Virus record (IMG/VR): IMGVR_UViG_3300021594_000097
Location: 1-64,000 of that record
Reading direction: 5' to 3' (one strand)
DNA length: 64,000 bases
DNA from: a virus
Part shown: piece by piece, positions 1 through 64,000 of the stretch
Layout: each line of letters begins with the position of its first letter
Position numbering within the stretch: the first letter of the stretch is position 1
Made by a program: the position numbers and the translations under genes
The notes under the pieces: generated by a model
Told to the model about the DNA's origin: nothing
Database searches by the model: none
Seen by the model: only the letters and a program-made list of their open reading frames with translations

Positions 1-609
1 TATAGTTTCTGGACCACCATTCCATCCTGGGCCACCACCACCTGATCCACCGCCACTAGTTGGTTGACTACCTGGGGGATAATGACATCCTCGGCCACCG
101 CCTGTTGCTACAATTGATACTGGAGTACCGCCGCCAAATGTGCTAGGATTACCTGAAGTACCATCATTTGCACTATGACTTGAACAGCCATTGCCACCTG
201 TTCCAACAACTGCGGGATACGCAGTTCCAGCAACTACAGGAACTCCGCTAACATAGATATAGCCGCCTGCGCCGCCTCCACCTGAAATACTGTGGCCTCC
301 GCCACCGCCTGCAATTGTTAGTACTTCTACAACACCGTCTTTGGTTGGTGTAAATTGTTGTGTTCCAGAAGTAAATGTGTGAATTCTATATCCTGCTGCG
401 GTAGTGATTGCTCCGCCTGTACTAGCATTACCTACTGTTGACTCTTCTACACGTACCCAAGCACTACCATTCCAATATTCATTAGATGCAATATCTGTAT
501 TGTATCTTATCATACCAACCGTTGGACTACCTGGTCGCTGTGCGTTTGTTCCGCTAGGAAGTCTGATAAACCCAGTATCGTTTACAGTAAGATTTTTTAA
601 TGTTGCCAT
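1..609 (-). CDS. Glycine-rich tail adhesin/fibre protein (C-terminus beyond window)
   Basis: The frame opens with ATG at 609 and stays open to the window edge, so only the first 203 residues are visible. Residues 1-55 form a module (LPSGTNAQRPGSPTVG, then MIRYN, then WNGSAWVRV) that recurs in the other tail proteins of this window. From about residue 90 the sequence becomes very glycine-rich (AGGGGG, GGGGAGGY, GGGSGGGG), the pattern of phage tail-tip adhesins that end in a polyglycine-helix receptor-binding domain. The ATG overlaps the stop of the upstream gene as TAATG, suggesting coupled translation. Assignment to virion tail or fibre is inferred from composition and neighbours; the receptor is unknown. 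Confidence 0.7.
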   Translation of the reverse strand, partial: MATLKNLTVNDTGFIRLPSGTNAQRPGSPTVGMIRYNTDIASNEYWNGSAWVRVEESTVGNASTGGAITTAAGYRIHTFTSGTQQFTPTKDGVVEVLTIAGGGGGHSISGGGGAGGYIYVSGVPVVAGTAYPAVVGTGGNGCSSHSANDGTSGNPSTFGGGTPVSIVATGGGRGCHYPPGSQPTSGGGSGGGGPGWNGGPETI

Positions 610-1463
610 TACTTAGCTGCCCTTAATTCATTAATTTCTTGTTTTAAAGTTTTAATAGATTCAATTAGATAAGCTGTTAATTTAGTATATTTAATACCTA
701 TAGTGTTACCTAGGTCATCTTTAGTAACTAAGTCTGGTAACACTTCATCTGTCCATTCAGCAATCAACCCTGCTTCGTGTTCTTTATTATCAATACGATC
801 GTAAGTTACGCCACTTAGTTTTAAAATGCTGTCTAGTGCATTCTCAATTGGCAAAATATTTTCTTTTAATGTTATACTAGAAGTTTCAACAATGCCTGCC
901 GCAGTTAATTGACCACCAACACCTACTCCACCTGTAACTACTAATGCTCCGTTTGTAACAGCATTTGATACTGTACTTGCTGTTACACGCATCTCTGTTG
1001 AACTCAATACTCCTGTACTTGGCACAAAAGTTAGTTTAGTACTGCTTACAGATACTGTTGACACTGTTCCTGTAGTAGCAGTAGTAATTGCTGGATAATA
1101 TACTGCTGTGTCAGCTGCTTGGTTAGCCACACTAACGAATGGAGCAACCCAACTCAAATCTCCGCTTGCGTTACTTCTTAATACTGTATTATCAACGGCT
1201 GCGGCTGGAAACGTATAAGTTACGTTAGCACTAACAGTTGCGGGTGCCCTAAGTGCTACAAAATTGCTAGAGTCAGCATCGGCTAATCTTAAACTATTTT
1301 GAGCATTAATCTGCATAGAACTAACAGACTGCACAATGCCAGAGCCATTTGGTTCTAACAATACATTAGCATTAGACACTACAGATTGAATACTATTATT
1401 AACGGTAGTTAGGCTACCTAGCACTGCTCGACCTACTTTACCTGATGTGATTTTTCTAGACAT
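609..1463 (-). CDS. Tail-fibre protein with C-terminal S74 intramolecular chaperone domain
   Basis: 284 aa. Residues 1-190 are a serine/threonine/valine-rich beta fibre, including a LLEPNGSG copy of the repeat seen in the giant fibres. Residues 195-284 match the peptidase S74 chaperone domain of endosialidases and T5-type fibres: LKENI, the EAGLIAEW segment, IKYTKLTAYLIESIK and a terminal helix. In S74 proteins this domain trimerises the fibre and then cuts itself off before a Ser of an S-D-x-x-L-K motif. Here the motif reads S-S-I-T-L-K: the Ser195/Lys200 spacing is kept but the Asp is Ser. Start supported by AAGGA about 8 nt upstream. Last two bases of the stop form the next ATG. Confidence 0.8.
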   Translation of the reverse strand: MSRKITSGKVGRAVLGSLTTVNNSIQSVVSNANVLLEPNGSGIVQSVSSMQINAQNSLRLADADSSNFVALRAPATVSANVTYTFPAAAVDNTVLRSNASGDLSWVAPFVSVANQAADTAVYYPAITTATTGTVSTVSVSSTKLTFVPSTGVLSSTEMRVTASTVSNAVTNGALVVTGGVGVGGQLTAAGIVETSSITLKENILPIENALDSILKLSGVTYDRIDNKEHEAGLIAEWTDEVLPDLVTKDDLGNTIGIKYTKLTAYLIESIKTLKQEINELRAAK

Positions 1464-1482
1464 AATCTATTTCCTTGGATTT

Positions 1483-1803
1483 TTATACTGTTGATGTTTC
1501 TATTCCGTAGACAACAACATCAGTGTTTGCTTGCGTTGAATAGGCATAAATTGTCCTACCATTTTGTATTACAACACCGCCACGTTCTAATACTCCACCT
1601 GGTAAAACTTCTGCATTATATTCAATGTAGTTACCTGGTGCTGGTATATTAGTATTAACTGCTAATGCTATTCGCTCTTTAATTGCTGTTGCATTTTTAT
1701 TACATATGCTTATAGTTACCACACTAAATGTATCTGCGGGCGGGCCGTATATACTTGTGTAGGTTGTTGCTGCCAGGGCAGCATTTGCTAAAATTCCGTT
1801 CAT
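1483..1803 (-). CDS. Small tail structural protein, paralogue family copy 1
   Basis: 106 aa, all-beta in appearance, ending in a hydrophobic strand (DVVVYGIETSTV). It shares layout and spacing with the proteins at 14898-15227 and 27381-27737: an N-terminal strand, a central IxxxNxxxxxxxx segment, an LPGG/LPAG turn near residue 68, and a closing VxVYxxE strand. All three sit just before or after giant fibre genes. A fibre-attachment, collar or cap role is inferred only. Start chosen at 1803 because GGAG lies about 9 nt upstream. The gene fits tightly between its neighbours (16- and 19-nt gaps), consistent with one operon. Confidence 0.65.
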   Translation of the reverse strand: MNGILANAALAATTYTSIYGPPADTFSVVTISICNKNATAIKERIALAVNTNIPAPGNYIEYNAEVLPGGVLERGGVVIQNGRTIYAYSTQANTDVVVYGIETSTV

Positions 1804-1819
1804 GTTATTTGTTCTCCAA

Positions 1820-4800
1820 TTATCTTAAGAAATAGTTATATGCTAGAGGTAATCCTAAAACTGTGCCGTTAAACACTACATTACCTTTTATATTTATCGG
1901 AGCGCCGCTTACAGTTGTAATTGTATTGGCACCAACAAATATGTCACCTGCTGTTACTGAGTTTACATTCAATGAAGCGCCGCCGCCACCGATCTGTGCT
2001 TCAATGTACGCTTTAACAGCTCGTTGAGTTGGCACAATATTATCTGAGTTAGCAGTAAAGAATGGATCTGTACTAAATTCAGTAATACTTGCTGAGTTAC
2101 CACCTAGTGTAACTTCACCTAAACTTAACTCTTGTAGTCCTGCAATATTAAATGCATCAGCATTAAGTGTTGCAACACCTGTACTCTGCTCAATACTAAA
2201 CAAATCGCCAACTCGGAAATTACCGTCTTGGTCAGTAGCTGTGAAGAATACTCGTCCACCATTTGAATCAACTGTTTCGTTAGCTTGAATAGGTTGTTGT
2301 AAAGGAGTGTTTGGATAATTTGTAGTATTAAATCCGCCAGTACCAATATCTAAGAAATCGTGACCAGTTAATCGAACTTGCGAGAATCTAATACGTAGTT
2401 CTACTGCTTCGTTGTTAGCTAATCGAGTACCTACTGGAATAGCAGGACTTACTTGTAAAAATCCTGTGTACGATCCTGGACTAGTTCCTAAGAAACTAAC
2501 AGTATTAACTAATTTAAAGAACTGTCCAGGTAAACTATCAAACACTATGTTTGATCCTGATACTGGCTGCTGTGTTAGTCTCTTCACAGCAATAAATGTA
2601 CCGTCCTGTATAAAGTCTGCACTACCGTTAGAATTTTGACTATCAATTTCTGCACTTGCAGTAATGAACCCAGTTCCTCTGTTAACAAATGTAGGATTAG
2701 CTATTGCTCCGCTATTTAATCTTGCTTCTACTACTACATCGTCAATATTGTTAGGATCAGTGACTGTAATAGTTGGTGCACCGCTGGTATAGCCAGAGCC
2801 TGGTTCAATTAGTCGTATTTCAAATATCTGTTCGTTACTAACGCCAGCTCTACCTCGAGCTCTAGCTCCAATTCTTGCATCAAGGCCTGCTGTTGTAGTA
2901 CCTGAACCAATTAGTACAAATTTGCCCGTTCTAGCTGGATTACCAAATGCTACAGCAAAATATCCTGTGTTTGGTAAGCTGGTAACTGCTGTCCATACAA
3001 TTCCATCTTCTGAATGGTATAATGCTGTTGTTGTAGTTGTTACAACAAATACACCTTGTCCGTATGCAATGTTGTTTGTAGTTATGCTTCCTGCAATAGT
3101 TACAGCACTACTCCAAGTAATACCATCTAAACTGTATGAGCAAGTGCCGTCACTAGCTAGAGCAACAAATCTACCATTACCCCAAGTAATATCATTCCAA
3201 GTTTTGTTTGGTAGTCCTGAACCTGCTGTCCAAGCAATGCCGTCAGTGCTATATACACTATTAGTAGTACCGCTCTTAATAGCTACAAACAATCCCTTTC
3301 CGTATGCAATAGGAAGATATCCAAGTGCTGGTAGAGCATTTGTTGTTAATGACCAGGTTGCGCCGCCGTTGTCTGAATATGCTACATCTCTGTAACCTTC
3401 TGCGATTACAACAAATCTACCAATGTTGCTTGTAACTTGTCCAAATGCAACATTTGTTTGATAGCCAGCACCCGTTGGTATTGTACTAGTGCTCCATACA
3501 TCACCGTCATTTGAATATGCTGCTGTTGTACCTGCTGTAACAATCACAACACTTTGTTTAAATGTACTTGATCCATCGTTAATTAGTCCGCTAGCAATAT
3601 TTTTGTATGAACTAGCACTAGCAGGTAATACCTCTGCACTCCAAGTTACACCATCTATACTCTTTTGAGCACCAGTACCGCTGTTAGGTATTGCAAGGAA
3701 TAAACCTTTTCGTGCAAGACCTGTAAAGTCGTAGTTGACTACTGCTCCTGTTACACTATTGATACTAGTAATAATTACTGTAATATCGTTGGCAGGGCTT
3801 GCGCCACCAACAGATGTGCCTGCAATAGTAATTGTATTACCTCTAACATAATTAGATCCTGCACTGTTAGTTGTTAGGTAGTATCTTTCGCCGTTACGTG
3901 TAATGTTGAAAGTTAATCCTGTACCGGCGCCGCCTGTAGTTGTAACGGCTGTATATTGTGCAGAAGTTTCAAAATAATGCGCATTTGCATAATTACTACT
4001 GCTAATAGTTGTAGCTGTTGTTGTCTTAGGAGGAGCTGTAAAAGAAATAGCTGGTTCAATCAAATAAGTTGACGAACTGTTAGGTGCTACAATGGTTGTG
4101 CCTGGAATAACATGATCCCATCCAGCTGCACCGTTACTTTCTCTTATTACCTCTGCTTCTTTAGAACCAGCATCGTAAGTGCTTATTATACCATAGTTAC
4201 CAATACCTGCGCCGCCTATGATATACACTTTCATTCCAACATAAGCTGTACTTAAAGCACCATCAGTTGCTGATAAAAATACACTAGTTGTTGTTCCGCT
4301 CTGTGCAACGTTACTTACTCGAACATAGCCACTTCCACCTAGCGGTGCAGGTGTAGCTGGCGGAATAACTGTTTCTAAATCAACTTTAACATTTATAACA
4401 GCATTGTCGCGGAACTCGTCAGCTACAACTACATCCCCAGTTCCAGCACCAAAAATATCAATTACAGCTTCAGTATAATCGTTACCTGCATGGTTAAATT
4501 CAAATCCTAGTAGCTGATTGTTATCAGTGAATACATTGCTAATTGTAGCACTATATTGGGTTTGATTATCAACTACTGCTGTTACAGGAGTTTCGTCAGG
4601 GTCAACACCTTCTGCTACAGATCCAAAGTCACCGTAGGAGTTGTTGCCGTTGGTTGCACGAATTCTGCCACCAGTTTCTGCTAGGTAGCCAATATGAGAG
4701 TAGTATGTAAATACAGATACAAGTTCTGCTCTACCGTTATTAGTAATCCATGCACCAATACCGTCTGAAATAACCTGAGTAAAGTCGTTGGATGTTATAG

Positions 4801-7800
4801 AATCGTTGCCGCCGTTATGCAGATTACCGTCAACTTTTTGTCCGATAGCCGCATTACCAAATGTTGTTAGACCCTGTACATACGGTGATCGTGTTATGAT
4901 CCATGTAGTAAAGTCGTCTGGTCCCCAGCCTGGATCTAAGCTAGCGTAAGCACCAGCTGTCACCCGACTTGTACCAAATTCGTTTGGTGGTGTTAAATCT
5001 CCATTTAATCCGTTTAATGTACAATCTCTTAAGCCAGTTGCATCGCGTAAGTAGAACATGTCTTCTTCTCTACTGCCTCGTACTGCGTTAGCATAATAAC
5101 GAGATACATAGCGAGATTTGTAGTTGCCTGGATATTTTAGATCATACTTTAGTGCATCAATGTATAGTCCAACATCGCGTAAGCACAACTCTACATCATA
5201 TGTATATCCTGGATAAGTTTGTGCTACATATGCTGCAACTTCTGCTACAATAAAGTTTCTATTACGCTCAAGCTGTAGTCTTGCGTATTCTCTATTTTGA
5301 TTTTCAGTTTGACATACACTACCTTCGCTAGATCCGCCAAATATGATTTGATCTACAATTCTGTAGCTTTCTGTTAATCTTGCCTCAGCTGTAGCATTAC
5401 TCATTAATCCTAATGCTGTGTTTCTAGCTACTGTTAAACTGTTACGAGTAGCTTCTTTGATTCTATCATCTCTATCAAATAATTCTGAAGATGTTAATCT
5501 TAAGTATGCGTGTGCTGCTTTTAATGTTTGATAATTGCTATTAAACATAAAGTCAAAAGCTACTGCCTTAGCAACGATTGCCGCGTCTCTACGAGCCTTT
5601 GTAACACTGTAATCAACATCTGAATAATTTGTAGCTAGGTATGCTTCTACAGCATCTTGTATAGCGTCAAACCCGCTGGCACTGATTGCAGTATAGTCAC
5701 TAATTAGTGCTGTTGTAGTATTAACGCCATTTGCTGGTGTAGGATCAACTAGTGTTACAGTTGTACCTACTGCACTTGGTCCAACATCTAATATTTCTAT
5801 AATGTCTTCAACATTATTAGCAATCTGTGTTATACTTCCAACATTACCTGTAAGCGTTTGTGTTACTAACGTTTGTCTAGGACTAACAACAGTAGTATTG
5901 CCTGCTATGCTTTGTAACGTAGTTTTTAAAAAATTTAAAGAATTAATAGTTGCAGTTTTAATACTTGCTGGAATTTGAGGCTGTGTATTATCATCACCGT
6001 CCCAATAAGCTAATCCTGCTGCAACACTTAATGCATTTCCGCCATAGGTCAAATCATAGACTAATGCATCAATTATATATCGTGCATCTCTGCGAGTTTT
6101 AGTTTTGCCGTAACGTAGCGCAGGATATTCTTCTGCTAGGTATGCAATAACTTCTGCTATTGCAAAATCTATATTAGTGCGAATATTTTGTCTTGCATTT
6201 AACAAACTAGTACTATAACCAGTTGGGTTTGTTAAGTATGCGCTGTGCATAGTATCTAACAGATAATCTGCACGATACTTCATTACTTTAACTAAGTCGT
6301 ATACAGCATCGCTTTCGGCTTGAATCGCCAACGGCCATTCTTGACTTTGTAATTCGTTGTTACCTACGGTAGGTGTTACTGTGACACCTTTGACTACGTT
6401 AGACACTACATCGGCAATTCTATCAAATGTAGCGATTGTATATACTGAATCACCTGCTGGTACTGTAGATCCTTGAGCAATAATTTGTGTAGAACGAAGT
6501 TCGTCACCTTGTACACAAGTATAAGCTGGCACAATTATTGGTAGAGTTTCAAAATGCTTACCAGTAGATACTTTTATTAGACTAAAAGAAACTTCTCTAG
6601 CTGGTATTGAATTCACATTGCCTGTGCTTATTGCTGTAATAATAATATTAGCTAATTCTGTTATTCTAGTAAGTGCGCCTTGTTCAATGCGTAAGTTAAC
6701 ATTGAAATATTGATCTACGATAGCTACTGAATCATCTACAACATTTTGATAAATTACAGTTGGTGCTTCATTTGCAAGTACGGCTTGTATTAATACTAGC
6801 ATGCGGTTGTATGCAGCCACGCTTTGTAGTCTTTCGCTTGCTAAATCTCCGTACGGGCCAGTTCCGTTATTTTCTGCGGCTGTTGAGAACGGACCGTCTG
6901 CAAGTGCATTAAGGAATGTTTGTGCAGCGGCTCTAGTTTTTAAATTGCCACCGTGGCCTAGATCATGTAAAATTTTATCAAGAACAATTCCAACATCGCG
7001 TTCGCATTTTAAAGTATCGTACTCAAAATTTTCCCAGATGCTACCTATTGTAGCACTTGCAACTTGATCTCTAATCCAAGCAGTTATTTCTTTCTGTATA
7101 AACACTCGGTTTGAGTCAAGCATAAATTGTGCTCGTTGATTCTTAATTCCCTGTTCAACTTGTTCACATGCATAGCGAATAGTTTTAAATGGTCTATCAA
7201 CACTTCCACCGTAGATAGGATACTCTCCGTCTACACCGTGTTCAGCAACATAGTACACATCTTCAACACTGCTTAAAAATTCCCAGTTAGGTAAATTATT
7301 TGCACTAACTGTTAGTACTTGTCCATTTTCACCAATTGGTAATCTTGCTGGTGCTGAACCTGTAAAATAAACTAAGTCGCCAATTTCTGCTAGTACACTT
7401 TGTTCAGTGCCAACTGCTATAATATTCCAATATTGACTACTGTTTACTAGATCTGGTCTACTACCTGGATCACCGCCAAAAGTAGATCCGTCGTCGCCTT
7501 CTGATATATGTCCTTGTATACAAATGTATGAGTTATCACCAAATCGAACAACGTCACCTTCGTAGTACTCTTGGTCGTCTAACCATACATTGCGCCATCT
7601 AAATCCGCTGTTAATCTGTTTCCAATATTCTGCATCAGGTGGTTGTTGTGCAGTTGTATGATCTTTAACGCACACATAAGTGAATCCGCCAAGACGAATA
7701 ACTTCGCCTACTTTATAATGTTGGTTAGCACTGTCTTCGTTCCAGTCGCCAATGAAACGAAACCCTTCAGTGAACAAGTCCCAGTCGTCATTGACGCTGG

Positions 7801-8590
7801 TTGGAATGACTGCTAAATTAGTTGATCTGCTTATGTACTGATTTCCGCCGTAGCGAATAACATCACCGTCTTGATATTTTACAAATGGGCTCCAATCATT
7901 TTCATATTGGAAGCCTTCTACAAATTTAGACCAATTAGCGTTATCAGTACCAAAGTCTGCAGATGCAGTATGTGCTACTGTACTAATCCAAACTCCTGCA
8001 CCGTAACGAACTAAATCGTTAACTTTGTATCGGATTCCTGAAGTCCAAGTTCCTTTAAACTCAATTCCTTGATTAAAATAATCCCACTTGTCTTGATTAG
8101 CTTCTAATCCCAAAGAAGCTGTAGCGGCAGACGTATGCAATTCATTACACACATAAGTAGTTCCGCCGTATTTAACAAAATCATTTACACGATAACGAGT
8201 GCTTGGAGTCCAAGCACCTTTCCAGTCTAGTCCTTCAGCAAAAGCATCCCAGTTAGCAATATCGGCTTCGAGACCGGCATTAACATCAGCTGTAGATGTA
8301 TGAACAGTATTTGCAATGTATAGTCTAGCACCATATTTAACTATGTCATCAAACACATAACTTGTGCTAGTAGTCCAATCGCCTTTCCATATTTGGCCAT
8401 CGCTGAGCAAGTTCCATTTTGGTGGAACAAGATTAAAGTCTGAGAAAAAGTTGGGTTGACTAGTGTGTCCAATAACGCAAATATATATTTTTCCACCAAA
8501 TGCAATTACGTCATCTTGGTAATACACCGTAGATGGTGTCCACACGTTTTTCCAAACAAATCTGATTCTACCTAGTTTAAATTCTGCCAT
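1820..8590 (-). CDS. Giant tail-fibre protein (VrlC-type) with carbohydrate-binding-like repeats and an Asp-box propeller
   Basis: 2256 aa. Residues about 8-395 hold seven repeats of about 50-60 residues with pattern W...Y..GD.V.Y.G..Y.C...H, like type-3 chitin-binding/CBM5-12 modules. A helical stretch (about 450-1080) follows, then a beta-helix-like block (LVSVFTYYSHIGYLAETGG) shared with the 1957-aa neighbour. Residues about 1620-1900 contain repeated S.DG..W (Asp-box/BNR) motifs, a probable beta-propeller. The C-terminus has GHDFLDIGTGGFN, FTATDQDGNFRVGDLF and VPTQRAVKAYIEAQIGG. A late promoter (8609-8616) and GGAG ribosome site precede the ATG. Large proteins of this kind lie after gp23 in marine T4-like phages; function is probably host attachment. 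Confidence 0.75.
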   Translation of the reverse strand: MAEFKLGRIRFVWKNVWTPSTVYYQDDVIAFGGKIYICVIGHTSQPNFFSDFNLVPPKWNLLSDGQIWKGDWTTSTSYVFDDIVKYGARLYIANTVHTSTADVNAGLEADIANWDAFAEGLDWKGAWTPSTRYRVNDFVKYGGTTYVCNELHTSAATASLGLEANQDKWDYFNQGIEFKGTWTSGIRYKVNDLVRYGAGVWISTVAHTASADFGTDNANWSKFVEGFQYENDWSPFVKYQDGDVIRYGGNQYISRSTNLAVIPTSVNDDWDLFTEGFRFIGDWNEDSANQHYKVGEVIRLGGFTYVCVKDHTTAQQPPDAEYWKQINSGFRWRNVWLDDQEYYEGDVVRFGDNSYICIQGHISEGDDGSTFGGDPGSRPDLVNSSQYWNIIAVGTEQSVLAEIGDLVYFTGSAPARLPIGENGQVLTVSANNLPNWEFLSSVEDVYYVAEHGVDGEYPIYGGSVDRPFKTIRYACEQVEQGIKNQRAQFMLDSNRVFIQKEITAWIRDQVASATIGSIWENFEYDTLKCERDVGIVLDKILHDLGHGGNLKTRAAAQTFLNALADGPFSTAAENNGTGPYGDLASERLQSVAAYNRMLVLIQAVLANEAPTVIYQNVVDDSVAIVDQYFNVNLRIEQGALTRITELANIIITAISTGNVNSIPAREVSFSLIKVSTGKHFETLPIIVPAYTCVQGDELRSTQIIAQGSTVPAGDSVYTIATFDRIADVVSNVVKGVTVTPTVGNNELQSQEWPLAIQAESDAVYDLVKVMKYRADYLLDTMHSAYLTNPTGYSTSLLNARQNIRTNIDFAIAEVIAYLAEEYPALRYGKTKTRRDARYIIDALVYDLTYGGNALSVAAGLAYWDGDDNTQPQIPASIKTATINSLNFLKTTLQSIAGNTTVVSPRQTLVTQTLTGNVGSITQIANNVEDIIEILDVGPSAVGTTVTLVDPTPANGVNTTTALISDYTAISASGFDAIQDAVEAYLATNYSDVDYSVTKARRDAAIVAKAVAFDFMFNSNYQTLKAAHAYLRLTSSELFDRDDRIKEATRNSLTVARNTALGLMSNATAEARLTESYRIVDQIIFGGSSEGSVCQTENQNREYARLQLERNRNFIVAEVAAYVAQTYPGYTYDVELCLRDVGLYIDALKYDLKYPGNYKSRYVSRYYANAVRGSREEDMFYLRDATGLRDCTLNGLNGDLTPPNEFGTSRVTAGAYASLDPGWGPDDFTTWIITRSPYVQGLTTFGNAAIGQKVDGNLHNGGNDSITSNDFTQVISDGIGAWITNNGRAELVSVFTYYSHIGYLAETGGRIRATNGNNSYGDFGSVAEGVDPDETPVTAVVDNQTQYSATISNVFTDNNQLLGFEFNHAGNDYTEAVIDIFGAGTGDVVVADEFRDNAVINVKVDLETVIPPATPAPLGGSGYVRVSNVAQSGTTTSVFLSATDGALSTAYVGMKVYIIGGAGIGNYGIISTYDAGSKEAEVIRESNGAAGWDHVIPGTTIVAPNSSSTYLIEPAISFTAPPKTTTATTISSSNYANAHYFETSAQYTAVTTTGGAGTGLTFNITRNGERYYLTTNSAGSNYVRGNTITIAGTSVGGASPANDITVIITSINSVTGAVVNYDFTGLARKGLFLAIPNSGTGAQKSIDGVTWSAEVLPASASSYKNIASGLINDGSSTFKQSVVIVTAGTTAAYSNDGDVWSTSTIPTGAGYQTNVAFGQVTSNIGRFVVIAEGYRDVAYSDNGGATWSLTTNALPALGYLPIAYGKGLFVAIKSGTTNSVYSTDGIAWTAGSGLPNKTWNDITWGNGRFVALASDGTCSYSLDGITWSSAVTIAGSITTNNIAYGQGVFVVTTTTTALYHSEDGIVWTAVTSLPNTGYFAVAFGNPARTGKFVLIGSGTTTAGLDARIGARARGRAGVSNEQIFEIRLIEPGSGYTSGAPTITVTDPNNIDDVVVEARLNSGAIANPTFVNRGTGFITASAEIDSQNSNGSADFIQDGTFIAVKRLTQQPVSGSNIVFDSLPGQFFKLVNTVSFLGTSPGSYTGFLQVSPAIPVGTRLANNEAVELRIRFSQVRLTGHDFLDIGTGGFNTTNYPNTPLQQPIQANETVDSNGGRVFFTATDQDGNFRVGDLFSIEQSTGVATLNADAFNIAGLQELSLGEVTLGGNSASITEFSTDPFFTANSDNIVPTQRAVKAYIEAQIGGGGASLNVNSVTAGDIFVGANTITTVSGAPINIKGNVVFNGTVLGLPLAYNYFLR
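7405..8563 (-). repeat. Seven-fold W/Y/G repeat region of the 2256-aa fibre
   Basis: Encodes seven consecutive modules, each starting near a Trp (VWTPSTVYY, DWTTSTSYV, AWTPSTRYR, TWTSGIRYK, DWSPFVKYQ, then two more diverged copies) and containing GD/ND-V-YGG-Y-HT. Copies are diverged at DNA level but the amino-acid pattern is obvious. Boundaries are approximate. Confidence 0.75.
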
Positions 8591-8608
8591 TTTTTAACTC
8601 CGCTCGTA

Positions 8609-8616
8609 TATTTATC
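8609..8616 (-). promoter_or_regulatory. T4-type late promoter for the 2256-aa fibre gene
   Basis: GATAAATA on the minus strand, 7 of 8 matches to the T4 late consensus TATAAATA, 18 nt before the start codon at 8590. Expected to be read by host polymerase carrying gp55. Confidence 0.6.
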
Positions 8617-8633
8617 ATAAGATGTATCATTAA

Positions 8634-11600
8634 TTATTGCATCCCTTCGTCGGGCTGTCTTAAGAACAATATCTGACTCACTATAGTTCCTGATATATTA
8701 GTTTGGCGTACAATATCAGGCCCAGTTAGTTGTGGTTCTAAGTATGTTCCGTCAAACGTTACAGGTACTGGTATAACTAGATACTGCTGTAATACATTTT
8801 CTATTTCACTCTCGCTGCCGCCAAGACCAACCCTACCTGCTACTATTCTGTTAACTTCAAGATTTTCACCACCTACGCTAAGTCTGTTAGCAACAAATGT
8901 TGCAATAGCTCGTTGTGTAGGTATGATGTTATTAGAATCCGCTGTAAATGTAGGATCTGTTGAAAATTCGTTTACTACAGTGCCAGAGCCGCCTAATCTA
9001 ACACCGCCTAATGCTAATTCTGAAAGACCGTCTAATTCAAAGAATTCTGCACTAATTGTAACAATACCTGTACTTTGTTGAACAGCAAATAATTCGCCAG
9101 TTCTAAAGTTACCGTCTTGGTCAGTTGAAACATAAAATACTCGACCACCGTTTTGTTCAAGTACTTCGTTTTCAGGTGATGCTGTAAAGAAGTTGCCGCC
9201 GGCGTAGATTTCTGGATAATTTGTTTGTTCAAAGTTTCCAGTGCCTATATCTAAGAAATCATGACCTGTAATACGACATTGGCCGTATCTTTCTCTAAGC
9301 GACACTGATGTGCCGTGTTCTAGATCATATTCGTTGCGTAATCTTGGAGACACTGTAAGTCTAACAAGTCTAGTTCCATTACCACTACCGTCATCGCCTA
9401 AGTCTGTAACAATTGCTCCTGTAAATACTCGTAAATCAGTTAAGTTTTCAGTTAGTGGATCTAATATACCAGATATTCGAATTTGTACTCCTGATCCTGG
9501 TACTGTAAGAACTCCTGCAATAATTAACTCGCTATCTTGTGGGATAATGTCCGCATAGCCGTTTCCAGTAATAGTAATTACCGAAGTAGTTGTTCTATAT
9601 CCAGATCCTCTGTTAACAAAATCTGGTTGGCTTAATACTCCATTTCCTATTCTTCCGTCTATCTCAACCGCAGTTGTAAAATTAGGGTCAGTAACAGTAA
9701 AAATTAAAGGTGTATTTTCATCGTACCCACTACCTGGCTCCCAAATTTTCACAGCTCTAAATGATCCTTGTAATACGTCTGCTCTAACTTTTGCGCGAGC
9801 ACCAACACGTACATGATTGATACCTCCAGTGCTAGAATTACTTGCTAACACTACCCACTTAGATACTCCGTCTACTTTACCATTGGTTACTGCTGCCCAC
9901 CTTTGAGAACTTGATAACGTTCTAGAAGTCCACAGTATTCCGTCTTGAGTAGTTGCACACAACGTAGTTGGATTAACTCCTTCTAATCCTGTAGCAAAAA
10001 ATACTCCTTGACTATATTTTAAATTTGTCCAAGTTGTTAAACTAGATAGGCCTGTAAGATCTACTAAAGTAGTCCAGTTAATTCCGTCAAGGCTAAACGC
10101 TGCATATCCAGCTTCATGTAACACAATAAATCGATTATTGCCGTATTCTATTGCTGCTACATTCCAAAGTAACGATCCTAATCCTACAGTTATTTCAGGA
10201 AGTGCTAGTTCATACCTAGTCCAAGTTGTACCGTTTGTAGATACTGCTACACTCCTGTCGTTGCCTGATACTGCAACAAATTTTCCAGCACCGTATGTTA
10301 CGTGTGTCCATTGACTTACTGTACTATCACCAATTGTATCAGTGTCAGGAATGGTTGCTGTTGTAAATGTTGAACCGTTTGTACTTACTAGAACTGTGTT
10401 AGTATTATCACCTACAATTATAAATTTACCAGTACCGTATGTTATATCTCTCCAACTACCTAGTTGAGGTAAATTTACAGTTGTCCAAGTTTGTCCCGTT
10501 AGTGACACACTTACACGATTTTCGTTATTAGCTAGTGCAATAAATCTATTGTTACCTGATGCAAGTTTTCTATAATCGCCTATAAAACTTAAATTAACTT
10601 CAGTCCAACTAGTAGCATTGTCACTCCATCTAGCATACTGACTATTTGTCAATGCTACAAATCTATTAGATTTAGCACGCCCAGAACTAGTAAATGTTTG
10701 AATACTATTTGAACTATCATCTGTTACATCAGTTATAGTTACTATTAGATCATTTTCTGGTGTAGTGCCGCCAAATAGTGTACCTGGAAAGGTAATATTA
10801 TCACCTACACTATACCCTGCTCCAGGATTAACTAGTGTGGGGGAATAACTATCGCCTGCCTTTATTACATTAAATGCAGCAGCTATTGCAGGACCGTCAA
10901 ATGTTTCACCTGATCCAGCTTCGTATACTAAACTTAATTGTTCGCCTTGAACAAAACTTGTAGGATCTCCTATACCATCTACTTCAATATACGATGTAGC
11001 GTTTGCACTAACATTAGTTACTTCAAACTCAGTACCACTTAATTTACCTCTAATCGTAAATGGTACCGCAGGGTTAGTTAAAAATATACCAGTAAATTGA
11101 ACTGCTACACTAGATATAACATCCTTAATAGTTACAGAATTATTTTCATTATCTGTCCACAATGCATTACTAGGACCTGTAACATTAGTATATGACTGTG
11201 TTGTTCCGCCGTACGCTGCATCCACATAAATTCTATTTGTAATTAGATCAAAACTTGTACTTGAAAAATTTGGCGAGTTAACTGTAACCCTTGGTTCAAT
11301 TCTATATCGTGTTGTTAAATCTAAACTAGGTTCTATCGCTGTTCCTGGAATAATGTGTTCCCATCCTAATAATCCAGTACTTTCTTGTCTAACTGTAACT
11401 GTTTTACCTACAAATTCAAATCCACTAATATATCCGTACTGACCAGCGCCAGTGCCGCTGGTAATTATGATTCTCATTCCTTCTATTTCTGAAAGAAACT
11501 GCGTAACATCATTTGCTGATAATCTAACTGAACTTGAAGCATCTATTGTTTCTTGTGCAGAACCTTGTCTTATTAAATATCCAGCACCGCCTTCACTTCC

Positions 11601-14507
11601 TGAATCTTGACTATTAACTAACCTAGCTTCAAACAATGCACCATCTCTAAAATCTGTATATTCAACTGCGGCCGCTGCACCAGCACCAACTATCGTTGCA
11701 TTAGCTTGTGAGTATTGTTCACCGGCATTAGAATATTCAAAAGCAAAAATAGTATCACTTACTCCACCAGCAAATGCACTACTTACTTGTGCTTCGTTAT
11801 TTCTGTTAAACACAGTTACCTGCTGAGGAATTTCGGTGGCGTCTGCACCGTCAGCTACTGCACCGTATCTGCCATAGCTATTATTGCCGTTGGTTGCACG
11901 AATTATTCCGCCATTTTCTGCAAAATAACCTATTTGACAATAGTATGTGAATACAGATACAAGTTCTGCTCTACCATTATTAGTAATCCATGCACCAATA
12001 CCATCTGACAATACTTGAGTAAAGTCATTAGATGTCATTGACCTATTGCCGCCATTGTGTAAAGACCCGTCAACTTTTTGTCCGATACATCCTGTACCTA
12101 TATTTGTAACTCCCTGGATATATGGTGAACGATTTATAATCCATACTCGCTCGTCTGCTGGCCCCCAACCTGGATCTAAACTTACACATGCACCGCCCGT
12201 TGGCTTTTGATATAAATCAAATACTCCAGGAGGATTTAATACTCCTTGCAGTCCTTGCGTTGTCAAGTCTCTTAGGCCTGTAGTATCTCGCATAAAAAAC
12301 ATACTGTCAAATTGAGAACCTGTAACAGCATTTGCATATCGTCTACCTGCTAATAAAGTTCTGTGATTGCCACTAAATTCTAAATCTTTAGCAATACCTC
12401 TTAGAAGGGCTCGTACATCATTTTTAACTCTAGTATCGCTAAATGTTACTGTAGGGTATTCAAGTTTAACATAGGCTAGTAGTTCGCTTTCGACAAAACG
12501 TTTATTAATTAGTAATGCGCGACCTGCGTTTGCAATTATTTGTGTTGCATTTGGAACATTTGATCCTACATTCACAGGATCTACTTCACCGTTTGCTGTT
12601 CTAAATAAAATATATGCTTTGTAATCTTCTATTAGATCAACTACCGCAGATGCTCCTGCTACATTTGAATACGGAAAACTATTTACTAATATTGGTTCAC
12701 CTGTGATTGGATCAAGCTCTGGAAGTCCTGTTCCTGGATTAATCTGAGGTGTTACTAAAGTGGTAATTTGATCTTCAGTATTACCTTGCGTTGGTGTGAC
12801 AGGAACTCCTGTTATTAAATTTAATAATATTGTTATAAAATATTCTAAATAATCATCAACATATTGAAAATCATCTTGATATTCTGCTATTGGTGAATTT
12901 GCAATGATAGTAGTACTTCTTAGTTCATCACCGTTAACTGCACAACCAGCAGGAACACTTATTGGTGAAATTTCTTCAAATCTACCAGTAGATACTCTAA
13001 TAACAACAGGTGTAAGAGGTGGAAAAGTATCTTCAACATAGTCAGCAGCATATCTTACTGTACGAAATGGTTTTTCAAAAGTGCCTCGGCCGTCGTCATC
13101 AACTCCGTTAGTTGCTACAAATATTGTATCACTATCCCCTGCAACGGATCTCCAGTACGCTTCGAGATCAGAAGCTATTGAAAGTACTTGACCTGTTTCT
13201 CCAATTGGAATTCTAGTATCGCCTAGAGTACTTGTGTCTAGACTACTACCGTCTAATGACTCTCCTAAACCTACTGTAGGACGTGATAATCCGTATGTTA
13301 ACAAATCACCAGCTGCTACAAATCCTCCAGGACGTCCAGCCTGTATTAAAATATCCCAGTAATTAAATATGTTTCCGTTGTCGCCTGGAAAATTTTGATA
13401 TCCAGATTCGTGTTCAATATTACATACATATGTTGAGCCTAAATGATAAACTGTATCGCCTATGCTATATATTTGATCAGTCGTCCACAATCCTTGCCAT
13501 TGTTTACCTGGTACTAATAGTTCCCATGTATCGTTTTCTAAATAGTCTAATGTGCTTCCATCAACTGATTGTCCTGCGCCAATATCTCTAAGTGCGTTAT
13601 ATAAATTTCCGCCTCTTAAAACAATATCACCTGTCTTATATGCAGCATCGGTATCCCAAGGACCTACAAAATTAGAACTTCTTGCTAACAGAATCCAGTC
13701 TGATGATCCGTTGTCAACATAAGGTCTAGAATTTTGATTATTATTAACAGCATAGTACATAAACCCACGATGGCGGACAACATCACCTACGTTATAATAA
13801 GTTAGATTAGACCAGTCATCGTTAAATTGTGCTCCAAAAATTTCAATTTGAAATTTTGTAGTGTCTAAATTTGAAGAGTTTGATGAATGTGTTTCTGTGC
13901 AACGAAATACTGTGCCGCCGTATTTTACTAGATCATTTTTTCTATATAATGTATTAGGTAGCCAGTTATTACGAACTTCAATGCCAACATGATATTCTTC
14001 CCAAGAAGCTATATTGTTTTCTAATCTAGTATTAGCTGCATGAGAAGTTATACATTTATATGCTATACCATTGTAACGTACAATTGCTCCCGGAGTATAT
14101 GAAGTTCCGTTAGTCCAATTACCTACATAACTAGAAGTTTGTGCAAACACTGTCCAGTTGTTAAAATTTACTGCAAACGAACTTGCAACATGATTTACAA
14201 CGCAAGTCCATAATGACCCGTTGTATAAGACTATATCGCCTAGATTATATGTAGTTCCTTGCGCCCAATCTCCAACAAAACTACGACCGCTAGTCATTAC
14301 GGTCCAGCGTGGTTGTATTTGTGGTGGTACAGAATTTGGAAGGATAGCTGTTAAATCAGTAGAAAATAAACTGCTAGAAGTATGTGCAACCAGACATACA
14401 TAACTTTTACCGTTTAGTCGTACTACATCGTCTCGATTATATGCTTGTCCGGTATTCCAGGTGCCTCGCCAGTTATACTTAAATCGTTCTAGTTTAAATT
14501 CAGCCAT
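8634..14507 (-). CDS. Giant tail-fibre protein (VrlC-type), paralogue of the 2256-aa fibre
   Basis: 1957 aa. It has the same architecture as the adjacent fibre: seven N-terminal W/Y/GD modules (residues about 9-400), the beta-helix block DFTQVLSDGIGAWITNNGR and TNGNNSYGRYGAVADG, an Asp-box-like propeller region (about 1275-1560; S.NG..W and S.DG.NW), and a C-terminal block with GHDFLDIGTGNFEQTNYPE and IPTQRAIATFVANR. The helical insert present in the 2256-aa protein is much shorter here. The two genes are therefore an ancient tandem duplication with divergent central domains. Start at 14507: AAGGAGC lies about 9 nt upstream and MAEFKLERFKYNW aligns with the start of the other copy. Probable adhesin or tail-fibre component. 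Confidence 0.75.
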   Translation of the reverse strand: MAEFKLERFKYNWRGTWNTGQAYNRDDVVRLNGKSYVCLVAHTSSSLFSTDLTAILPNSVPPQIQPRWTVMTSGRSFVGDWAQGTTYNLGDIVLYNGSLWTCVVNHVASSFAVNFNNWTVFAQTSSYVGNWTNGTSYTPGAIVRYNGIAYKCITSHAANTRLENNIASWEEYHVGIEVRNNWLPNTLYRKNDLVKYGGTVFRCTETHSSNSSNLDTTKFQIEIFGAQFNDDWSNLTYYNVGDVVRHRGFMYYAVNNNQNSRPYVDNGSSDWILLARSSNFVGPWDTDAAYKTGDIVLRGGNLYNALRDIGAGQSVDGSTLDYLENDTWELLVPGKQWQGLWTTDQIYSIGDTVYHLGSTYVCNIEHESGYQNFPGDNGNIFNYWDILIQAGRPGGFVAAGDLLTYGLSRPTVGLGESLDGSSLDTSTLGDTRIPIGETGQVLSIASDLEAYWRSVAGDSDTIFVATNGVDDDGRGTFEKPFRTVRYAADYVEDTFPPLTPVVIRVSTGRFEEISPISVPAGCAVNGDELRSTTIIANSPIAEYQDDFQYVDDYLEYFITILLNLITGVPVTPTQGNTEDQITTLVTPQINPGTGLPELDPITGEPILVNSFPYSNVAGASAVVDLIEDYKAYILFRTANGEVDPVNVGSNVPNATQIIANAGRALLINKRFVESELLAYVKLEYPTVTFSDTRVKNDVRALLRGIAKDLEFSGNHRTLLAGRRYANAVTGSQFDSMFFMRDTTGLRDLTTQGLQGVLNPPGVFDLYQKPTGGACVSLDPGWGPADERVWIINRSPYIQGVTNIGTGCIGQKVDGSLHNGGNRSMTSNDFTQVLSDGIGAWITNNGRAELVSVFTYYCQIGYFAENGGIIRATNGNNSYGRYGAVADGADATEIPQQVTVFNRNNEAQVSSAFAGGVSDTIFAFEYSNAGEQYSQANATIVGAGAAAAVEYTDFRDGALFEARLVNSQDSGSEGGAGYLIRQGSAQETIDASSSVRLSANDVTQFLSEIEGMRIIITSGTGAGQYGYISGFEFVGKTVTVRQESTGLLGWEHIIPGTAIEPSLDLTTRYRIEPRVTVNSPNFSSTSFDLITNRIYVDAAYGGTTQSYTNVTGPSNALWTDNENNSVTIKDVISSVAVQFTGIFLTNPAVPFTIRGKLSGTEFEVTNVSANATSYIEVDGIGDPTSFVQGEQLSLVYEAGSGETFDGPAIAAAFNVIKAGDSYSPTLVNPGAGYSVGDNITFPGTLFGGTTPENDLIVTITDVTDDSSNSIQTFTSSGRAKSNRFVALTNSQYARWSDNATSWTEVNLSFIGDYRKLASGNNRFIALANNENRVSVSLTGQTWTTVNLPQLGSWRDITYGTGKFIIVGDNTNTVLVSTNGSTFTTATIPDTDTIGDSTVSQWTHVTYGAGKFVAVSGNDRSVAVSTNGTTWTRYELALPEITVGLGSLLWNVAAIEYGNNRFIVLHEAGYAAFSLDGINWTTLVDLTGLSSLTTWTNLKYSQGVFFATGLEGVNPTTLCATTQDGILWTSRTLSSSQRWAAVTNGKVDGVSKWVVLASNSSTGGINHVRVGARAKVRADVLQGSFRAVKIWEPGSGYDENTPLIFTVTDPNFTTAVEIDGRIGNGVLSQPDFVNRGSGYRTTTSVITITGNGYADIIPQDSELIIAGVLTVPGSGVQIRISGILDPLTENLTDLRVFTGAIVTDLGDDGSGNGTRLVRLTVSPRLRNEYDLEHGTSVSLRERYGQCRITGHDFLDIGTGNFEQTNYPEIYAGGNFFTASPENEVLEQNGGRVFYVSTDQDGNFRTGELFAVQQSTGIVTISAEFFELDGLSELALGGVRLGGSGTVVNEFSTDPTFTADSNNIIPTQRAIATFVANRLSVGGENLEVNRIVAGRVGLGGSESEIENVLQQYLVIPVPVTFDGTYLEPQLTGPDIVRQTNISGTIVSQILFLRQPDEGMQ
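13300..14483 (-). repeat. Seven-fold W/Y/G repeat region of the 1957-aa fibre
   Basis: Seven modules homologous to those of the neighbouring fibre: TWNTGQAYNRDDVV, DWAQGTTYNLGDIV, NWTNGTSYTPGAIV, NWLPNTLYRKNDLV, DWSNLTYYNVGDVV, PWDTDAAYKTGDIV and LWTTDQIYSIGDTV. Boundaries approximate. Confidence 0.75.
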
Positions 14508-14520
14508 TTATAATTGCTCC

Positions 14521-14898
14521 TTAATATCCTGGACCTGACACGTCTGGATACACATATGCTCTTCCTACTACTTGTACAAATTGTCCGTCAACCGGATCTA
14601 CATAATATAACACACTTCTACCATCCCATCTTAGTTGCGGATAACGTAAGTTTGCGTACACACGATCATGATCTGCATCAATACCTTCAAGAAAATCAAT
14701 ACCTTCTTCAAAGTCTAAAAAGTTTCCTTCTGCAACACCAATTTCGTTAATAACTACTTCTTGATCTGTTGAAGCGTTCAATTGATCAACTTTGATTAGA
14801 AATAATTCTCCGTCGTCATTTCTTCTAAGACCGTATAGATATCGTTTAGCAAAACCGCTTATAACGTCTTGCGGGGTAGTGCCTATATAGTAACTCAT
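14521..14898 (-). CDS. Small virion structural protein of marine T4-like phages
   Basis: 125 aa, acidic, no membrane segment. It begins MSYYIGTTPQDVISGFAKRYLY, contains an acidic stretch FLDFEEGIDFLEGIDADHD (about residues 62-80), and ends GRAYVYPDVSGPGY. Its ATG overlaps the stop of the upstream gene as TAATG, with GGAGATTACATA before it. It sits between giant fibre genes, so a structural or fibre-assembly role is likely. I recall similar small proteins in cyanophage tail regions but cannot name a function. Confidence 0.6.
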   Translation of the reverse strand: MSYYIGTTPQDVISGFAKRYLYGLRRNDDGELFLIKVDQLNASTDQEVVINEIGVAEGNFLDFEEGIDFLEGIDADHDRVYANLRYPQLRWDGRSVLYYVDPVDGQFVQVVGRAYVYPDVSGPGY

Positions 14899-15227
14899 TA
14901 TGTAATCTCCACATAGCTTACAATAACATCAACTGAGTCATCTAAGTTTGACGATACTAGTAATCTATTATTAGGTGCTAATACTAATTTTTCACCTGTT
15001 GATACTGCTCGCAAACTAGATCCTGCAGGAAGTATTGAATCTTTTAAATAATAACCAGCCACACTTGTGTCATCTTCTACTAAAACATTTACATAAACAA
15101 ATGTTTCTGTTAAATTAGTAAAACTTAATCCTAACACTGTAACTCTAGTTGTAGGCAGAGTTTCGTATATTAGTACTGGAACAATTCCAACGTTTTTAAT
15201 TACAGTATTTTTAAGTATTGTTGCCAT
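14898..15227 (-). CDS. Small tail structural protein, paralogue family copy 2
   Basis: 109 aa. Same fold signature as the proteins at 1483-1803 and 27381-27737: a strand ending TLPTTRVTVLGLSFTNL, a central YVNVLVEDD segment, the turn DSILPAGSSLR, and the closing strand DVIVSYVEIT. It lies 6 nt after the stop of the 2108-aa fibre and overlaps the next gene as TAATG, so it is co-translated with fibre proteins. Its ribosome site is weak (GGATAAAGAC), which suggests coupling to the upstream gene. Role unknown; probably a beta-sandwich virion protein. Confidence 0.6.
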   Translation of the reverse strand: MATILKNTVIKNVGIVPVLIYETLPTTRVTVLGLSFTNLTETFVYVNVLVEDDTSVAGYYLKDSILPAGSSLRAVSTGEKLVLAPNNRLLVSSNLDDSVDVIVSYVEIT

Positions 15228-15233
15228 TTGTCT

Positions 15234-18200
15234 TTATCCAAAAATTAAAACTTTTTCAATTGCTATACCTTCTGCATCCGCAAAGCTGATACCACCGCTT
15301 GCGCCTGCTACTGATACCCAAGTTGTTCCATCGTATAATTCAACTCGTTTATCAGAAGTATTATATCTAACCATTCCTGTTACACCTGATGGACGAGTAC
15401 TGTTATCTCCAACTGGCAGCACTACTCCGTACGGATCTGTAAATTCAAAATATCCTGTACCAGTAGTTTGTAAAATTGTATTGCTGCCAGAAACTGTATT
15501 TGTTATTCTGTTGTCTTGGAATGCAAAATTTTCAAATCTAACTCTACCGGTACCATTTGCAGAAAGTACTAAATCTGTATTTGGTGTAATAGTACTTATC
15601 ACATTTCCATCTACCTGGATAGCATCTACGACTACTTGAGGTGCATTAAGTCTAATGGTGTTTATGTCTACTATGGTATTATTTTGAACAATGAATCTTA
15701 TAGTGTTATCGTTAGCACCTTCTGTTAATTCTGCTGTGACTTTGGTATCGCCGTCAACATCTACTACACCATGTAACTGAATCCAATTTGTACCGTTATA
15801 CCCTTCAAATCTTGCCAATTCACTGTTGAACCTAATTTGTCCGGCAACTGCTGCGGGGCGTTGTAATATTGTTCCAGCTGGCAATTTAATAGCACCTGTA
15901 CTATCAATTATTACTGATCCACCTGCTGGAGCTATTGTAAAATTGCTTACAGAACTAATAGTTGCATTGTTGATGCTAAAATCATCAATTACTATTGATC
16001 CAGTTCCGTTTGCACGTAACTCTAAATTTGAGTTAGATGTTGTAGTTGTGATAAAGTTATCATCAATTAGTATATCGCCAGTAGTAAAATTATTAGCAGT
16101 AATAGTACCGGTGCTGGTAATGTTACCTGTAGTAATTGTTCCAATAACGGTTAGATCATTTGATATAACAACATCATTATTTGGAATAGAAATTATACCA
16201 GTGCCGTTAGCACGTAGTTCTAAATTAGAATTACTATCAGTAGTAGTAATTACGTTTCCGCTAATTTGAATATTTTCAAACTGTGCGCTTGCACTAACTG
16301 TAACAGTTCCTGTGGTTGCAAAGTTGCCAGTTATATTGATATTACCTGTTTGTGTTACTGCACCTGTGTGAGTAATTGTTCCTATTATGGTTATATCTTC
16401 TAGATCTGTGTTGCCATTAACTGTTAAATTCTGCTCAATGATAACATTGTTACTAGGTACTACTACTTCGCCTGTTCCGTTAGCACGTAGTTCTAGATCT
16501 GAATTAGGTGTAGTAGTTATGATAAAATTATCATCAATTAGTATATCGCCTGTACTAAATCTATTAGCAGTAATAGTGCCAGCACTATTGATATCCCCTA
16601 CAGTAATTGTACCATCAACAAATAAGTCGTTTGATATAACAACATCATTGTTTGGAACTATTACTTCGCCTGTACCTGCGGCTCTTAGTTCTAAGTCTGA
16701 ATTACTATCAGTGGTAGTAATTACATTATTATTAATTTGAATATTTTCAAATTGCGCAGAAGCACTAATTGTTACTGTTCCAGAAATACTATAATCGCCA
16801 GTTAGTGAAATATTTCCAACCTGCGTTACATTACCAGTATGTACAAGTGTGCCTTGAATTGTTGTGTCGTCTAAATCAGTATCGCCATTAACTGTTAAGT
16901 CTTGGCCTAATACAACATCGTTTGTAGGCATAACAACATTGCCTGTGCCATTAGCACGTAATTCTAGATCTGAATTAGAAAGTGTTGTTGTGATTATATT
17001 GTTATCAATTAATATATTACCAGTGCTGAACTGATTTGCTGTAATTGTTCCTGTTGTAGTTAAATTGTTTGCATTAATATCTGCTACAACAGTTAAATCA
17101 TTTGTTATCTGAACATTGTTGTTAGGAACAAGAATTACACCTGTGCCATTAGCACGTAGTTCTAGATCAGTGTTGGAAGTAGTAGTTGTAATAAAATTAT
17201 TATCAATTCTAATTTCTTCAAACTGTGCATATTCTGCAATAGATAACGAACCGTTTATAGTAACATCACCAATTATGTCATAATTACCTGTTTGTGTTGT
17301 GTTACCATTAACTGTTAAAATGCCGGTTACGTCAACATCGCCTAGAGTAGATTCGCCAATAACTGTAAGTTCGTTATTAATTAATACGTTGTTGTTAGGA
17401 ACAAGAATTACACCTGTGCCATTAGCACGTAGTTCTAGATCTGTATTACTTACTGTCGTTGTGATATAGTTATTAGATATAGAAATATTATCTACTGTTA
17501 CGTTATTAACAAAAATATTTGACCAACGTAGCGCGGCTGTACCTAAACTGTAAACACTGTCCTGAGCAGGTATAATATCAGAATCAATGCCTGCTATAAA
17601 TTGAATTGTGTCAGTGGGTGCATCACCTATAGTAATGTTTCCGCCAATTGATACATTGCCAGTTACATCAAGGTTGCCTGTAATAGTTACATTATTGTTT
17701 AGATTGATTTCATTTGAAGCTGCAACAATGTTAACATTGCCAGAGAGACTTTCAACAGTGTTTCCACTAATGCGTAGATTGCCTGTGTCAATTCGTGTAC
17801 CGTCAATAAAAGTTATATTAGAACCGTCTGTAAATGTTACTCCAGATTCCGATACGTTAAAATTTGAAACAGTCAGTTCAACTGTTCCTGTATCCTGATT
17901 AACATAAAACAAATCACCAACTCTAAAGTCACCTTTGTGGTCTACAGAATTGTAGCGTATTTTAGCACCGTTAGTTTCTACTACTTCGTTGTCTTGTATT
18001 ACAGTAATAGGATCATTAGTAACTTCTTTACCGTTGCCAATATATGCTAGATTTTGACCTATAGCATACATTAAAACACCAGGGCCGTCACCAACTAATC
18101 CAAAGTTACCGTATACAGACGCTGATCCAATTAATCTAACTTCTGCTCCAAAGTCTGTAAAATCAGTTAGGGTAATATACTGTGCTGTGGCACCGCCTGA

Positions 18201-21200
18201 GAATCTAATGTCTTGTGCATAAACAACATCATCTTCAAATGTTGTCGAATTGTTTGCACCGTCAAAGCGAGCCATTAAAACTGTGTCAGCGGTAACTAAT
18301 GCACGAGTAGTTGGTGCTGTAAAAGTAGTTGTATAGAGACCAACTCCTTTAATAATTCTTAAATCGTCAATATATCCGCTAAAAGAAGTGAGCCCAACAA
18401 ACGAGGCACCTAATACTAAGGGTTTTGTAGTTCCGTAATCAGTTGTATCAACATAAGTATTAGTTGACACAACTCCATTAATAAAAAATCTAGTTACGCC
18501 ACTAACACGAGAGATAGCAAGATGATTCCAAGCATTAAGTGTATGAGTATTGCTAGATGTTAATACAAACACTCCGTTTACAAATAATCTTAAATTATTT
18601 GCGGAGTTAGACTGAACCATAATTGAATTCTGAGTCGACGTTGTTCTAGTATCAATTAAAATTTGCGAAAGTGAGGCTGTTTTATAGAACCATCCATCGA
18701 TTGTGAAGTCTCCCGTGCCAAACCCAAAATCTATTGTACTTTGAATACTAGCATAATCTCCTGTGCCGTCTAGGGCAAGACTTGATGTACCAAACTTTTT
18801 AACTGCTGTACTTAGTTTAGCATCTCCGTTGGCTGCGATAGTTTTGCCGCCTCGTTCTGCGGCTGTTTCAAATCCTAACTGTTTGCCGTCAATGAATATT
18901 TTTCCGGTGCCATCAATACTAGCAATAGCTGCGCTTCCTAAAAGTGTAACACCATCACTGTCGTAGTAACTGATAGTTTGTCCAGTAGTAATTGACCCTG
19001 CTAATCCGTCTACTCGTATTGCTGTTTCACCCTGGCCTTTAAGACCACTTACTCCATCTACTGCATATAATCCTCTGTTAGCAAAATATGTAAACGAATT
19101 TAACCACTCAACCCTAACGCCGTTGGTCATTACTATAGCGTCAACTCCAGGTGTTATAAATGTACAACTGTGAAATAAACATGCTGCTTCGTTGCTGAGA
19201 ATGTTTGCTACTGCACCGTCTAGATATGCGCCTCTACCAGCATTACCTGCGTTAAATCCTCTCGGGTCTTCTAGTGTAGTTACGCTACCTTTGGTAATTA
19301 CACTGATGTTTTTAATGTATGGACTGCGACTAGTTACTGTAAACCCAGGTGCATATTTAAATGCAAATCCGGTTTCTACTGCGCCTGTTAAATTATAAAT
19401 GTATGTTTTACCTGATTCAGTACCGCCGGCATCATCCTCAAGATAGGCGCTAACTACGGCATAGTTACCTGATATTGCAACTGATGCAGCAAAGAAATCA
19501 CCTGCACTTGTACCAAAAGCATTAGGGTTATTAATAGTTTGTATTAGCTGTCCGCTTATAGTACTGAAAATATATGCTTTGCCTGAACCTCCGCCACCAG
19601 CATCATCTTCTCCGTATGCGCCAACTATAGCATAGTTACCTGATATTGCAACTGACCAGCCAAAGAAATCACTAGCACTTGTACCAAAAGCATTGGGGTT
19701 ATTTAGGGTATGTACTAGGGCACCCGTGGTTACATTAAAGATATAGGCTTTGCCTGAATCGCCGCCGGTGCCGCCTGCGTCATCCTCTTGATAGGCACCA
19801 ACTATAGCATAGTTACCTGATATTGCAACATTCCGTCCAAACAAGTCACCAGCACTTGAACTAAAAGGATTTGGATTGTTTAATGTGAATAGTAATGCGC
19901 CGGTAGTTACATTGTAGATATAGGCTTTGCCTGAATTTCCACCATTGGCGTCATCTTCTAGCCAGGCGGTAACTATAGCATAGTTACCTGATATTCCTAC
20001 TGCGATACCAAAGGCATCACTCGCACTTGTACTGTAGGCATTGGGGTTATCTAGGGTATGTACTAGGGCACCCGTGGTTACATTAAAGATATAGGCTTTG
20101 CCTGAATCAGCGCCGCCAATTTGATCTTCTGCATAGGCACCAACTATGGCAAAATTATCTGATATGCTAACTGAAAAACCAAAGCCATCACCTGCACTTG
20201 TACTGTAGGCATTGGGATTGTTTAATGTGTGTACTAGGGCGCCTGTAGCTACATTAAAGATATAGGCTTTGCCTGAACCTCCGCCACCGGCATCATCTTC
20301 TGCATTTGCCCCAACTATAGCATAGTTATTTGAGATTGCTACTGCGCCGCCAAAGGTGTCGGCGCCACTTGTACTGTAGGCATTAGGATTATTTAATGTA
20401 TGTACTAAAGCCCCAGTTGTTGCATTAAAAATATAGGCTTTGCCTGATTCAGTGCCGCCTGCGTCATCTTCTTGCAAAGCGCCGACTATAACATAATTAC
20501 CTGATACAGCAACTGGGTAACCAAAGAAATCATTAAGACTTGTACCAAAGGGAGTTGGATTGTTAATTACACTAGATAACGTGATTTCTGCTGTTGAGCT
20601 ACTATAAAAGTCAGCTATTGTTATATCTTCAACTGTTGTTTCGCCGTTTAGTAAAAATGCATCATTAAATTGTGTACCTACAGTAGGAACAATTTTTACT
20701 GAACGTAGGCCTTGGCCTTTAACTGTTACACCTACTGGTATTGTTAAAGGAAATATTTCTGTGTATACACCAGGATAGATATGTACTGTGTCGCCTGTTG
20801 TAGCTACGCTAAGTGCATGCTTCACTGACGCAAAAGGCGCTTGAGGATGATCACCAGGTGATGCGTTGTTGCCGTTTTCTGCAACATAATAAATATTACC
20901 TTGGCGCAATACTAAATCAATTCCAGCAACTGACAGGTCTGTTGAATTAATAGTTGATGCTACTAGATTATTAACATAAACATCTTGCCAGCGTTTGCTG
21001 GTAGTACCTAGGTCATATGTTACATTTACGTCTGGAATTATATCAGATGCAACTTCAGCATTAAATACTACATTGTCAGTGTCTGCATCACCGATCGTTA
21101 CGGTTCCGTCTGCACTAATATTTCCAGTTGCATGAATATTTCCAGTAACATTCATGTTTGCATAAACATGTACTTCGCCGGTTCCGTTTGGACGTAATTC

Positions 21201-21560
21201 TAAGTTTGCGTTTGAGCTATTGGTGCTAATAACATTGCCTTCAATGTCGATTGAATCAACACGAAGTTTGTTATTGTAAATGATGTTGTCAAATGTACCT
21301 AATCTTAGATACTGTTGATCAGTACTAATAGTATTGCCTTCAATATTGACATCTGCGATGTCTGCTCTATTGTCAACTATTAGTGTTGTTGTTTTTGTTG
21401 TACCGTTTATTTGTAGTTCGTGCGTAGGAGCTACGGTTTTGATGCCGATGCGTTGATTAACAACATCAAGATATAGTAGATCTGTCTCAAAGGCAATATT
21501 AATCCCGTTTCTAACGAGATTTTCCTTTAAGAGTGGACCCGAAATACGACCAATCGCCAT
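15234..21560 (-). CDS. Giant mosaic tail-fibre protein with FG-GAP propeller and LamG-like domain
   Basis: 2108 aa. N-terminus MAIGRISGPLLKENLVRNG matches that of the 1708-aa protein and probably docks to the virion. Order: fibre repeats (1-220); right-handed beta-helix-like block with VTVKGQGLRSVKIVP; seven FG-GAP-like repeats of about 57 residues (about 328-720; SGKAYIFN, GNYAIVGA); the block VEWLNSFTYFANRGLYAVDG; a LamG/concanavalin-like domain (about 915-1085; FTIDGWFYK, NHLAISRV, GYIDDLRI); then LELRANGTG fibre repeats; and two RP..G..R(Y/F)N modules at the end. Good ribosome site (GAGGAGAAGAG). A late promoter lies 112 nt upstream. Likely adhesive side or long tail fibre. Confidence 0.75.
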   Translation of the reverse strand: MAIGRISGPLLKENLVRNGINIAFETDLLYLDVVNQRIGIKTVAPTHELQINGTTKTTTLIVDNRADIADVNIEGNTISTDQQYLRLGTFDNIIYNNKLRVDSIDIEGNVISTNSSNANLELRPNGTGEVHVYANMNVTGNIHATGNISADGTVTIGDADTDNVVFNAEVASDIIPDVNVTYDLGTTSKRWQDVYVNNLVASTINSTDLSVAGIDLVLRQGNIYYVAENGNNASPGDHPQAPFASVKHALSVATTGDTVHIYPGVYTEIFPLTIPVGVTVKGQGLRSVKIVPTVGTQFNDAFLLNGETTVEDITIADFYSSSTAEITLSSVINNPTPFGTSLNDFFGYPVAVSGNYVIVGALQEDDAGGTESGKAYIFNATTGALVHTLNNPNAYSTSGADTFGGAVAISNNYAIVGANAEDDAGGGGSGKAYIFNVATGALVHTLNNPNAYSTSAGDGFGFSVSISDNFAIVGAYAEDQIGGADSGKAYIFNVTTGALVHTLDNPNAYSTSASDAFGIAVGISGNYAIVTAWLEDDANGGNSGKAYIYNVTTGALLFTLNNPNPFSSSAGDLFGRNVAISGNYAIVGAYQEDDAGGTGGDSGKAYIFNVTTGALVHTLNNPNAFGTSASDFFGWSVAISGNYAIVGAYGEDDAGGGGSGKAYIFSTISGQLIQTINNPNAFGTSAGDFFAASVAISGNYAVVSAYLEDDAGGTESGKTYIYNLTGAVETGFAFKYAPGFTVTSRSPYIKNISVITKGSVTTLEDPRGFNAGNAGRGAYLDGAVANILSNEAACLFHSCTFITPGVDAIVMTNGVRVEWLNSFTYFANRGLYAVDGVSGLKGQGETAIRVDGLAGSITTGQTISYYDSDGVTLLGSAAIASIDGTGKIFIDGKQLGFETAAERGGKTIAANGDAKLSTAVKKFGTSSLALDGTGDYASIQSTIDFGFGTGDFTIDGWFYKTASLSQILIDTRTTSTQNSIMVQSNSANNLRLFVNGVFVLTSSNTHTLNAWNHLAISRVSGVTRFFINGVVSTNTYVDTTDYGTTKPLVLGASFVGLTSFSGYIDDLRIIKGVGLYTTTFTAPTTRALVTADTVLMARFDGANNSTTFEDDVVYAQDIRFSGGATAQYITLTDFTDFGAEVRLIGSASVYGNFGLVGDGPGVLMYAIGQNLAYIGNGKEVTNDPITVIQDNEVVETNGAKIRYNSVDHKGDFRVGDLFYVNQDTGTVELTVSNFNVSESGVTFTDGSNITFIDGTRIDTGNLRISGNTVESLSGNVNIVAASNEINLNNNVTITGNLDVTGNVSIGGNITIGDAPTDTIQFIAGIDSDIIPAQDSVYSLGTAALRWSNIFVNNVTVDNISISNNYITTTVSNTDLELRANGTGVILVPNNNVLINNELTVIGESTLGDVDVTGILTVNGNTTQTGNYDIIGDVTINGSLSIAEYAQFEEIRIDNNFITTTTSNTDLELRANGTGVILVPNNNVQITNDLTVVADINANNLTTTGTITANQFSTGNILIDNNIITTTLSNSDLELRANGTGNVVMPTNDVVLGQDLTVNGDTDLDDTTIQGTLVHTGNVTQVGNISLTGDYSISGTVTISASAQFENIQINNNVITTTDSNSDLELRAAGTGEVIVPNNDVVISNDLFVDGTITVGDINSAGTITANRFSTGDILIDDNFIITTTPNSDLELRANGTGEVVVPSNNVIIEQNLTVNGNTDLEDITIIGTITHTGAVTQTGNINITGNFATTGTVTVSASAQFENIQISGNVITTTDSNSNLELRANGTGIISIPNNDVVISNDLTVIGTITTGNITSTGTITANNFTTGDILIDDNFITTTTSNSNLELRANGTGSIVIDDFSINNATISSVSNFTIAPAGGSVIIDSTGAIKLPAGTILQRPAAVAGQIRFNSELARFEGYNGTNWIQLHGVVDVDGDTKVTAELTEGANDNTIRFIVQNNTIVDINTIRLNAPQVVVDAIQVDGNVISTITPNTDLVLSANGTGRVRFENFAFQDNRITNTVSGSNTILQTTGTGYFEFTDPYGVVLPVGDNSTRPSGVTGMVRYNTSDKRVELYDGTTWVSVAGASGGISFADAEGIAIEKVLIFG
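15930..17480 (-). repeat. LELRANGTG fibre repeats
   Basis: Tandem fibre modules with the signature ITTT.SNSDLELRANGTG, V.VPNNDVVI and NDLTV. Eight copies occur in or near this span, with one more at the protein N-terminus (NANLELRPNGTGEVHV). DNA identity between copies is high enough to see by eye (the string gcacgtagttctagatctg recurs), so the region is a good substrate for unequal recombination. Confidence 0.75.
18310..18820 (-). other. LamG/concanavalin-like domain insert
   Basis: Encodes a jelly-roll lectin-type domain inside the 2108-aa fibre: ALDGTGDYASI, FTIDGWFYK, RLFVNGVFV, WNHLAISRV, FFINGVV and GYIDDLRI in the usual LamG order. No counterpart exists in the 1708-aa paralogue, so it looks like a domain insertion. 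Boundaries approximate. Confidence 0.65.
19395..20580 (-). repeat. Seven FG-GAP-like repeats (period about 171-177 bp)
   Basis: Each copy encodes the pattern NPNAYSTS..D.FG.SVAISGNYAIVGA..EDDAGG, then SGKAYIFN and TGALVHTLN. Near-identical DNA blocks recur (for example actatagcatagttacctg), indicating recent tandem duplication or gene conversion. Seven copies fit one seven-bladed beta-propeller. Confidence 0.8.
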
Positions 21561-21671
21561 CTCTTCTCCTCACACGGGGATCCTGTCCCTCTAGCCTAAT
21601 TTACAGCTTGCGCTCTTTGCTGGCTAACCACAGTATATCCTGCAATGTGCGGTCTCACATTACATTATCAA

Positions 21672-21679
21672 TATTTATC
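21672..21679 (-). promoter_or_regulatory. T4-type late promoter with long leader for the 2108-aa fibre gene
   Basis: GATAAATA on the minus strand. The start codon is 112 nt downstream, giving a leader of about 105 nt where other late units here have roughly 10-40 nt. The leader contains a small inverted repeat (AATGTG/CACATT at about 21646-21663). Confidence 0.55.
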
Positions 21680-21701
21680 CGTTTAGTAAAATATATTGTT
21701 A

Positions 21702-24700
21702 TTAGCCGTATATTAGAGTTTGGATGAACGCTTCGTCTTCCATCTGAGCAACACTGATAGAGTCAAACTGACCCGCACTAGATCGCCACTGATCACCTAT
21801 CCAGGTTTCAAGTGTGTCTGAATCAATATTATGTCGTGTTTGCCCTAGAACCGGGCTTGCAGGTCTAGACCCAGTATCTCCAGAAGGAAATTTAACGGCT
21901 GTGTTCCCTTCAAACACTATCCACTGCTGTCCTGTTCCGCCTAGTCGAGAAGCAGAATTAAGTGTAGTAGGAACAATAATATTGCTCTTAATAGTAAACG
22001 CTTCGACAAGTAATTCGCCTGAGCCGTCTGCTCGTAATTCTAAATCAGAATTCGATGCGTTTGTAAAAATTGCATTATTATCAAATACTATGTCGTCAAC
22101 ATCTAATCTATGAGTAATTAATCCGTTAACAGTTACTTGGGCCAGCTGTACTGTATTAATTGTTAAATTTAAAGTATTATTAGTAGGATGTGCTACTAGG
22201 TTAGTTCTGCGATCGCTAGAGTAAACACCGTTAAATGTTATAGTGTTAGACAGACCGCGAGCTTCAAATACATTATTAGAAGTATCAAATCTTAAATCCC
22301 CTACGGTGTTTGATTGTTGTAGTGTAGTACCACTTGGTAACTTAACTGCTCCTGTAGAATTAATTGTAATATTTTCTGTTGGTGCAAATGTTATATTTCC
22401 GCTTCTAGTTCCTAGTCTATCCGTATTTACAAATACATTTTCTAACAGTACATCACCTGCACTATTAGCACGTAATTCTAAGTTTGAGTTTGTATTAGTA
22501 GTAGTAATAACATTATCAAAAATTTGTATGTCGGTGCTACTTTCTAATGCTTCAAGAGCAAAAGTATTATTGATTGTTAAATTGCTAGTTACTATACTTT
22601 GAGCAGTTAGATCCTGTGCAATAAGCAGACTATCATCAAATACAATATCTCCAATGCCGCTGGCACTTAGTATTAAATTTTCGTTTATGTTAGTGGTTGC
22701 AATAAAGTTATCAACAAGTTTTATTGCTTCTAGTTGTACATCGCTTTGAGTTGAAAACTGCCCAACTATTAAATTTCCTGTTTGAGAATAATTACCTGTT
22801 TGAGTTCTATTACCTGTGTGATTTACAGTCCCGTTAATAATAATATTTTTTAAATTAGTAGTGCCGTTAACTGTTAGATCTTGATCAAATATAACATCGT
22901 TGGTTGGCAATGCAACATCACCTGTTGCACGTAGTTCTAAATCTGAATTAGAAATTGTTGTTGTGATATAATTGTCGTTGATTTGTATGTTATTAGTTCT
23001 AACAATAATATCATCTAAGTCAATGTCTTGATCAATTATAATATCACCAGTAGTTATAGTTGCAGCAAATAAATTATTTGTTACTCTAACGTTATTATTA
23101 GGTACTAGTACTTTTCCAGTTCCACTCGCTCGTAAGTCTAAATCATTATTACCTACTGTAGGTGTAATAACATTGTCGTCTACTGATATGTCAGAAAATT
23201 GTACTGCACTGTTAACAAACATATTTCCGCTTTGTACTAAATTACCTGTTTGAGCGTAGTTTCCTAGTTGTGTTCTTAATCCTAACTGATCTAGTGTACC
23301 TATTACTGTGACATTTTGTAAACTTGTAATGCCGTCTACTGTTAAATCTTGTTCAAAAATAACATCACTATTTGGCAATGTTATATCGCCCGAGACAATA
23401 ATATATGTAAATTTAAAATTGGTAATTCCAGAATCAACTGTTGGGCCACCAAATGCCCAAGTACCGGTCATTCTATATACGCCACTGCCTTGACTTACCC
23501 AACCGCTAGTGGAAGTAAAATTTATTAAATTACCGTATCCAGCAGGGTCTAGCTGTAATATTGAACCGCTAGAAACTGTTAGTAGATTATTAAATGCACT
23601 AGTGTTTGTCCATGCTGATAATGTTATTTCCAAATAGCTACCGGTAGCCCAGTAATATATTCCCCATGGATCGCCGCCAGTTGGAAATACTGCAAAATCA
23701 GTATTGAACCCTGAGCCATTTGCCCAATACGTAATACTACTACTGTTTATAGCACTAATTACTAGGTCTAAGTTACCGTTGTTGGTTGTGATATAGTTTT
23801 GTGAAATATCAATGTTAGCTACGTCAGCTTTATTAAATTCTACAACATTGGTTATTGCTATGGTACTGGTATTATAGATATTATCAGCACTTAAACTATT
23901 ACTTACTAGTACATCGCTAGTAGGAACTAAAATTATTCCAGTAGGTTCTGCACGTAATTCTAAGTTTGCATTTGATGAAGTAGTTGTGATAACGTTGTCG
24001 TCAACTAAAATTTCTTCAAACTGTACTGCCTCAGTTACTGACAAAAATCCGTCTACTGTTTGAGACTGTACACTTACATCACCTACAATATTTACAACAC
24101 CGTTTAAATTTAAATTTGCTACACTGACATTATTGTCTAAAGATGAATTACCTACAACTGTTAAGTCATTACTAAATGATACATTGTTACTAGGAATTAA
24201 AATACGCCCAGATCCGTTTGCACGTAGTTCTAGATCTGAGTTAGAGTCTTGTGTTTGTATTACATTGTCAAAAATTCTAATACTATTAATATTAGCTTCA
24301 GATAACCAAACATTTAACCATTGGTTGCTTATTGAACCTAAATTATATTGTGTATCTATATTAGGATTAAAGTTTTGTTCAATGTCTATATTAAAATCTA
24401 CAGTATCAGTATAAGCATTACCAAATAAATTTAATGAGCCGTCAAAATTAAAATTACCAGTCATTGCTAAATTTTTAGCAACATTTACATCAGAATTGAA
24501 ATTAATATTTTCACTTGCACTGTCAATATTAAATTCTCCAGATAAACTTTCAACAGTGTTTCCAGAAATCCTAATGTTTCCTGTATCTATTTTGTCGTAA
24601 GTAATAAAAGTAAAATTAGGATCGGTTCCTATTTTCATTTGAGCAAGATTATCAAATGTTACAGAACTAGTGTCAATACTAGTAGTACCGTTTTCAAAAT

Positions 24701-26828
24701 CTACATAAAATGTAGTTCCAACTCTAAAGTTACCTAGATGATCCGTAGAACTATAATAAATTCGACCTGAATTTAATTCAACTGCTTCGTTAGCTTGTAT
24801 TGCTAGTGTCTTATCGTTTGAAGAATTTAAACCACTGCCAATATATCCAAAATTATGCTGTATTAGATACATCAATGTATCTGCACCGTCAGCTACTGCG
24901 CCATAGTTTCCATAGACTGATGCTGATCCAATGCTTCGAATTTCTGCTCCATAAATTACTGTACTACCGTCTTGACTTATTCTTCCAGTTGCTCCATCTA
25001 CTGCGTACAATCCTCTATTGGCAAAATACGTAAAACTGTTTAGCCATTCAACCCTAACACCATTGGTCATTGTTATTGCATCTGCATTTGGTGTTATGAA
25101 AGTACAACTATGAAACAACATCGAAGCTTCAATACTTGCTGGATCCATTTCGCTACCATCAATCCAGGCCCCGCAGCCTGCTAATAAAGTAGTACTAGTA
25201 GTTGGAGATGAAAAGATTGGAATACCAGTTCCGCCAACTAAAAAGGTAGTAACATAGATTCTCCACTGATTAGTATTAACTGGATCTTCAATAATATAAT
25301 CAACTATGTATATTGTGCCGGCAACATTTATTGTCCAACCAGGTTGTACTGTAGTTTCAAAATTAGCTGGTAAATTAGTTTTAAAATATGCTACCCATTT
25401 TTCACCAACTGAACTTCCGCTTGTATCCCAAATATCGTTTGTGATAATTAAAGTGGGATCAATAGTTGAATAAAAACTAATGGGTTTTATTTGACCAGTT
25501 GGATCAAAAGTTGTATCAACAGTCATTCGCCATTGAGTTGGGTCCGATGGCTCTGTAACAATTGATATAACTGTATAAAATAAAGGAGAATTAGGATATC
25601 TATCAATGACTGCTGTTTGTCCTACTAACAAATCTACAAGAGCTTGGCTATAAAATGTTTTAGACAGTGTTACACTATTACTAGTTAAGGAAACACCAGT
25701 AGGTGCTGGGCCAACAGTTATTTGTCTAGGCGTTACAAGTTCAGTATTAGTAATAACCGAAACATCTTGTACGTACGGACTTCTTGAAGAAAATATTGCG
25801 TTAGGAGCAAATCTAAAAGCATATCCTGTGTTGTTTATATTGTCGTAATAAAAATCTTTTATTGTTAAATGCTGTACAGTTGTTTCTCCATTAAGATGAA
25901 ATACATCTTCAGTTTCGTATCCGGTTGCTGGCACTACTGTAACACTACGTATTCCTTCTCCAATAATAGAAACATTTGAAGGTACTACTAAAGGCAACTG
26001 TTCCTGATACTCTCCAGGATAAACAAATATAGAAACAGGACCACCGTTGCTTGCATCAGCTGCATCTAGTGCTCTGCGAATTGTTGCGAAAGGACCTTGT
26101 GGATGATCTCCTGCATTAGTATCATCTCCATTTACTGCTACATAAAAAATATTACCTGAGCGCAATGCAAGGTCAATACCGCCGCCTGAGATTGACGATG
26201 TTGTAACTACTTCACCATTAACTAAATCTGTATATAGCTGTCGCCATTTTTTAGATGGGGATCCTAGATCATATGTTAACGTCTGATCTGGAACAATGTT
26301 GCTGCTAACATCAGTATTAAAATTAACAGTATCTTCTACGATGTTATTACCAAATGTTATTGTACCGCCTAGAGTAATGGTTCCAGGAGTTGTTAAATTT
26401 CCAAAAATTCTTAGACTGTCAGTTTCTACAGTACCTGTTCCATTAGGAATTAAATCTATATTAGCGTTAGAACGTATAGTGTTTATTCTATTGTCAGAAA
26501 TAGTAAACTCTGATGTTTCTAAATTTGATAAGACGATAGCATCAGCAGCATCTAAATTGATATTGCCAACTACAGCATTTATTTCATTGTCTTCTATTCT
26601 TAAATTAGGAAGTATTAAATCATCAGCAATAAGATTTACGGTTCTAGTAGTACCAAAAATTTCTAATTCGTAGGAAGGATTATTAAGATTAATACCAATA
26701 CGACGATTATTAACGTCTACATAGAGTAGCTGAGTCGTGGATGTATTATTACGAAAAGCGATATCTACGCCATTACGTATTAAATTTTCTTCTAGTAGCG
26801 GGCCGCCAATTCTACCAATCTGTGTCAT
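21702..26828 (-). CDS. Giant tail-fibre protein, paralogue of the 2108-aa fibre
   Basis: 1708 aa. Starts MTQIGRIGGPLLEENLIRNGVDIAF, matching the 2108-aa protein. Residues about 215-660 hold a beta-helix-like block (VSIIGEGIRSVTVVP, FRFAPNAIFSSRSPYVQDVSV, VEWLNSFTYFANRGLYAVDG), followed by ISGNTVESLSG and many SNSDLELRANG-type fibre repeats to about residue 1640. The C-terminus has RPASPVLGQTRHN. It lacks the FG-GAP and LamG domains of its paralogue. A short unrelated insert around 1030-1120 (WGIYYWATGSYLEITLSAW) interrupts the repeats. Late promoter at 26847-26854. Probably a second fibre of the same attachment class. Confidence 0.75.
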   Translation of the reverse strand: MTQIGRIGGPLLEENLIRNGVDIAFRNNTSTTQLLYVDVNNRRIGINLNNPSYELEIFGTTRTVNLIADDLILPNLRIEDNEINAVVGNINLDAADAIVLSNLETSEFTISDNRINTIRSNANIDLIPNGTGTVETDSLRIFGNLTTPGTITLGGTITFGNNIVEDTVNFNTDVSSNIVPDQTLTYDLGSPSKKWRQLYTDLVNGEVVTTSSISGGGIDLALRSGNIFYVAVNGDDTNAGDHPQGPFATIRRALDAADASNGGPVSIFVYPGEYQEQLPLVVPSNVSIIGEGIRSVTVVPATGYETEDVFHLNGETTVQHLTIKDFYYDNINNTGYAFRFAPNAIFSSRSPYVQDVSVITNTELVTPRQITVGPAPTGVSLTSNSVTLSKTFYSQALVDLLVGQTAVIDRYPNSPLFYTVISIVTEPSDPTQWRMTVDTTFDPTGQIKPISFYSTIDPTLIITNDIWDTSGSSVGEKWVAYFKTNLPANFETTVQPGWTINVAGTIYIVDYIIEDPVNTNQWRIYVTTFLVGGTGIPIFSSPTTSTTLLAGCGAWIDGSEMDPASIEASMLFHSCTFITPNADAITMTNGVRVEWLNSFTYFANRGLYAVDGATGRISQDGSTVIYGAEIRSIGSASVYGNYGAVADGADTLMYLIQHNFGYIGSGLNSSNDKTLAIQANEAVELNSGRIYYSSTDHLGNFRVGTTFYVDFENGTTSIDTSSVTFDNLAQMKIGTDPNFTFITYDKIDTGNIRISGNTVESLSGEFNIDSASENINFNSDVNVAKNLAMTGNFNFDGSLNLFGNAYTDTVDFNIDIEQNFNPNIDTQYNLGSISNQWLNVWLSEANINSIRIFDNVIQTQDSNSDLELRANGSGRILIPSNNVSFSNDLTVVGNSSLDNNVSVANLNLNGVVNIVGDVSVQSQTVDGFLSVTEAVQFEEILVDDNVITTTSSNANLELRAEPTGIILVPTSDVLVSNSLSADNIYNTSTIAITNVVEFNKADVANIDISQNYITTNNGNLDLVISAINSSSITYWANGSGFNTDFAVFPTGGDPWGIYYWATGSYLEITLSAWTNTSAFNNLLTVSSGSILQLDPAGYGNLINFTSTSGWVSQGSGVYRMTGTWAFGGPTVDSGITNFKFTYIIVSGDITLPNSDVIFEQDLTVDGITSLQNVTVIGTLDQLGLRTQLGNYAQTGNLVQSGNMFVNSAVQFSDISVDDNVITPTVGNNDLDLRASGTGKVLVPNNNVRVTNNLFAATITTGDIIIDQDIDLDDIIVRTNNIQINDNYITTTISNSDLELRATGDVALPTNDVIFDQDLTVNGTTNLKNIIINGTVNHTGNRTQTGNYSQTGNLIVGQFSTQSDVQLEAIKLVDNFIATTNINENLILSASGIGDIVFDDSLLIAQDLTAQSIVTSNLTINNTFALEALESSTDIQIFDNVITTTNTNSNLELRANSAGDVLLENVFVNTDRLGTRSGNITFAPTENITINSTGAVKLPSGTTLQQSNTVGDLRFDTSNNVFEARGLSNTITFNGVYSSDRRTNLVAHPTNNTLNLTINTVQLAQVTVNGLITHRLDVDDIVFDNNAIFTNASNSDLELRADGSGELLVEAFTIKSNIIVPTTLNSASRLGGTGQQWIVFEGNTAVKFPSGDTGSRPASPVLGQTRHNIDSDTLETWIGDQWRSSAGQFDSISVAQMEDEAFIQTLIYG

Positions 26829-26846
26829 ATAATTCCCTCAACACAG

Positions 26847-26854
26847 TATTTATT
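26847..26854 (-). promoter_or_regulatory. T4-type late promoter for the 1708-aa fibre gene
   Basis: AATAAATA on the minus strand (7 of 8 to consensus), 18 nt before the ATG at 26828. It lies just outside the 3' end of the upstream gene (stop at 26857). Confidence 0.6.
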
Positions 26855-26856
26855 GG

Positions 26857-27381
26857 TTATTTGTCGAAGTTATGTAGTACAGTAATTGGTTTAGCAAGAG
26901 GTGGAGCAGATGTAAATTTAATGTACCATCCATCTGCATATGGTGAGTTAGGGCCTGTTAGGCTTCCTGATACACTTTGCTCAAGTGTGTAATTTGTTGT
27001 AGATATCTGAAAAACGTTTTCGATTAATACTAACACGTTTTGCGCTGCTGCTGGGATAGGAAAATCTGTATCGCCGCTGTTTAACGGTCCAAACACAGTT
27101 TCAGTAGCATCGCCATTTCCTAAATTTTGCTGAGTTATTGTGCCTGGTTCTTTATAACGAAGTTCTCGCCAAGCACTGTTTTGATATACTTCAAATTCGT
27201 TATCATCTATATTATAGCGCACATGTCCATTAATTGGACTTGCTGGTCGTTGCGCTTGTGTTCCTTTAGGAACTAGCACACAATTTGTACTGTCAAGAAT
27301 AACTTGATCGTTTACATCGTACTTAACACCCTTACCCTTAATGTTTCGTAAGTTTGTATTTTGTGCTTTAAGTAATCTCAT
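26857..27381 (-). CDS. Tail structural protein with shared RP..G..RYN module
   Basis: 174 aa. Residues about 30-70 contain LVPKGTQAQRPASPINGHVRYN followed by YQNSAWREL, the module also found at the start of the 1-609 protein and at the ends of both long fibres. The C-terminal part (FPIPAAAQNVLVLIENVFQ and GWYIKFTSAPPLAKPITVLHNF) looks like a small beta-sandwich domain of phage tail proteins. Overlaps the upstream gene as TAATG. A connector or fibre-tip role is a guess. Confidence 0.6.
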   Translation of the reverse strand: MRLLKAQNTNLRNIKGKGVKYDVNDQVILDSTNCVLVPKGTQAQRPASPINGHVRYNIDDNEFEVYQNSAWRELRYKEPGTITQQNLGNGDATETVFGPLNSGDTDFPIPAAAQNVLVLIENVFQISTTNYTLEQSVSGSLTGPNSPYADGWYIKFTSAPPLAKPITVLHNFDK

Positions 27382-27737
27382 TATACTTCCAAATAACTTA
27401 TTGATGCTGCTAGATTAGTAAAATTTGATCCTAGATCAGGTTCTGCAACAAACGATAACTTATCGCCTGGACCTAGTACAACTTTTTCAGAATCAAATGT
27501 AAATGTTTCGCCAGCCGGTAATTCAAGTTCTCTAACTACACAAGTGACACTATTGTTAAGTGCTTGTGAATTCTTAATAAAGTGCATGTCAAAACTTGCG
27601 CCGTTGGTAGCAGGTGAAGCACCGTTTGGACTGTATGTATTGCATACCATAATACTAGTAATAGCATAACTTTTACCTGCGGGCACGGTTAATACATCAA
27701 GTTGTGTAGTTTTTAGTTGTGCATTTTCTATAGCCAT
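27381..27737 (-). CDS. Small tail structural protein, paralogue family copy 3
   Basis: 118 aa. Shows the same order of elements as the copies at 1483-1803 and 14898-15227: LTVPAGKSYAITSIMVCNTY, a FDMHFIKNSQ strand, the turn ELELPAGETFTF, LGPGDKLSF and the closing AASISYLEV. Good ribosome site (TAAGGATAAAAAA). Overlaps the next gene as TAATG. Virion location is inferred from context; the fold may be that of small phage tail or collar proteins. Confidence 0.6.
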   Translation of the reverse strand: MAIENAQLKTTQLDVLTVPAGKSYAITSIMVCNTYSPNGASPATNGASFDMHFIKNSQALNNSVTCVVRELELPAGETFTFDSEKVVLGPGDKLSFVAEPDLGSNFTNLAASISYLEV

Positions 27738-27747
27738 TTTTTTATCC

Positions 27748-29025
27748 TTAGAAGAGCATGCTCAATAATAATGCTCTATTTTTACTTATAAATTCTCCGC
27801 TGGTGTTACTTCTATTAACGAAATATAAACCAGTATCTCCAACACCTTCTTGCTTACTGTAGACTTTAATGCCTTCTAAAGGTGAACTTGGATCTAAGCT
27901 ACCATCATCATCAGTTGGAGTTTCAGAAATTGCTAGTACGTCTTTTATTAAAACGTTACCTGTTCCTGGTGCTCCTAATATCAAATTAGTATTACTTTCA
28001 GTTGTTGATATTTCTGTTCCATTAACTTTAATACCGTATAGTTCAATTCTATTTTGATAAAAATTAGCAATTTCACTATTTTCAACAGTAACTGAAATTT
28101 TACTGTTATCACTAATTGCTCGACCAGAACTTGCTATATATTTTGTTATGTCACCGCCGGTCGTGCTGCGATTAAATTCGATAGTATTATCAGTTGGAGT
28201 ATCTGTAACTGTCCAAGTTCCGTTAATACCGTTTATTATTGCATCTACTGGACTTGTTGTAACTCCAATAATTGTTATGCTATCACCTATTTGATATCCG
28301 TGAGTATTTGTTGTTCTAATAATAGTTCTAGAGCCAACTTCAATAATAGCCCCAATTGTATTATTTTTATCAATCACGCTAACAGAACTGTTATCTTGAC
28401 TAATAACGCTAACACCAATGTTAACAAATGAGAAATCAACAAAGTCAGAAACAGCTTTTGCATTTGGTATTGCATCGTCATTGACAATAACAGATCCAGT
28501 TACTGGATCCGGAGTAATTATTCCAGCATCATATCTAAAAACTTTTTCTTCGTAATTAACACTACCTTGTACAGTGATAACACCATTCCCTACACTAACA
28601 AATAAATTCCCGCCTGCAACTATTCCAGGAGTTGCTATAGGTAAACGTTGTGTGCCTTGTTCTGCCAACCACGTACCAATACCATTAACTTCACCGCCAA
28701 GGCTCCACGTTATGCTGTCATCGTATACCCATCTTGCATTTACAAATGCACCCCTTTCAATTTCAATTCCACTTGAATAAGGTCTATCAAGGCTTGCTGG
28801 TAATCCATCTGCTGTATTACTTGCGCTTAGTATAAGGATGTTATCGTCAACTTTTACTATAGTTGAATTTACAGTAGTGGTATCACCTTTAACTTCTAAA
28901 TCACCAGTGATAAGAACTTTACCAGTGCCGTTATTTTTTCCGTTAGTAGTGTCGAGGGTAATTGTGTTACCCTCTCCTACTATAAGTTTATAATCACTAG
29001 TTGGTATACGAAGTACTCTTGCCAT
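27748..29025 (-). CDS. Virion structural protein, fibre-like
   Basis: 425 aa. Begins MARVLRIPTSDYKLIVGEGNTITLDT. Contains GTGKVLITGDLEVKGDTTTVNSTIVKVDDN (a fibre-shaft motif), YSSGIEIERG followed by ARWVYDD, and near the end SNTNLILGAPGTGNVLIKDV, a relative of the LELRANGTG fibre repeat. These links make it a tail fibre or fibre-hinge protein. Start: AAGGATATAAA precedes the ATG, and a 9-bp inverted repeat (29040-29059) separates it from the upstream gene. Confidence 0.6.
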   Translation of the reverse strand: MARVLRIPTSDYKLIVGEGNTITLDTTNGKNNGTGKVLITGDLEVKGDTTTVNSTIVKVDDNILILSASNTADGLPASLDRPYSSGIEIERGAFVNARWVYDDSITWSLGGEVNGIGTWLAEQGTQRLPIATPGIVAGGNLFVSVGNGVITVQGSVNYEEKVFRYDAGIITPDPVTGSVIVNDDAIPNAKAVSDFVDFSFVNIGVSVISQDNSSVSVIDKNNTIGAIIEVGSRTIIRTTNTHGYQIGDSITIIGVTTSPVDAIINGINGTWTVTDTPTDNTIEFNRSTTGGDITKYIASSGRAISDNSKISVTVENSEIANFYQNRIELYGIKVNGTEISTTESNTNLILGAPGTGNVLIKDVLAISETPTDDDGSLDPSSPLEGIKVYSKQEGVGDTGLYFVNRSNTSGEFISKNRALLLSMLF

Positions 29026-29039
29026 TTTATATCCTTAGA

Positions 29040-29059
29040 TAAGGAACTACAGTTCCTTA
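29040..29059. terminator. Short perfect inverted repeat between two structural genes
   Basis: TAAGGAACT and AGTTCCTTA separated by two bases, in the gap between the genes at 27748-29025 and 29066-29491. On the plus strand it is followed by TAATTTTTAG, a weak terminator-like tail. On the minus strand it lies just upstream of the next ribosome site, so an RNA-processing or partial-termination role is also possible. Confidence 0.4.
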
Positions 29060-29065
29060 TAATTT

Positions 29066-29491
29066 TTAGATCGCAGTTAAAACAATGTAATCGTTAGAGC
29101 TATCGTTTTCTAGACGCCACGTATACTTGTTACCACTAAAATCAGTAGCCATACGTTTTGTAAGTTTAGCAATAGATACAAGTTGACCGCTGTTAGAACT
29201 TAGATGACCTCGAATACGGATTTCACCGTTAGTTCCAGGTTGTGCAGAAACTAGTACACCAGTCTTTAAATCTGTACCGGTAACTGTTCCAGGAATGCTT
29301 TCGCTATCAGTAAGTGCATCAACTGATGCCTTTAGTACTACGAAAGTTTTCTTTCCTCTTTGTTTTACAAGTTGATAGTCTGTGCCTAATGCACCACCAA
29401 AATATCCTTCAACTCTAATACCTGCTTGTGTTGTTGTTGCTGAACGGGTTACTTTAACACCGTTAATATCTTTATGTAATGGACGTCCCAT
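29066..29491 (-). CDS. Conserved small structural protein next to gp23 (possible capsid-associated protein)
   Basis: 141 aa from the preferred ATG at 29491 (MGRPLHKDINGVKV). An in-frame ATG at 29551 would add 20 residues, but the 29491 ATG has the strong ribosome site TTAAGGAGAAAACA directly upstream. The protein is basic and beta-rich (GIRVEGYFGG, GKKTFVVLKAS, EIRIRGHLSS, YTWRLENDSSNDYIVLTAI). It has its own late promoter at 29576-29583 and follows the gp23 terminator, so it should be made abundantly late. Position suggests a head decoration or neck protein. No homologue with known function is recognised. Confidence 0.6.
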   Translation of the reverse strand: MGRPLHKDINGVKVTRSATTTQAGIRVEGYFGGALGTDYQLVKQRGKKTFVVLKASVDALTDSESIPGTVTGTDLKTGVLVSAQPGTNGEIRIRGHLSSNSGQLVSIAKLTKRMATDFSGNKYTWRLENDSSNDYIVLTAI

Positions 29492-29575
29492 TGTTTTCTC
29501 CTTAATTTGACGTTTTAGGTCTACGCTGCGGGTTACAGCATAAGTTCGCATTACGCGAATATAATTTAGACAAAG

Positions 29576-29583
29576 TATTTATC
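29576..29583 (-). promoter_or_regulatory. T4-type late promoter for the 141-aa structural protein
   Basis: GATAAATA followed by C on the minus strand, 84 nt before the preferred start at 29491 and 15 nt downstream of the gp23 terminator. Confidence 0.6.
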
Positions 29584-29598
29584 AGAAACCTAAGATAA

Positions 29599-29626
29599 AA
29601 AAATAGACCCCGGAGGGTCTATTTTT
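29599..29626 (-). terminator. Rho-independent terminator after gp23 (bidirectional shape)
   Basis: Perfect 12-bp stem (AAAAATAGACCC / GGGTCTATTTTT) with a 4-nt loop, followed on the minus strand by a T-rich run. It lies about 20 nt after the gp23 stop and closes the head operon. Its symmetry would also stop plus-strand transcripts. Confidence 0.85.
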
Positions 29627-29646
29627 ATTTTGCTACCTAGTAAAAA

Positions 29647-30822
29647 TTACTGGAATGTAACGTTACCGCTAGTGATAGCTACGTTAGCTAGGTAGTCAGC
29701 AGCATTACCTAGAGATGATGCTGTGTTGCTTAATTCAACATATCCATAACGAGTCATAAAGCTCACGACTGGTTCGAATGTGTCTGGATCTAGAACAACA
29801 CCAGAGCTCATTAGAGGAATGTAAGGGCAATAGAATGCCGCTGCATCTGACTCTGAAGAACCTTTGTAACCAACTAGAACACCTGTTGCATCAGATGCAT
29901 AAGTGTCAACGAACACACGCATAGCGTTGTTCAATGTACCAACAAACTTGGTATTAGTTGGAGCTTCGAATGAACCTTCTGTTGTTCTTGCGAACGCAGA
30001 AGTAGTTGCACTTTGAAGAATTGTTAAAGCAAACGGACTAACAACTGCAAAGTTACCAGCACCACGACGAGTACGCTGAGCGATCAAATTAGCAGCACGG
30101 TTGATTTGAACAGCTAATGCAGCGTGTTCATCACCAACGAATGTAGCTGTACCTGAAACGGTAGCTTGGTCGTATGTTTGTACTGTGCCTGCTAGGCTAC
30201 GTAAAGAAGCAAGAACTTCTTGATCAATTTCAGCTGTAATTTCTTGAGCCAAAGCAGCCATAATTTCTGCTTCGATATCAATACCATGCTGAGATTGTGC
30301 ATCCTGTGCAGCTTCGAATGTCCAGCGAGCTGATAGCTTTCTGGTCTTAGCTTCAACAGTTTGCTTCAAGATCTGGATGGACATTCTTCGTCCAGCTGCA
30401 CCTTCTAAAGCTGCTGTTGCATTAGCTTTACCGGTATTAGCACCAGAATACTGTTCAGCAATCTTGAATGGGCTTAGAGCTTCTTCACCTGCTGTTGTAC
30501 CAACGACACCGCCGTTAGCTGCTACTGTGTCGCTGTAGCGAACACGTAGCGTGTGGATCTGACCCACTGGACCAGTCATAGGCTGGACACCTACCAATTC
30601 GTTAGCGATAACGGTTGGCATTACACGTCTGATGACGGGTAGGATAACACGATTAAGTGTTGAGACATTACCAGCAGAAGTAGAACCTGCGGTAGCGGAT
30701 TCACTTAGATAACGACGAGTGTTTTCTAATGTGGTTTCCATTACGCTTTTCTTGGTGCCTTGTAAGCCCTCAAGAAGTGCAGTCTTTGTATCCTGCCAGC
30801 GACTTTCTAATAGTTCTGACAT
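29647..30822 (-). CDS. gp23: Major capsid protein gp23
   Basis: 391 aa, HK97-fold shell protein of T4-like heads. Recognised by MSELLESRWQDTKTALLEG, LNRVILPVIRRVMPTVIANELVGVQPM, GQIHTLRVRY, RRMSIQILKQTVEAKTRKLSARWTFEAAQD and the C-terminal block with YCPYIPLM and FVTRYGY-like spacing (VVSFMTRYGYVELSN). A prohead-protease site L-S-E/S (after Glu41) fits the gp21 consensus and would remove a 41-residue delta domain. T4 gp23 is 521 aa, so this version is compact. Ribosome site AAGGAGAAAACCAA. Expressed with gp22, 12 nt away, and followed by a strong terminator. Confidence 0.95.
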   Translation of the reverse strand: MSELLESRWQDTKTALLEGLQGTKKSVMETTLENTRRYLSESATAGSTSAGNVSTLNRVILPVIRRVMPTVIANELVGVQPMTGPVGQIHTLRVRYSDTVAANGGVVGTTAGEEALSPFKIAEQYSGANTGKANATAALEGAAGRRMSIQILKQTVEAKTRKLSARWTFEAAQDAQSQHGIDIEAEIMAALAQEITAEIDQEVLASLRSLAGTVQTYDQATVSGTATFVGDEHAALAVQINRAANLIAQRTRRGAGNFAVVSPFALTILQSATTSAFARTTEGSFEAPTNTKFVGTLNNAMRVFVDTYASDATGVLVGYKGSSESDAAAFYCPYIPLMSSGVVLDPDTFEPVVSFMTRYGYVELSNTASSLGNAADYLANVAITSGNVTFQ

Positions 30823-30834
30823 TTGGTTTTCTCC

Positions 30835-31929
30835 TTATTTTAATCCAGCTAGACGCTTGATATCGATTACATTTGAATCGTGGTCTGCTTTTGAACTAAT
30901 ACTTTCTTCCCTATTGCCTGTTACTTCTTTGCCTTCTGATAATACTGCCTTCTTCTTAGCTGGAGAATTTCCGTCAATTACTGCCGGTAGGTATTTGTCA
31001 AACGCAGAGCGTAGCTTTGCTGTCTGAACAGATTCCAGTAAGTCTGTCATAATTTCTCTTTGGCCTGCGTTTAACGGCGAAACCAAGTCGTTCATTATTT
31101 CTTTTCTTTGTGCAGATTCAACTAAACGTTGTTTTTCAACGCTAATTGTTTCTGCAAGTTGCTTTGCTTTAGCCGCAAATGCTTTTGCTTCAGATATTTG
31201 TTGATCTTTTAACTCAACAACTTTCATTAGTTTAGCAGTGTCTGACTTTTCATTTAAGTAGCTGCCTGCGTATTCAGAAGCAAATGCTTCAAATAGCTTG
31301 CGGCCAAAGTCATTACGGCGTGCTGTCTCAATATCTTCTTTAAGCTGAGTCATCTCTTGTGTGAGTTTCTTGCTTACAGTTTCTGATACTAATTTAGCAC
31401 TCTTGTTAATAAAGCTCTTTTGAACTTGTGCAAATTTTTCTTTAGCTTCACGGACTAGGCGAACCTTTGTCTCAGCTAGATCTTTCTTATCTTCGTAAAA
31501 TTCTGCGATCTCAGTAGCTAGTGCTTCTACAATGAATTCTTCTAGTTTGGCAAACTTAACTGCCATAGTCTTTTGATCTTCATGTAGCTCTCCGACTTCC
31601 TTACCTAGCTGACTTACAACAAAACTTTTTAGTAGATTTGCGTTTTCACGCATTGCTACTGCATATTTTGCTTTTGCTTCTGCTAGTTGTCTGCGATCAT
31701 CTGCAAACTCTTGGATTTCGGAGGCAAGGCGCTCACTAAGCATGGCATCAATAGCTTCAACCATTGATGCTTTATCATGTTCGTATTTTTGAGCGAACTC
31801 TTCGCGTAGTTCAGCAGTGACAGCTTGACGGTTCTCACGAACCCTAGATTGCCATGCTTCCTCGATTTGGGCACGCACTTCTTCTGATACAACATCATTT
31901 TCGAATAGTGTTTTAAGTGCATCCAACAT
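30835..31929 (-). CDS. gp22: Prohead core scaffold protein gp22
   Basis: 364 aa, highly charged and almost wholly alpha-helical with coiled-coil heptads (residues about 10-270: MVEAIDAMLSERLASEIQEFADDRRQLAEAKAKYAVAMREN). It matches the major scaffold protein of T4-like proheads in sequence style and in its place between protease and capsid genes. The core is built inside the prohead and degraded by gp21. Several L/I-x-E sites are visible as candidate cleavage points. Strong ribosome site AAGAGGAGAAAATAA. The N-terminal LFENDVVSEEVRAQIEEAW is typical of marine gp22. Confidence 0.9.
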   Translation of the reverse strand: MLDALKTLFENDVVSEEVRAQIEEAWQSRVRENRQAVTAELREEFAQKYEHDKASMVEAIDAMLSERLASEIQEFADDRRQLAEAKAKYAVAMRENANLLKSFVVSQLGKEVGELHEDQKTMAVKFAKLEEFIVEALATEIAEFYEDKKDLAETKVRLVREAKEKFAQVQKSFINKSAKLVSETVSKKLTQEMTQLKEDIETARRNDFGRKLFEAFASEYAGSYLNEKSDTAKLMKVVELKDQQISEAKAFAAKAKQLAETISVEKQRLVESAQRKEIMNDLVSPLNAGQREIMTDLLESVQTAKLRSAFDKYLPAVIDGNSPAKKKAVLSEGKEVTGNREESISSKADHDSNVIDIKRLAGLK

Positions 31930-31942
31930 TTATTTTCTCCTC

Positions 31943-32566
31943 TTATTGGAGTCGACTGATTATATTAATCAGCGAATCTTTCAAATACTTCTGTGCCTTG
32001 GGGTCGTGTCTTGTAGCCTGTGCGATTTCATAAGCCTTGTAACCGCCACGAGCATTCATAATATGTTCGTAGATGGGTGTTGGGTAAGCACCAGGTGCGC
32101 TGGGTTGTGCCACAACGTCAACGGTGATTATTTCAAAATCTGATACTTCACCGGAACCGTCCTCTTGGACGTTCCCGGATCCGCGTGATGATACTCCTAA
32201 CTTTACCCCGCTCTCTAGCATTGTTTTAACTAGATTGCCCATTGGTGTTGGTAGGATCTTTAACTTGCCATAGCCGTTTGGTCCATCCATCCACATTTCT
32301 GTGATCATATGGCTTACGCGGTCTAGGTTGATATTAAGGCCTTCTGGATGATCTACTTCGCCGAGAACTGAGTAGCCTCCGCTAACTTGATCATTGAGAG
32401 TTTTGACAGCCCTGCCAATTTCATTTACAGGATACACTCGCTGATTTGCGTTGCGCACTCCGCCTTGAATACAAATGCCTTTCATGTAAAGACTTTTGCC
32501 TTCATCAGCGGATTCGATCACAATCTTAGCTTGGTCGAATGTCAGGTTCTCTCGTAAGTTTTTCAT
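31943..32566 (-). CDS. gp21: Prohead core protease gp21
   Basis: 207 aa from the ATG at 32566 (MKNLRENLTFDQAKIV). An upstream ATG at 32620 would overlap the previous gene, while TAAGGAACTTCGA, which includes that gene's stop, is a good ribosome site for 32566. Serine protease that matures the T4-type prohead by cutting gp22, gp23 and core proteins after (I/L)-x-E. Visible motifs: VLGEVDHPEG (His73), LGVSSRGSG (Ser126/127) and ITVDVVAQPSAPGA (Asp150 region), the expected His/Ser/acid arrangement. Stands 13 nt before gp22. Confidence 0.93.
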   Translation of the reverse strand: MKNLRENLTFDQAKIVIESADEGKSLYMKGICIQGGVRNANQRVYPVNEIGRAVKTLNDQVSGGYSVLGEVDHPEGLNINLDRVSHMITEMWMDGPNGYGKLKILPTPMGNLVKTMLESGVKLGVSSRGSGNVQEDGSGEVSDFEIITVDVVAQPSAPGAYPTPIYEHIMNARGGYKAYEIAQATRHDPKAQKYLKDSLINIISRLQ

Positions 32567-32576
32567 TCGAAGTTCC

Positions 32577-33590
32577 TTACTTGCCGCCAATGATTGATTT
32601 CTTATTGGCTGCTGTGTCACCGGAGCCTTTCTTCTCTGCGCCGTGACCTTTTGCTACACCACTCATTTTAGTGGCGCTCTTTGAACCAGGAACGTTTACA
32701 TTGCCAGCATTGTCTTCTTTAGGTGAACCACCTTTGAAAACGCCATTGCCTTTTAGTTGACCTTTGTTAGCTTCAACACCTTGCTCTGTTCCAGCTTGGT
32801 TCAAGTTAGATGCGGTACCGCCCATATCATTTTTGTTAGCAACTACGGACTTTGTGTTTGCTCCGTTGTCACCCATTTTACCAAATTGATTGTATGTTTG
32901 GCCGCCTACTTTTTCGACATATTCACGCATTTCTTCTGCGGCGGATTTTTTCATATCCTTTTTCTTGTCGTCTTTTTTATCTTTTTTAGCTTCGAAAGCA
33001 TAAGATTCTTTTTCTTCTTCGTCGTCGGACTCTTCGCCTTCTTCGTCGTCGGAACCTTCTTCGTCACCGCCCATGTCATCCATGTCGCCGTGCTCTTCTT
33101 CACCTTCTTCACCAGACATCATTTTTTCAAATTCAGCCTTTAGTTCGTCTAGTGCGTCTTCTAGATCAACTACACGATCTTCAATACCGCCACCTTCTTC
33201 GTCACTGCCCATGTCATCCATGCCCATGTCGCCGCCGTCTACTTCAACGTCACCCATCATGTTGTCAGCTGGATCACCGCCCATCGCCATTGGGTCAGCT
33301 TCTACTTCAAATTCGTCTAAGTTGAAATCTTCGTCAACTTTTTTATCTTCGTCATCAGACTCATCAACTTCTTCGTCGGAAGCTTCATCAACTTCTTCGT
33401 CATCTGACTCATCAACTTCTTCATCAGAAGCTTCGTCTACATCTTTATCTTCTAGATCATCTTCTAAAAGTGCTTCGTAAATTTCACGTGATTTTTCAAC
33501 CACGATTTCATGGAAAAGCTCTTCAGCACCTGCTTTATCTTCATTGATAAGGCGCTCAAGCATTTCTTCAAACTTTTTGCGATCTGCCAT
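32577..33590 (-). CDS. Acidic prohead core protein (gp67/gp68-like)
   Basis: 337 aa from the ATG at 33590 (MADRKKFEEMLERLINEDKA), which has ACAGGAG upstream; an ATG at 33632 is less likely. Residues 1-45 (EELFHEIVVEKSREIYEALLED) resemble the minor prohead core protein encoded before gp21 in T4-like phages. Residues 46-215 are extremely acidic (D/E/S/G/M), and the last 120 residues are a basic, glycine/asparagine-rich tail. A scaffold or nucleoid role in the prohead is inferred from position between portal and protease and from composition. Contains a 48-bp tandem repeat (33345-33440). Confidence 0.7.
   Translation of the reverse strand: MADRKKFEEMLERLINEDKAGAEELFHEIVVEKSREIYEALLEDDLEDKDVDEASDEEVDESDDEEVDEASDEEVDESDDEDKKVDEDFNLDEFEVEADPMAMGGDPADNMMGDVEVDGGDMGMDDMGSDEEGGGIEDRVVDLEDALDELKAEFEKMMSGEEGEEEHGDMDDMGGDEEGSDDEEGEESDDEEEKESYAFEAKKDKKDDKKKDMKKSAAEEMREYVEKVGGQTYNQFGKMGDNGANTKSVVANKNDMGGTASNLNQAGTEQGVEANKGQLKGNGVFKGGSPKEDNAGNVNVPGSKSATKMSGVAKGHGAEKKGSGDTAANKKSIIGGK
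33345..33440 (-). repeat. 48-bp tandem duplication encoding an acidic 16-residue unit
   Basis: Two copies of VDEASDEEVDESDDE(E/D), residues 51-66 and 67-82 of the acidic core protein. Copies differ mainly at synonymous positions. Confidence 0.75.
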
Positions 33591-33635
33591 TTGTATTCTC
33601 CTGTAAGTAATTACCTGTGGTAAGGCTGTCATGTT

Positions 33636-33643
33636 TATTTACT
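33636..33643 (-). promoter_or_regulatory. Weak T4-type late promoter upstream of the acidic core protein
   Basis: AGTAAATA on the minus strand keeps the TAAATA core (6 of 8 to consensus) and lies 45 nt before the start codon at 33590, downstream of a terminator-like hairpin. The same variant type occurs before the 45547 gene. Confidence 0.35.
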
Positions 33644-33670
33644 CGTTTTGGGGAAAAGTGCGCAGATATA

Positions 33671-33702
33671 GGCAAAAAACGGCTCGTTTTGAGCAGTTTG
33701 CC
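33671..33702 (-). terminator. Terminator-like hairpin after the 240-aa gene
   Basis: On the minus strand AAAC, one mismatch, GCTC, loop AAAAC, GAGC, one mismatch, GTTT, then more T residues. An outer GGCAAA/TTTGCC pairing can also form. It begins at the TAG stop (33702-33704) of the 240-aa gene and would separate that unit from the core/protease genes. Confidence 0.55.
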
Positions 33703-34424
33703 TAAAGATTGAACATTTTCTTAAAGTCATCAACAAAGATTGTCTTTAAGTTGTTAAATTTATTTAGTTCCTCTGGACAATAATTATCAGGTAATATTAC
33801 CCTGTAAAACTGTGTTTGAGGATTTTCTTTAATAACACTGGCTGTTTGACGTAACCAATTGCCAAAGAATGTAGCGCCGTCAGTGCTTTTTTTATAGTTA
33901 ACTGTGTCTGCATACAGGTTATTAAATTTTGCACCTTCGTTTAATCCTTTATAATCAAAGCCTAGTATAAAGATTCGTTCATACTTGTGCTGACTAGATA
34001 ACCATAGTGCAGTAGGTCCTGAACTCCATCCTTTACTAGGATGAAAATAATTTAAATTTTGTATACGTTGATATGATTTATTAGGATTAGTCCATACTGG
34101 ATTTCGATGCTGATAGCCTGCCTTTGAAATTTCTAAGACCATTTTTACATCTACTGCAACTAGATAGTCTGGTGCAAAAGTTCTGTACAATGCATTACAG
34201 CCGTATGTTTTTCCGTAAAGTTTTAATACTTTAGGATCTATGCTGGATCTACTAGTACCGTTGCCTAGTACAAAAGCTGTAGCAGTATCAAAAGGTACTA
34301 CTAAAGTTTGCGGTTGAGTGTTAGGAACTGAATTAACAGCTTCGGCAATTTTTTTTTGCCTACGCTGTTCTTTAATTATGTTCCATTCAGTTTTAGTATA
34401 TTTTGATTTGTCTATCTTGGCCAT
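33702..34424 (-). CDS. Conserved protein with nucleotide-sugar-transferase-like N-terminal motif
   Basis: 240 aa. A basic leader (residues 1-35, rich in K/R/Q) is followed by FVLGNGTSRSSIDPKVL, YGKTYGCNALYR and FAPDYLVAVD. This order (GNG-T/P-S, then GCN, then PDY..., then D) resembles the Rossmann-like start of DUF115/sialyltransferase-type proteins. Later segments include SSGPTALWLSSQHKYERIFILGFDY, also typical of that fold. An enzyme amid capsid genes is unexpected; it may modify a virion glycan or be a structural protein that reused the fold. ATG overlaps the previous stop as TAATG. Confidence 0.55.
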   Translation of the reverse strand: MAKIDKSKYTKTEWNIIKEQRRQKKIAEAVNSVPNTQPQTLVVPFDTATAFVLGNGTSRSSIDPKVLKLYGKTYGCNALYRTFAPDYLVAVDVKMVLEISKAGYQHRNPVWTNPNKSYQRIQNLNYFHPSKGWSSGPTALWLSSQHKYERIFILGFDYKGLNEGAKFNNLYADTVNYKKSTDGATFFGNWLRQTASVIKENPQTQFYRVILPDNYCPEELNKFNNLKTIFVDDFKKMFNL

Positions 34425-34672
34425 TACCCACCTGTAGCCGCTGCTTGTGCTGCCATTCCGTACATCTGTCTAATGAAATCTAATTCTTTGACAGTTTCTT
34501 TTTTATGTAGTTCAGCAGCTTTTCTAGCACGACCAATTTGGCGTAGGGTAAGACGTGTTTTGCGTGTGTCAGACGGTTTTAGTATAGATGTATCGTAAAT
34601 GGGATCATACCTGTCGTTTTCAACAGGTTCTAATGTTTCTTTATCAAAATAAAATAATTCACGCAATATCAT
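34424..34672 (-). CDS. Small conserved protein between portal and core genes
   Basis: 82 aa: acidic first half (MILRELFYFDKETLEPVENDRYDPIYD) and basic helical second half (TRKTRLTLRQIGRARKAAELHKKETVKELDF). Small proteins at this place follow gp20 in marine T4-like phages; function unknown. No ribosome site is visible before the ATG. A perfect late promoter lies only 5 nt upstream, so its transcript would begin at about the start codon. No earlier in-frame start is available. Terminal TAATG overlap with the 240-aa gene. Confidence 0.6.
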   Translation of the reverse strand: MILRELFYFDKETLEPVENDRYDPIYDTSILKPSDTRKTRLTLRQIGRARKAAELHKKETVKELDFIRQMYGMAAQAAATGG

Positions 34673-34677
34673 AATAG

Positions 34678-34685
34678 TATTTATA
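34678..34685 (-). promoter_or_regulatory. Consensus T4-type late promoter at the end of gp20
   Basis: TATAAATA, 8 of 8, on the minus strand, overlapping the last codons of gp20 (stop at 34681). Predicted transcription start falls at or next to the ATG of the 82-aa gene. Confidence 0.65.
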
Positions 34686-36429
34686 TCGTTTGTGATCCTG
34701 CGGGCGGTGCCGCACCGGGTGATGTGCCTGTTGATGTTGTTGGCGGAGCAGCATCTCCACCTGCAACTGGTTCTTCTCCGGTAGTGTCAATGTCTTCTGC
34801 GCTGCCTATGTCTGCACTGATGCCTGCTGAACTAATACCAACTCCTCTCATCTCGCCGGCAGCGTCTGCTGGGCTTCCGTTGACATTTTCTTCGTTTTCT
34901 TCGCGCCACATTCTTTCGTTCTCTGCTATCTCTTCTGGACTCATACCTAAGAAACGTTTCATTGCAAAGCGGTTTGATATGAATGGAATTTGTTGTACCT
35001 GCGCAAAGGTTGGTATACGTGCATTGTCTAATTCTGATTGACGATAAGCCGCAAAGTTTAAAGGTTCTTGGAAAGCAATGTCAAACATTGCAACGTCTAT
35101 GTTCACACCTTTTTCTAGCAAATAGCGTTTAAATTCTTGGTTAAACTCTTCTGCAACTAATCCTTGTAGACGTTCGCAGTAGTTGTTGAATCTTAATTCT
35201 TGTATGTAAGCTGTGCCTACTCGACCGTCATTAAACTGGCTAGCACCGTCATCTGCACCTGTAGGCAAGTATGAACTAGGTATACGCAGACCTCTAACTA
35301 ATTTGTTAGTAAAGTAGCGTAAATCATCAATTTCACCTAGGTTAGTACCGCCTGGTAAGGTTTCAACTTTAGAACCTCTACCTTCTGCTGATTGCGGGAA
35401 GAAGTAGTCTTCATTAATACTTAACGGGTTGTAGCTTGAGTCAATTACATTGGTACCACCACCTGTTGTAGAAGGTATGCGTCTTTGATGTATTTCTGTT
35501 TTTACACGCTCAACAAAGGCCATTGCTAAGTGACTAGGCATATTACCTACGTCAACATAAAACACTCTACGTTCTGGAGCACGTTGTACTCGATAGATAA
35601 TAATAGCGTCTTCAAGTAATTCTTTTTGTTTGTAAACTTTAAAGATTGATTCTAATAAACTGTTACCAAATGGATAGTTATTGTCTAAGCCTTCTGATAA
35701 ACTTAGATGAACAATGTGTTCAGCATCAATTGCTACTTCACCATCACCAACTTGAAATCTGCTGCCTGCTTGTTGTGGTGCGCTGCCTACCATACCACGG
35801 CCACCACCTGTGAAGTATCCTTCACTCTTACCTGCACCTGTAATGTTACCTGTGGTAATATTAGGAGTAGTTGCTACTAGATGTTTAAAGTTTAGGTTAA
35901 CATCTTTGATCATGTATTGCTCGGGCTTTTTACCTTCGCTTTCGTTTACTATAATTCTAGTAACTTTAGCTGGATCAATGTGAAACCATTTGCCTGTTTC
36001 TGGATCTCTGATAAAAAATGCATCACCATACTTGAATACATTACGAAACACACGGAACATACGTGTGTCAAATTGATTATTCTTACACCATTGTTTTAGG
36101 TACTGACCTAAAATTGTTACTTCACTGTTAGTAGCACGTTTGTTAAAAGTAAATTTGAAGTTAGTTTTATTTTCGTCATTGATCTGTGTACAGAATTCTG
36201 CAAGAATATCCAGAGCAGCATTAACTTCTGAATCCATATCCATAGTGTTATACTGCCCATAACGTTCTACACGATTAGGTGAACCTACATACACGTCTGG
36301 AAGATATGAACTATAGTTTGTTCTTGCAGGTCCAGGGCGGCCAGTACTGTTTCTTCCGCTGAGAGGACTGTAGCTTCCGCTTGCGTTATCCCCTGTTTGC
36401 ACAGGAGTAAAATATTTTTTCCAACTCAT
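34681..36429 (-). CDS. gp20: Portal vertex protein gp20
   Basis: 582 aa, close to the T4 portal length (524) plus a disordered P/G/S/A-rich tail. Dodecameric head gate for DNA packaging and tail attachment. Recognised by MSWKKYFTPV, RVERYGQYNTMDMDSEVNAALDILAEF, WCKNNQFDTRMFRVFRNVFKYGDAFF, VHLSLSEGLDNNYPFGNSLLE, YRVQRAPERRVFYVDVGNMP, the ESAEGRG-type turn (PQSAEGRGSKVETLPGGTNLGEIDDL) and RGLRIPSSYLPTG, all hallmarks of gp20. Its ATG follows the previous stop by 1 nt; the upstream ribosome site is poor (TTAGGTTAAT), so coupling is likely. Confidence 0.95.
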   Translation of the reverse strand: MSWKKYFTPVQTGDNASGSYSPLSGRNSTGRPGPARTNYSSYLPDVYVGSPNRVERYGQYNTMDMDSEVNAALDILAEFCTQINDENKTNFKFTFNKRATNSEVTILGQYLKQWCKNNQFDTRMFRVFRNVFKYGDAFFIRDPETGKWFHIDPAKVTRIIVNESEGKKPEQYMIKDVNLNFKHLVATTPNITTGNITGAGKSEGYFTGGGRGMVGSAPQQAGSRFQVGDGEVAIDAEHIVHLSLSEGLDNNYPFGNSLLESIFKVYKQKELLEDAIIIYRVQRAPERRVFYVDVGNMPSHLAMAFVERVKTEIHQRRIPSTTGGGTNVIDSSYNPLSINEDYFFPQSAEGRGSKVETLPGGTNLGEIDDLRYFTNKLVRGLRIPSSYLPTGADDGASQFNDGRVGTAYIQELRFNNYCERLQGLVAEEFNQEFKRYLLEKGVNIDVAMFDIAFQEPLNFAAYRQSELDNARIPTFAQVQQIPFISNRFAMKRFLGMSPEEIAENERMWREENEENVNGSPADAAGEMRGVGISSAGISADIGSAEDIDTTGEEPVAGGDAAPPTTSTGTSPGAAPPAGSQTI

Positions 36430-36430
36430 A

Positions 36431-36688
36431 TTAACCTAATCCTCTCATAACATCACCGCTCATACCTCTAATGCCTTTAAGTTGTTTCTGTTGAATTTCT
36501 AACTGCTGACCTGCTGTTTGGGCAAGTTGTTCCATTGGCCCTTTAATTGAGCTTGCTACATCTTCAATTGGCTTTTTAATTTCGCTCATTGCAGATCTAA
36601 ATGATTGCGTTAGTTCACTCATATCCATACCTTTTGCCGAAGCATTTGAAACCATTTGCCTAGAAGTATTCTGCATAGTATTTAACAT
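36431..36688 (-). CDS. Small helical ORF in the +1 frame after the tape-measure candidate
   Basis: 85 aa if started at the ATG 36688, four bases after the upstream stop (TAA-CGGT-ATG). The same frame is open back to 36751, overlapping the end of the upstream gene. The product is helical and polar (MLNTMQNTSRQMVSNASAKG, SAMSEIKKPIEDVASSIKG, QQLEIQQKQLKGIRGMSGD). It reads like the natural C-terminal end of a tape-measure-type protein. No ribosome site is seen. Three options: coupled re-initiation, programmed +1 frameshifting, or a one-base sequence error splitting one gene. Confidence 0.55.
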   Translation of the reverse strand: MLNTMQNTSRQMVSNASAKGMDMSELTQSFRSAMSEIKKPIEDVASSIKGPMEQLAQTAGQQLEIQQKQLKGIRGMSGDVMRGLG

Positions 36689-36692
36689 ACCG

Positions 36693-38489
36693 TTAAGTGT
36701 CAGATTCAATACCATGCAATAACATGTTAGACTGTTTACCAAAATTTTCAAATAGTCTACCAGTTTTACCTAGTGACCCTGTTTCGCGTCCTGGGTCATT
36801 TTGAGTTCCCCTTCTGTCAGGCGGTATTGATCTTTCATTTACTGGTCCGTTTACTACTACGGTTCCTGTTGCATTTACGTTTACATTTTCCCATGTTAAA
36901 CTCATTGCTTCTTTTATTTTAGATGCTAAATCTTCAATTAATTTTGTACGCTCACTTTCTGGCGACTCTTTAATTTGAGTAACTAATTTATTAATTTCTG
37001 CAGCAAGTTCTGGGTTATTAGCTTGGATAGCATTTCTAACTGCTGCACTTGAGTTAGCTACTACCGCTGCCATATCAGATCCACCTATTCCTAAAGTAGA
37101 TCTAACAGTAGATAATATATTGTCAACTTCATTTTTGACATTAAGTTGTGTTCTTAAGTAATTTGCAAAATCGTCTGCACTTTTTCCAAGAGTACTATAT
37201 AGTCCGCTAATTTGTTTTTGTGCTTCTAACGCCATCCCACTTGCAATACCCTGCAATTTTAATAAGGCTTCAACAGCTGATCGACCTTCGTCTTCAACTT
37301 CTTTACCTGTCTTAGGATCTATTGTTTTAGGTCCTTTCATTATTTCTTCTTGCTTTTTCTTAACTCTATCTAAGAACTCAGCACCTGCTAGATCAACATT
37401 TTTTCCTTCAGCTTTAAACTGATCTTGAACTTGGCGAATGGCTTCTGCTAATCCAAAAGCTCCTTCACCAAATACTCTACTGTACAATTCTGTAATATTA
37501 GAATCAACTCTGCCGCCTAATTTAGCTAGTTCTCGCATAGTAGTTGACTGTTGTTCTGCTGCCGCAGTACTTAGAGCTGCTGCAAGGGCTGCTTCGCGCT
37601 CTGCATCTGTTCCATTCTTTAAAACTCTTTCGTATTCTTCAAATGCTTTTACAGTTTTAGGCATCATAGCAACCAGCGGAGCAACATCTTTTCCTGGAAA
37701 CTTTCTAATTACCATATCTTCAAACAACTGCTGCATAGCAGGACCCATAGTTTTAAATAATTGAGAACCTTCAAGGAAAGATTTTCTTGATTTAGTATCT
37801 AACTCAGTTAGATATGCTGCTACGTCACCCTGACGCATTTTTGCTTCTATCTCTTTTTGTAACTGTTGTGTTTGCTTACCAGTTAATTTAGATAGTTTGT
37901 CAAGATTTTTAGTGAACTCCATTGCAGATGCATTTCGTTCTTCTTCTGTTTGTTGTTGGCCTTTGCGTCTATAATTTTCTATAGCATCGTATTGTAAGAA
38001 ACTTTCGTTAATATCTTTAGTTGTTAGACCTAATCGCTGTAATTGTAGAGAAGTTTCAGTGGATTGGCCCTCTAATGTAAAAAAGAACTTGCGCTGCATG
38101 TCCAAGAATCTTGAAGCACCATCAGACACTCCTACTAGGCCATCGCCAAATGTTAAAAGGAAATCAGTATTGCTGCTTATCAGCGATGCCATTTCATCAA
38201 GTTTTAATCTAGCACCTGCGGCAGATTCGTTCATCTTGCCAATACTCATACCAAAATCTACACCAAATCTTGAAAACCCTTGCAGTGTACCTAAGCCACC
38301 TTCAAGATATTTTACAACTGAATTAAGTGCTCCTAGACCAGAAGTAAGATCAGATAATTGAGGATTAGTATCTAGTAGACCGCCAGCAAATCCTTTAAGA
38401 CCCGCAGTAGCTTTGCGTACAGTGCCCGTAAACACATTACCTGCACCGGTAGCTACTTTATCTGAGACGGTTTTGTCATTTTCAGCCAA
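36693..38489 (-). CDS. Probable tail tape-measure protein (gp29-like)
   Basis: 598 aa from a TTG at 38489, which has CAGGAG eight bases upstream. Largely alpha-helical, with hydrophobic G/A/L stretches near the N-terminus (TAGLKGFAGGLL, SDLTSGLGALNSVVKYLEGG) and helical repeats, including NLDKLSKLTGKQTQQLQKEIEAKMRQGD, a motif I associate with tape-measure proteins of T4-like marine phages. T4 gp29 is 590 aa, so the length fits a T4-sized tail. It has its own late promoter and lies divergent from gp26/gp51. No catalytic domain seen. Identification is by pattern and context, not by a clear signature. Its frame ends where the +1-frame ORF continues. Confidence 0.55.
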   Translation of the reverse strand: MAENDKTVSDKVATGAGNVFTGTVRKATAGLKGFAGGLLDTNPQLSDLTSGLGALNSVVKYLEGGLGTLQGFSRFGVDFGMSIGKMNESAAGARLKLDEMASLISSNTDFLLTFGDGLVGVSDGASRFLDMQRKFFFTLEGQSTETSLQLQRLGLTTKDINESFLQYDAIENYRRKGQQQTEEERNASAMEFTKNLDKLSKLTGKQTQQLQKEIEAKMRQGDVAAYLTELDTKSRKSFLEGSQLFKTMGPAMQQLFEDMVIRKFPGKDVAPLVAMMPKTVKAFEEYERVLKNGTDAEREAALAAALSTAAAEQQSTTMRELAKLGGRVDSNITELYSRVFGEGAFGLAEAIRQVQDQFKAEGKNVDLAGAEFLDRVKKKQEEIMKGPKTIDPKTGKEVEDEGRSAVEALLKLQGIASGMALEAQKQISGLYSTLGKSADDFANYLRTQLNVKNEVDNILSTVRSTLGIGGSDMAAVVANSSAAVRNAIQANNPELAAEINKLVTQIKESPESERTKLIEDLASKIKEAMSLTWENVNVNATGTVVVNGPVNERSIPPDRRGTQNDPGRETGSLGKTGRLFENFGKQSNMLLHGIESDT

Positions 38490-38515
38490 TCTGCTTCTCC
38501 TGGTATTTTAGCACT

Positions 38516-38523
38516 TATAAATA
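38516..38523 (+). promoter_or_regulatory. Consensus T4-type late promoter for gp26
   Basis: TATAAATA on the plus strand, 8 of 8, 38 nt before the gp26 ATG at 38562. It faces the minus-strand late promoter at 38540-38547, so the two start sites nearly coincide. Confidence 0.65.
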
Positions 38524-38539
38524 TGAATACGCTATTGTA

Positions 38540-38547
38540 TATTTATC
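38540..38547 (-). promoter_or_regulatory. T4-type late promoter for the tape-measure candidate
   Basis: GATAAATA on the minus strand, 50 nt before the TTG start at 38489. Transcripts from it and from the facing plus promoter would overlap by only a few bases. Confidence 0.6.
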
Positions 38548-38561
38548 TTTAGGAAAAACAC

Positions 38562-39398
38562 ATGGAAAACTATTCAAGTCCTCTTCAGAAGTATAAGAGG
38601 GAACCAAAATTGTTAATTGACTTACCCAGTAAGGGAAGTTTTTACCCTCGCAACGCACTAGAAAAGGCAACTGAACTTGAAGTGTACAGTATGACAGCCA
38701 GCGATGAAATGCGATTAAAAACTCCTGATGCACTTTATACAGGCAATGCTGTTGTTAATACAATTCAACGTTGTATACCCGGTATCAAGGACGCATGGGC
38801 CATGCCTGTAATTGATGTTGACTATGTGTTAGCTGCCATTAGATTGGCAACTTACGGTGAAAATATCACTATAAATTCAAAATGTCCTGAGTGTAGTAAC
38901 GAAGATGCGTACGGTATTCCAATTCAATCTATACTTGATCACTACAATTCAGTTAACTTTATAAACGAATTTAGAATTAACAATTTTATTTTTAGAATAC
39001 GTCCGTTAAACTATAGAGAATTAACTGACATACAACAAAAAAGTTTTACTATTCAGCGACAACTTAATCAATACGTGTCACAAATAGACGACCAAGAAAA
39101 ACAACAAGCTGAGGTTAATAGATTATTTGACGACATTAACTCTATTACTATCAACACTATACAAAAAGTTGTTGTTGAAATAACTACGCCTGACGGTGAC
39201 AAAGAAATGCATCATCAGTTTATAGTTGACTTTTTAGAAAACGGCGAAAAAGAGTATTTTGAAGAAACTAAAAAAGTTTACGAAACTAACTTAGAGAATT
39301 GGAACATTAAGCCTAGTAGTGTTGCGTGTAGTGCCTGTAGTCACGAATATAAAATATTACCAAACTTAGACTATTCAAGTTTTTTCGGTCGAGGCTAA
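38562..39398 (+). CDS. gp26: Baseplate hub/assembly protein gp26
   Basis: 278 aa. Matches the gp26 proteins of marine T4-like phages: YKREPKLLIDLPSKGSFYP, ELEVYSMTASDEMRLKTPDAL, NGNAVV-like segment (YTGNAVVNTIQRCIPGIKD), VDYVLAAIRLATYGE, then a CPEC and a CSAC pair (about residues 107-110 and 257-260) that could bind zinc, and RPLNYREL. T4 gp26 (208 aa) acts in baseplate hub assembly. Start: AGGA eight bases before the ATG and a late promoter upstream. The last codons contain a slippery heptamer and the stop lies inside a stem-loop, so part of the ribosomes may shift into the gp51-like frame. Confidence 0.85.
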   Translation: MENYSSPLQKYKREPKLLIDLPSKGSFYPRNALEKATELEVYSMTASDEMRLKTPDALYTGNAVVNTIQRCIPGIKDAWAMPVIDVDYVLAAIRLATYGENITINSKCPECSNEDAYGIPIQSILDHYNSVNFINEFRINNFIFRIRPLNYRELTDIQQKSFTIQRQLNQYVSQIDDQEKQQAEVNRLFDDINSITINTIQKVVVEITTPDGDKEMHHQFIVDFLENGEKEYFEETKKVYETNLENWNIKPSSVACSACSHEYKILPNLDYSSFFGRG

Positions 39399-39433
39399 TT
39401 GAGACTCCGGACTCTGCATTACCTCAATTAGCC
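39380..39433 (+). promoter_or_regulatory. Programmed -1 ribosomal frameshift signal (gp26 to gp51)
   Basis: Slippery heptamer T TTT TTC (39380-39386) is in the gp26 reading phase for simultaneous -1 slippage (TTT TTC becomes TTT TTT). After a 6-nt spacer comes a perfect 11-bp stem, GGCTAATTGAG (39393-39403) with CTCAATTAGCC (39423-39433), loop 19 nt. The gp26 stop TAA (39396-39398) sits in the 5' arm. Spacing and geometry match classical -1 sites in phage tail-assembly genes. Confidence 0.75.
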
Positions 39434-39619
39434 AAAGAATACGAAAACGAAATTAAACAACTCAAGCACAACATCTATAAAATTTGTTGGTTCATGCGAG
39501 GCGGAGTTGCATCAGATGTATTATTCACTGACACAGATATGGATGACTTAATGATTCTTCATACTGTAATTGAAGAAAATATAGAGACTGCTAAAAAGAC
39601 AGGAATGCCGTTAATCTAA
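39398..39619 (+). CDS. gp51: gp51-like baseplate hub assembly protein, in the -1 frame of gp26
   Basis: The frame gives IETPDSALPQLAKEYENEIK, then KICWFMRGGVASD, then IEENIETAKKTGMPLI and stop: 73 residues counted from ATT at 39398. The W-x-MRGG segment and the ENxExxKKxxMP(L/F)I ending are typical of the short gp51 proteins of marine T4-like phages. No ATG, GTG or TTG precedes the conserved part; the first in-frame ATG is inside WFMRGG. Only an ATT overlapping the gp26 stop (TAATT) could initiate it. Production by -1 frameshifting from gp26, giving a fusion of about 352 aa, explains this best. The end overlaps the convergent gene by 9 nt. Confidence 0.75.
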   Translation: METPDSALPQLAKEYENEIKQLKHNIYKICWFMRGGVASDVLFTDTDMDDLMILHTVIEENIETAKKTGMPLI

Positions 39620-40609
39620 TCCTGCAGCCCAATTTTTTCTTGTAGGTTCAGACTTCGGAGGCTCAGACTGAGAGCTGCTGCTACTTGGTGCAGAACTACT
39701 TGCAGCGGGCGCCGATGCCGATGCAGTTGGAGCAGGTGCAGCAGGTGTAGGCTTAGCAGATGTATAGTCTTGCTTACTTTTCTCAACACCGGCTTTGTCT
39801 CTCGGAGACATACCCATAGCATACTTCAAGTCTTTTTGTACATCATCATCGAGAGACACATCAGGATTAAATTTTGAAGCTGTTGCAAACGCTAATGATA
39901 TTGCTGGAGCATTCCAAGTATATTCTATTAATGCTTCTATTGTACTAGGTCTGTTAATTAACCACATTGCTCCATAACTTGCAGCCTCGCCTAATAGGTA
40001 TGCAATTAATGCTCCTATTCCTAGTGTAGCAGATCCAGCAGCCAATGCGCCAGCAGTTCGTGCTGCCCGTATTCCATTAATAATTTTTGCAGCAATTACA
40101 GCTTGTGCTCCACTGGCTAAGATCGTTGCCGCTGCTGAACTTACCCAAGCACCATAAATTACTTTTGATCTTTCTTCATATTTTTTTACTGCTTCAGGAC
40201 TTCCCATAGTACCAAAATTACCAGCCCTATAAGACTTATATAATTCAGTTTGTTCTGTAACATGTGTATCTACACTGCCAACAATTGAATACCCTGCGAA
40301 AAGAATTCCAAGACCGCCAGCAGACAGTTTTAGATTACGATAAAAGCGATTCGTTGATTTTATTTTATCAAGTTTATCTTTTTCTGCTTTTTCAGCATCA
40401 GCTACCTTTTTATCAGCAGCCGCTTGAACTTTAGCATTTGCATCTTTAGCAGCGGTACGAGCTTGTCCAGGAGTACGATATGATCCTAGTTCTTTGCCAG
40501 ACTCTGGATCAATTACAACAAAAAGTTTGTTAGGCGGATTTCCACGAGGTACTACATCGTACTCTTCATTTAGTTGATCTTTAGCACTTACAACATCATA
40601 AACTCGCAT
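39611..40609 (-). CDS. Membrane protein of unknown function, late-expressed
   Basis: 332 aa from the ATG at 40609 (MRVYDVVSAKDQLNEEYDV). An upstream ATG at 40666 is rejected because it precedes the late promoter at 40636-40643. Residues 1-60 look like a small soluble domain (KLFVVIDPESGKELGSYRTPGQA), followed by a charged coiled coil (60-95) and three or four hydrophobic segments (LSAGGLGILFAGYSIVGSV, AWVSSAAATILASGAQAVIA, LGIGALIAYLLGEAASYG). The C-terminal 55 residues are a Pro/Ser/Ala-rich low-complexity tail. No known family recognised. Could be an inner-membrane or virion protein. It is convergent with, and overlaps, gp51. Confidence 0.6.
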   Translation of the reverse strand: MRVYDVVSAKDQLNEEYDVVPRGNPPNKLFVVIDPESGKELGSYRTPGQARTAAKDANAKVQAAADKKVADAEKAEKDKLDKIKSTNRFYRNLKLSAGGLGILFAGYSIVGSVDTHVTEQTELYKSYRAGNFGTMGSPEAVKKYEERSKVIYGAWVSSAAATILASGAQAVIAAKIINGIRAARTAGALAAGSATLGIGALIAYLLGEAASYGAMWLINRPSTIEALIEYTWNAPAISLAFATASKFNPDVSLDDDVQKDLKYAMGMSPRDKAGVEKSKQDYTSAKPTPAAPAPTASASAPAASSSAPSSSSSQSEPPKSEPTRKNWAAGLD

Positions 40610-40635
40610 AATCGTGGTAATCCTTAGTGATAATG

Positions 40636-40643
40636 TATTTATT
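40636..40643 (-). promoter_or_regulatory. T4-type late promoter for the membrane protein
   Basis: AATAAATA on the minus strand, 26 nt before the ATG at 40609. It defines that start because the alternative ATG at 40666 lies upstream of the promoter. Confidence 0.6.
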
Positions 40644-40648
40644 AAGAG

Positions 40649-40675
40649 TAATGAGCTAACGCTCATTAAGTTTTT
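40649..40675 (+). terminator. Terminator-like hairpin
   Basis: Perfect 8-bp stem TAATGAGC/GCTCATTA with loop TAAC, followed on the plus strand by AG and five T residues. Could end plus-strand late transcripts that run on from gp26/gp51 through the antisense of the membrane-protein gene. Confidence 0.55.
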
Positions 40676-40734
40676 CGCTATCGCTCAAACTAACTTGTTT
40701 TCTTTAAATTAAAGAAGTAATTTAGTATGATACA

Positions 40735-40971
40735 TTGCGCTATTACGAAGTGATAGCGTTTAAATTTCATGTAGATTGTTTTAGTCAGACGGAACCTACT
40801 ACGGGTTCCATCTAATCTCAAAAAGCTAACTTCATGTGAGTTGTAGTAGCCGAGACTTGGAAATAGGTATTTTAGCTGCTACTCAACGGGCTCTAACCTT
40901 TCCCGTACCTACGTCGACATATAGTATTGCTACTATTACCCTCTGCTTCGTTCCTAGTGCAAGAGGTTTTT
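40735..40971 (+). ncRNA. Candidate structured non-coding RNA
   Basis: Helices in order on the plus strand: 40738-40758 (9 bp, CGCTATTAC/GTGATAGCG, loop GAA, one G-U); 40791-40809 (GGAACC/GGTTCC); 40843-40850 with 40875-40882 (8 bp, one G-U); 40886-40906 (ACGGG/CCCGT); 40921-40936 (ATAGTA/TACTAT); 40940-40966 (CCTCT-GC/GC-A-AGAGG) followed by five T. A weak promoter TTTAAA-17 nt-TATGAT precedes it (about 40702-40730). G-U pairs in two helices favour the plus strand; a C-A mismatch extending the second helix would instead favour minus. No match to a known RNA family that I can recall. Confidence 0.4.
40940..40971 (+). terminator. Terminator-like hairpin at the end of the candidate RNA
   Basis: CCTCTGC pairs with GCAAGAGG (7 bp, one bulged A), 12-nt loop, then five T at 40967-40971. 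Confidence 0.5.
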
Positions 40972-41147
40972 ATGAGTAATGCGCAGTTTTTCGATCGCCA
41001 ACAGACAACCTATATCAACCAGTGAGCCCAATTTGTTTGATGGCTTCCTCCCTCTGGGGAGTCGATCAATATGTTACGTGTGCTCCTATCACAGATGCTT
41101 TTTCCACAGCGGTATTACAAACTGGCCCGCTAACCTTAAGTGTTGGA

Positions 41148-41579
41148 TTATTTTGCCTTGCGCTCTTGTAGAGCTTGCCTAAGTGATACAGAACCGCCTA
41201 CTCTTACATTAATGATACCGTTATAGTAATCATCTGTCTCAAGTACACAGCGGTCAAATTGTTCTTTAGCCTCTAAGTATGATAGTTCTGATCTTGATTT
41301 ACAGTAGTAAATTATTTCTCTTGTGAATTGTTCCGGGCCTAATGATGCGACATCTGCTTGTAAGCTCTCTGAAGAGCCCCAATAATCTCGCCAATCACTT
41401 TCTACAGTGGTTTTGCGCTTGCGTTTTTTGCCTTTGAGTGGTGGTTTAGTGCGTTTAAACTGTGCTAGTTTTTTGCCTATATATTTGCGCCCGGTAGTTA
41501 GATTCGTTATCAAATAAACAAAGCCAATAATGTCTTCGGGTATTTCATCGACGATGATTCCTTGATAAGTCCACTGCAT
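41148..41579 (-). CDS. GIY-YIG nuclease-like protein
   Basis: 143 aa. Residues about 19-37 (GFVYLITNLTTGRKYIGKK) match the GIY-YIG catalytic start, with GFVY and KYIG as the two strands. The expected downstream Arg and Glu may be FTREII and SYLEAKEQ. A lysine-rich insertion (LKGKKRKRKT, about 47-57) lies between them, followed by DWRDYWGSSESLQADVASLG. No separate DNA-binding module is visible. It ends the gp55-gp47-gp46 operon. Similar small proteins occur in marine T4-like phages, so it may be a resident repair or recombination nuclease rather than a homing enzyme. Confidence 0.65.
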   Translation of the reverse strand: MQWTYQGIIVDEIPEDIIGFVYLITNLTTGRKYIGKKLAQFKRTKPPLKGKKRKRKTTVESDWRDYWGSSESLQADVASLGPEQFTREIIYYCKSRSELSYLEAKEQFDRCVLETDDYYNGIINVRVGGSVSLRQALQERKAK

Positions 41580-41582
41580 GAA

Positions 41583-41807
41583 CTAGTTATCGGAGTCTGC
41601 GTCGTCTGCCTCTTCGTTTTGGTTAGGATATTTTTGTTTGTGCCTAGTATGTATTTCGTCCATACGTAACTTTGATAAGCGTCGAATTTCTCTAAGCCAT
41701 TTTCGACTTGCTTTGTGTGTCCGTACAGAATTGCGCTGTTCAAAAGCCTCGTTTGCCTTAAAATATTTTAAGTATGCCTGTGTTAGTTGATCGTGGGTGT
41801 CGTCCAT
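41583..41807 (-). CDS. Small conserved protein after gp46
   Basis: 74 aa, charged and helical: MDDTHDQLTQAYLKYFKANEAFEQRNSVRTH, then KWLREIRRLSKLRMDEIHTRHKQK and an acidic C-terminus (NEEADDADSDN). Overlaps the gp46 stop as TAATG, so translation is coupled. Function unknown; position suggests a partner of the gp46/gp47 nuclease or of the following nuclease-like protein. Confidence 0.6.
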   Translation of the reverse strand: MDDTHDQLTQAYLKYFKANEAFEQRNSVRTHKASRKWLREIRRLSKLRMDEIHTRHKQKYPNQNEEADDADSDN

Positions 41808-43579
41808 TACTCTACAATATCGATGTCATTTGCAAAGCTAGTAAATCCATTTTCTTTAATAACTTTAAGAATATGATTTACACGACCAATAAGTTCGTCT
41901 TTGTGAGAAATTAAAAATATATTTTTGTCTCGTTCTCGTCCAATCTTTTTAAGAACGCTTAAACTATTTTCAACTCCTGCTGTATCCATACCGCTGTCAA
42001 TTAGCTCGTCGATGAACAATAAGTTAATGTTTTGGTATAAACTTTCCCATACATCACGAAATGCAAAGCTCAATCCTAATATAAGTCTGTTTCGCTCGCC
42101 TCTGCTTAGGTTGTCAAAATCTAGATCCTGACCAAGCTGAGTAATTTGTACGTTTAGATCGTTTTGAAACTCTACTTGATGTGGTAACCCTAGCTTATCA
42201 AGATAATATGTAAGTCTATTGTTTAGGTACGCTAAGTTTTGATCAATAATCTTTTTACGAATAAAACTATCTTTGTTTGTTAACAATTTAAGTAAAAACT
42301 CTTGATGTTCTTTAAGATTATTAAGATCGTTAACAACAGACCAGTCGATAGATTGCAGTGCTGTCTGTGTTAGGTCATCAATCTGTGCTTGATACGGATC
42401 TTCTTCTGCTTGTTTATTTGTTAATGCTGTACGAAGATTATCTACGTTACCTCGGTGAGCGTATGCTTCTTTAGCAGTTTCATAATAAGTATTAGGGCGT
42501 CCATTAATGTCGCCTATGGTACTAAGTCCAAGCATAACAACTTCTAACTTACCTGCAACTTCTAATTTATAAGCGTCTGCGTCTTTAAATTCTTTTAATT
42601 TTTTTGCAAGAATTTCTTCTTTTTTATCGTCATGTAAGGGTTGTCCGCAGGTATAACACAGCGCATCTTCTAAATTTGCGATGTCTTTTTCAACCTTTTT
42701 TACAGTTTTATCAGCTTGCATTAGAGCACTCTCTAGTGTGCTTTTCTCTTTGTTTAAGGCGGTTATTTTATTGTTTAGCTCAGACCAATTAGCAAGTTTT
42801 TCATGTAGATCTAGTTCGGCATCGATGTCAAGATGCTCTAATTCCTGTATTGCTTCTTGCAATTTTGTAACATCTTGAGTCTTTTTTGCCTGCCAAGCAC
42901 GTTGAGTCTTGCCTAAATTTTCAATAGCAACATTGATTTTTTCGTTTGCGGCCTGTACAGCATTAATTTTTGCTGTTTCTTCTATAATAGCATCTTTAGT
43001 AGCACGTACTTGTTCCTTAAGAACTTCTGCCTTTACTGAAAGTAAAGTAATACCTAGCAGTTGTTCAATAATATCTCTCTGTTCATTCTGCTTCATGCTT
43101 AAGAATGGTTCAGAGTAAGTGTTTAACGCAACAATATGCTTAAACATATCGTGGCTCATACCTAGTAAATTGCTAATGTAGTTCTGTGTTTCTCTACTGT
43201 CGCCCTGACTTTCGTCAACTGATTCTTGTTCTTGGTCGTTAACATAGAACTTGAGTATGTTAGGAGAACGCCCTCTCTCTATGCGATAATCCTGCCCGTC
43301 TTTTTCAAAATGCAGTGTAACCAACATGCCCTTACTATTGGTCTTATTAATTAAATTATTTCTTTTAATGTTAGTTAACGCTGTACCATAGAGAGCATAG
43401 CTTAGTGCATTAATAATAGTAGTCTTGCCAGTACCATTGCGACTTCCGCTGTCGTCACCGCCTTGATCTAAGTTTTCGCCTAGTACTAGTGTTAGCTGTT
43501 CTTTATTAAAATCTACAGCTTGGGTCTGATTACCCACACTCATAAAATTCTTTACAGTTAAATCTTTAATTTTTAGCAT
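41807..43579 (-). CDS. gp46: Recombination nuclease subunit gp46 (Rad50/SbcC-like ATPase)
   Basis: 590 aa, near the T4 length (560). ABC-type ATPase that partners gp47 in degrading DNA ends for recombination-dependent replication. Walker A: GENLDQGGDDSGSRNGTGKTT (Lys at about residue 52). Two coiled-coil arms (about 185-300 and 315-400) flank a zinc hook with CYTC (Cys308 and Cys311). The ABC signature is LSRGERNRLILGLSFAFRD and Walker B is INLLFIDELIDSGMD. The gene begins 1 nt after the gp47 stop. Ribosome site is within the gp47 end, so it is probably coupled. Confidence 0.95.
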   Translation of the reverse strand: MLKIKDLTVKNFMSVGNQTQAVDFNKEQLTLVLGENLDQGGDDSGSRNGTGKTTIINALSYALYGTALTNIKRNNLINKTNSKGMLVTLHFEKDGQDYRIERGRSPNILKFYVNDQEQESVDESQGDSRETQNYISNLLGMSHDMFKHIVALNTYSEPFLSMKQNEQRDIIEQLLGITLLSVKAEVLKEQVRATKDAIIEETAKINAVQAANEKINVAIENLGKTQRAWQAKKTQDVTKLQEAIQELEHLDIDAELDLHEKLANWSELNNKITALNKEKSTLESALMQADKTVKKVEKDIANLEDALCYTCGQPLHDDKKEEILAKKLKEFKDADAYKLEVAGKLEVVMLGLSTIGDINGRPNTYYETAKEAYAHRGNVDNLRTALTNKQAEEDPYQAQIDDLTQTALQSIDWSVVNDLNNLKEHQEFLLKLLTNKDSFIRKKIIDQNLAYLNNRLTYYLDKLGLPHQVEFQNDLNVQITQLGQDLDFDNLSRGERNRLILGLSFAFRDVWESLYQNINLLFIDELIDSGMDTAGVENSLSVLKKIGRERDKNIFLISHKDELIGRVNHILKVIKENGFTSFANDIDIVE

Positions 43580-43580
43580 A

Positions 43581-44591
43581 TTATAGCTCGTTATAGATGT
43601 CTAGCAATAACTTTTTATTAAATTGTTCGGAGTCAATAGCACCAATTTCTTTACTAACGATTTCGTCAACACTCTCAAAGTCTTTAATATCAATTTGAGA
43701 AGTAATTTCCTCTACTTGTTTTTGAGGAATTAGTGTAATTTCTCTACAATCGTGATTTTTTATAAATGTTTCTTTGATAAATTGTGCTTCTTCGTAACTA
43801 ATAGGAAGATCCAACGTTACACGCAGATACATTTTAGGTTTGATTATTTCTTCTGTCTTGTCTAATAGGGTTGATAACTTAACTGTACGATACTTAGGAC
43901 AGTTCCACCAATTAATATACTCAGGTGGTTTATTATTTTCTCGGTCTAAAATCATCATACCGCGCTCGTCGTCGCCAGAATCAGCATAGTTGTGCGGAAA
44001 AGCGTTGCCGATGTAATGTATTTTACCCTTAACTTGACGCTTGTGGAAGTGTCCTGAAAACACATAGTCTTGGTATTCAAAATGTTCTGCTTTAAGTTCA
44101 CCGTGATCTGGCATCTGTACCATTGCATTCATATAAAAATGAGGCAATTCAAAGTGACCAAACATGTATTTTGCTTTACATACTTGTATTTTCCTCCATT
44201 CGTCGCCTACTAACCAGGGCACAAGTGCAACATCATCAACTACAGTTAGTTCGTTTACAACAGTAACACCCGGTACGTATTTGCCAAATTCTACTGAATG
44301 AATGTCTCTACGATCTTTATAATATAGATCATGATTGCCAGGAAAGTAAAAAAACTGCTCAAAGGCTGCACCTAACTTTTCTAAACTACGTAAAGTAGCG
44401 TCCATAGTGGTGATATTTAGACTGTTTCGATTATGATGCCAATCTCCGCAGAAAATTCCTGTCTCACAACCGTTTTTCTTTGCTTGATCGATGAACCAGT
44501 CTACGAATTCTTCGCAATCGTCGTTGTGTACTTTTGAATTGCCTTTAAGGCCAAAATGAATGTCTGTAAATACGGCTGCTTTTTTAAACAA
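43581..44591 (-). CDS. gp47: Recombination nuclease subunit gp47 (Mre11/SbcD-like)
   Basis: 336 aa, same size as T4 gp47 (339). Calcineurin-like phosphoesterase with metal-binding motifs in order: FTDIHFG (Asp10, His12), GIFCGDWHHNRN, YFPGNHDLYY and VFSGHFHKRQ. Works with gp46. The start codon is TTG at 44591 (TTG TTT AAA AAA), preceded by AAGAGAT; no nearby ATG fits. A near-consensus sigma-70 promoter lies just upstream (44613-44640), so it can be expressed early and independently of gp55. Confidence 0.93.
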   Translation of the reverse strand: MFKKAAVFTDIHFGLKGNSKVHNDDCEEFVDWFIDQAKKNGCETGIFCGDWHHNRNSLNITTMDATLRSLEKLGAAFEQFFYFPGNHDLYYKDRRDIHSVEFGKYVPGVTVVNELTVVDDVALVPWLVGDEWRKIQVCKAKYMFGHFELPHFYMNAMVQMPDHGELKAEHFEYQDYVFSGHFHKRQVKGKIHYIGNAFPHNYADSGDDERGMMILDRENNKPPEYINWWNCPKYRTVKLSTLLDKTEEIIKPKMYLRVTLDLPISYEEAQFIKETFIKNHDCREITLIPQKQVEEITSQIDIKDFESVDEIVSKEIGAIDSEQFNKKLLLDIYNEL

Positions 44592-44612
44592 AATAGAAAT
44601 CTCTTTTTATAT

Positions 44613-44640
44613 AGTATAGTTCTTTTAGCTGTTTTGTCAA
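44613..44640 (-). promoter_or_regulatory. Sigma-70-type promoter for gp47/gp46
   Basis: Minus strand: TTGACA (44635-44640), 16-nt spacer, TATACT (44613-44618), then gp47 at 44591. The -35 box lies within a small inverted repeat (CTGTT-GACAA-AACAG) immediately after the gp55 stop. Confidence 0.75.
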
Positions 44641-44644
44641 CAGT

Positions 44645-45472
44645 TTATTCTCCAGAATGTTCTCGTTCTCTACGCATTGCATTTTCCCATTCTCCACTCA
44701 TTTGTCTAGAATAGCTAGGGTCCATACCATTCTGCTCTAAGATATCGTCGCGAATGTTTTGATTACGTTTTTCAATATTAATTACTCTTACAAATGAATT
44801 AGTGACAGCGGCTGTATAATATGCAAAAGGATTATTTGACTTAGATTCATCAAACTGTAGACCTATTTGAGTCAATTGCAGTATAGCTTGTCCCTTCATT
44901 TCGTCGTTGTAGGTATAACCTCGAACATTACCGCGTGTAGCATAGCGTTCGCATAACTTCATCCACATAAGAGCTAATTTATTAGTAGCCTGACCGTGAT
45001 CTTTAGAAAATTTGCCTTTTTCGACAGTGCCTTTCCAATGGCTTTTTCCAACGCAATCTAATTGGTCTTCGTCGTTGTATTTCCAATGTTGGAACGGCGG
45101 AAAGTTTAATTTAGATTTTCCGTCTGCTACAGTCTTTGGATTTTTCTCTCTACCAGCTTCGTCTGGTATGTGTTCAAACGTCATAACTCGAAATATTAGC
45201 TCAGTCTTTGCAATTTTTTTATAGTCTACTTCGCAGTCTGCTTGCTTTACCTTTTCACCAGCTGTCTTTCGACGTTCATATGCTTCTTGACTTAGTCGTT
45301 TAGCTTTATTACGTTTAGCTTCTGCTATGGTTCGAATATTGATCTTATCCAAACTAGTAAGAATTATATCGTAATCAGCATATTCGGGCATTTCGTAACT
45401 GCTGTATGTGTTTTTTGATCTATGTATTTCTAGTAATAAATCTTTGTTATTTAAATAATTGACTTTTCTCAT
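44645..45472 (-). CDS. gp55: Late-transcription sigma factor gp55
   Basis: 275 aa, longer than T4 gp55 (185) because of an N-terminal region of about 130 residues of the kind seen in marine T4-like phages. The C-terminal half carries the recognisable sigma core: NKLALMWMKLCERYATRGNVRGYTYNDEMKGQAILQL, then FDESKSNNPFAYYTAAVTNSFVRVINIEKRNQNIRDDILEQNG. gp55 directs host RNA polymerase to TATAAATA promoters, many of which occur in this window. A consensus sigma-70 promoter and CGGAGAATT ribosome site precede the ATG, so it is made before late genes. Next gene downstream is gp47. Confidence 0.93.
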   Translation of the reverse strand: MRKVNYLNNKDLLLEIHRSKNTYSSYEMPEYADYDIILTSLDKINIRTIAEAKRNKAKRLSQEAYERRKTAGEKVKQADCEVDYKKIAKTELIFRVMTFEHIPDEAGREKNPKTVADGKSKLNFPPFQHWKYNDEDQLDCVGKSHWKGTVEKGKFSKDHGQATNKLALMWMKLCERYATRGNVRGYTYNDEMKGQAILQLTQIGLQFDESKSNNPFAYYTAAVTNSFVRVINIEKRNQNIRDDILEQNGMDPSYSRQMSGEWENAMRREREHSGE

Positions 45473-45492
45473 AATTCTCCGTTCGTACTACT

Positions 45493-45521
45493 ATTATAAT
45501 ATACTCACATAAAAAAGTCAA
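45493..45521 (-). promoter_or_regulatory. Consensus sigma-70 promoter for gp55
   Basis: Minus strand: TTGACT (45516-45521), exactly 17-nt spacer, TATAAT (45493-45498). The predicted start is about 12-15 nt before the gp55 ATG. The strongest host-type promoter in the window. Confidence 0.85.
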
Positions 45522-45528
45522 CTAAATA
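45521..45528 (+). promoter_or_regulatory. Weak T4-type late promoter for the baseplate operon
   Basis: ACTAAATA on the plus strand keeps the TAAATA core, 18 nt before the ATG at 45547, with AAGGAGAC in between as ribosome site. It abuts the -35 box of the gp55 promoter on the other strand. Confidence 0.4.
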
Positions 45529-45546
45529 ATGTAAGGAGACTAAGAT

Positions 45547-46344
45547 ATGACAATTGATGTAAGAAGTAGTGTTGATAACTTTATAGGGTCCGCTGGCGAT
45601 GCATTTAACAGAGCTTCGGGTTCAGTAAGTGCCGCTGCAACTAAACTAGTAACTGATTCTGGGTTTGGTAAAGCTCTACGGTCAATTGGACTGCTCCCCG
45701 GTGCAGTACCTACAACTGGTATTGCATTTACAGATGCTAATTGGGGATCTGAGACCGATCTTGACTGGAGAGTTCGTTTATCCATACCACAGCTTTACAA
45801 AAGCAGTCCGCTTTTACAGCCGTTGTTAGAAACTAACGGTTTCTGTTTTCCTTACACTCCTCAAATTATTATAGAACATCAAGCAAACTATAACGCATTA
45901 ACACCGACGCATAGTAATTATCCTTTTCCTGCTTATCAGAACAGTCAAGTGAGTGCAATGACAATTATTGGAGAGTTTCTAATAGAGAATCCAAGAGAAG
46001 GCGAATATTGGGTAGCCGCAGTACATTATTTGCGATCAATTACAAAAATGGCGTACGGTGCAAGTTCAAATCAAGGTAGTCCTCCTCCAGTAGTTAAATT
46101 AAACGGATACGGTGATTACGTTTTTAAAAATGTACCTGTAGTAGTAACAATGTTTACAGTAGATTTGCCTAATGATGTTGACTACATACAAGTAGGCTTA
46201 GGCGAAAACGGCTCTTGGGTACCAACAAGAAGTCAGATGTCTGTAACCGTGCAACCACTATACAGTAGAAAAAGTGTTACACAATTTAGTCTTGATGCAT
46301 TTGTTAATGGTTCGTATGTTGTTAATGGAAAAGGATTTATTTAA
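45547..46344 (+). CDS. gp48: Baseplate tail-tube cap/initiator protein (gp48-like)
   Basis: 265 aa. Residues 1-60 are low-complexity (SVDNFIGSAGDAFNRASGSVSAAATKL). The body (about 75-265) looks like a tail-tube-fold protein: DLDWRVRLSIPQ, FPYTPQIIIEHQANY, FPAYQNSQVSAMTIIGEF, EGEYWVAAVHYLRSITKMAYG, GSPPPVVKLNGYGDYVF and PNDVDYIQ. In marine T4-like phages this protein is the tube cap/initiator gp48 (gp54 is a related alternative). It caps the hub before tube polymerisation. Clear AAGGAGAC ribosome site. Overlaps the next gene as TAATG. Confidence 0.6.
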   Translation: MTIDVRSSVDNFIGSAGDAFNRASGSVSAAATKLVTDSGFGKALRSIGLLPGAVPTTGIAFTDANWGSETDLDWRVRLSIPQLYKSSPLLQPLLETNGFCFPYTPQIIIEHQANYNALTPTHSNYPFPAYQNSQVSAMTIIGEFLIENPREGEYWVAAVHYLRSITKMAYGASSNQGSPPPVVKLNGYGDYVFKNVPVVVTMFTVDLPNDVDYIQVGLGENGSWVPTRSQMSVTVQPLYSRKSVTQFSLDAFVNGSYVVNGKGFI

Positions 46345-46646
46345 TGGCAGCTTATGTTAATACATCTCCGTGGCACGTTACTCCTATTATAAATGAATTT
46401 TATCTAGACATTTTAGAAATAAGACCAATACCTGCTGAGAATGACGATATAAAATATGTTGTACAGACACAGTATGCATACAGACCAGATTTGCTAGCCT
46501 ACGACCTGTACGGAACAACTAAGTTATGGTGGGTATTTTCTCAACGTAACATGGATATAATTAAAGATCCTATTTACGATTTAGTACCAGGTATAGAAAT
46601 TTATCTACCAAAAGGTCCTAATTTATCTAGACAACTAGGAGTCTAA
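46344..46646 (+). CDS. gp53: Baseplate wedge protein, gp53-like
   Basis: 100 aa. Contains YAYRPDLLAYDLYGTTKLWWVFSQRNMDIIKDPIYDLVPGIEIYLP. The run RPDLLAYDLYG-(x)-LWWVF and the closing G-x-x-I-x-(L/I)-P correspond to the LysM-like core of gp53-type wedge proteins (T4: RPEELANAIYGNPQLYWVL). T4 gp53 is 196 aa; this is a short form. It should join wedge components to the hub. TAATG overlap on its left; its stop lies 3 nt before the next TTG start. Confidence 0.6.
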   Translation: MAAYVNTSPWHVTPIINEFYLDILEIRPIPAENDDIKYVVQTQYAYRPDLLAYDLYGTTKLWWVFSQRNMDIIKDPIYDLVPGIEIYLPKGPNLSRQLGV

Positions 46647-46648
46647 CA

Positions 46649-49096
46649 TTGGTCACCCAAGTAAACGCCAACGGTAACCCTGTACTTACCCCTGGGGGTA
46701 ATACAATAACTACCACTGCATCTAATCTAGTGCAGTCTAGTATAAACACTAGCGGAAGCATTGCATTAGGAACAGCAAATGTTGTTGTTGGCGGCGCAGC
46801 GTCTGCTGTAGTAGGAGTTGCAGGTGCTGTGGTAGGAGCAGCAATTAAACCTGTAGTTGATGTAGCACGTCAAGTTAACACAGTTGTTGAATTAATTCAA
46901 AATCCTACTTTGGGAGGCGCCCTGGCGCTCTTAGGACGCGGATTTCCACCTTACAGAAATGAACTAGACCAATTTGCTAGTTACAATTATATTTTTACTC
47001 TGTCGTGTTTGACTAATTTAGAATTAAACTATCCGTTAAGTTACAGAACAGTTGGCCCTTTAATACAAATAATTAGAAGCGGAGGCACTGGTGGAAAAAA
47101 ACTTCCCACTATATATGAGACAGACGGAGTAGTTGAATTTTTTATTGATGATGTAACAATTGATTCATATATTGCACCTAATTCTAGGACTAGACATTCT
47201 AACGCAATGGCGATTAATTTTAATGTAATTGAACCATACAGTATGGGCCAGTTTTTACAGAATCTTAGAACAGCGGCATTAGTTGCTGGACATTTAAATT
47301 ATATTGAAGCACCGTTTTTATTATCAGTAGAATTTATTGGTTACGATGATGAGGGTAATATTAAATCACCGTTCTTTTCAAAGAGGCATATTCCAATTAA
47401 ACTTATTAAAGCTGATATGAATGTCACCGAAGCTGGCGCAGTTTACAGCGTGTCTGCGGTTCCATATAATGAAATAGCCTTAACAAATACTAATAGAGAA
47501 GCAAAAACAGACGTTGACGTTAGAGGATCAACAGTAGGTGAAATTTTACAATCAGGACCTAATAGTTTAACCAGCGTGTTAAATGAGACAATGATTAAAC
47601 TTCAAGAAGCAGGCCAAGTCAATACTGCTGATCAATATGTGATTAGTTTTCCTAAAGGTGATTTTATCTCTAGCGCAGTAGGCGGAGTTACTAGTTCTAC
47701 AAGTGCTGTTACATCGTCGTCTAGCACACGCCAGCAACTGTACGAAGCACTCACTGGAATTAAAGGAGGAAACATTCCTCCAGAGTTTGAAAAAAAATTA
47801 CAAGAATTAAAAGGGGTGTCAATCACAAGATCAGCTCTTGGTGAGGCTGTTCGTGCCGAAGCCAATGCACAAGTTTCTTGGAACGATATAGGCAGTTCTA
47901 AAATTGTTAAAAGTTTCTTAGACGGCGGAAAAATGCCATTTGCAGAACCTTCTTTTGTTGAGATGCAGGATAATAAAGGTCATATACTGCGTGGCGCAAT
48001 GCAGACTAGCGATGAAAACAGAAAGTTTACATTTAAGTCTGGAACTACTATTGAAGAAATGATCGAAGAAGTTATTTTAAGCAGCGACTATGCTAGAAAA
48101 TTTGTTGAGAAAACAGCAGATGCTAAAGGCAAAATAACATGGTTTAGAATTGAAACTCATGTTTACAATGTAACAGATTGGACAACTGTAGGACAAATAG
48201 GAAGGAGTCCTCGAATATTCGTATATAGGATCTTGCCTTTTAAGATTGACGCCGCAAAGATTGAAGGATCTAAACCTAACGTATTTAAATCGTTAATTAA
48301 ACAGTCTAGTGCTATTAAAGCATATAACTACATTTACACTGGACAAAATATCGATATTATTAATTTTGATTTAAATTTTGATCTATCATTTTTTACTAAT
48401 ATTTCAACTACTAGAGGCCAAATGCAGGCTGGTAGTAAAAAACCAGATGGTATGGCAGCTGGTACACCTGATCCTAATTTTGTAGGCCCGTTACCAGTTC
48501 CGTCTCCTGCGCCTGCTGAAGGTTCAGCAGCAGTTAATAATTCAACAGGTCCTCAGACAGGTAAAAAAGGTGGCGGCGCTAAAGAACACGTTGAGAATTC
48601 TATAGCTAGAATGTTTAATGATTCTATATTAAACAGTGATGCAGATTTAATTAATGTAAAATTAACAATACACGGAGATCCCTTTTATATTATAGACGCA
48701 GGTTTAGGAAATTATTTAGGAATTGAAAATCCAATAAACGAAGCAATAACTATAGAAGGATCGTTAAATCCTAGAAAAGGTGAAGTAGATGTAGTTTTAA
48801 ATTTTAGAACTCCTATAGACTATGATGGCGAAGACGGCTTTGTGAAATATCCTCTAGGAGGGTTTTTACCTATAGGTATGTTTAGCGGAGTATATCAAGT
48901 TATTTTAGTAAACAACAAGTTTAGTAAAGGTCAATTTACACAAGAATTAGACCTAGTGCGAAAACGTGGCCAAGACTTAACATTAGAGGGCCTTGCAAGT
49001 TCAGCAGTATCATTATTTAAAGATGCTAAGGCACTAGTAACTGGATCTAAGAAAAATCAAATAGATGAAAAAGACGCAAATGCAGGACCTCCATAA
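46649..49096 (+). CDS. Large baseplate hub protein (possible gp27 counterpart)
   Basis: 815 aa from a TTG at 46649; AGGAG lies seven bases upstream. Residues about 28-75 are an Ala/Gly/Val-rich hydrophobic run (VVVGGAASAVVGVAGAVVGA). Residues about 90-290 look like a tube-type beta domain (FASYNYIFTLSCLTN, IDDVTIDSYIAP, SMGQFLQNLRTAA). A middle helical/linker region follows, and the end (VYQVILVNNKFSKGQFTQELDLVRKRGQD) resembles hub proteins such as gp27/gpD. It precedes gp5 directly with a TAATG overlap, as gp27 partners gp5. T4 gp27 is 391 aa, so this is much longer. Exact equivalence is uncertain. Confidence 0.5.
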   Translation: MVTQVNANGNPVLTPGGNTITTTASNLVQSSINTSGSIALGTANVVVGGAASAVVGVAGAVVGAAIKPVVDVARQVNTVVELIQNPTLGGALALLGRGFPPYRNELDQFASYNYIFTLSCLTNLELNYPLSYRTVGPLIQIIRSGGTGGKKLPTIYETDGVVEFFIDDVTIDSYIAPNSRTRHSNAMAINFNVIEPYSMGQFLQNLRTAALVAGHLNYIEAPFLLSVEFIGYDDEGNIKSPFFSKRHIPIKLIKADMNVTEAGAVYSVSAVPYNEIALTNTNREAKTDVDVRGSTVGEILQSGPNSLTSVLNETMIKLQEAGQVNTADQYVISFPKGDFISSAVGGVTSSTSAVTSSSSTRQQLYEALTGIKGGNIPPEFEKKLQELKGVSITRSALGEAVRAEANAQVSWNDIGSSKIVKSFLDGGKMPFAEPSFVEMQDNKGHILRGAMQTSDENRKFTFKSGTTIEEMIEEVILSSDYARKFVEKTADAKGKITWFRIETHVYNVTDWTTVGQIGRSPRIFVYRILPFKIDAAKIEGSKPNVFKSLIKQSSAIKAYNYIYTGQNIDIINFDLNFDLSFFTNISTTRGQMQAGSKKPDGMAAGTPDPNFVGPLPVPSPAPAEGSAAVNNSTGPQTGKKGGGAKEHVENSIARMFNDSILNSDADLINVKLTIHGDPFYIIDAGLGNYLGIENPINEAITIEGSLNPRKGEVDVVLNFRTPIDYDGEDGFVKYPLGGFLPIGMFSGVYQVILVNNKFSKGQFTQELDLVRKRGQDLTLEGLASSAVSLFKDAKALVTGSKKNQIDEKDANAGPP

Positions 49097-50520
49097 TGTC
49101 AACTGATTCAAGAACTGCCCCTAGAGAGCAAAACCCTTCCGGCATATATGTAGGAATGGTAGTTAGTCATCTCGATACAAAGTTTATGGGGTCTTTAGAA
49201 ATTGAACTATTAAAGTCAACAGAGTCGGGTAACTTAACAAGACGCACAGGACAAATTGTTCAAGCAAAATACATGAGTCCTTTTTACGGAATAACACCGT
49301 ATAAAGATATGACCAAAAATAGTGGTTATGCTAATACACAAAAAAGTTACGGATGGTGGGCAATACCTCCTGATCCTGGCTCATTAGTGCTTGTGTTGTT
49401 CACAGAAAATAATTTTGGTAATCCGTATTGGATAGGCTGCGTACAAGACGAATATACAAATTTTATGTTACCAGGGTATGCTGCTACCACGTTCAATGAT
49501 TTCGACAAAGCTACTGCTTTACCAGTTGGTGAATATAATAAAAAAGTAGAAACTGCCTCGGGTAGAGATCCTACAAAATTTATTAAACCGTACAACAACA
49601 TTGCATTTGACCAACTTGAAATCCAAGGCCTTACAGCTGACCATATAAGAGGAACAACAACCTCTAGTGCTAGAAGAGAAGCACCTAGTATGGTGTTTGG
49701 AATGTCAACCCCGGGCCCATATGATGTAAAAGGACCAAAAGCTGAATACGGGCCTCAAGGCTCAAGAATTAACGTGCCATTTAATCGATTGGGGGGTAGT
49801 TCGTTTGTAATGGACGATGGAGACATGAGTCTTCTTCGTAAGAAGCCACCCAGCGGAACCGACGCTGGCCCATTAGAATATGCTAGTGTAGAAAACGGAG
49901 AAAAAGACGGCAACGTACTTCATCCTGCAAATGAGCTAGTGCGAATTAAAACAAGAACAGGTCATCAAATTGTATTTCATAACTCTGAAGATTTAATTTA
50001 CATTTCCCACGGTAGCGGTAACAGTTGGATTGAAATGACTGGCAACGGCAAAATTGATATTTACGCTAAAGATTCAATCAGTGTACATTCAGAAAATGAT
50101 CTTAATTTTTCAGCAGGTAGAGATATTAACTTTAGAGCAAAAAATAATATTAATGCAACAGCTGGTGCTAATGTTTTTGTAAAAGCCATAGAAAATATAG
50201 AACTTAAAGCAGACAAAGATGGCAGAATATATGCCAAAGGCAGTACACATATTAGAGCTGAATTAGATCATATTGAAACTACAGTCAAAGGCAAAATTTT
50301 TATGAATAGCTCAGTTACGGCAATTCAAGCAAAGGATGCATTTATACCTAAAAGAGTTCCTCAACACGAACCGTGGAGAGAACACGAAAATCTTAACCCT
50401 AAGGATTTTACACCAGAGCAGACTAAAGCGATTAGTCCTACAGAAGAAGATCCAGATGCAGTACTACCGCCATTTAATTTTCCACCAATCGCTGACACAT
50501 TTAAGAAGCCTACAAAATAA
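49096..50520 (+). CDS. gp5: Baseplate hub spike gp5 (VgrG-like) without lysozyme domain
   Basis: 474 aa. The N-terminal OB-fold region includes GIYVGMVVSHLDTKFMGSLEIEL and YGWWAIPPDPGSLVLVLF and FGNPYWIGCVQD. C-terminal part (about 280-415): RIKTRTGHQIVFHNSEDLIYISHGSG, then repeats DIYAKDSISVHSENDLNFSAG, NINATAGANVFVKAIENIELKA of the triple-stranded beta-helix spike. T4 gp5 is 575 aa and has a lysozyme domain between these parts; here that segment (about 140-275) is short and shows no lysozyme motif. The protein therefore pierces the envelope but probably does not cut peptidoglycan. Confidence 0.88.
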   Translation: MSTDSRTAPREQNPSGIYVGMVVSHLDTKFMGSLEIELLKSTESGNLTRRTGQIVQAKYMSPFYGITPYKDMTKNSGYANTQKSYGWWAIPPDPGSLVLVLFTENNFGNPYWIGCVQDEYTNFMLPGYAATTFNDFDKATALPVGEYNKKVETASGRDPTKFIKPYNNIAFDQLEIQGLTADHIRGTTTSSARREAPSMVFGMSTPGPYDVKGPKAEYGPQGSRINVPFNRLGGSSFVMDDGDMSLLRKKPPSGTDAGPLEYASVENGEKDGNVLHPANELVRIKTRTGHQIVFHNSEDLIYISHGSGNSWIEMTGNGKIDIYAKDSISVHSENDLNFSAGRDINFRAKNNINATAGANVFVKAIENIELKADKDGRIYAKGSTHIRAELDHIETTVKGKIFMNSSVTAIQAKDAFIPKRVPQHEPWREHENLNPKDFTPEQTKAISPTEEDPDAVLPPFNFPPIADTFKKPTK

Positions 50521-50532
50521 GGTAAATATATT

Positions 50533-50991
50533 ATGAGCGCACTAGAAAAAAATCTTTATAAACAAATATCAGTTAAGTCAACTAGATCTAGATCCAACGA
50601 TAATGTTGCAACCGCAGCACCTACTTATAAAGGATTTAGCACAGTAAATTCTACAAATTCTAGTCCAGCACTTTATGATATTGCTCTTATCAAACAAGAT
50701 ATTATAAATCACTTTCATATTAGGCAAGGTGAAAAATTAAGTGATCCAGAATTTGGCACTATAATTTGGGACATTATTTTTGAACCTCTAACAGACGATA
50801 CTGTAAATGCAATAATTCAAAATATTTCTAGGATTGTTAATTATGATCCAAGAGTCAAGGTTAATAAGATTGATGTCAAGCAACCTTACGAACATGCAAT
50901 TCGGATTGATTGTGAATTGGTATATTTGCCTTATTCAATTGTAGAAAAATTACAATTTACGTTTGACGAAAAAGCTGGGTTCATCAATTAA
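50533..50991 (+). CDS. gp25: Baseplate wedge subunit gp25
   Basis: 152 aa, near T4 length (132). Member of the GPW/gp25 family: ALYDIALIKQDIINHFHIRQGEKLSDPEFGTIIWDIIFEPLTDDTVNAIIQNISRIVNYDPRVKVNKIDV shows the expected helices, G-E-x-x-x-x-P-x-F/Y-G segment and DPRV-x-V ending. It links the sheath to the wedge and helps start sheath assembly. Start 12 nt after the gp5 stop; TAAGG upstream. Immediately before gp6, the usual T4-like order. Confidence 0.93.
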   Translation: MSALEKNLYKQISVKSTRSRSNDNVATAAPTYKGFSTVNSTNSSPALYDIALIKQDIINHFHIRQGEKLSDPEFGTIIWDIIFEPLTDDTVNAIIQNISRIVNYDPRVKVNKIDVKQPYEHAIRIDCELVYLPYSIVEKLQFTFDEKAGFIN

Positions 50992-51010
50992 CTACGCACT
51001 TTTCAAATCA

Positions 51011-51018
51011 AATAAATA
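51011..51018 (+). promoter_or_regulatory. T4-type late promoter for gp6
   Basis: AATAAATA on the plus strand, 24 nt before the gp6 ATG at 51043, with AAGGAAAG as ribosome site in between. Confidence 0.6.
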
Positions 51019-51042
51019 TTGATATAGTTAAGGAAAGCGCAC

Positions 51043-54000
51043 ATGTCATCTACAGATAGACAAAATAGATTATTACTTGCAGAAGATTGGAAGCGTGTCT
51101 ACCAATCTTTTCGCAATGCAGATTTTCAAAGTTATGATTTTGATAATCTAAGACGTACGATGATATCGTATCTAAGAGAAAATTATCCCGAAGACTTTAA
51201 TGACTATGTTGAATCAAGCGAATATCTTGCGTTAGTAGACTTAATAGCGTTCCTTGGGCAAAATATTGCTTTCCGTATAGATTTAAACGCTAGAGAAAAT
51301 TTCTTAGAATTAGCAGACAGACGTGAAAGTGTATTACGACTAGCTCGATTACTTTCTTATAATCCTAAGAGAGTACAATCTTGCAATGGATTATTAAAAA
51401 TTGCATCAGTTAGAACCTCAGAAGAAATTCGCGATAGCAATAACATTAATTTACAAAATCAAACTATAGTATGGAATGATCCTAGTAATATTGATTGGTA
51501 CGAACAGTTTATAAAAGTAATAAATGCAGCCTTACCTGTTAATGGTACGTTTGGTCGCCCAGTTAAAAAAGACAACGTTAATGGAATTCCTACAGATCAA
51601 TATAGATTGAATAGTACAAATTCAGAACTACCTGTTTATTCATTTAATAAAACAATTGACGGCAGAGCTACAACTTTTGAAATAGTTTCAACTGATGTAT
51701 CTGATGGAAATATTCTTGAAGAAGCTCCCTTCCCAGGAAATAATTTTGCTTTTATATATCGAGACGACGGACGTGGTCCAGCAAGCTCAAACACAGGATT
51801 TTTCTCACATTTTAGACAAGGAAATCTAGACGAAGGATTGTTTAATATTTCGGCGCCTATCTCAAATCAAACTGTTTCTATTGAGTCTCCTAACATTAAC
51901 AACTCCGATGTATGGCTCTATCGTTTAGATTCATTTGGCAATGAAACAGAATTATGGACTAAGGTTGATGCACTAGAAGGCAATAACGTAATCTATAATA
52001 GTGTAAACAAAAAAAATAGAAACATTTATAGTGTACTAACTCGTGTAGGTGATAGAATTAATTTAATATTCTCCGACGGCACATTTGGAGAATTACCTAA
52101 AGGTCAATTTAAGATATATTATAGAACAAGTCTACCAGATAGATTAATTGTTGGCCCTGAAGATATGCGAGCTATTTCTATTACAATTCCGTATCTAAGC
52201 AAATTAGGCAAAGAAGAATCAATAGTTATAACTTTTGAACTAAAATATACAGTTGATAATAGTAGTCCTAGCGAAAGTAACGACAGCATTAAATTAAATG
52301 CTCCTAGCACATATTATACACAAAATAGAATGATAACTGGTGAGGACTATCAAATAGCACCTCTAGGTATTAATCAAGAAATTATTAAAGTTAAAGCAGT
52401 TAACAGAACATCAAGCGGAATAAGTCGTTACTTTGACTTAATAGACGCTACAGGAAAATATAGTCAAACTACCCTGTTTGGGAACGACGGTGTTGTGTAT
52501 AAAGAATTTTTAGAATTACAAAAAAGTTTTACTTTTAATACTCGAACAGACGTTGAAGGAGCAGTAGAAAATATAATCGTTCCTATCCTCAATGATAAAA
52601 AACTTAGAAATTATTATCACGATAGATTTCCAAAAATTCTAACTAGCGACTTAGGAGTTAACTGGGTCCAAGAAACTAAAGAAACTAATCTAAGCACAGG
52701 ATATTTTAAAAATAGAGAAGAGGTAAAATCAAGACTGGGTAGTTTTACAGCATCTATTCTTAGTCTAGTACGTCCAGGAGCCATGATAAAATTAGTAGCA
52801 CCTGGATTCCGACCAAAAACTGTTCCAACAGCAGCGGACCTATCAACTAATCATTTCGTTCCTGATGGTACCATGCGAACCGGCGTTGCTAACAGTCTAG
52901 GTGCGTCTTATTATAATTGGGTTAAAGTGTTAAGTGTCAACGGCCCAGGAGTTGACAATACAGATGACGGATTTGGACCTGTAGCACTCAATGACATAAT
53001 ACCAGGACCAACAGCAGGAGTATCTCCAATTGGAGCAATTCTTGCAGAAATTAAACCAACATTACCTAACGATTTAACTGATGAAGTTAAGGCTCAAATA
53101 ATTGATCAAATATTTGCTAACAGAACTTTTGGTATCCGTTTTGATCAAACTAGCGGTCAGTGGCGTGTTATTACAGAAAATAATTTAAACACAACATCTG
53201 AATTTTCTACAGGTAAAACAGGTGATGCTACAAATCAGCGGTTAGATTCTAGTTGGCTTGTATGGTTTAAAACTGACGGCGAGCGATATACTATTACATA
53301 TCGAGCTATGAGATTTGTATTTGAAAGTGATCAAGAAATTCGGTTTTATTACGATAGCAGCGACAAGATATACAACACAAAAACTGGCAAAATTGTTAAA
53401 GATACTATAACAGTATTAAACGTTAATAATAAACCTGATGAAACAAACTCGTTCACTAAAGATTTTAACTGGGAAATAGTTGAAGCTTATCGTGATACTG
53501 AAGGTTATGTTGACAGTAAAAAAATAGAAGTTAGTTTTTATGACGACGACGAAGACGGAGTAGTTGATGATGTAGAATTATTTGAACAAATCGTATCACC
53601 ACAAGTTAATCAAACACAAAAATATGTTATGTTTGAAAAATATCTAACACAAGACGGAGTTGAAGATTTTAATTTTTATTCCAATGATACTCAACAAATA
53701 ATTGTACTAGCAAGGAAAGCTGACCTATTACCACTAAGCGCATACAACGACGGCCAAGTTTTTTATTACATTGATCTAGATATTTTTGAAGTATGGAATA
53801 AGGAACGAGGTGTGTTGGAGTTATCAATTAATTATAAAGCTCGCCTTGGCAGAGATAAACTTAAATTCCGTTATATTCATGCTGCGGATTCTAATTCAAG
53901 GATTGATCCTAGCGCAAGCAATATTGTTGATTTATATTTGCTAACAAAAGCATACGATACAAGTTTTAGACTTTGGTTAACTGAAGAAATAATAACTAAA

Positions 54001-54540
54001 CCATTACCACCAAGTAGTGATCAGTTGTTTATAAATTATAGTTCCCAACTTAATCAAATTAAATCACTTAGTGACGAAATAATTTATCATCCAGTTAAGT
54101 ATAAGATACTGTTTGGAAAAAATGCAAGTGATGATTTAAAAGCAACATTTAAAGTTGTAAAAAATCCTGACATGGTATTAAATGATAACGATATAAAAGC
54201 AAGAGTAATATCAGCTATGTCACAATTTTTTGCACTTGAAAATTGGGAGTTTGGCGAAACGTTTTATTTCTCTGAATTAAGCAGTTATGTTATGAATAGA
54301 ATGGCACCAGATTTAGTAACATTTGTTATAGTGCCGTTCCAAGATTCTCAAGCATTTGGATCATTGTTTGAAATTAAGGCAGAAGCAGATGAAATTTTTA
54401 TCAGCGGAGCAACAGTTGATGATATTGAAATAATAGATGCTATTACAGCGTCTAGATTAAAAGCAGGCGGAAGAGTGATTACCCAGTCAACTAGTACTAA
54501 TGTAGGAATACAAAGTTCGTCTACCGGAGGATACAATTAA
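51043..54540 (+). CDS. gp6: Baseplate wedge subunit gp6
   Basis: 1165 aa versus 660 aa in T4; long gp6 is common in marine T4-like phages. N-terminus: DWKRVYQSFRNADFQSYDFDNLRRTMISYLRENYPEDFNDYVESSEYLALVDLIAFLGQNIAFRIDLNARENFLELADRRESVLRLARLLSYNPKR, the conserved baseplate J-like start. NAPSTYYTQNRMITGEDY (about 425-445) is the typical middle block. The C-terminal part (KARVISAMSQFFALENWEFGETFYFSELSSYVMNRMAPDLVTFVIVP) matches the wedge core that forms the inner ring with gp25 and gp53. Own late promoter. Ends as TAATG with the giant protein. Confidence 0.93.
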   Translation: MSSTDRQNRLLLAEDWKRVYQSFRNADFQSYDFDNLRRTMISYLRENYPEDFNDYVESSEYLALVDLIAFLGQNIAFRIDLNARENFLELADRRESVLRLARLLSYNPKRVQSCNGLLKIASVRTSEEIRDSNNINLQNQTIVWNDPSNIDWYEQFIKVINAALPVNGTFGRPVKKDNVNGIPTDQYRLNSTNSELPVYSFNKTIDGRATTFEIVSTDVSDGNILEEAPFPGNNFAFIYRDDGRGPASSNTGFFSHFRQGNLDEGLFNISAPISNQTVSIESPNINNSDVWLYRLDSFGNETELWTKVDALEGNNVIYNSVNKKNRNIYSVLTRVGDRINLIFSDGTFGELPKGQFKIYYRTSLPDRLIVGPEDMRAISITIPYLSKLGKEESIVITFELKYTVDNSSPSESNDSIKLNAPSTYYTQNRMITGEDYQIAPLGINQEIIKVKAVNRTSSGISRYFDLIDATGKYSQTTLFGNDGVVYKEFLELQKSFTFNTRTDVEGAVENIIVPILNDKKLRNYYHDRFPKILTSDLGVNWVQETKETNLSTGYFKNREEVKSRLGSFTASILSLVRPGAMIKLVAPGFRPKTVPTAADLSTNHFVPDGTMRTGVANSLGASYYNWVKVLSVNGPGVDNTDDGFGPVALNDIIPGPTAGVSPIGAILAEIKPTLPNDLTDEVKAQIIDQIFANRTFGIRFDQTSGQWRVITENNLNTTSEFSTGKTGDATNQRLDSSWLVWFKTDGERYTITYRAMRFVFESDQEIRFYYDSSDKIYNTKTGKIVKDTITVLNVNNKPDETNSFTKDFNWEIVEAYRDTEGYVDSKKIEVSFYDDDEDGVVDDVELFEQIVSPQVNQTQKYVMFEKYLTQDGVEDFNFYSNDTQQIIVLARKADLLPLSAYNDGQVFYYIDLDIFEVWNKERGVLELSINYKARLGRDKLKFRYIHAADSNSRIDPSASNIVDLYLLTKAYDTSFRLWLTEEIITKPLPPSSDQLFINYSSQLNQIKSLSDEIIYHPVKYKILFGKNASDDLKATFKVVKNPDMVLNDNDIKARVISAMSQFFALENWEFGETFYFSELSSYVMNRMAPDLVTFVIVPFQDSQAFGSLFEIKAEADEIFISGATVDDIEIIDAITASRLKAGGRVITQSTSTNVGIQSSSTGGYN

Positions 54541-57500
54541 TGGCATACGATGATAGACAAACAGAATTACCTTTACCAGGTGACGGATCTGAAAAAAGAA
54601 AAAGTGAAATTCATCTTCCAAAATATTTTCGAACAGAATCTAATACTAAATTCTTATCAAGCACCCTTGATCAGTTACTACAGCCCGGCGTGGCAGAAAA
54701 ACTTAACGGATACTTTGGCAGAAAAACTGCTACAGCGTTTAATCCATCAGACACATATATAGCAGATGTTTCCAAAGACAGAGAGGATTATCAGTTTGAA
54801 CCAGCTTCAGTAATTACAGACGCATTAGGTAATGTAGAATTTTTTAAAAATTATAATGACCTTATTAATCAAGTTAAAAACTTTGGCGGCGTTAATCGCA
54901 ATCATAGTAATATAAACAAAGAAGAATTTTATACTTGGGATCCCCATATCAATTGGGATAAATTTACAAATTTTAGAGAATACTATTGGTTACCCACAGG
55001 TCCCCAAACACTTAATATTGTTGGTGATGTTAAAGAAATAACCAGTACATATTCTGTATCTTTGCAAGATAACGGTGACAATTATTCTTATATTTTTTCG
55101 CCTGACGGATTAACTCCTAATCCTAATTTTAAATTATTTAGAGGAGTTACATATAGGTTTGAAATCAATACACCGGGTTTACCTCTTACTTTTAGAACAC
55201 AGCGTACCCTTGATGATGCATTTTTAATTAAACAAGGAATTAATGCCCAGGCAGTTGAAAACGGAGTTATTGAAATAACTTTAAATGAAGCTACTCCTAA
55301 TGAAATTTTTTATGTAGCTGATAATAATATTAATCTTGGCGGAGTAATTCGCGTAGCAAATATTGAAGAATCTAGTTTTATTGATGTAGAAACAGAAATT
55401 TTAGGTAAAAAAACATACACTACAAAAGCCGGATGGAGTGTAACTAACGGTATGAAAATTAGATTTGTTGGAGAAGTAATCCCAGCAATATATTCAAACT
55501 CTGAGTGGTATGTAGAAGGTGTTGGAGATAAGATTAAACTAATATCCGACATTGATGTTGAAGTATCTTTTCCGGTAGGCATTGACCTAAACGTTCCTTT
55601 TGACACCGAAGACGGATTTGATAGATTACCATTTAGCTCTGCAATTGGTTTTCCACGAGATAAAGATTACATTGTAATTAATAGAGCATCTAGCGACGGC
55701 AATTTTTGGAGTAGATATAATCGATGGTTCCATAAAGATGTCATAGAATTAGTAGCAAGTATTAATAATCAACCAGCAAATCTTGATCAAGCTGCAAGAG
55801 CCAATCGACCAATTATTGAATTTGAAGCTAATTTAAAATTATTTAATTTTGGTACAACAACAAAACCTGTTATTGATTTAATAGATGATTTTAGCGTAGA
55901 TGCATTTTCCAGTATTGAAGGAACACTAGGGTATAGTGTTGACGGAGTTCAGTTAAGAAACGGAATGCGAATATTGTTTTTAGCAGACACTGATCCGTTA
56001 GTAAGAGGAAGAATTTTTAAGGTTGAATTTATTAAATTTACAGGTAGTGGTGTAGCAGGACAGATCGCACTACGAGAAACAGAAGATTCTTTACCTCAGA
56101 TAAACGAAAACGTACTAGTAACTAAAGGAAATACCTACACAGGATCTATGTGGTTCTTTAACGGTACAGAGTGGAAACGTGCCCAGGAAAAAACACAAGT
56201 TAATCAGCCGCCACTGTTTGATGCATACGATGCCGCCGGCGTCTCGTTTGCAGATACGTCAAAATACGAAGCATCAAACTTTAAAGGAACTGAAATTTTC
56301 AGTTATAAGACTGGAGTTGGCACAGCTGATTCTGTATTAGGGTTTCCGTTGGTATACCGTAGTATTGATAACGTAGGCGATATCTTATTTGATTTTGATT
56401 ATAATTCTGATATAGTTGAATATCAGATTGATACAGTTCCTCAAACAGTTCCAATTGCTTCTGGTTATTTAAAAAAATATACAGATAAAAATAATTTTAT
56501 TAATTTAGGTGCATGGACTAAAGCTGATAAACTTTCGTCTCAAGCTGTAATACTACAATATATTAATGATAACACTAAAATAAATTATCCTATTAATTGT
56601 TTTGATCAAAGTGGATTCCTTACTGATTTATTAGTAAGGGTGTTTGTAAATAACAAAGTAGTTAAAGAAGGGGTAGATTATGAATTAGTACTTACTGCTG
56701 ACAAGTTTAAAGCAGTTAAGTTCATTAAAAATATTAAACTTAATGACGTAATTAAATTTAAGTGTTTTTCTAATACTGCAAAAAACGAAAACGGTTATTA
56801 CGAAATTGCTGCTAATCTTGAAAAAAATCCTCTTAATGAAGATGTAACAGATTTCACACTAGGCGAAGTTAATGATCATGTAGCAAGTATTGTAGAAAAT
56901 TTACAAGCATTTACAGGGGTATTTCCAGGAACAGGAAATTTACGTGATATAACAGATTTAAGTAAGTACGGCCGTAAGTTCATAAAACATTCCTCGCCAT
57001 TAAATCTATCAATGTATCACTTGCTTGATAGAGAAGCTAATTTAGTTAAATCAATTCGATACGCACGAAGAGAATACGGTAAATTTAAACGTCAATTTTT
57101 AGAGATTGCAAGCTCGTTAGGGTATGAAGGTCCAGTTAAAGAACACGTTGATCGAATACTGCTTGAAATTAATAAAGATAAAATTAATAAAATGCCTTTC
57201 TATTCTAGTGATATGCTTCCTTACGGAGCAGCTATTAGAAACAGAATAACTGTAGAAGATCCTGACTCAAGATTTTATTCACTAACGCAGCCTTTTAAGT
57301 ATAATGAAATTAATACAAGGGCTGTTGGAGTATACATTAATAATGAACAATTATTATATCAGAAAGATTATGAGTTTAATGATAACGGATTTTTAATAGT
57401 AACGGTACAAAAAGAATTTGGCGATGTTCTCGATATCTACGAGTACGAATCTACTAACGGAAGTTATATTCCGCCTACGCCAACTAAATTAGGATTATAT

Positions 57501-60500
57501 CCTAAATTTGAACCTAAAATTTATATAGACAATAGTTACAATAATTCTGTTAAAGTTATTCAAGGCCACGACGGTAGTATAATTGCAGCGTATGATGATT
57601 TTAGAGATGCATTAATTTTAGAATTAGAAAGAAGAATATTTAATAATATTAAAATAGATTATAATGCTGACCTATTTGACTTGAATGACTACAAACCAGG
57701 CGCATTTAGAAACACTGGATTTACGCGAGAAGAAGTTGATCAACCTATTATTACTGACTTTGTCCAATGGCTTCAATTAGTAGATCAAGATTATACTGAG
57801 CACAAATATTTTGACAGAGAAGATTCTTTTACTTTTAATTATTCTAGTTTAAGAAGTCCAACAAATACTTCGTTGCCAGGTTGGTGGAGAGGAGTGTTTG
57901 ACCATGTGTATGACACTGACAAACCAAATACCAATCCGTGGGAAATGTTAGGTTTTAAAATTAAACCAAATTGGTGGGAAGAACAATACGGCCCTGCTCC
58001 TTATACTAGTGAAAACTTATTACTATGGGAAGACCTAGAGCAAGGTATAATAAGAATTCCTGGTCAACCATTTAAAATTAATTCTAAATATGCACGCCCG
58101 GGTTTGAAAAATTTCTTACCAGTAGACGCAGACGGAAATTTATTAAGCCCATCTGATGCTAATATTTGTTTAAAGTATGATAGTTTAGATATTAAAAATA
58201 GTTTTAAATTTGGTGATTATTCTCCTGTTGAATTAGCTTGGAGAAAGAGTTCCGAATACCCGTTTGCAATGTTAGCAAGTTGGGCAATAAATCAACCAAC
58301 TCGACTATTAGCTACAGGTTTTGATAGATCTAGACAGATTCGAAATAAACTTGGACATATAGTTTATAAAGACTCGGGCAGACATATACAACTTGCAGAC
58401 ATTTTATTTCCTAATACTGTTGACGATACAACACAAGTATTAACATTGGGAGTAGTTAATTATATTGCAGACTATATGGCATCAAGTGTAACTGCAAATT
58501 TTAAAAATTATAATACTAGACTAAAGTCTATAAAAAATAATCTAACTATTAGATTAGGTGGATTTACTGACAAATCTAAATTTAAATTAATTTTAGATTC
58601 AAGAACACCGTTAAACAAAGGTAACGTTTTTGTTCCAGAAGAAAACTATAGAGTTTTCTTAAACACTAGTTCTCCATTACGAACAATTAGCTATAGTGGT
58701 GTTATAGTTGAAAAACGACAATCTGGATTTATTATTAGAGGTTATGATTCTGAATCACCAACATTTACTTACTTTGAACCTTTTAAAACACAACGCGATA
58801 CGTTAATAAATGTAGGAGGAATCTCTGAGATTTTCACACGTTGGGAATCTGGACAATTATATAGAGAAGGCTCAAATGTTGAATATAATAATGCTTATTA
58901 TAAAGTAATTACAACTCATACTGCAACTGGAGTGTTTGACGTAACTAAATTTGCTAAATTGCCTGCACTGCCATTAAAAGGCGGCCGATCAGCAACATTT
59001 AGTAAGAAATTTAATACCTTTCAGCCTATAACTATTCCTTACGGCACATTGTTTAAAACAGTCCAAGAAATTGTTGATTTTCTATTAGGTTATGGTAATT
59101 GGTTAGAAGCTAATGGATTCCGATTTGAGTATTATGACGGCGAAGAAAAGATTATTTCTAACTGGGAAACTAGTGCTAGAGAATTTTTATTCTGGACTAC
59201 TCAAAATTGGGGAGAAGGTACATTATTAGCTCTAAGCCCAGCAGCCGATGAAATTAATTTTACTACAGAGTATAGTATTGTTGATAATATCTATGACAAT
59301 TTTTACGGTTACTCTATTCTTAAAGCAGACGGTAAAAAATTAGTAGAAGAATTTAGTAGAATTAATAGGACTGATCCTAACAACTTCCAATTACGTCCAA
59401 AGAATACCGCTGACGGAGTTTATGCCATACAAGTTCCAGTAGTTCAAAAGGAACACATAGTTTTAATTGACAATTTTACAGTGTTTGGCGATGTAATTTA
59501 TGATCAACCTACTGGTTATCGACAAGAACGTATTAAAGTTCTAGGATACAGGACCTCTGACTGGGACGGTAGTTTAAATATTCCTGGATTCTTATATGAT
59601 GCAGCCACTGTTACAGACTGGAAACAATGGACTGATTATGCTATTGGTGATTTAGTAAAATATAAAGAATTTTATTATACAGCTAAAAATAAAATAGCAG
59701 GTGCTGAAAATTTTGAAATAAACAGTTGGGCACGATTACCTAGCCGACCTGAATCAGGTTTGATTACAAATTTTGAATATAAAGTAAATCAGTTTGCAGA
59801 TTTTTATAATTTAGATAGTGATAACTTTGATGTTACACAACAAAAACTTGCACAACATTTAATTGGTTATCAAAAGCGTGAATACTTAGAAAATATTATA
59901 AATGACGAAGTAGAATGGGCCATTAAAGAAGGTCAATATGGTGCCAGCGAAGGGTTCGACGAAGTTGAATTTAAATTAGATGAATCAAAATTTAGAAATA
60001 CTCCACAGCCATTTGAGCTAGTTAGTTCTGTACCTGGCGGCGAGACAGATTTAATATATCGCATACGTCCATTTGAAGTATTTAAAAAACCGCTTAATTA
60101 TAATCATAAGCCTTTTCCTGTTAGAGAATCTAGCATAGGATACACCCGCGATGCAGGTTATGTAAATCAGGAAGATGTGCAGTTTATTGTACCTTCATAT
60201 TATGATATTTTAAATATTAATATTGATGAGTTTTCTAACAAAAATTATGTATGGGTAGGCACAGAAAAACAATCATGGAATGTTTATCAACATGTCTTAT
60301 CAGATTATCTTGTTACAAAACTTGTAGGTAATGCTAATGCAGTATCAATAGGAGATCCTACAAAAAATCAATTTAAATTATCTCTAAACAAAGCAGCTAC
60401 AGATATTAAAGCAGGCGACATTATCGGATTGTACGATTTAATAATATCAACTAGGGGCGAAGAAGATTCAACTACTATACCTATAGTAACACAAGAAACT

Positions 60501-63500
60501 TCAACAGTTCAAGGATTTTTTAAGGTATTAGCAGTTAATGTTAATGAACTTATTATTGATACTGATCTTACGGTTAGTGACATTGACGATTGTCGTGGTT
60601 TACTAACTCGTTTAGTGTCATCAAGAGTAGAAAATATTAACGAAGCAAATATTCTTACACAAGGTACAATTGACAATAACGACTTGGTATGGATTGATAA
60701 TGACGGTGTTGATTGGAGAGTAATAAAAAATAATCAAGCCTTTGACTTATTACAAAAAATTCCCGCAGAGGAAGTTGGAATATCAAATAAATTTGGATTT
60801 TCTATAGATGTAGATAGTCGTAATACGGTCATTGTTGTTGGATCACCGGGTGCTTCAACTAATGGAAAGGCTTTTGTCTATACTCGTGGTGCAAATTCTC
60901 AAAACTTTCAATTTACACAAATCATTGAACCTACAGACAATTTAGCTGACCTAGGGCAGCAGTATGCTGAAAGTGTAGCAGTATCCCCAGACGGCAAATT
61001 TATTGTTGTAGGTTCGCCTAATGCTTCAAATATAAAAACTTTATTTAGAGGTGACTACGACGAAGAAACAGACTATCAAAACGGCGAAAGTGTATTGTTT
61101 AGCGATCAACTGTGGGAAGCTGTTGTAGACATTCGCGGAGCAGACGATTCACTTGAGTTTTCTAGCTTTGGATCAATTATTGAAATTTTACAAAAGTATA
61201 ATATCACTGCCGGCGAAATTACATTTAATAATTTAATAACAGGTAATTATCCGTTTAAAAATGTAGAAACAAATCATATATTAGTTAGAGCACCAGCAGA
61301 TCAATATGCCGGTACAGGCCCGGGAGATAGAGTATTTTTAGATTGGTATTTAAGGACCACAGCAAATCAAGATCAGCTACCTTTAACTTTAACTGCTAGA
61401 CAACCGTTTGGCGGAGCAGTAACTGGATTTACAGAGGCAAATCTTGAAGGTGGTTTAATAATTCAAAAGAAAATTGATGCAGTATTGTATGTTGAAACAT
61501 TTGCTAATCTACCTGAAATTGGAGAACAAATAGACTCCGAAGGAGTATTTGGATATGTGGCTTATGTATATCAAGATGAAGGCGCAGCAACAGTTTATGT
61601 TGAGGGATCGTTTGGTCGTTGGCAACCTACAGGATCTTTATTTACTGAACAAGGCGAGTTCGTAGGAGAGTATGTAAGAGTTGCACCAATTGAAACATTA
61701 GATGTATCTGATGATCTAGGCGGATATTGGTGGTTTAATACTACGTCAACAATCAATGTAGGATTAGTTAACGAAGATGAAGGCCGAGCGTTAGCAGTAT
61801 ACAACGTTATACCTAACGGAAAAGCTGATCCAGGTGCTCGTGGCGGCAATATCTATGATTATAACAACACTATTGTTAATAGTGAAAATAATATTAATAG
61901 CTATATTAGAACACTAACGTATCAAGGAGCACCAGGTGCATACAATAATCTAAACATAATTCCAAGTGATTTGTTCGTAGTTAGAGCACCAAATAGTCTT
62001 ACAACTAAATTATCAACCGGTGACAGAGTTACACTTGAAGTAGTTAATTTACCTAATTATTCAGATGGTGGGTTTGTAGATATTTCACCGCTTGGTATAA
62101 CTACTTTTAATACAAATAAAACACATACTATTGTCGACGTATGGAGCGGCTATATTAATTTCAATCTAGATGAGACTGATACATTTGGTAATCCGTTTGA
62201 ACCGCGTGTTGGACAGTTTGTTAGAGATAGAAATACTGGCGCAACTGGTCTAATAACGTTTTATCAACGTAACGGTTTAAGTGCTACGATCTTTGTTAAA
62301 AACGTTGTAGGAACTTGGTCAAGAGGTAGAAATTTTGGTAATGTTTCTAGCATTGAATTTATAGGAGAACCAACTGATCCAAGTCCAGTGTATTCAGTTA
62401 CTAGAAGAATGGGCGAAATTCGCTCAGTATCTTTAGGTAATGCATCATTAGGAATTGGCGGTTTAGTAGTATTTAGATTAGCTGCACCTATTGTAACAGT
62501 GCCTGTTCAGGCAGTAATAACTGGTGCAGAATATATTATCTATAGAGACGATCCTATACTAGGTATTGCAACACAGCCTAATATACCGTCACAGGCAAAT
62601 TTTGATTGGAGACCTATTTACAATGTATCTGTAAATGCCGATGGGTTTGTAGTTAATACTGATAATCTTGGCATGTTTACAGTTTATGCTAAAGAAGCTT
62701 CAACAACTTATAGTTTAGTAGGATCGTTTATTGTTCCAGAAATTCAAGATAATCTAAGATTAGGCTCAAAAGTTTTAATTAGAAAAAATAATAACTTATA
62801 CAAATTATTTGTAGGTTGTCGTGGCTCAGGAACATCTAACAATCCTGGAAGAATTTATTTTGTAAATTACGGACTTACTGCCGACGGAACTTTCTATAAC
62901 TGGGAACTTGCTAAAAATAAAAAATACAGGGGTGAGTTTGGTCCAGAAAAAGAATATTTTATAAATGATATTGTTTTCTTAGATGGAATATTTTATCAAG
63001 CACAAACTAATATTGCCCCAGGACTTCAGTTTAATATTTTAGATTGGGAAAGAGTTGCCTTTGACGGATTACAATATACTGGCATTGATTATGTAGGTTA
63101 TATTCCTAACGATACAAATTTTGTTCCAGGTAATGATAGTTCGTTAAATCTTGATCAAGAAGGGTTACTTGAGTTTGGAACTATTTTTGATGCAGACGAA
63201 AAAGGTGAAGTTGTTGTTGTTACAGCAATTTACAACAATACTAAACCTAACAGGGTTGTTATATACAGAGCAATTAATGGTAATTATATAAAAGCACAAG
63301 AGTTATTAGCTACTAATACTACATCTAATTTTGGAGAAGCAGTTAGTATTAGTCGAGATGGTACATTGATTGCAGTAGGAGCATCACTAGACTCAGCAGA
63401 TATAGATAGTCAAGGAGCAGTTTATGTATACCGACAAGTTGCCGGTGAATTTGTACTAGATCTTAATAATAACACTGGACAAAAATTAACTAGTGCAAAT

Positions 63501-64000
63501 GCGAAAAGAAAAGAATTATTTGGAGCATCATTAGATTTTGACGGTGATACCCTTTATGTTTCTGCTCACAACTCATATTCAGATGAAATCACAACTTTTG
63601 ATAATCATGCAAAACCAATATTCAATTATTTGTTAGGGTATGACAATGATCAAGATCCAATATATTCACAATTTGTGCTTGATCAAGAGTCGTTGTTAAA
63701 TGAAAAACGTACAACGTTTGATAATAATTTTACAAACTTTAAAAATAAGATTTTAGGTAACGGTGTTGTTTACGTTTATGATAGAATAGAAAATAGTTTA
63801 GTCTATGGTCAAACTTTAGATTTTAATGATACTGAAGCAAGATCGTTTGGACAGACCATTGTTGCCAAGCAGAATCACTTATACACAGCATTAACTGATT
63901 TTACTAATACTGGGGGTAAAAAAGGTGCAGTGTTTGATTTTCGTAGACCTGAAAACAAACGTGTTTGGGAAACATATCGTGTTCCTAAGAAAATCCCCAA
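54540..64000 (+). CDS. Giant baseplate/tail structural protein, gp7 position (C-terminus beyond window)
   Basis: Open from ATG 54540 (overlapping the gp6 stop) to the window end: at least 3153 codons without a stop. N-terminus MAYDDRQTELPLPGDG and LPKYFRTESNTKFLSSTLDQLLQPG. The segments NPWEMLGFKIKPNWWEEQYGPAPYTSENLLLWEDLEQG (about 1133) and RYARREYGKFKRQF-like block are hallmarks of giant structural proteins in marine T4-like phages. It contains three W/Y/GD modules like those of the fibres (about 1420-1440, 1695-1720 and 2800-2830) and FG-GAP-like repeats (VAVSPDGKFIVVGSP; ISRDGTLIAVGA). Gene order places it where T4 has wedge gp7 (1032 aa), but homology to gp7 is not evident. Confidence 0.75.
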   Translation, partial: MAYDDRQTELPLPGDGSEKRKSEIHLPKYFRTESNTKFLSSTLDQLLQPGVAEKLNGYFGRKTATAFNPSDTYIADVSKDREDYQFEPASVITDALGNVEFFKNYNDLINQVKNFGGVNRNHSNINKEEFYTWDPHINWDKFTNFREYYWLPTGPQTLNIVGDVKEITSTYSVSLQDNGDNYSYIFSPDGLTPNPNFKLFRGVTYRFEINTPGLPLTFRTQRTLDDAFLIKQGINAQAVENGVIEITLNEATPNEIFYVADNNINLGGVIRVANIEESSFIDVETEILGKKTYTTKAGWSVTNGMKIRFVGEVIPAIYSNSEWYVEGVGDKIKLISDIDVEVSFPVGIDLNVPFDTEDGFDRLPFSSAIGFPRDKDYIVINRASSDGNFWSRYNRWFHKDVIELVASINNQPANLDQAARANRPIIEFEANLKLFNFGTTTKPVIDLIDDFSVDAFSSIEGTLGYSVDGVQLRNGMRILFLADTDPLVRGRIFKVEFIKFTGSGVAGQIALRETEDSLPQINENVLVTKGNTYTGSMWFFNGTEWKRAQEKTQVNQPPLFDAYDAAGVSFADTSKYEASNFKGTEIFSYKTGVGTADSVLGFPLVYRSIDNVGDILFDFDYNSDIVEYQIDTVPQTVPIASGYLKKYTDKNNFINLGAWTKADKLSSQAVILQYINDNTKINYPINCFDQSGFLTDLLVRVFVNNKVVKEGVDYELVLTADKFKAVKFIKNIKLNDVIKFKCFSNTAKNENGYYEIAANLEKNPLNEDVTDFTLGEVNDHVASIVENLQAFTGVFPGTGNLRDITDLSKYGRKFIKHSSPLNLSMYHLLDREANLVKSIRYARREYGKFKRQFLEIASSLGYEGPVKEHVDRILLEINKDKINKMPFYSSDMLPYGAAIRNRITVEDPDSRFYSLTQPFKYNEINTRAVGVYINNEQLLYQKDYEFNDNGFLIVTVQKEFGDVLDIYEYESTNGSYIPPTPTKLGLYPKFEPKIYIDNSYNNSVKVIQGHDGSIIAAYDDFRDALILELERRIFNNIKIDYNADLFDLNDYKPGAFRNTGFTREEVDQPIITDFVQWLQLVDQDYTEHKYFDREDSFTFNYSSLRSPTNTSLPGWWRGVFDHVYDTDKPNTNPWEMLGFKIKPNWWEEQYGPAPYTSENLLLWEDLEQGIIRIPGQPFKINSKYARPGLKNFLPVDADGNLLSPSDANICLKYDSLDIKNSFKFGDYSPVELAWRKSSEYPFAMLASWAINQPTRLLATGFDRSRQIRNKLGHIVYKDSGRHIQLADILFPNTVDDTTQVLTLGVVNYIADYMASSVTANFKNYNTRLKSIKNNLTIRLGGFTDKSKFKLILDSRTPLNKGNVFVPEENYRVFLNTSSPLRTISYSGVIVEKRQSGFIIRGYDSESPTFTYFEPFKTQRDTLINVGGISEIFTRWESGQLYREGSNVEYNNAYYKVITTHTATGVFDVTKFAKLPALPLKGGRSATFSKKFNTFQPITIPYGTLFKTVQEIVDFLLGYGNWLEANGFRFEYYDGEEKIISNWETSAREFLFWTTQNWGEGTLLALSPAADEINFTTEYSIVDNIYDNFYGYSILKADGKKLVEEFSRINRTDPNNFQLRPKNTADGVYAIQVPVVQKEHIVLIDNFTVFGDVIYDQPTGYRQERIKVLGYRTSDWDGSLNIPGFLYDAATVTDWKQWTDYAIGDLVKYKEFYYTAKNKIAGAENFEINSWARLPSRPESGLITNFEYKVNQFADFYNLDSDNFDVTQQKLAQHLIGYQKREYLENIINDEVEWAIKEGQYGASEGFDEVEFKLDESKFRNTPQPFELVSSVPGGETDLIYRIRPFEVFKKPLNYNHKPFPVRESSIGYTRDAGYVNQEDVQFIVPSYYDILNINIDEFSNKNYVWVGTEKQSWNVYQHVLSDYLVTKLVGNANAVSIGDPTKNQFKLSLNKAATDIKAGDIIGLYDLIISTRGEEDSTTIPIVTQETSTVQGFFKVLAVNVNELIIDTDLTVSDIDDCRGLLTRLVSSRVENINEANILTQGTIDNNDLVWIDNDGVDWRVIKNNQAFDLLQKIPAEEVGISNKFGFSIDVDSRNTVIVVGSPGASTNGKAFVYTRGANSQNFQFTQIIEPTDNLADLGQQYAESVAVSPDGKFIVVGSPNASNIKTLFRGDYDEETDYQNGESVLFSDQLWEAVVDIRGADDSLEFSSFGSIIEILQKYNITAGEITFNNLITGNYPFKNVETNHILVRAPADQYAGTGPGDRVFLDWYLRTTANQDQLPLTLTARQPFGGAVTGFTEANLEGGLIIQKKIDAVLYVETFANLPEIGEQIDSEGVFGYVAYVYQDEGAATVYVEGSFGRWQPTGSLFTEQGEFVGEYVRVAPIETLDVSDDLGGYWWFNTTSTINVGLVNEDEGRALAVYNVIPNGKADPGARGGNIYDYNNTIVNSENNINSYIRTLTYQGAPGAYNNLNIIPSDLFVVRAPNSLTTKLSTGDRVTLEVVNLPNYSDGGFVDISPLGITTFNTNKTHTIVDVWSGYINFNLDETDTFGNPFEPRVGQFVRDRNTGATGLITFYQRNGLSATIFVKNVVGTWSRGRNFGNVSSIEFIGEPTDPSPVYSVTRRMGEIRSVSLGNASLGIGGLVVFRLAAPIVTVPVQAVITGAEYIIYRDDPILGIATQPNIPSQANFDWRPIYNVSVNADGFVVNTDNLGMFTVYAKEASTTYSLVGSFIVPEIQDNLRLGSKVLIRKNNNLYKLFVGCRGSGTSNNPGRIYFVNYGLTADGTFYNWELAKNKKYRGEFGPEKEYFINDIVFLDGIFYQAQTNIAPGLQFNILDWERVAFDGLQYTGIDYVGYIPNDTNFVPGNDSSLNLDQEGLLEFGTIFDADEKGEVVVVTAIYNNTKPNRVVIYRAINGNYIKAQELLATNTTSNFGEAVSISRDGTLIAVGASLDSADIDSQGAVYVYRQVAGEFVLDLNNNTGQKLTSANAKRKELFGASLDFDGDTLYVSAHNSYSDEITTFDNHAKPIFNYLLGYDNDQDPIYSQFVLDQESLLNEKRTTFDNNFTNFKNKILGNGVVYVYDRIENSLVYGQTLDFNDTEARSFGQTIVAKQNHLYTALTDFTNTGGKKGAVFDFRRPENKRVWETYRVPKKIP

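Follow-up and report, generated by a model that had tools for sequence, protein, structure and literature searches.

The gp26 locus and its features

The window analysed here (64,000 nucleotides, positions 1 to 64,000 of IMG/VR virus record IMGVR_UViG_3300021594_000097) carries on its plus strand an open reading frame resembling gene 26 of phage T4, whose limits and TAA stop were read directly from the window sequence (Table 1). The C-terminus of its 0-frame product reads S-F-F-G-R-G-stop, and the two Phe codons, together with the T that precedes them, form a heptamer, T TTT TTC, that lies in the 0 frame with the X XXY YYZ phase and close to the gp26 stop. After a short spacer comes a perfect 11-bp stem, in which GGCTAATTGAG (39393-39403) pairs with CTCAATTAGCC (39423-39433) around a 19-nt loop (39404-39422). 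From the heptamer onward the -1 frame runs without a stop to a TAA at 39617-39619, or 77 codons past the junction, and a slipped product would therefore comprise 275 + 77 = 352 residues. A first-pass annotation of this DNA had described an in-phase T TTT TTC, a 6-nt spacer, an 11-bp stem over the stop, a 352-residue fusion and a -1 frame devoid of a start codon; direct reading bears out each of these, with no usual start near the junction and the first ATG, GTG or TTG of the -1 frame being the ATG at 39494.

Table 1. Features of the gp26 locus, in window coordinates, with the basis of each assignment
Feature	Coordinates	Strand	Basis
Divergent neighbour, possible tape measure or tail structural protein, 598 aa; presumed client	36693..38489	-	blastp
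Candidate late promoter of the gp26 unit, TATAAATA	38516..38523	+	exact motif match
Short chaperone form (TAC-N), T4 gp26 family, 278 aa; product of normal termination	38562..39398	+	PF12322, phrog_150, AlphaFold
Slippery heptamer T TTT TTC	39380..39386	+	sequence; conservation in relatives; invariant codon choice
-1-frame extension (TAC-C, gp51-like), 77 codons and stop	39386..39619	+	open frame; alignment; AlphaFold model
6-nt spacer GGTCGA	39387..39392	+	sequence
Probable stimulatory hairpin, covering the gp26 stop	39393..39433	+	stem search, folding, compensatory changes
0-frame TAA stop, within the 5' arm of the stem	39396..39398	+	sequence

Several measures indicate how unusual this arrangement is within the window itself. 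RNA folding at the junction gave -15.5 kcal/mol, with z values of -2.3 and -2.5 in two runs, and a perfect stem of at least 11 bp starting 4-9 nt after a random point was encountered at a rate of 0.00015 (20,000 random window points). An in-phase heptamer near the stop, with 30 or more further codons open in the -1 frame, was present in 2 of the 43 window ORFs of at least 100 aa; the second of these (32757-33143, TTTTTTC) was rejected because it lies antisense to a long ORF on the minus strand (32577-33632), so that the combination marks one real gene among the 43.

The neighbourhood offers a candidate for the protein that such a locus might serve. In blastp searches of a database of 10 chosen proteins, the 598-aa divergent ORF matched a 'virion structural protein' of phage XaC1 (22.6% over 376 aa, E 7.8e-7) and a 'putative tape measure protein' of pEa_SNUABM_47 (E 0.004). 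The tape measure gene that had been placed next door to gp26 in the first-pass annotation thus finds weak similarity in its favour, but the gene is divergent from gp26 rather than downstream of it. In 13 of 17 named relatives gp26 is immediately preceded by a long divergent ORF, the exceptions being Atu_ph07, Vibrio 2.275.O, Bellamy and XacN1.

The tape-measure-like ORF is followed in a different frame by a small minus-strand ORF (36431-36751), whose own ATG lies beyond the stop of the first, and the tape-measure-like proteins of relatives in the blastp output are longer (709-798 aa). A second frameshift joining these two ORFs was considered and dropped, since that ATG comes immediately past the stop and, as a further ground, the similarity of the small ORF to the C-termini of the relatives is at noise level; the tape-measure-like gene may be split in the window's lineage. 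Elsewhere in the window, the product of the minus-strand ORF at 32577-33632 is very acidic and rich in Asp and Glu, lies near a portal-like gene, and on the basis of its composition is possibly a scaffold or prohead core protein.

Upstream of gp26, with 38 nt between its end and the start codon, is the motif TATAAATA, which matches the T4 late promoter consensus. Two exact copies are found in the 64 kb (38516-38523 on the plus strand and 34678-34685 on the minus strand), against 10.6 expected from shuffled sequence, which may reflect avoidance of the motif outside selected sites.

The gp26 family and the T4 gene pair

The 278-residue product belongs to a recognizable family, scoring 52.6 bits against PF12322 (cut-off 24.5) and matching phrog_150, a baseplate hub family, with an E value of 5.6e-15; its AlphaFold model has a pLDDT of 88.9. 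A fold search with this TAC-N model against the PDB gave 122 matches, none of which reached an E value of 0.001; a PDB sequence search gave nothing useful, and the window, compared with phages at the nucleotide level, gave no match. In the fold comparison with a viral library, the named matches include baseplate hub and gp26 proteins, beside many that are uncharacterised.

In T4, gp26 and gp51 are encoded by separate, divergent genes, and PF12322 matches both proteins: residues 1-206 of 208 in gp26 and residues 1-201 of 249 in gp51. The tail of gp51 (residues 200-244) in turn matches the -1 domain of cyanophages and KVP40 (probability 80%, pairwise E 1.4e-5), in an alignment that begins at the junction Phe corresponding to the slip site. 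The presence of PF12322 in both proteins, together with the match of the gp51 tail, makes gp51 look like the fused long form and gp26 like the short form. Direct comparison is weak (the TAC-N profile gave 5% against T4 gp51 and 34% against T4 gp26), though PF12322 unites them. Read in these terms, the window would yield the two products of T4, one gp26-like and one gp51-like, from a single gene.

Conservation of the slip site

Relatives were drawn both from named phages and from IMG/VR loci. A tblastn search of the window's gp26 against named phages returned 67 records, all below 60% identity, and most of the 60 listed records are 200-490 kb in length. Twenty-eight named phages were compared: T4 (by accession), 17 from the 60 listed gp26 matches, and 10 from the 60 listed matches to the protein of cyanophage Bellamy. 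All of the first 17 carry an in-phase heptamer at the gp26 end (TTTTTTC in 16, TTTTTTT in XacN1), and their -1 frame continues beyond the gp26 stop, where records often list it as a gene in its own right, hypothetical or gp51. The further 10 comprise six with TTTTTTC, two with TTTTTTT (Melnitz-2 and phiM7), one with TTTTTTA (RHph_I1_18) and one, Vibrio phage 207E48.1 (filed under Ackermannviridae), with no in-phase heptamer at the gp26 end. Such a heptamer is also absent from T4, the sole member of the T4 group in the comparison. Across the 28, then, TTTTTTC is present in 22, TTTTTTT or TTTTTTA in four, and no in-phase heptamer in two.

Two of these phages show what may be altered versions of the site. 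Vibrio phage 207E48.1 (L034, about 1380-1426) retains the gp26 family and a small downstream CDS, and its slip site has possibly been lost; in Rhizobium phage RHph_I1_18 (L032, about 1400-1435) the TTTTTTA lies 27 nt before the stop, beside a TTTAAAC, and the slip site has possibly changed.

Among IMG/VR loci the site is constant. An in-phase TTTTTTC with an open -1 frame was present in all 80 of the cyanophage-like (Bellamy-related) loci, these being the best 80 of a larger set, with one contig ending before the -1 stop; TTTTTTC is likewise in phase in L036. Two further scans, one of which again took the best 80 of a larger set, gave the same result in 83 of 83 loci (L147 reaches the contig end). 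These counts apply to the relatives fetched, many of which are closely related or redundant: the contigs L118-L120 duplicate L001, L002 and L006, L198 repeats the gene of phage 121Q, and L117, which was left out, carries the gene of Atu_ph07. Closest to hand, the junction is letter-identical in six of six IMG/VR loci encoding the same protein as the window. The first-pass annotation had proposed alignment of the junction across relatives as a check on the heptamer, and this degree of conservation upholds it and makes a chance origin of the signal very unlikely.

The constraint was found to act at the level of individual bases. In 80 cyanophage-type gp26 genes (79 IMG/VR loci and Bellamy, with L106 left out for its partial 5' end), the two Phe codons of the slip site are TTT in 80 of 80 and TTC in 80 of 80, and they account for two of only four columns, among 209 tested, that lack any synonymous change; the codon before them always ends in T (TCT in 40, AGT in 38, GGT in 2). 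On the window's side of the family, NNT TTT TTC is present in 67 of 67 distinct gp26 ORF sequences, a set that includes the 5'-truncated L120 and L153, both of which may duplicate others. The preceding codon varies among AAT, AGT, GAT, CAT, CGT, GCT and TCT, and Phe codons elsewhere in the same 67 sequences number 531 TTT to 147 TTC. Because the exact bases of the slip site are fixed while the neighbouring codon varies, constraint on the protein is by itself an insufficient explanation.

The hairpin and its covariation

The stem downstream of the heptamer is enriched in relatives without being universal. Among the 55 distinct junctions, 27 contain a perfect stem of at least 7 bp that begins 4-9 nt past the heptamer, compared with a frequency of 3.2% at 3053 control points taken from these loci; in the other 28 of the 55, some of them among the loci closest to the window, the stem is shorter than 7 bp. 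The spacer is exactly 6 nt in 32 of the 43 fetched rows (repeats included) that have a stem of at least 7 bp. Taking 5-9 nt downstream of the slip site as the distance for a stimulatory structure, the window's 11-bp stem at a spacer of 6 falls within that range and is a putative stimulator.

Within the window's clade, for which 21 distinct sequences could be aligned without gaps, 10 of the 11 stem pairs display at least one two-sided change. The covariation score of 0.275 in these 21 sequences was reached by none of 500 shuffles, and the pair-type count by 11 of 500; six versions of the stem slid by 1-3 columns scored lower (0.05-0.15), although the tested stem was taken from the window, itself one of the 21, and this gives it an advantage over the slid versions. 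Across the clade 64.1% of cells pair. RNAalifold, applied to 11 of the 21 that were picked for keeping the stem, and hence as an illustration rather than a test, recovered this stem as an 8-bp core that includes five doubly changed pairs. The compensatory changes that the first-pass annotation had named as a further check are thus evident in the 21-sequence clade, but the stem itself falls short of 7 bp in about half of the distinct junctions.

Outside the clade, perfect stems at a spacer of 6, with longer loops, are found in Phosso (8 bp), Atu_ph07 (10 bp) and XacN1 (11 bp). In the enterobacterial and Xanthomonas jumbo group, folding at the junction is no better than that of shuffled sequences in 8 of 10 phages (z -0.13 to 1.23), the other two being 121Q (z -2.6) and XaC1 (z -1.7). 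Since the stem is weak or absent in many relatives that keep the heptamer, the slip site appears to be the constant element and the hairpin a lineage-dependent addition.

The -1-frame domain

The extension encoded in the -1 frame behaves as a conserved protein segment. When the window's domain was aligned with those of 45 related loci (46 sequences), mean column identity was 52%, and W37, R40, G41 and N67 were nearly invariant; the leading FF of this alignment is given by construction. The domain was also aligned with the -1 domains of Phosso and Atu_ph07, and its AlphaFold model is all-helical with a pLDDT of 87.8. R3 and L6 are common to at least 70% of the 46 sequences, and in the window both come well before the first usual start: counting the first -1 codon of the heptamer as 0, the ATG at 39494 has index 38 (residue 39), past the near-invariant Trp37.

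The gp51-like label given to this frame in the first-pass annotation holds by position and through a chain of intermediate sequences, but not by direct comparison. Searched against Pfam and PHROG, the window's -1 domain hit no family, and a direct profile comparison with T4 gp51 gave no match (probability 1.7%); the name therefore rests on position and on intermediates. Among the latter, the -1 domain of the window's clade matches the cyanophage domain weakly (28.9%), in an alignment running from residue 1.

Alternative explanations

The -1 ORF could instead be a separate small gene, gp51, with its own start or with translation coupled to the gp26 stop, the heptamer being a by-product of a protein that happens to end in Phe-Phe. 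Several public records do present a separate CDS starting at or soon after the gp26 stop, and of 60 distinct junctions 18 have an ATG, GTG or TTG among the first 13 codons counted from the heptamer, so that separate or coupled initiation is possible in those. The remaining 42 of the 60 have no start in that interval, however, and in the window the first usual start comes too late to include Trp37; moreover, the codons of the heptamer are fixed beyond what the residues call for, and the stem covaries. We regard this reading as improbable for the locus.

Joining of the two frames at the RNA level, by an RNA polymerase that slips on the T6 run and adds or drops a U, appears less probable still. 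A run of at least six T is indeed present in the first 17 named relatives and in all of the further 10 and the IMG/VR loci except Vibrio phage 207E48.1. A six-T run is, however, short for transcriptional slippage, and in 163 IMG/VR loci a C ends the run after six T; its phase is locked to the codon frame, and a hairpin located mostly at a 6-nt spacer and preserved by compensatory changes suits ribosomal slippage better. A sequencing or assembly error, such that gp26 and gp51 truly share one frame or that the second frame is non-coding, would have to be invoked for homopolymer runs that are admittedly prone to error, yet the junction is identical in all six contigs that encode the window's protein, and the same offset recurs in the 163 loci of the further scans, which include some repeats, as well as in 26 of the 28 named records; such an error is very unlikely.

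Interpretation

One gene here very probably gives rise, by a -1 slip of the ribosome, to a short and a long form of a tail-building helper protein. We put at roughly 0.9 the probability that a single reading unit at this locus encodes a pair of tail assembly chaperones, the short form being of 278 aa and the -1 fusion of 352 aa. This reading is based on the anatomy of the signal, its conservation at the nucleotide level, covariation of the stem, conservation of the -1 protein, and the split-gene counterpart in T4; the occurrence of slippage, the ratio of the two forms and the chaperone role are what we infer from the sequences. The -1 frameshift, the gp26 and gp51 identities and the lambda G/GT parallel put forward in the first-pass annotation fit both the conservation and the T4 comparison.

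In the mechanism that we propose, most ribosomes would halt at 39398 and release the short form (TAC-N, gp26 family). A minority would meet the hairpin while T TTT TTC occupies the P and A sites and would then shift one base backwards, open the stem and read the -1 frame to 39619. The resulting long form would consist of TAC-N followed by the small helical TAC-C domain, the counterpart of gp51, and by analogy with lambda G/GT both forms would jointly keep hold of the tape measure protein while the tail is assembled. The likely job of the locus, by the same analogy, is to supply the tape measure with two chaperones, the short one major and the long one minor.

A broader evolutionary scheme is offered more tentatively, with slightly less than even confidence. 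The -1 shift at NNT TTT TTC may represent the ancestral route to the chaperone pair, shared by cyanophages, KVP40-type phages, jumbo phages of the RaK2/121Q/PA5oct type and the window's clade. The T4 group (of which T4 alone was examined) would have replaced the shift with a second gene in which gp51 is fused in frame. The window's sub-lineage would keep, by compensatory changes, a hairpin spaced at exactly 6 nt that both masks the stop of gp26 and governs how much of each form is made.

These observations bear on annotation, and suggest that public records of such phages named 'baseplate hub subunit gp26' and 'baseplate hub assembly catalyst gp51' are often the two ends of one frameshifted gene. 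In such records gp51 may carry an annotated start that is never used, and the near-invariant slip site could serve as an annotation rule. The relatives also provide a natural hairpin series for measuring how stem strength affects the ratio of short to long chaperone, and the separate genes of T4 can be set beside them to study the replacement of a frameshift.

Comparison with known systems

The G/GT pair of phage lambda reportedly comprises a short chaperone and a minor -1 fusion, and its slip sequence is GGGAAAG. The two systems are alike in having a slip heptamer at the 3' end of the upstream ORF, a short form with a minor fusion, and a link to a tape measure gene that is putative in the window; they are unlike in that the window's slip sequence differs, its tape-measure-like gene is divergent, and its hairpin lies 6 nt downstream of the slip site, over the stop. 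The lambda frameshift is attributed to Xu, Hendrix and Duda (2004) in PMC10885494. A second point of comparison is the TAC locus of Pseudomonas phage Adele (Vandenendeviridae/Andersonviridae), for which PMC12846349 (2025) reports a -1 frameshift at the TAC-N end. As in the window, a poly-T slip motif is present and the extension is often annotated as a separate hypothetical gene; in contrast to the window, the motif is GTTTTT, the phage families are different, and the TAC genes are upstream of the tape measure.

The closest parallel is found among the T4-like phages themselves. Frameshifting is said to be apparently conserved in several of their groups, with T4 using genes 26 and 51. Vladimirov, Gautam and Davidson (2022, Virology 566:9-15) reportedly name gp26 (TAC-N) and gp51 (TAC-NC) as T4-like tail assembly chaperones, and PMC12846349 credits the same study with poly-T frameshift signals in T4-like TAC-N genes; the frameshift idea is thus already in print for T4-like phages. 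The first-pass annotation, which knew of no -1 slippage for the gp26/gp51 pair, is to be corrected on this point. Some T4-like phages, according to PMC10885494, have a short gene and a longer fused gene in place of frameshifting. Among the papers listed by literature searches, none describes the window's lineage or its hairpin in its title or abstract opening, which does not imply absence from print.

The window locus is thus a further, well-supported case of the published T4-like chaperone frameshift. It shares with the gp26/gp51 chaperones reported in the 2022 study the same genes, the same logic of short and long products, and PF12322. It differs from T4 in that T4 employs two divergent genes and no shift, whereas the window belongs to an uncultivated lineage with a strong, covarying hairpin.
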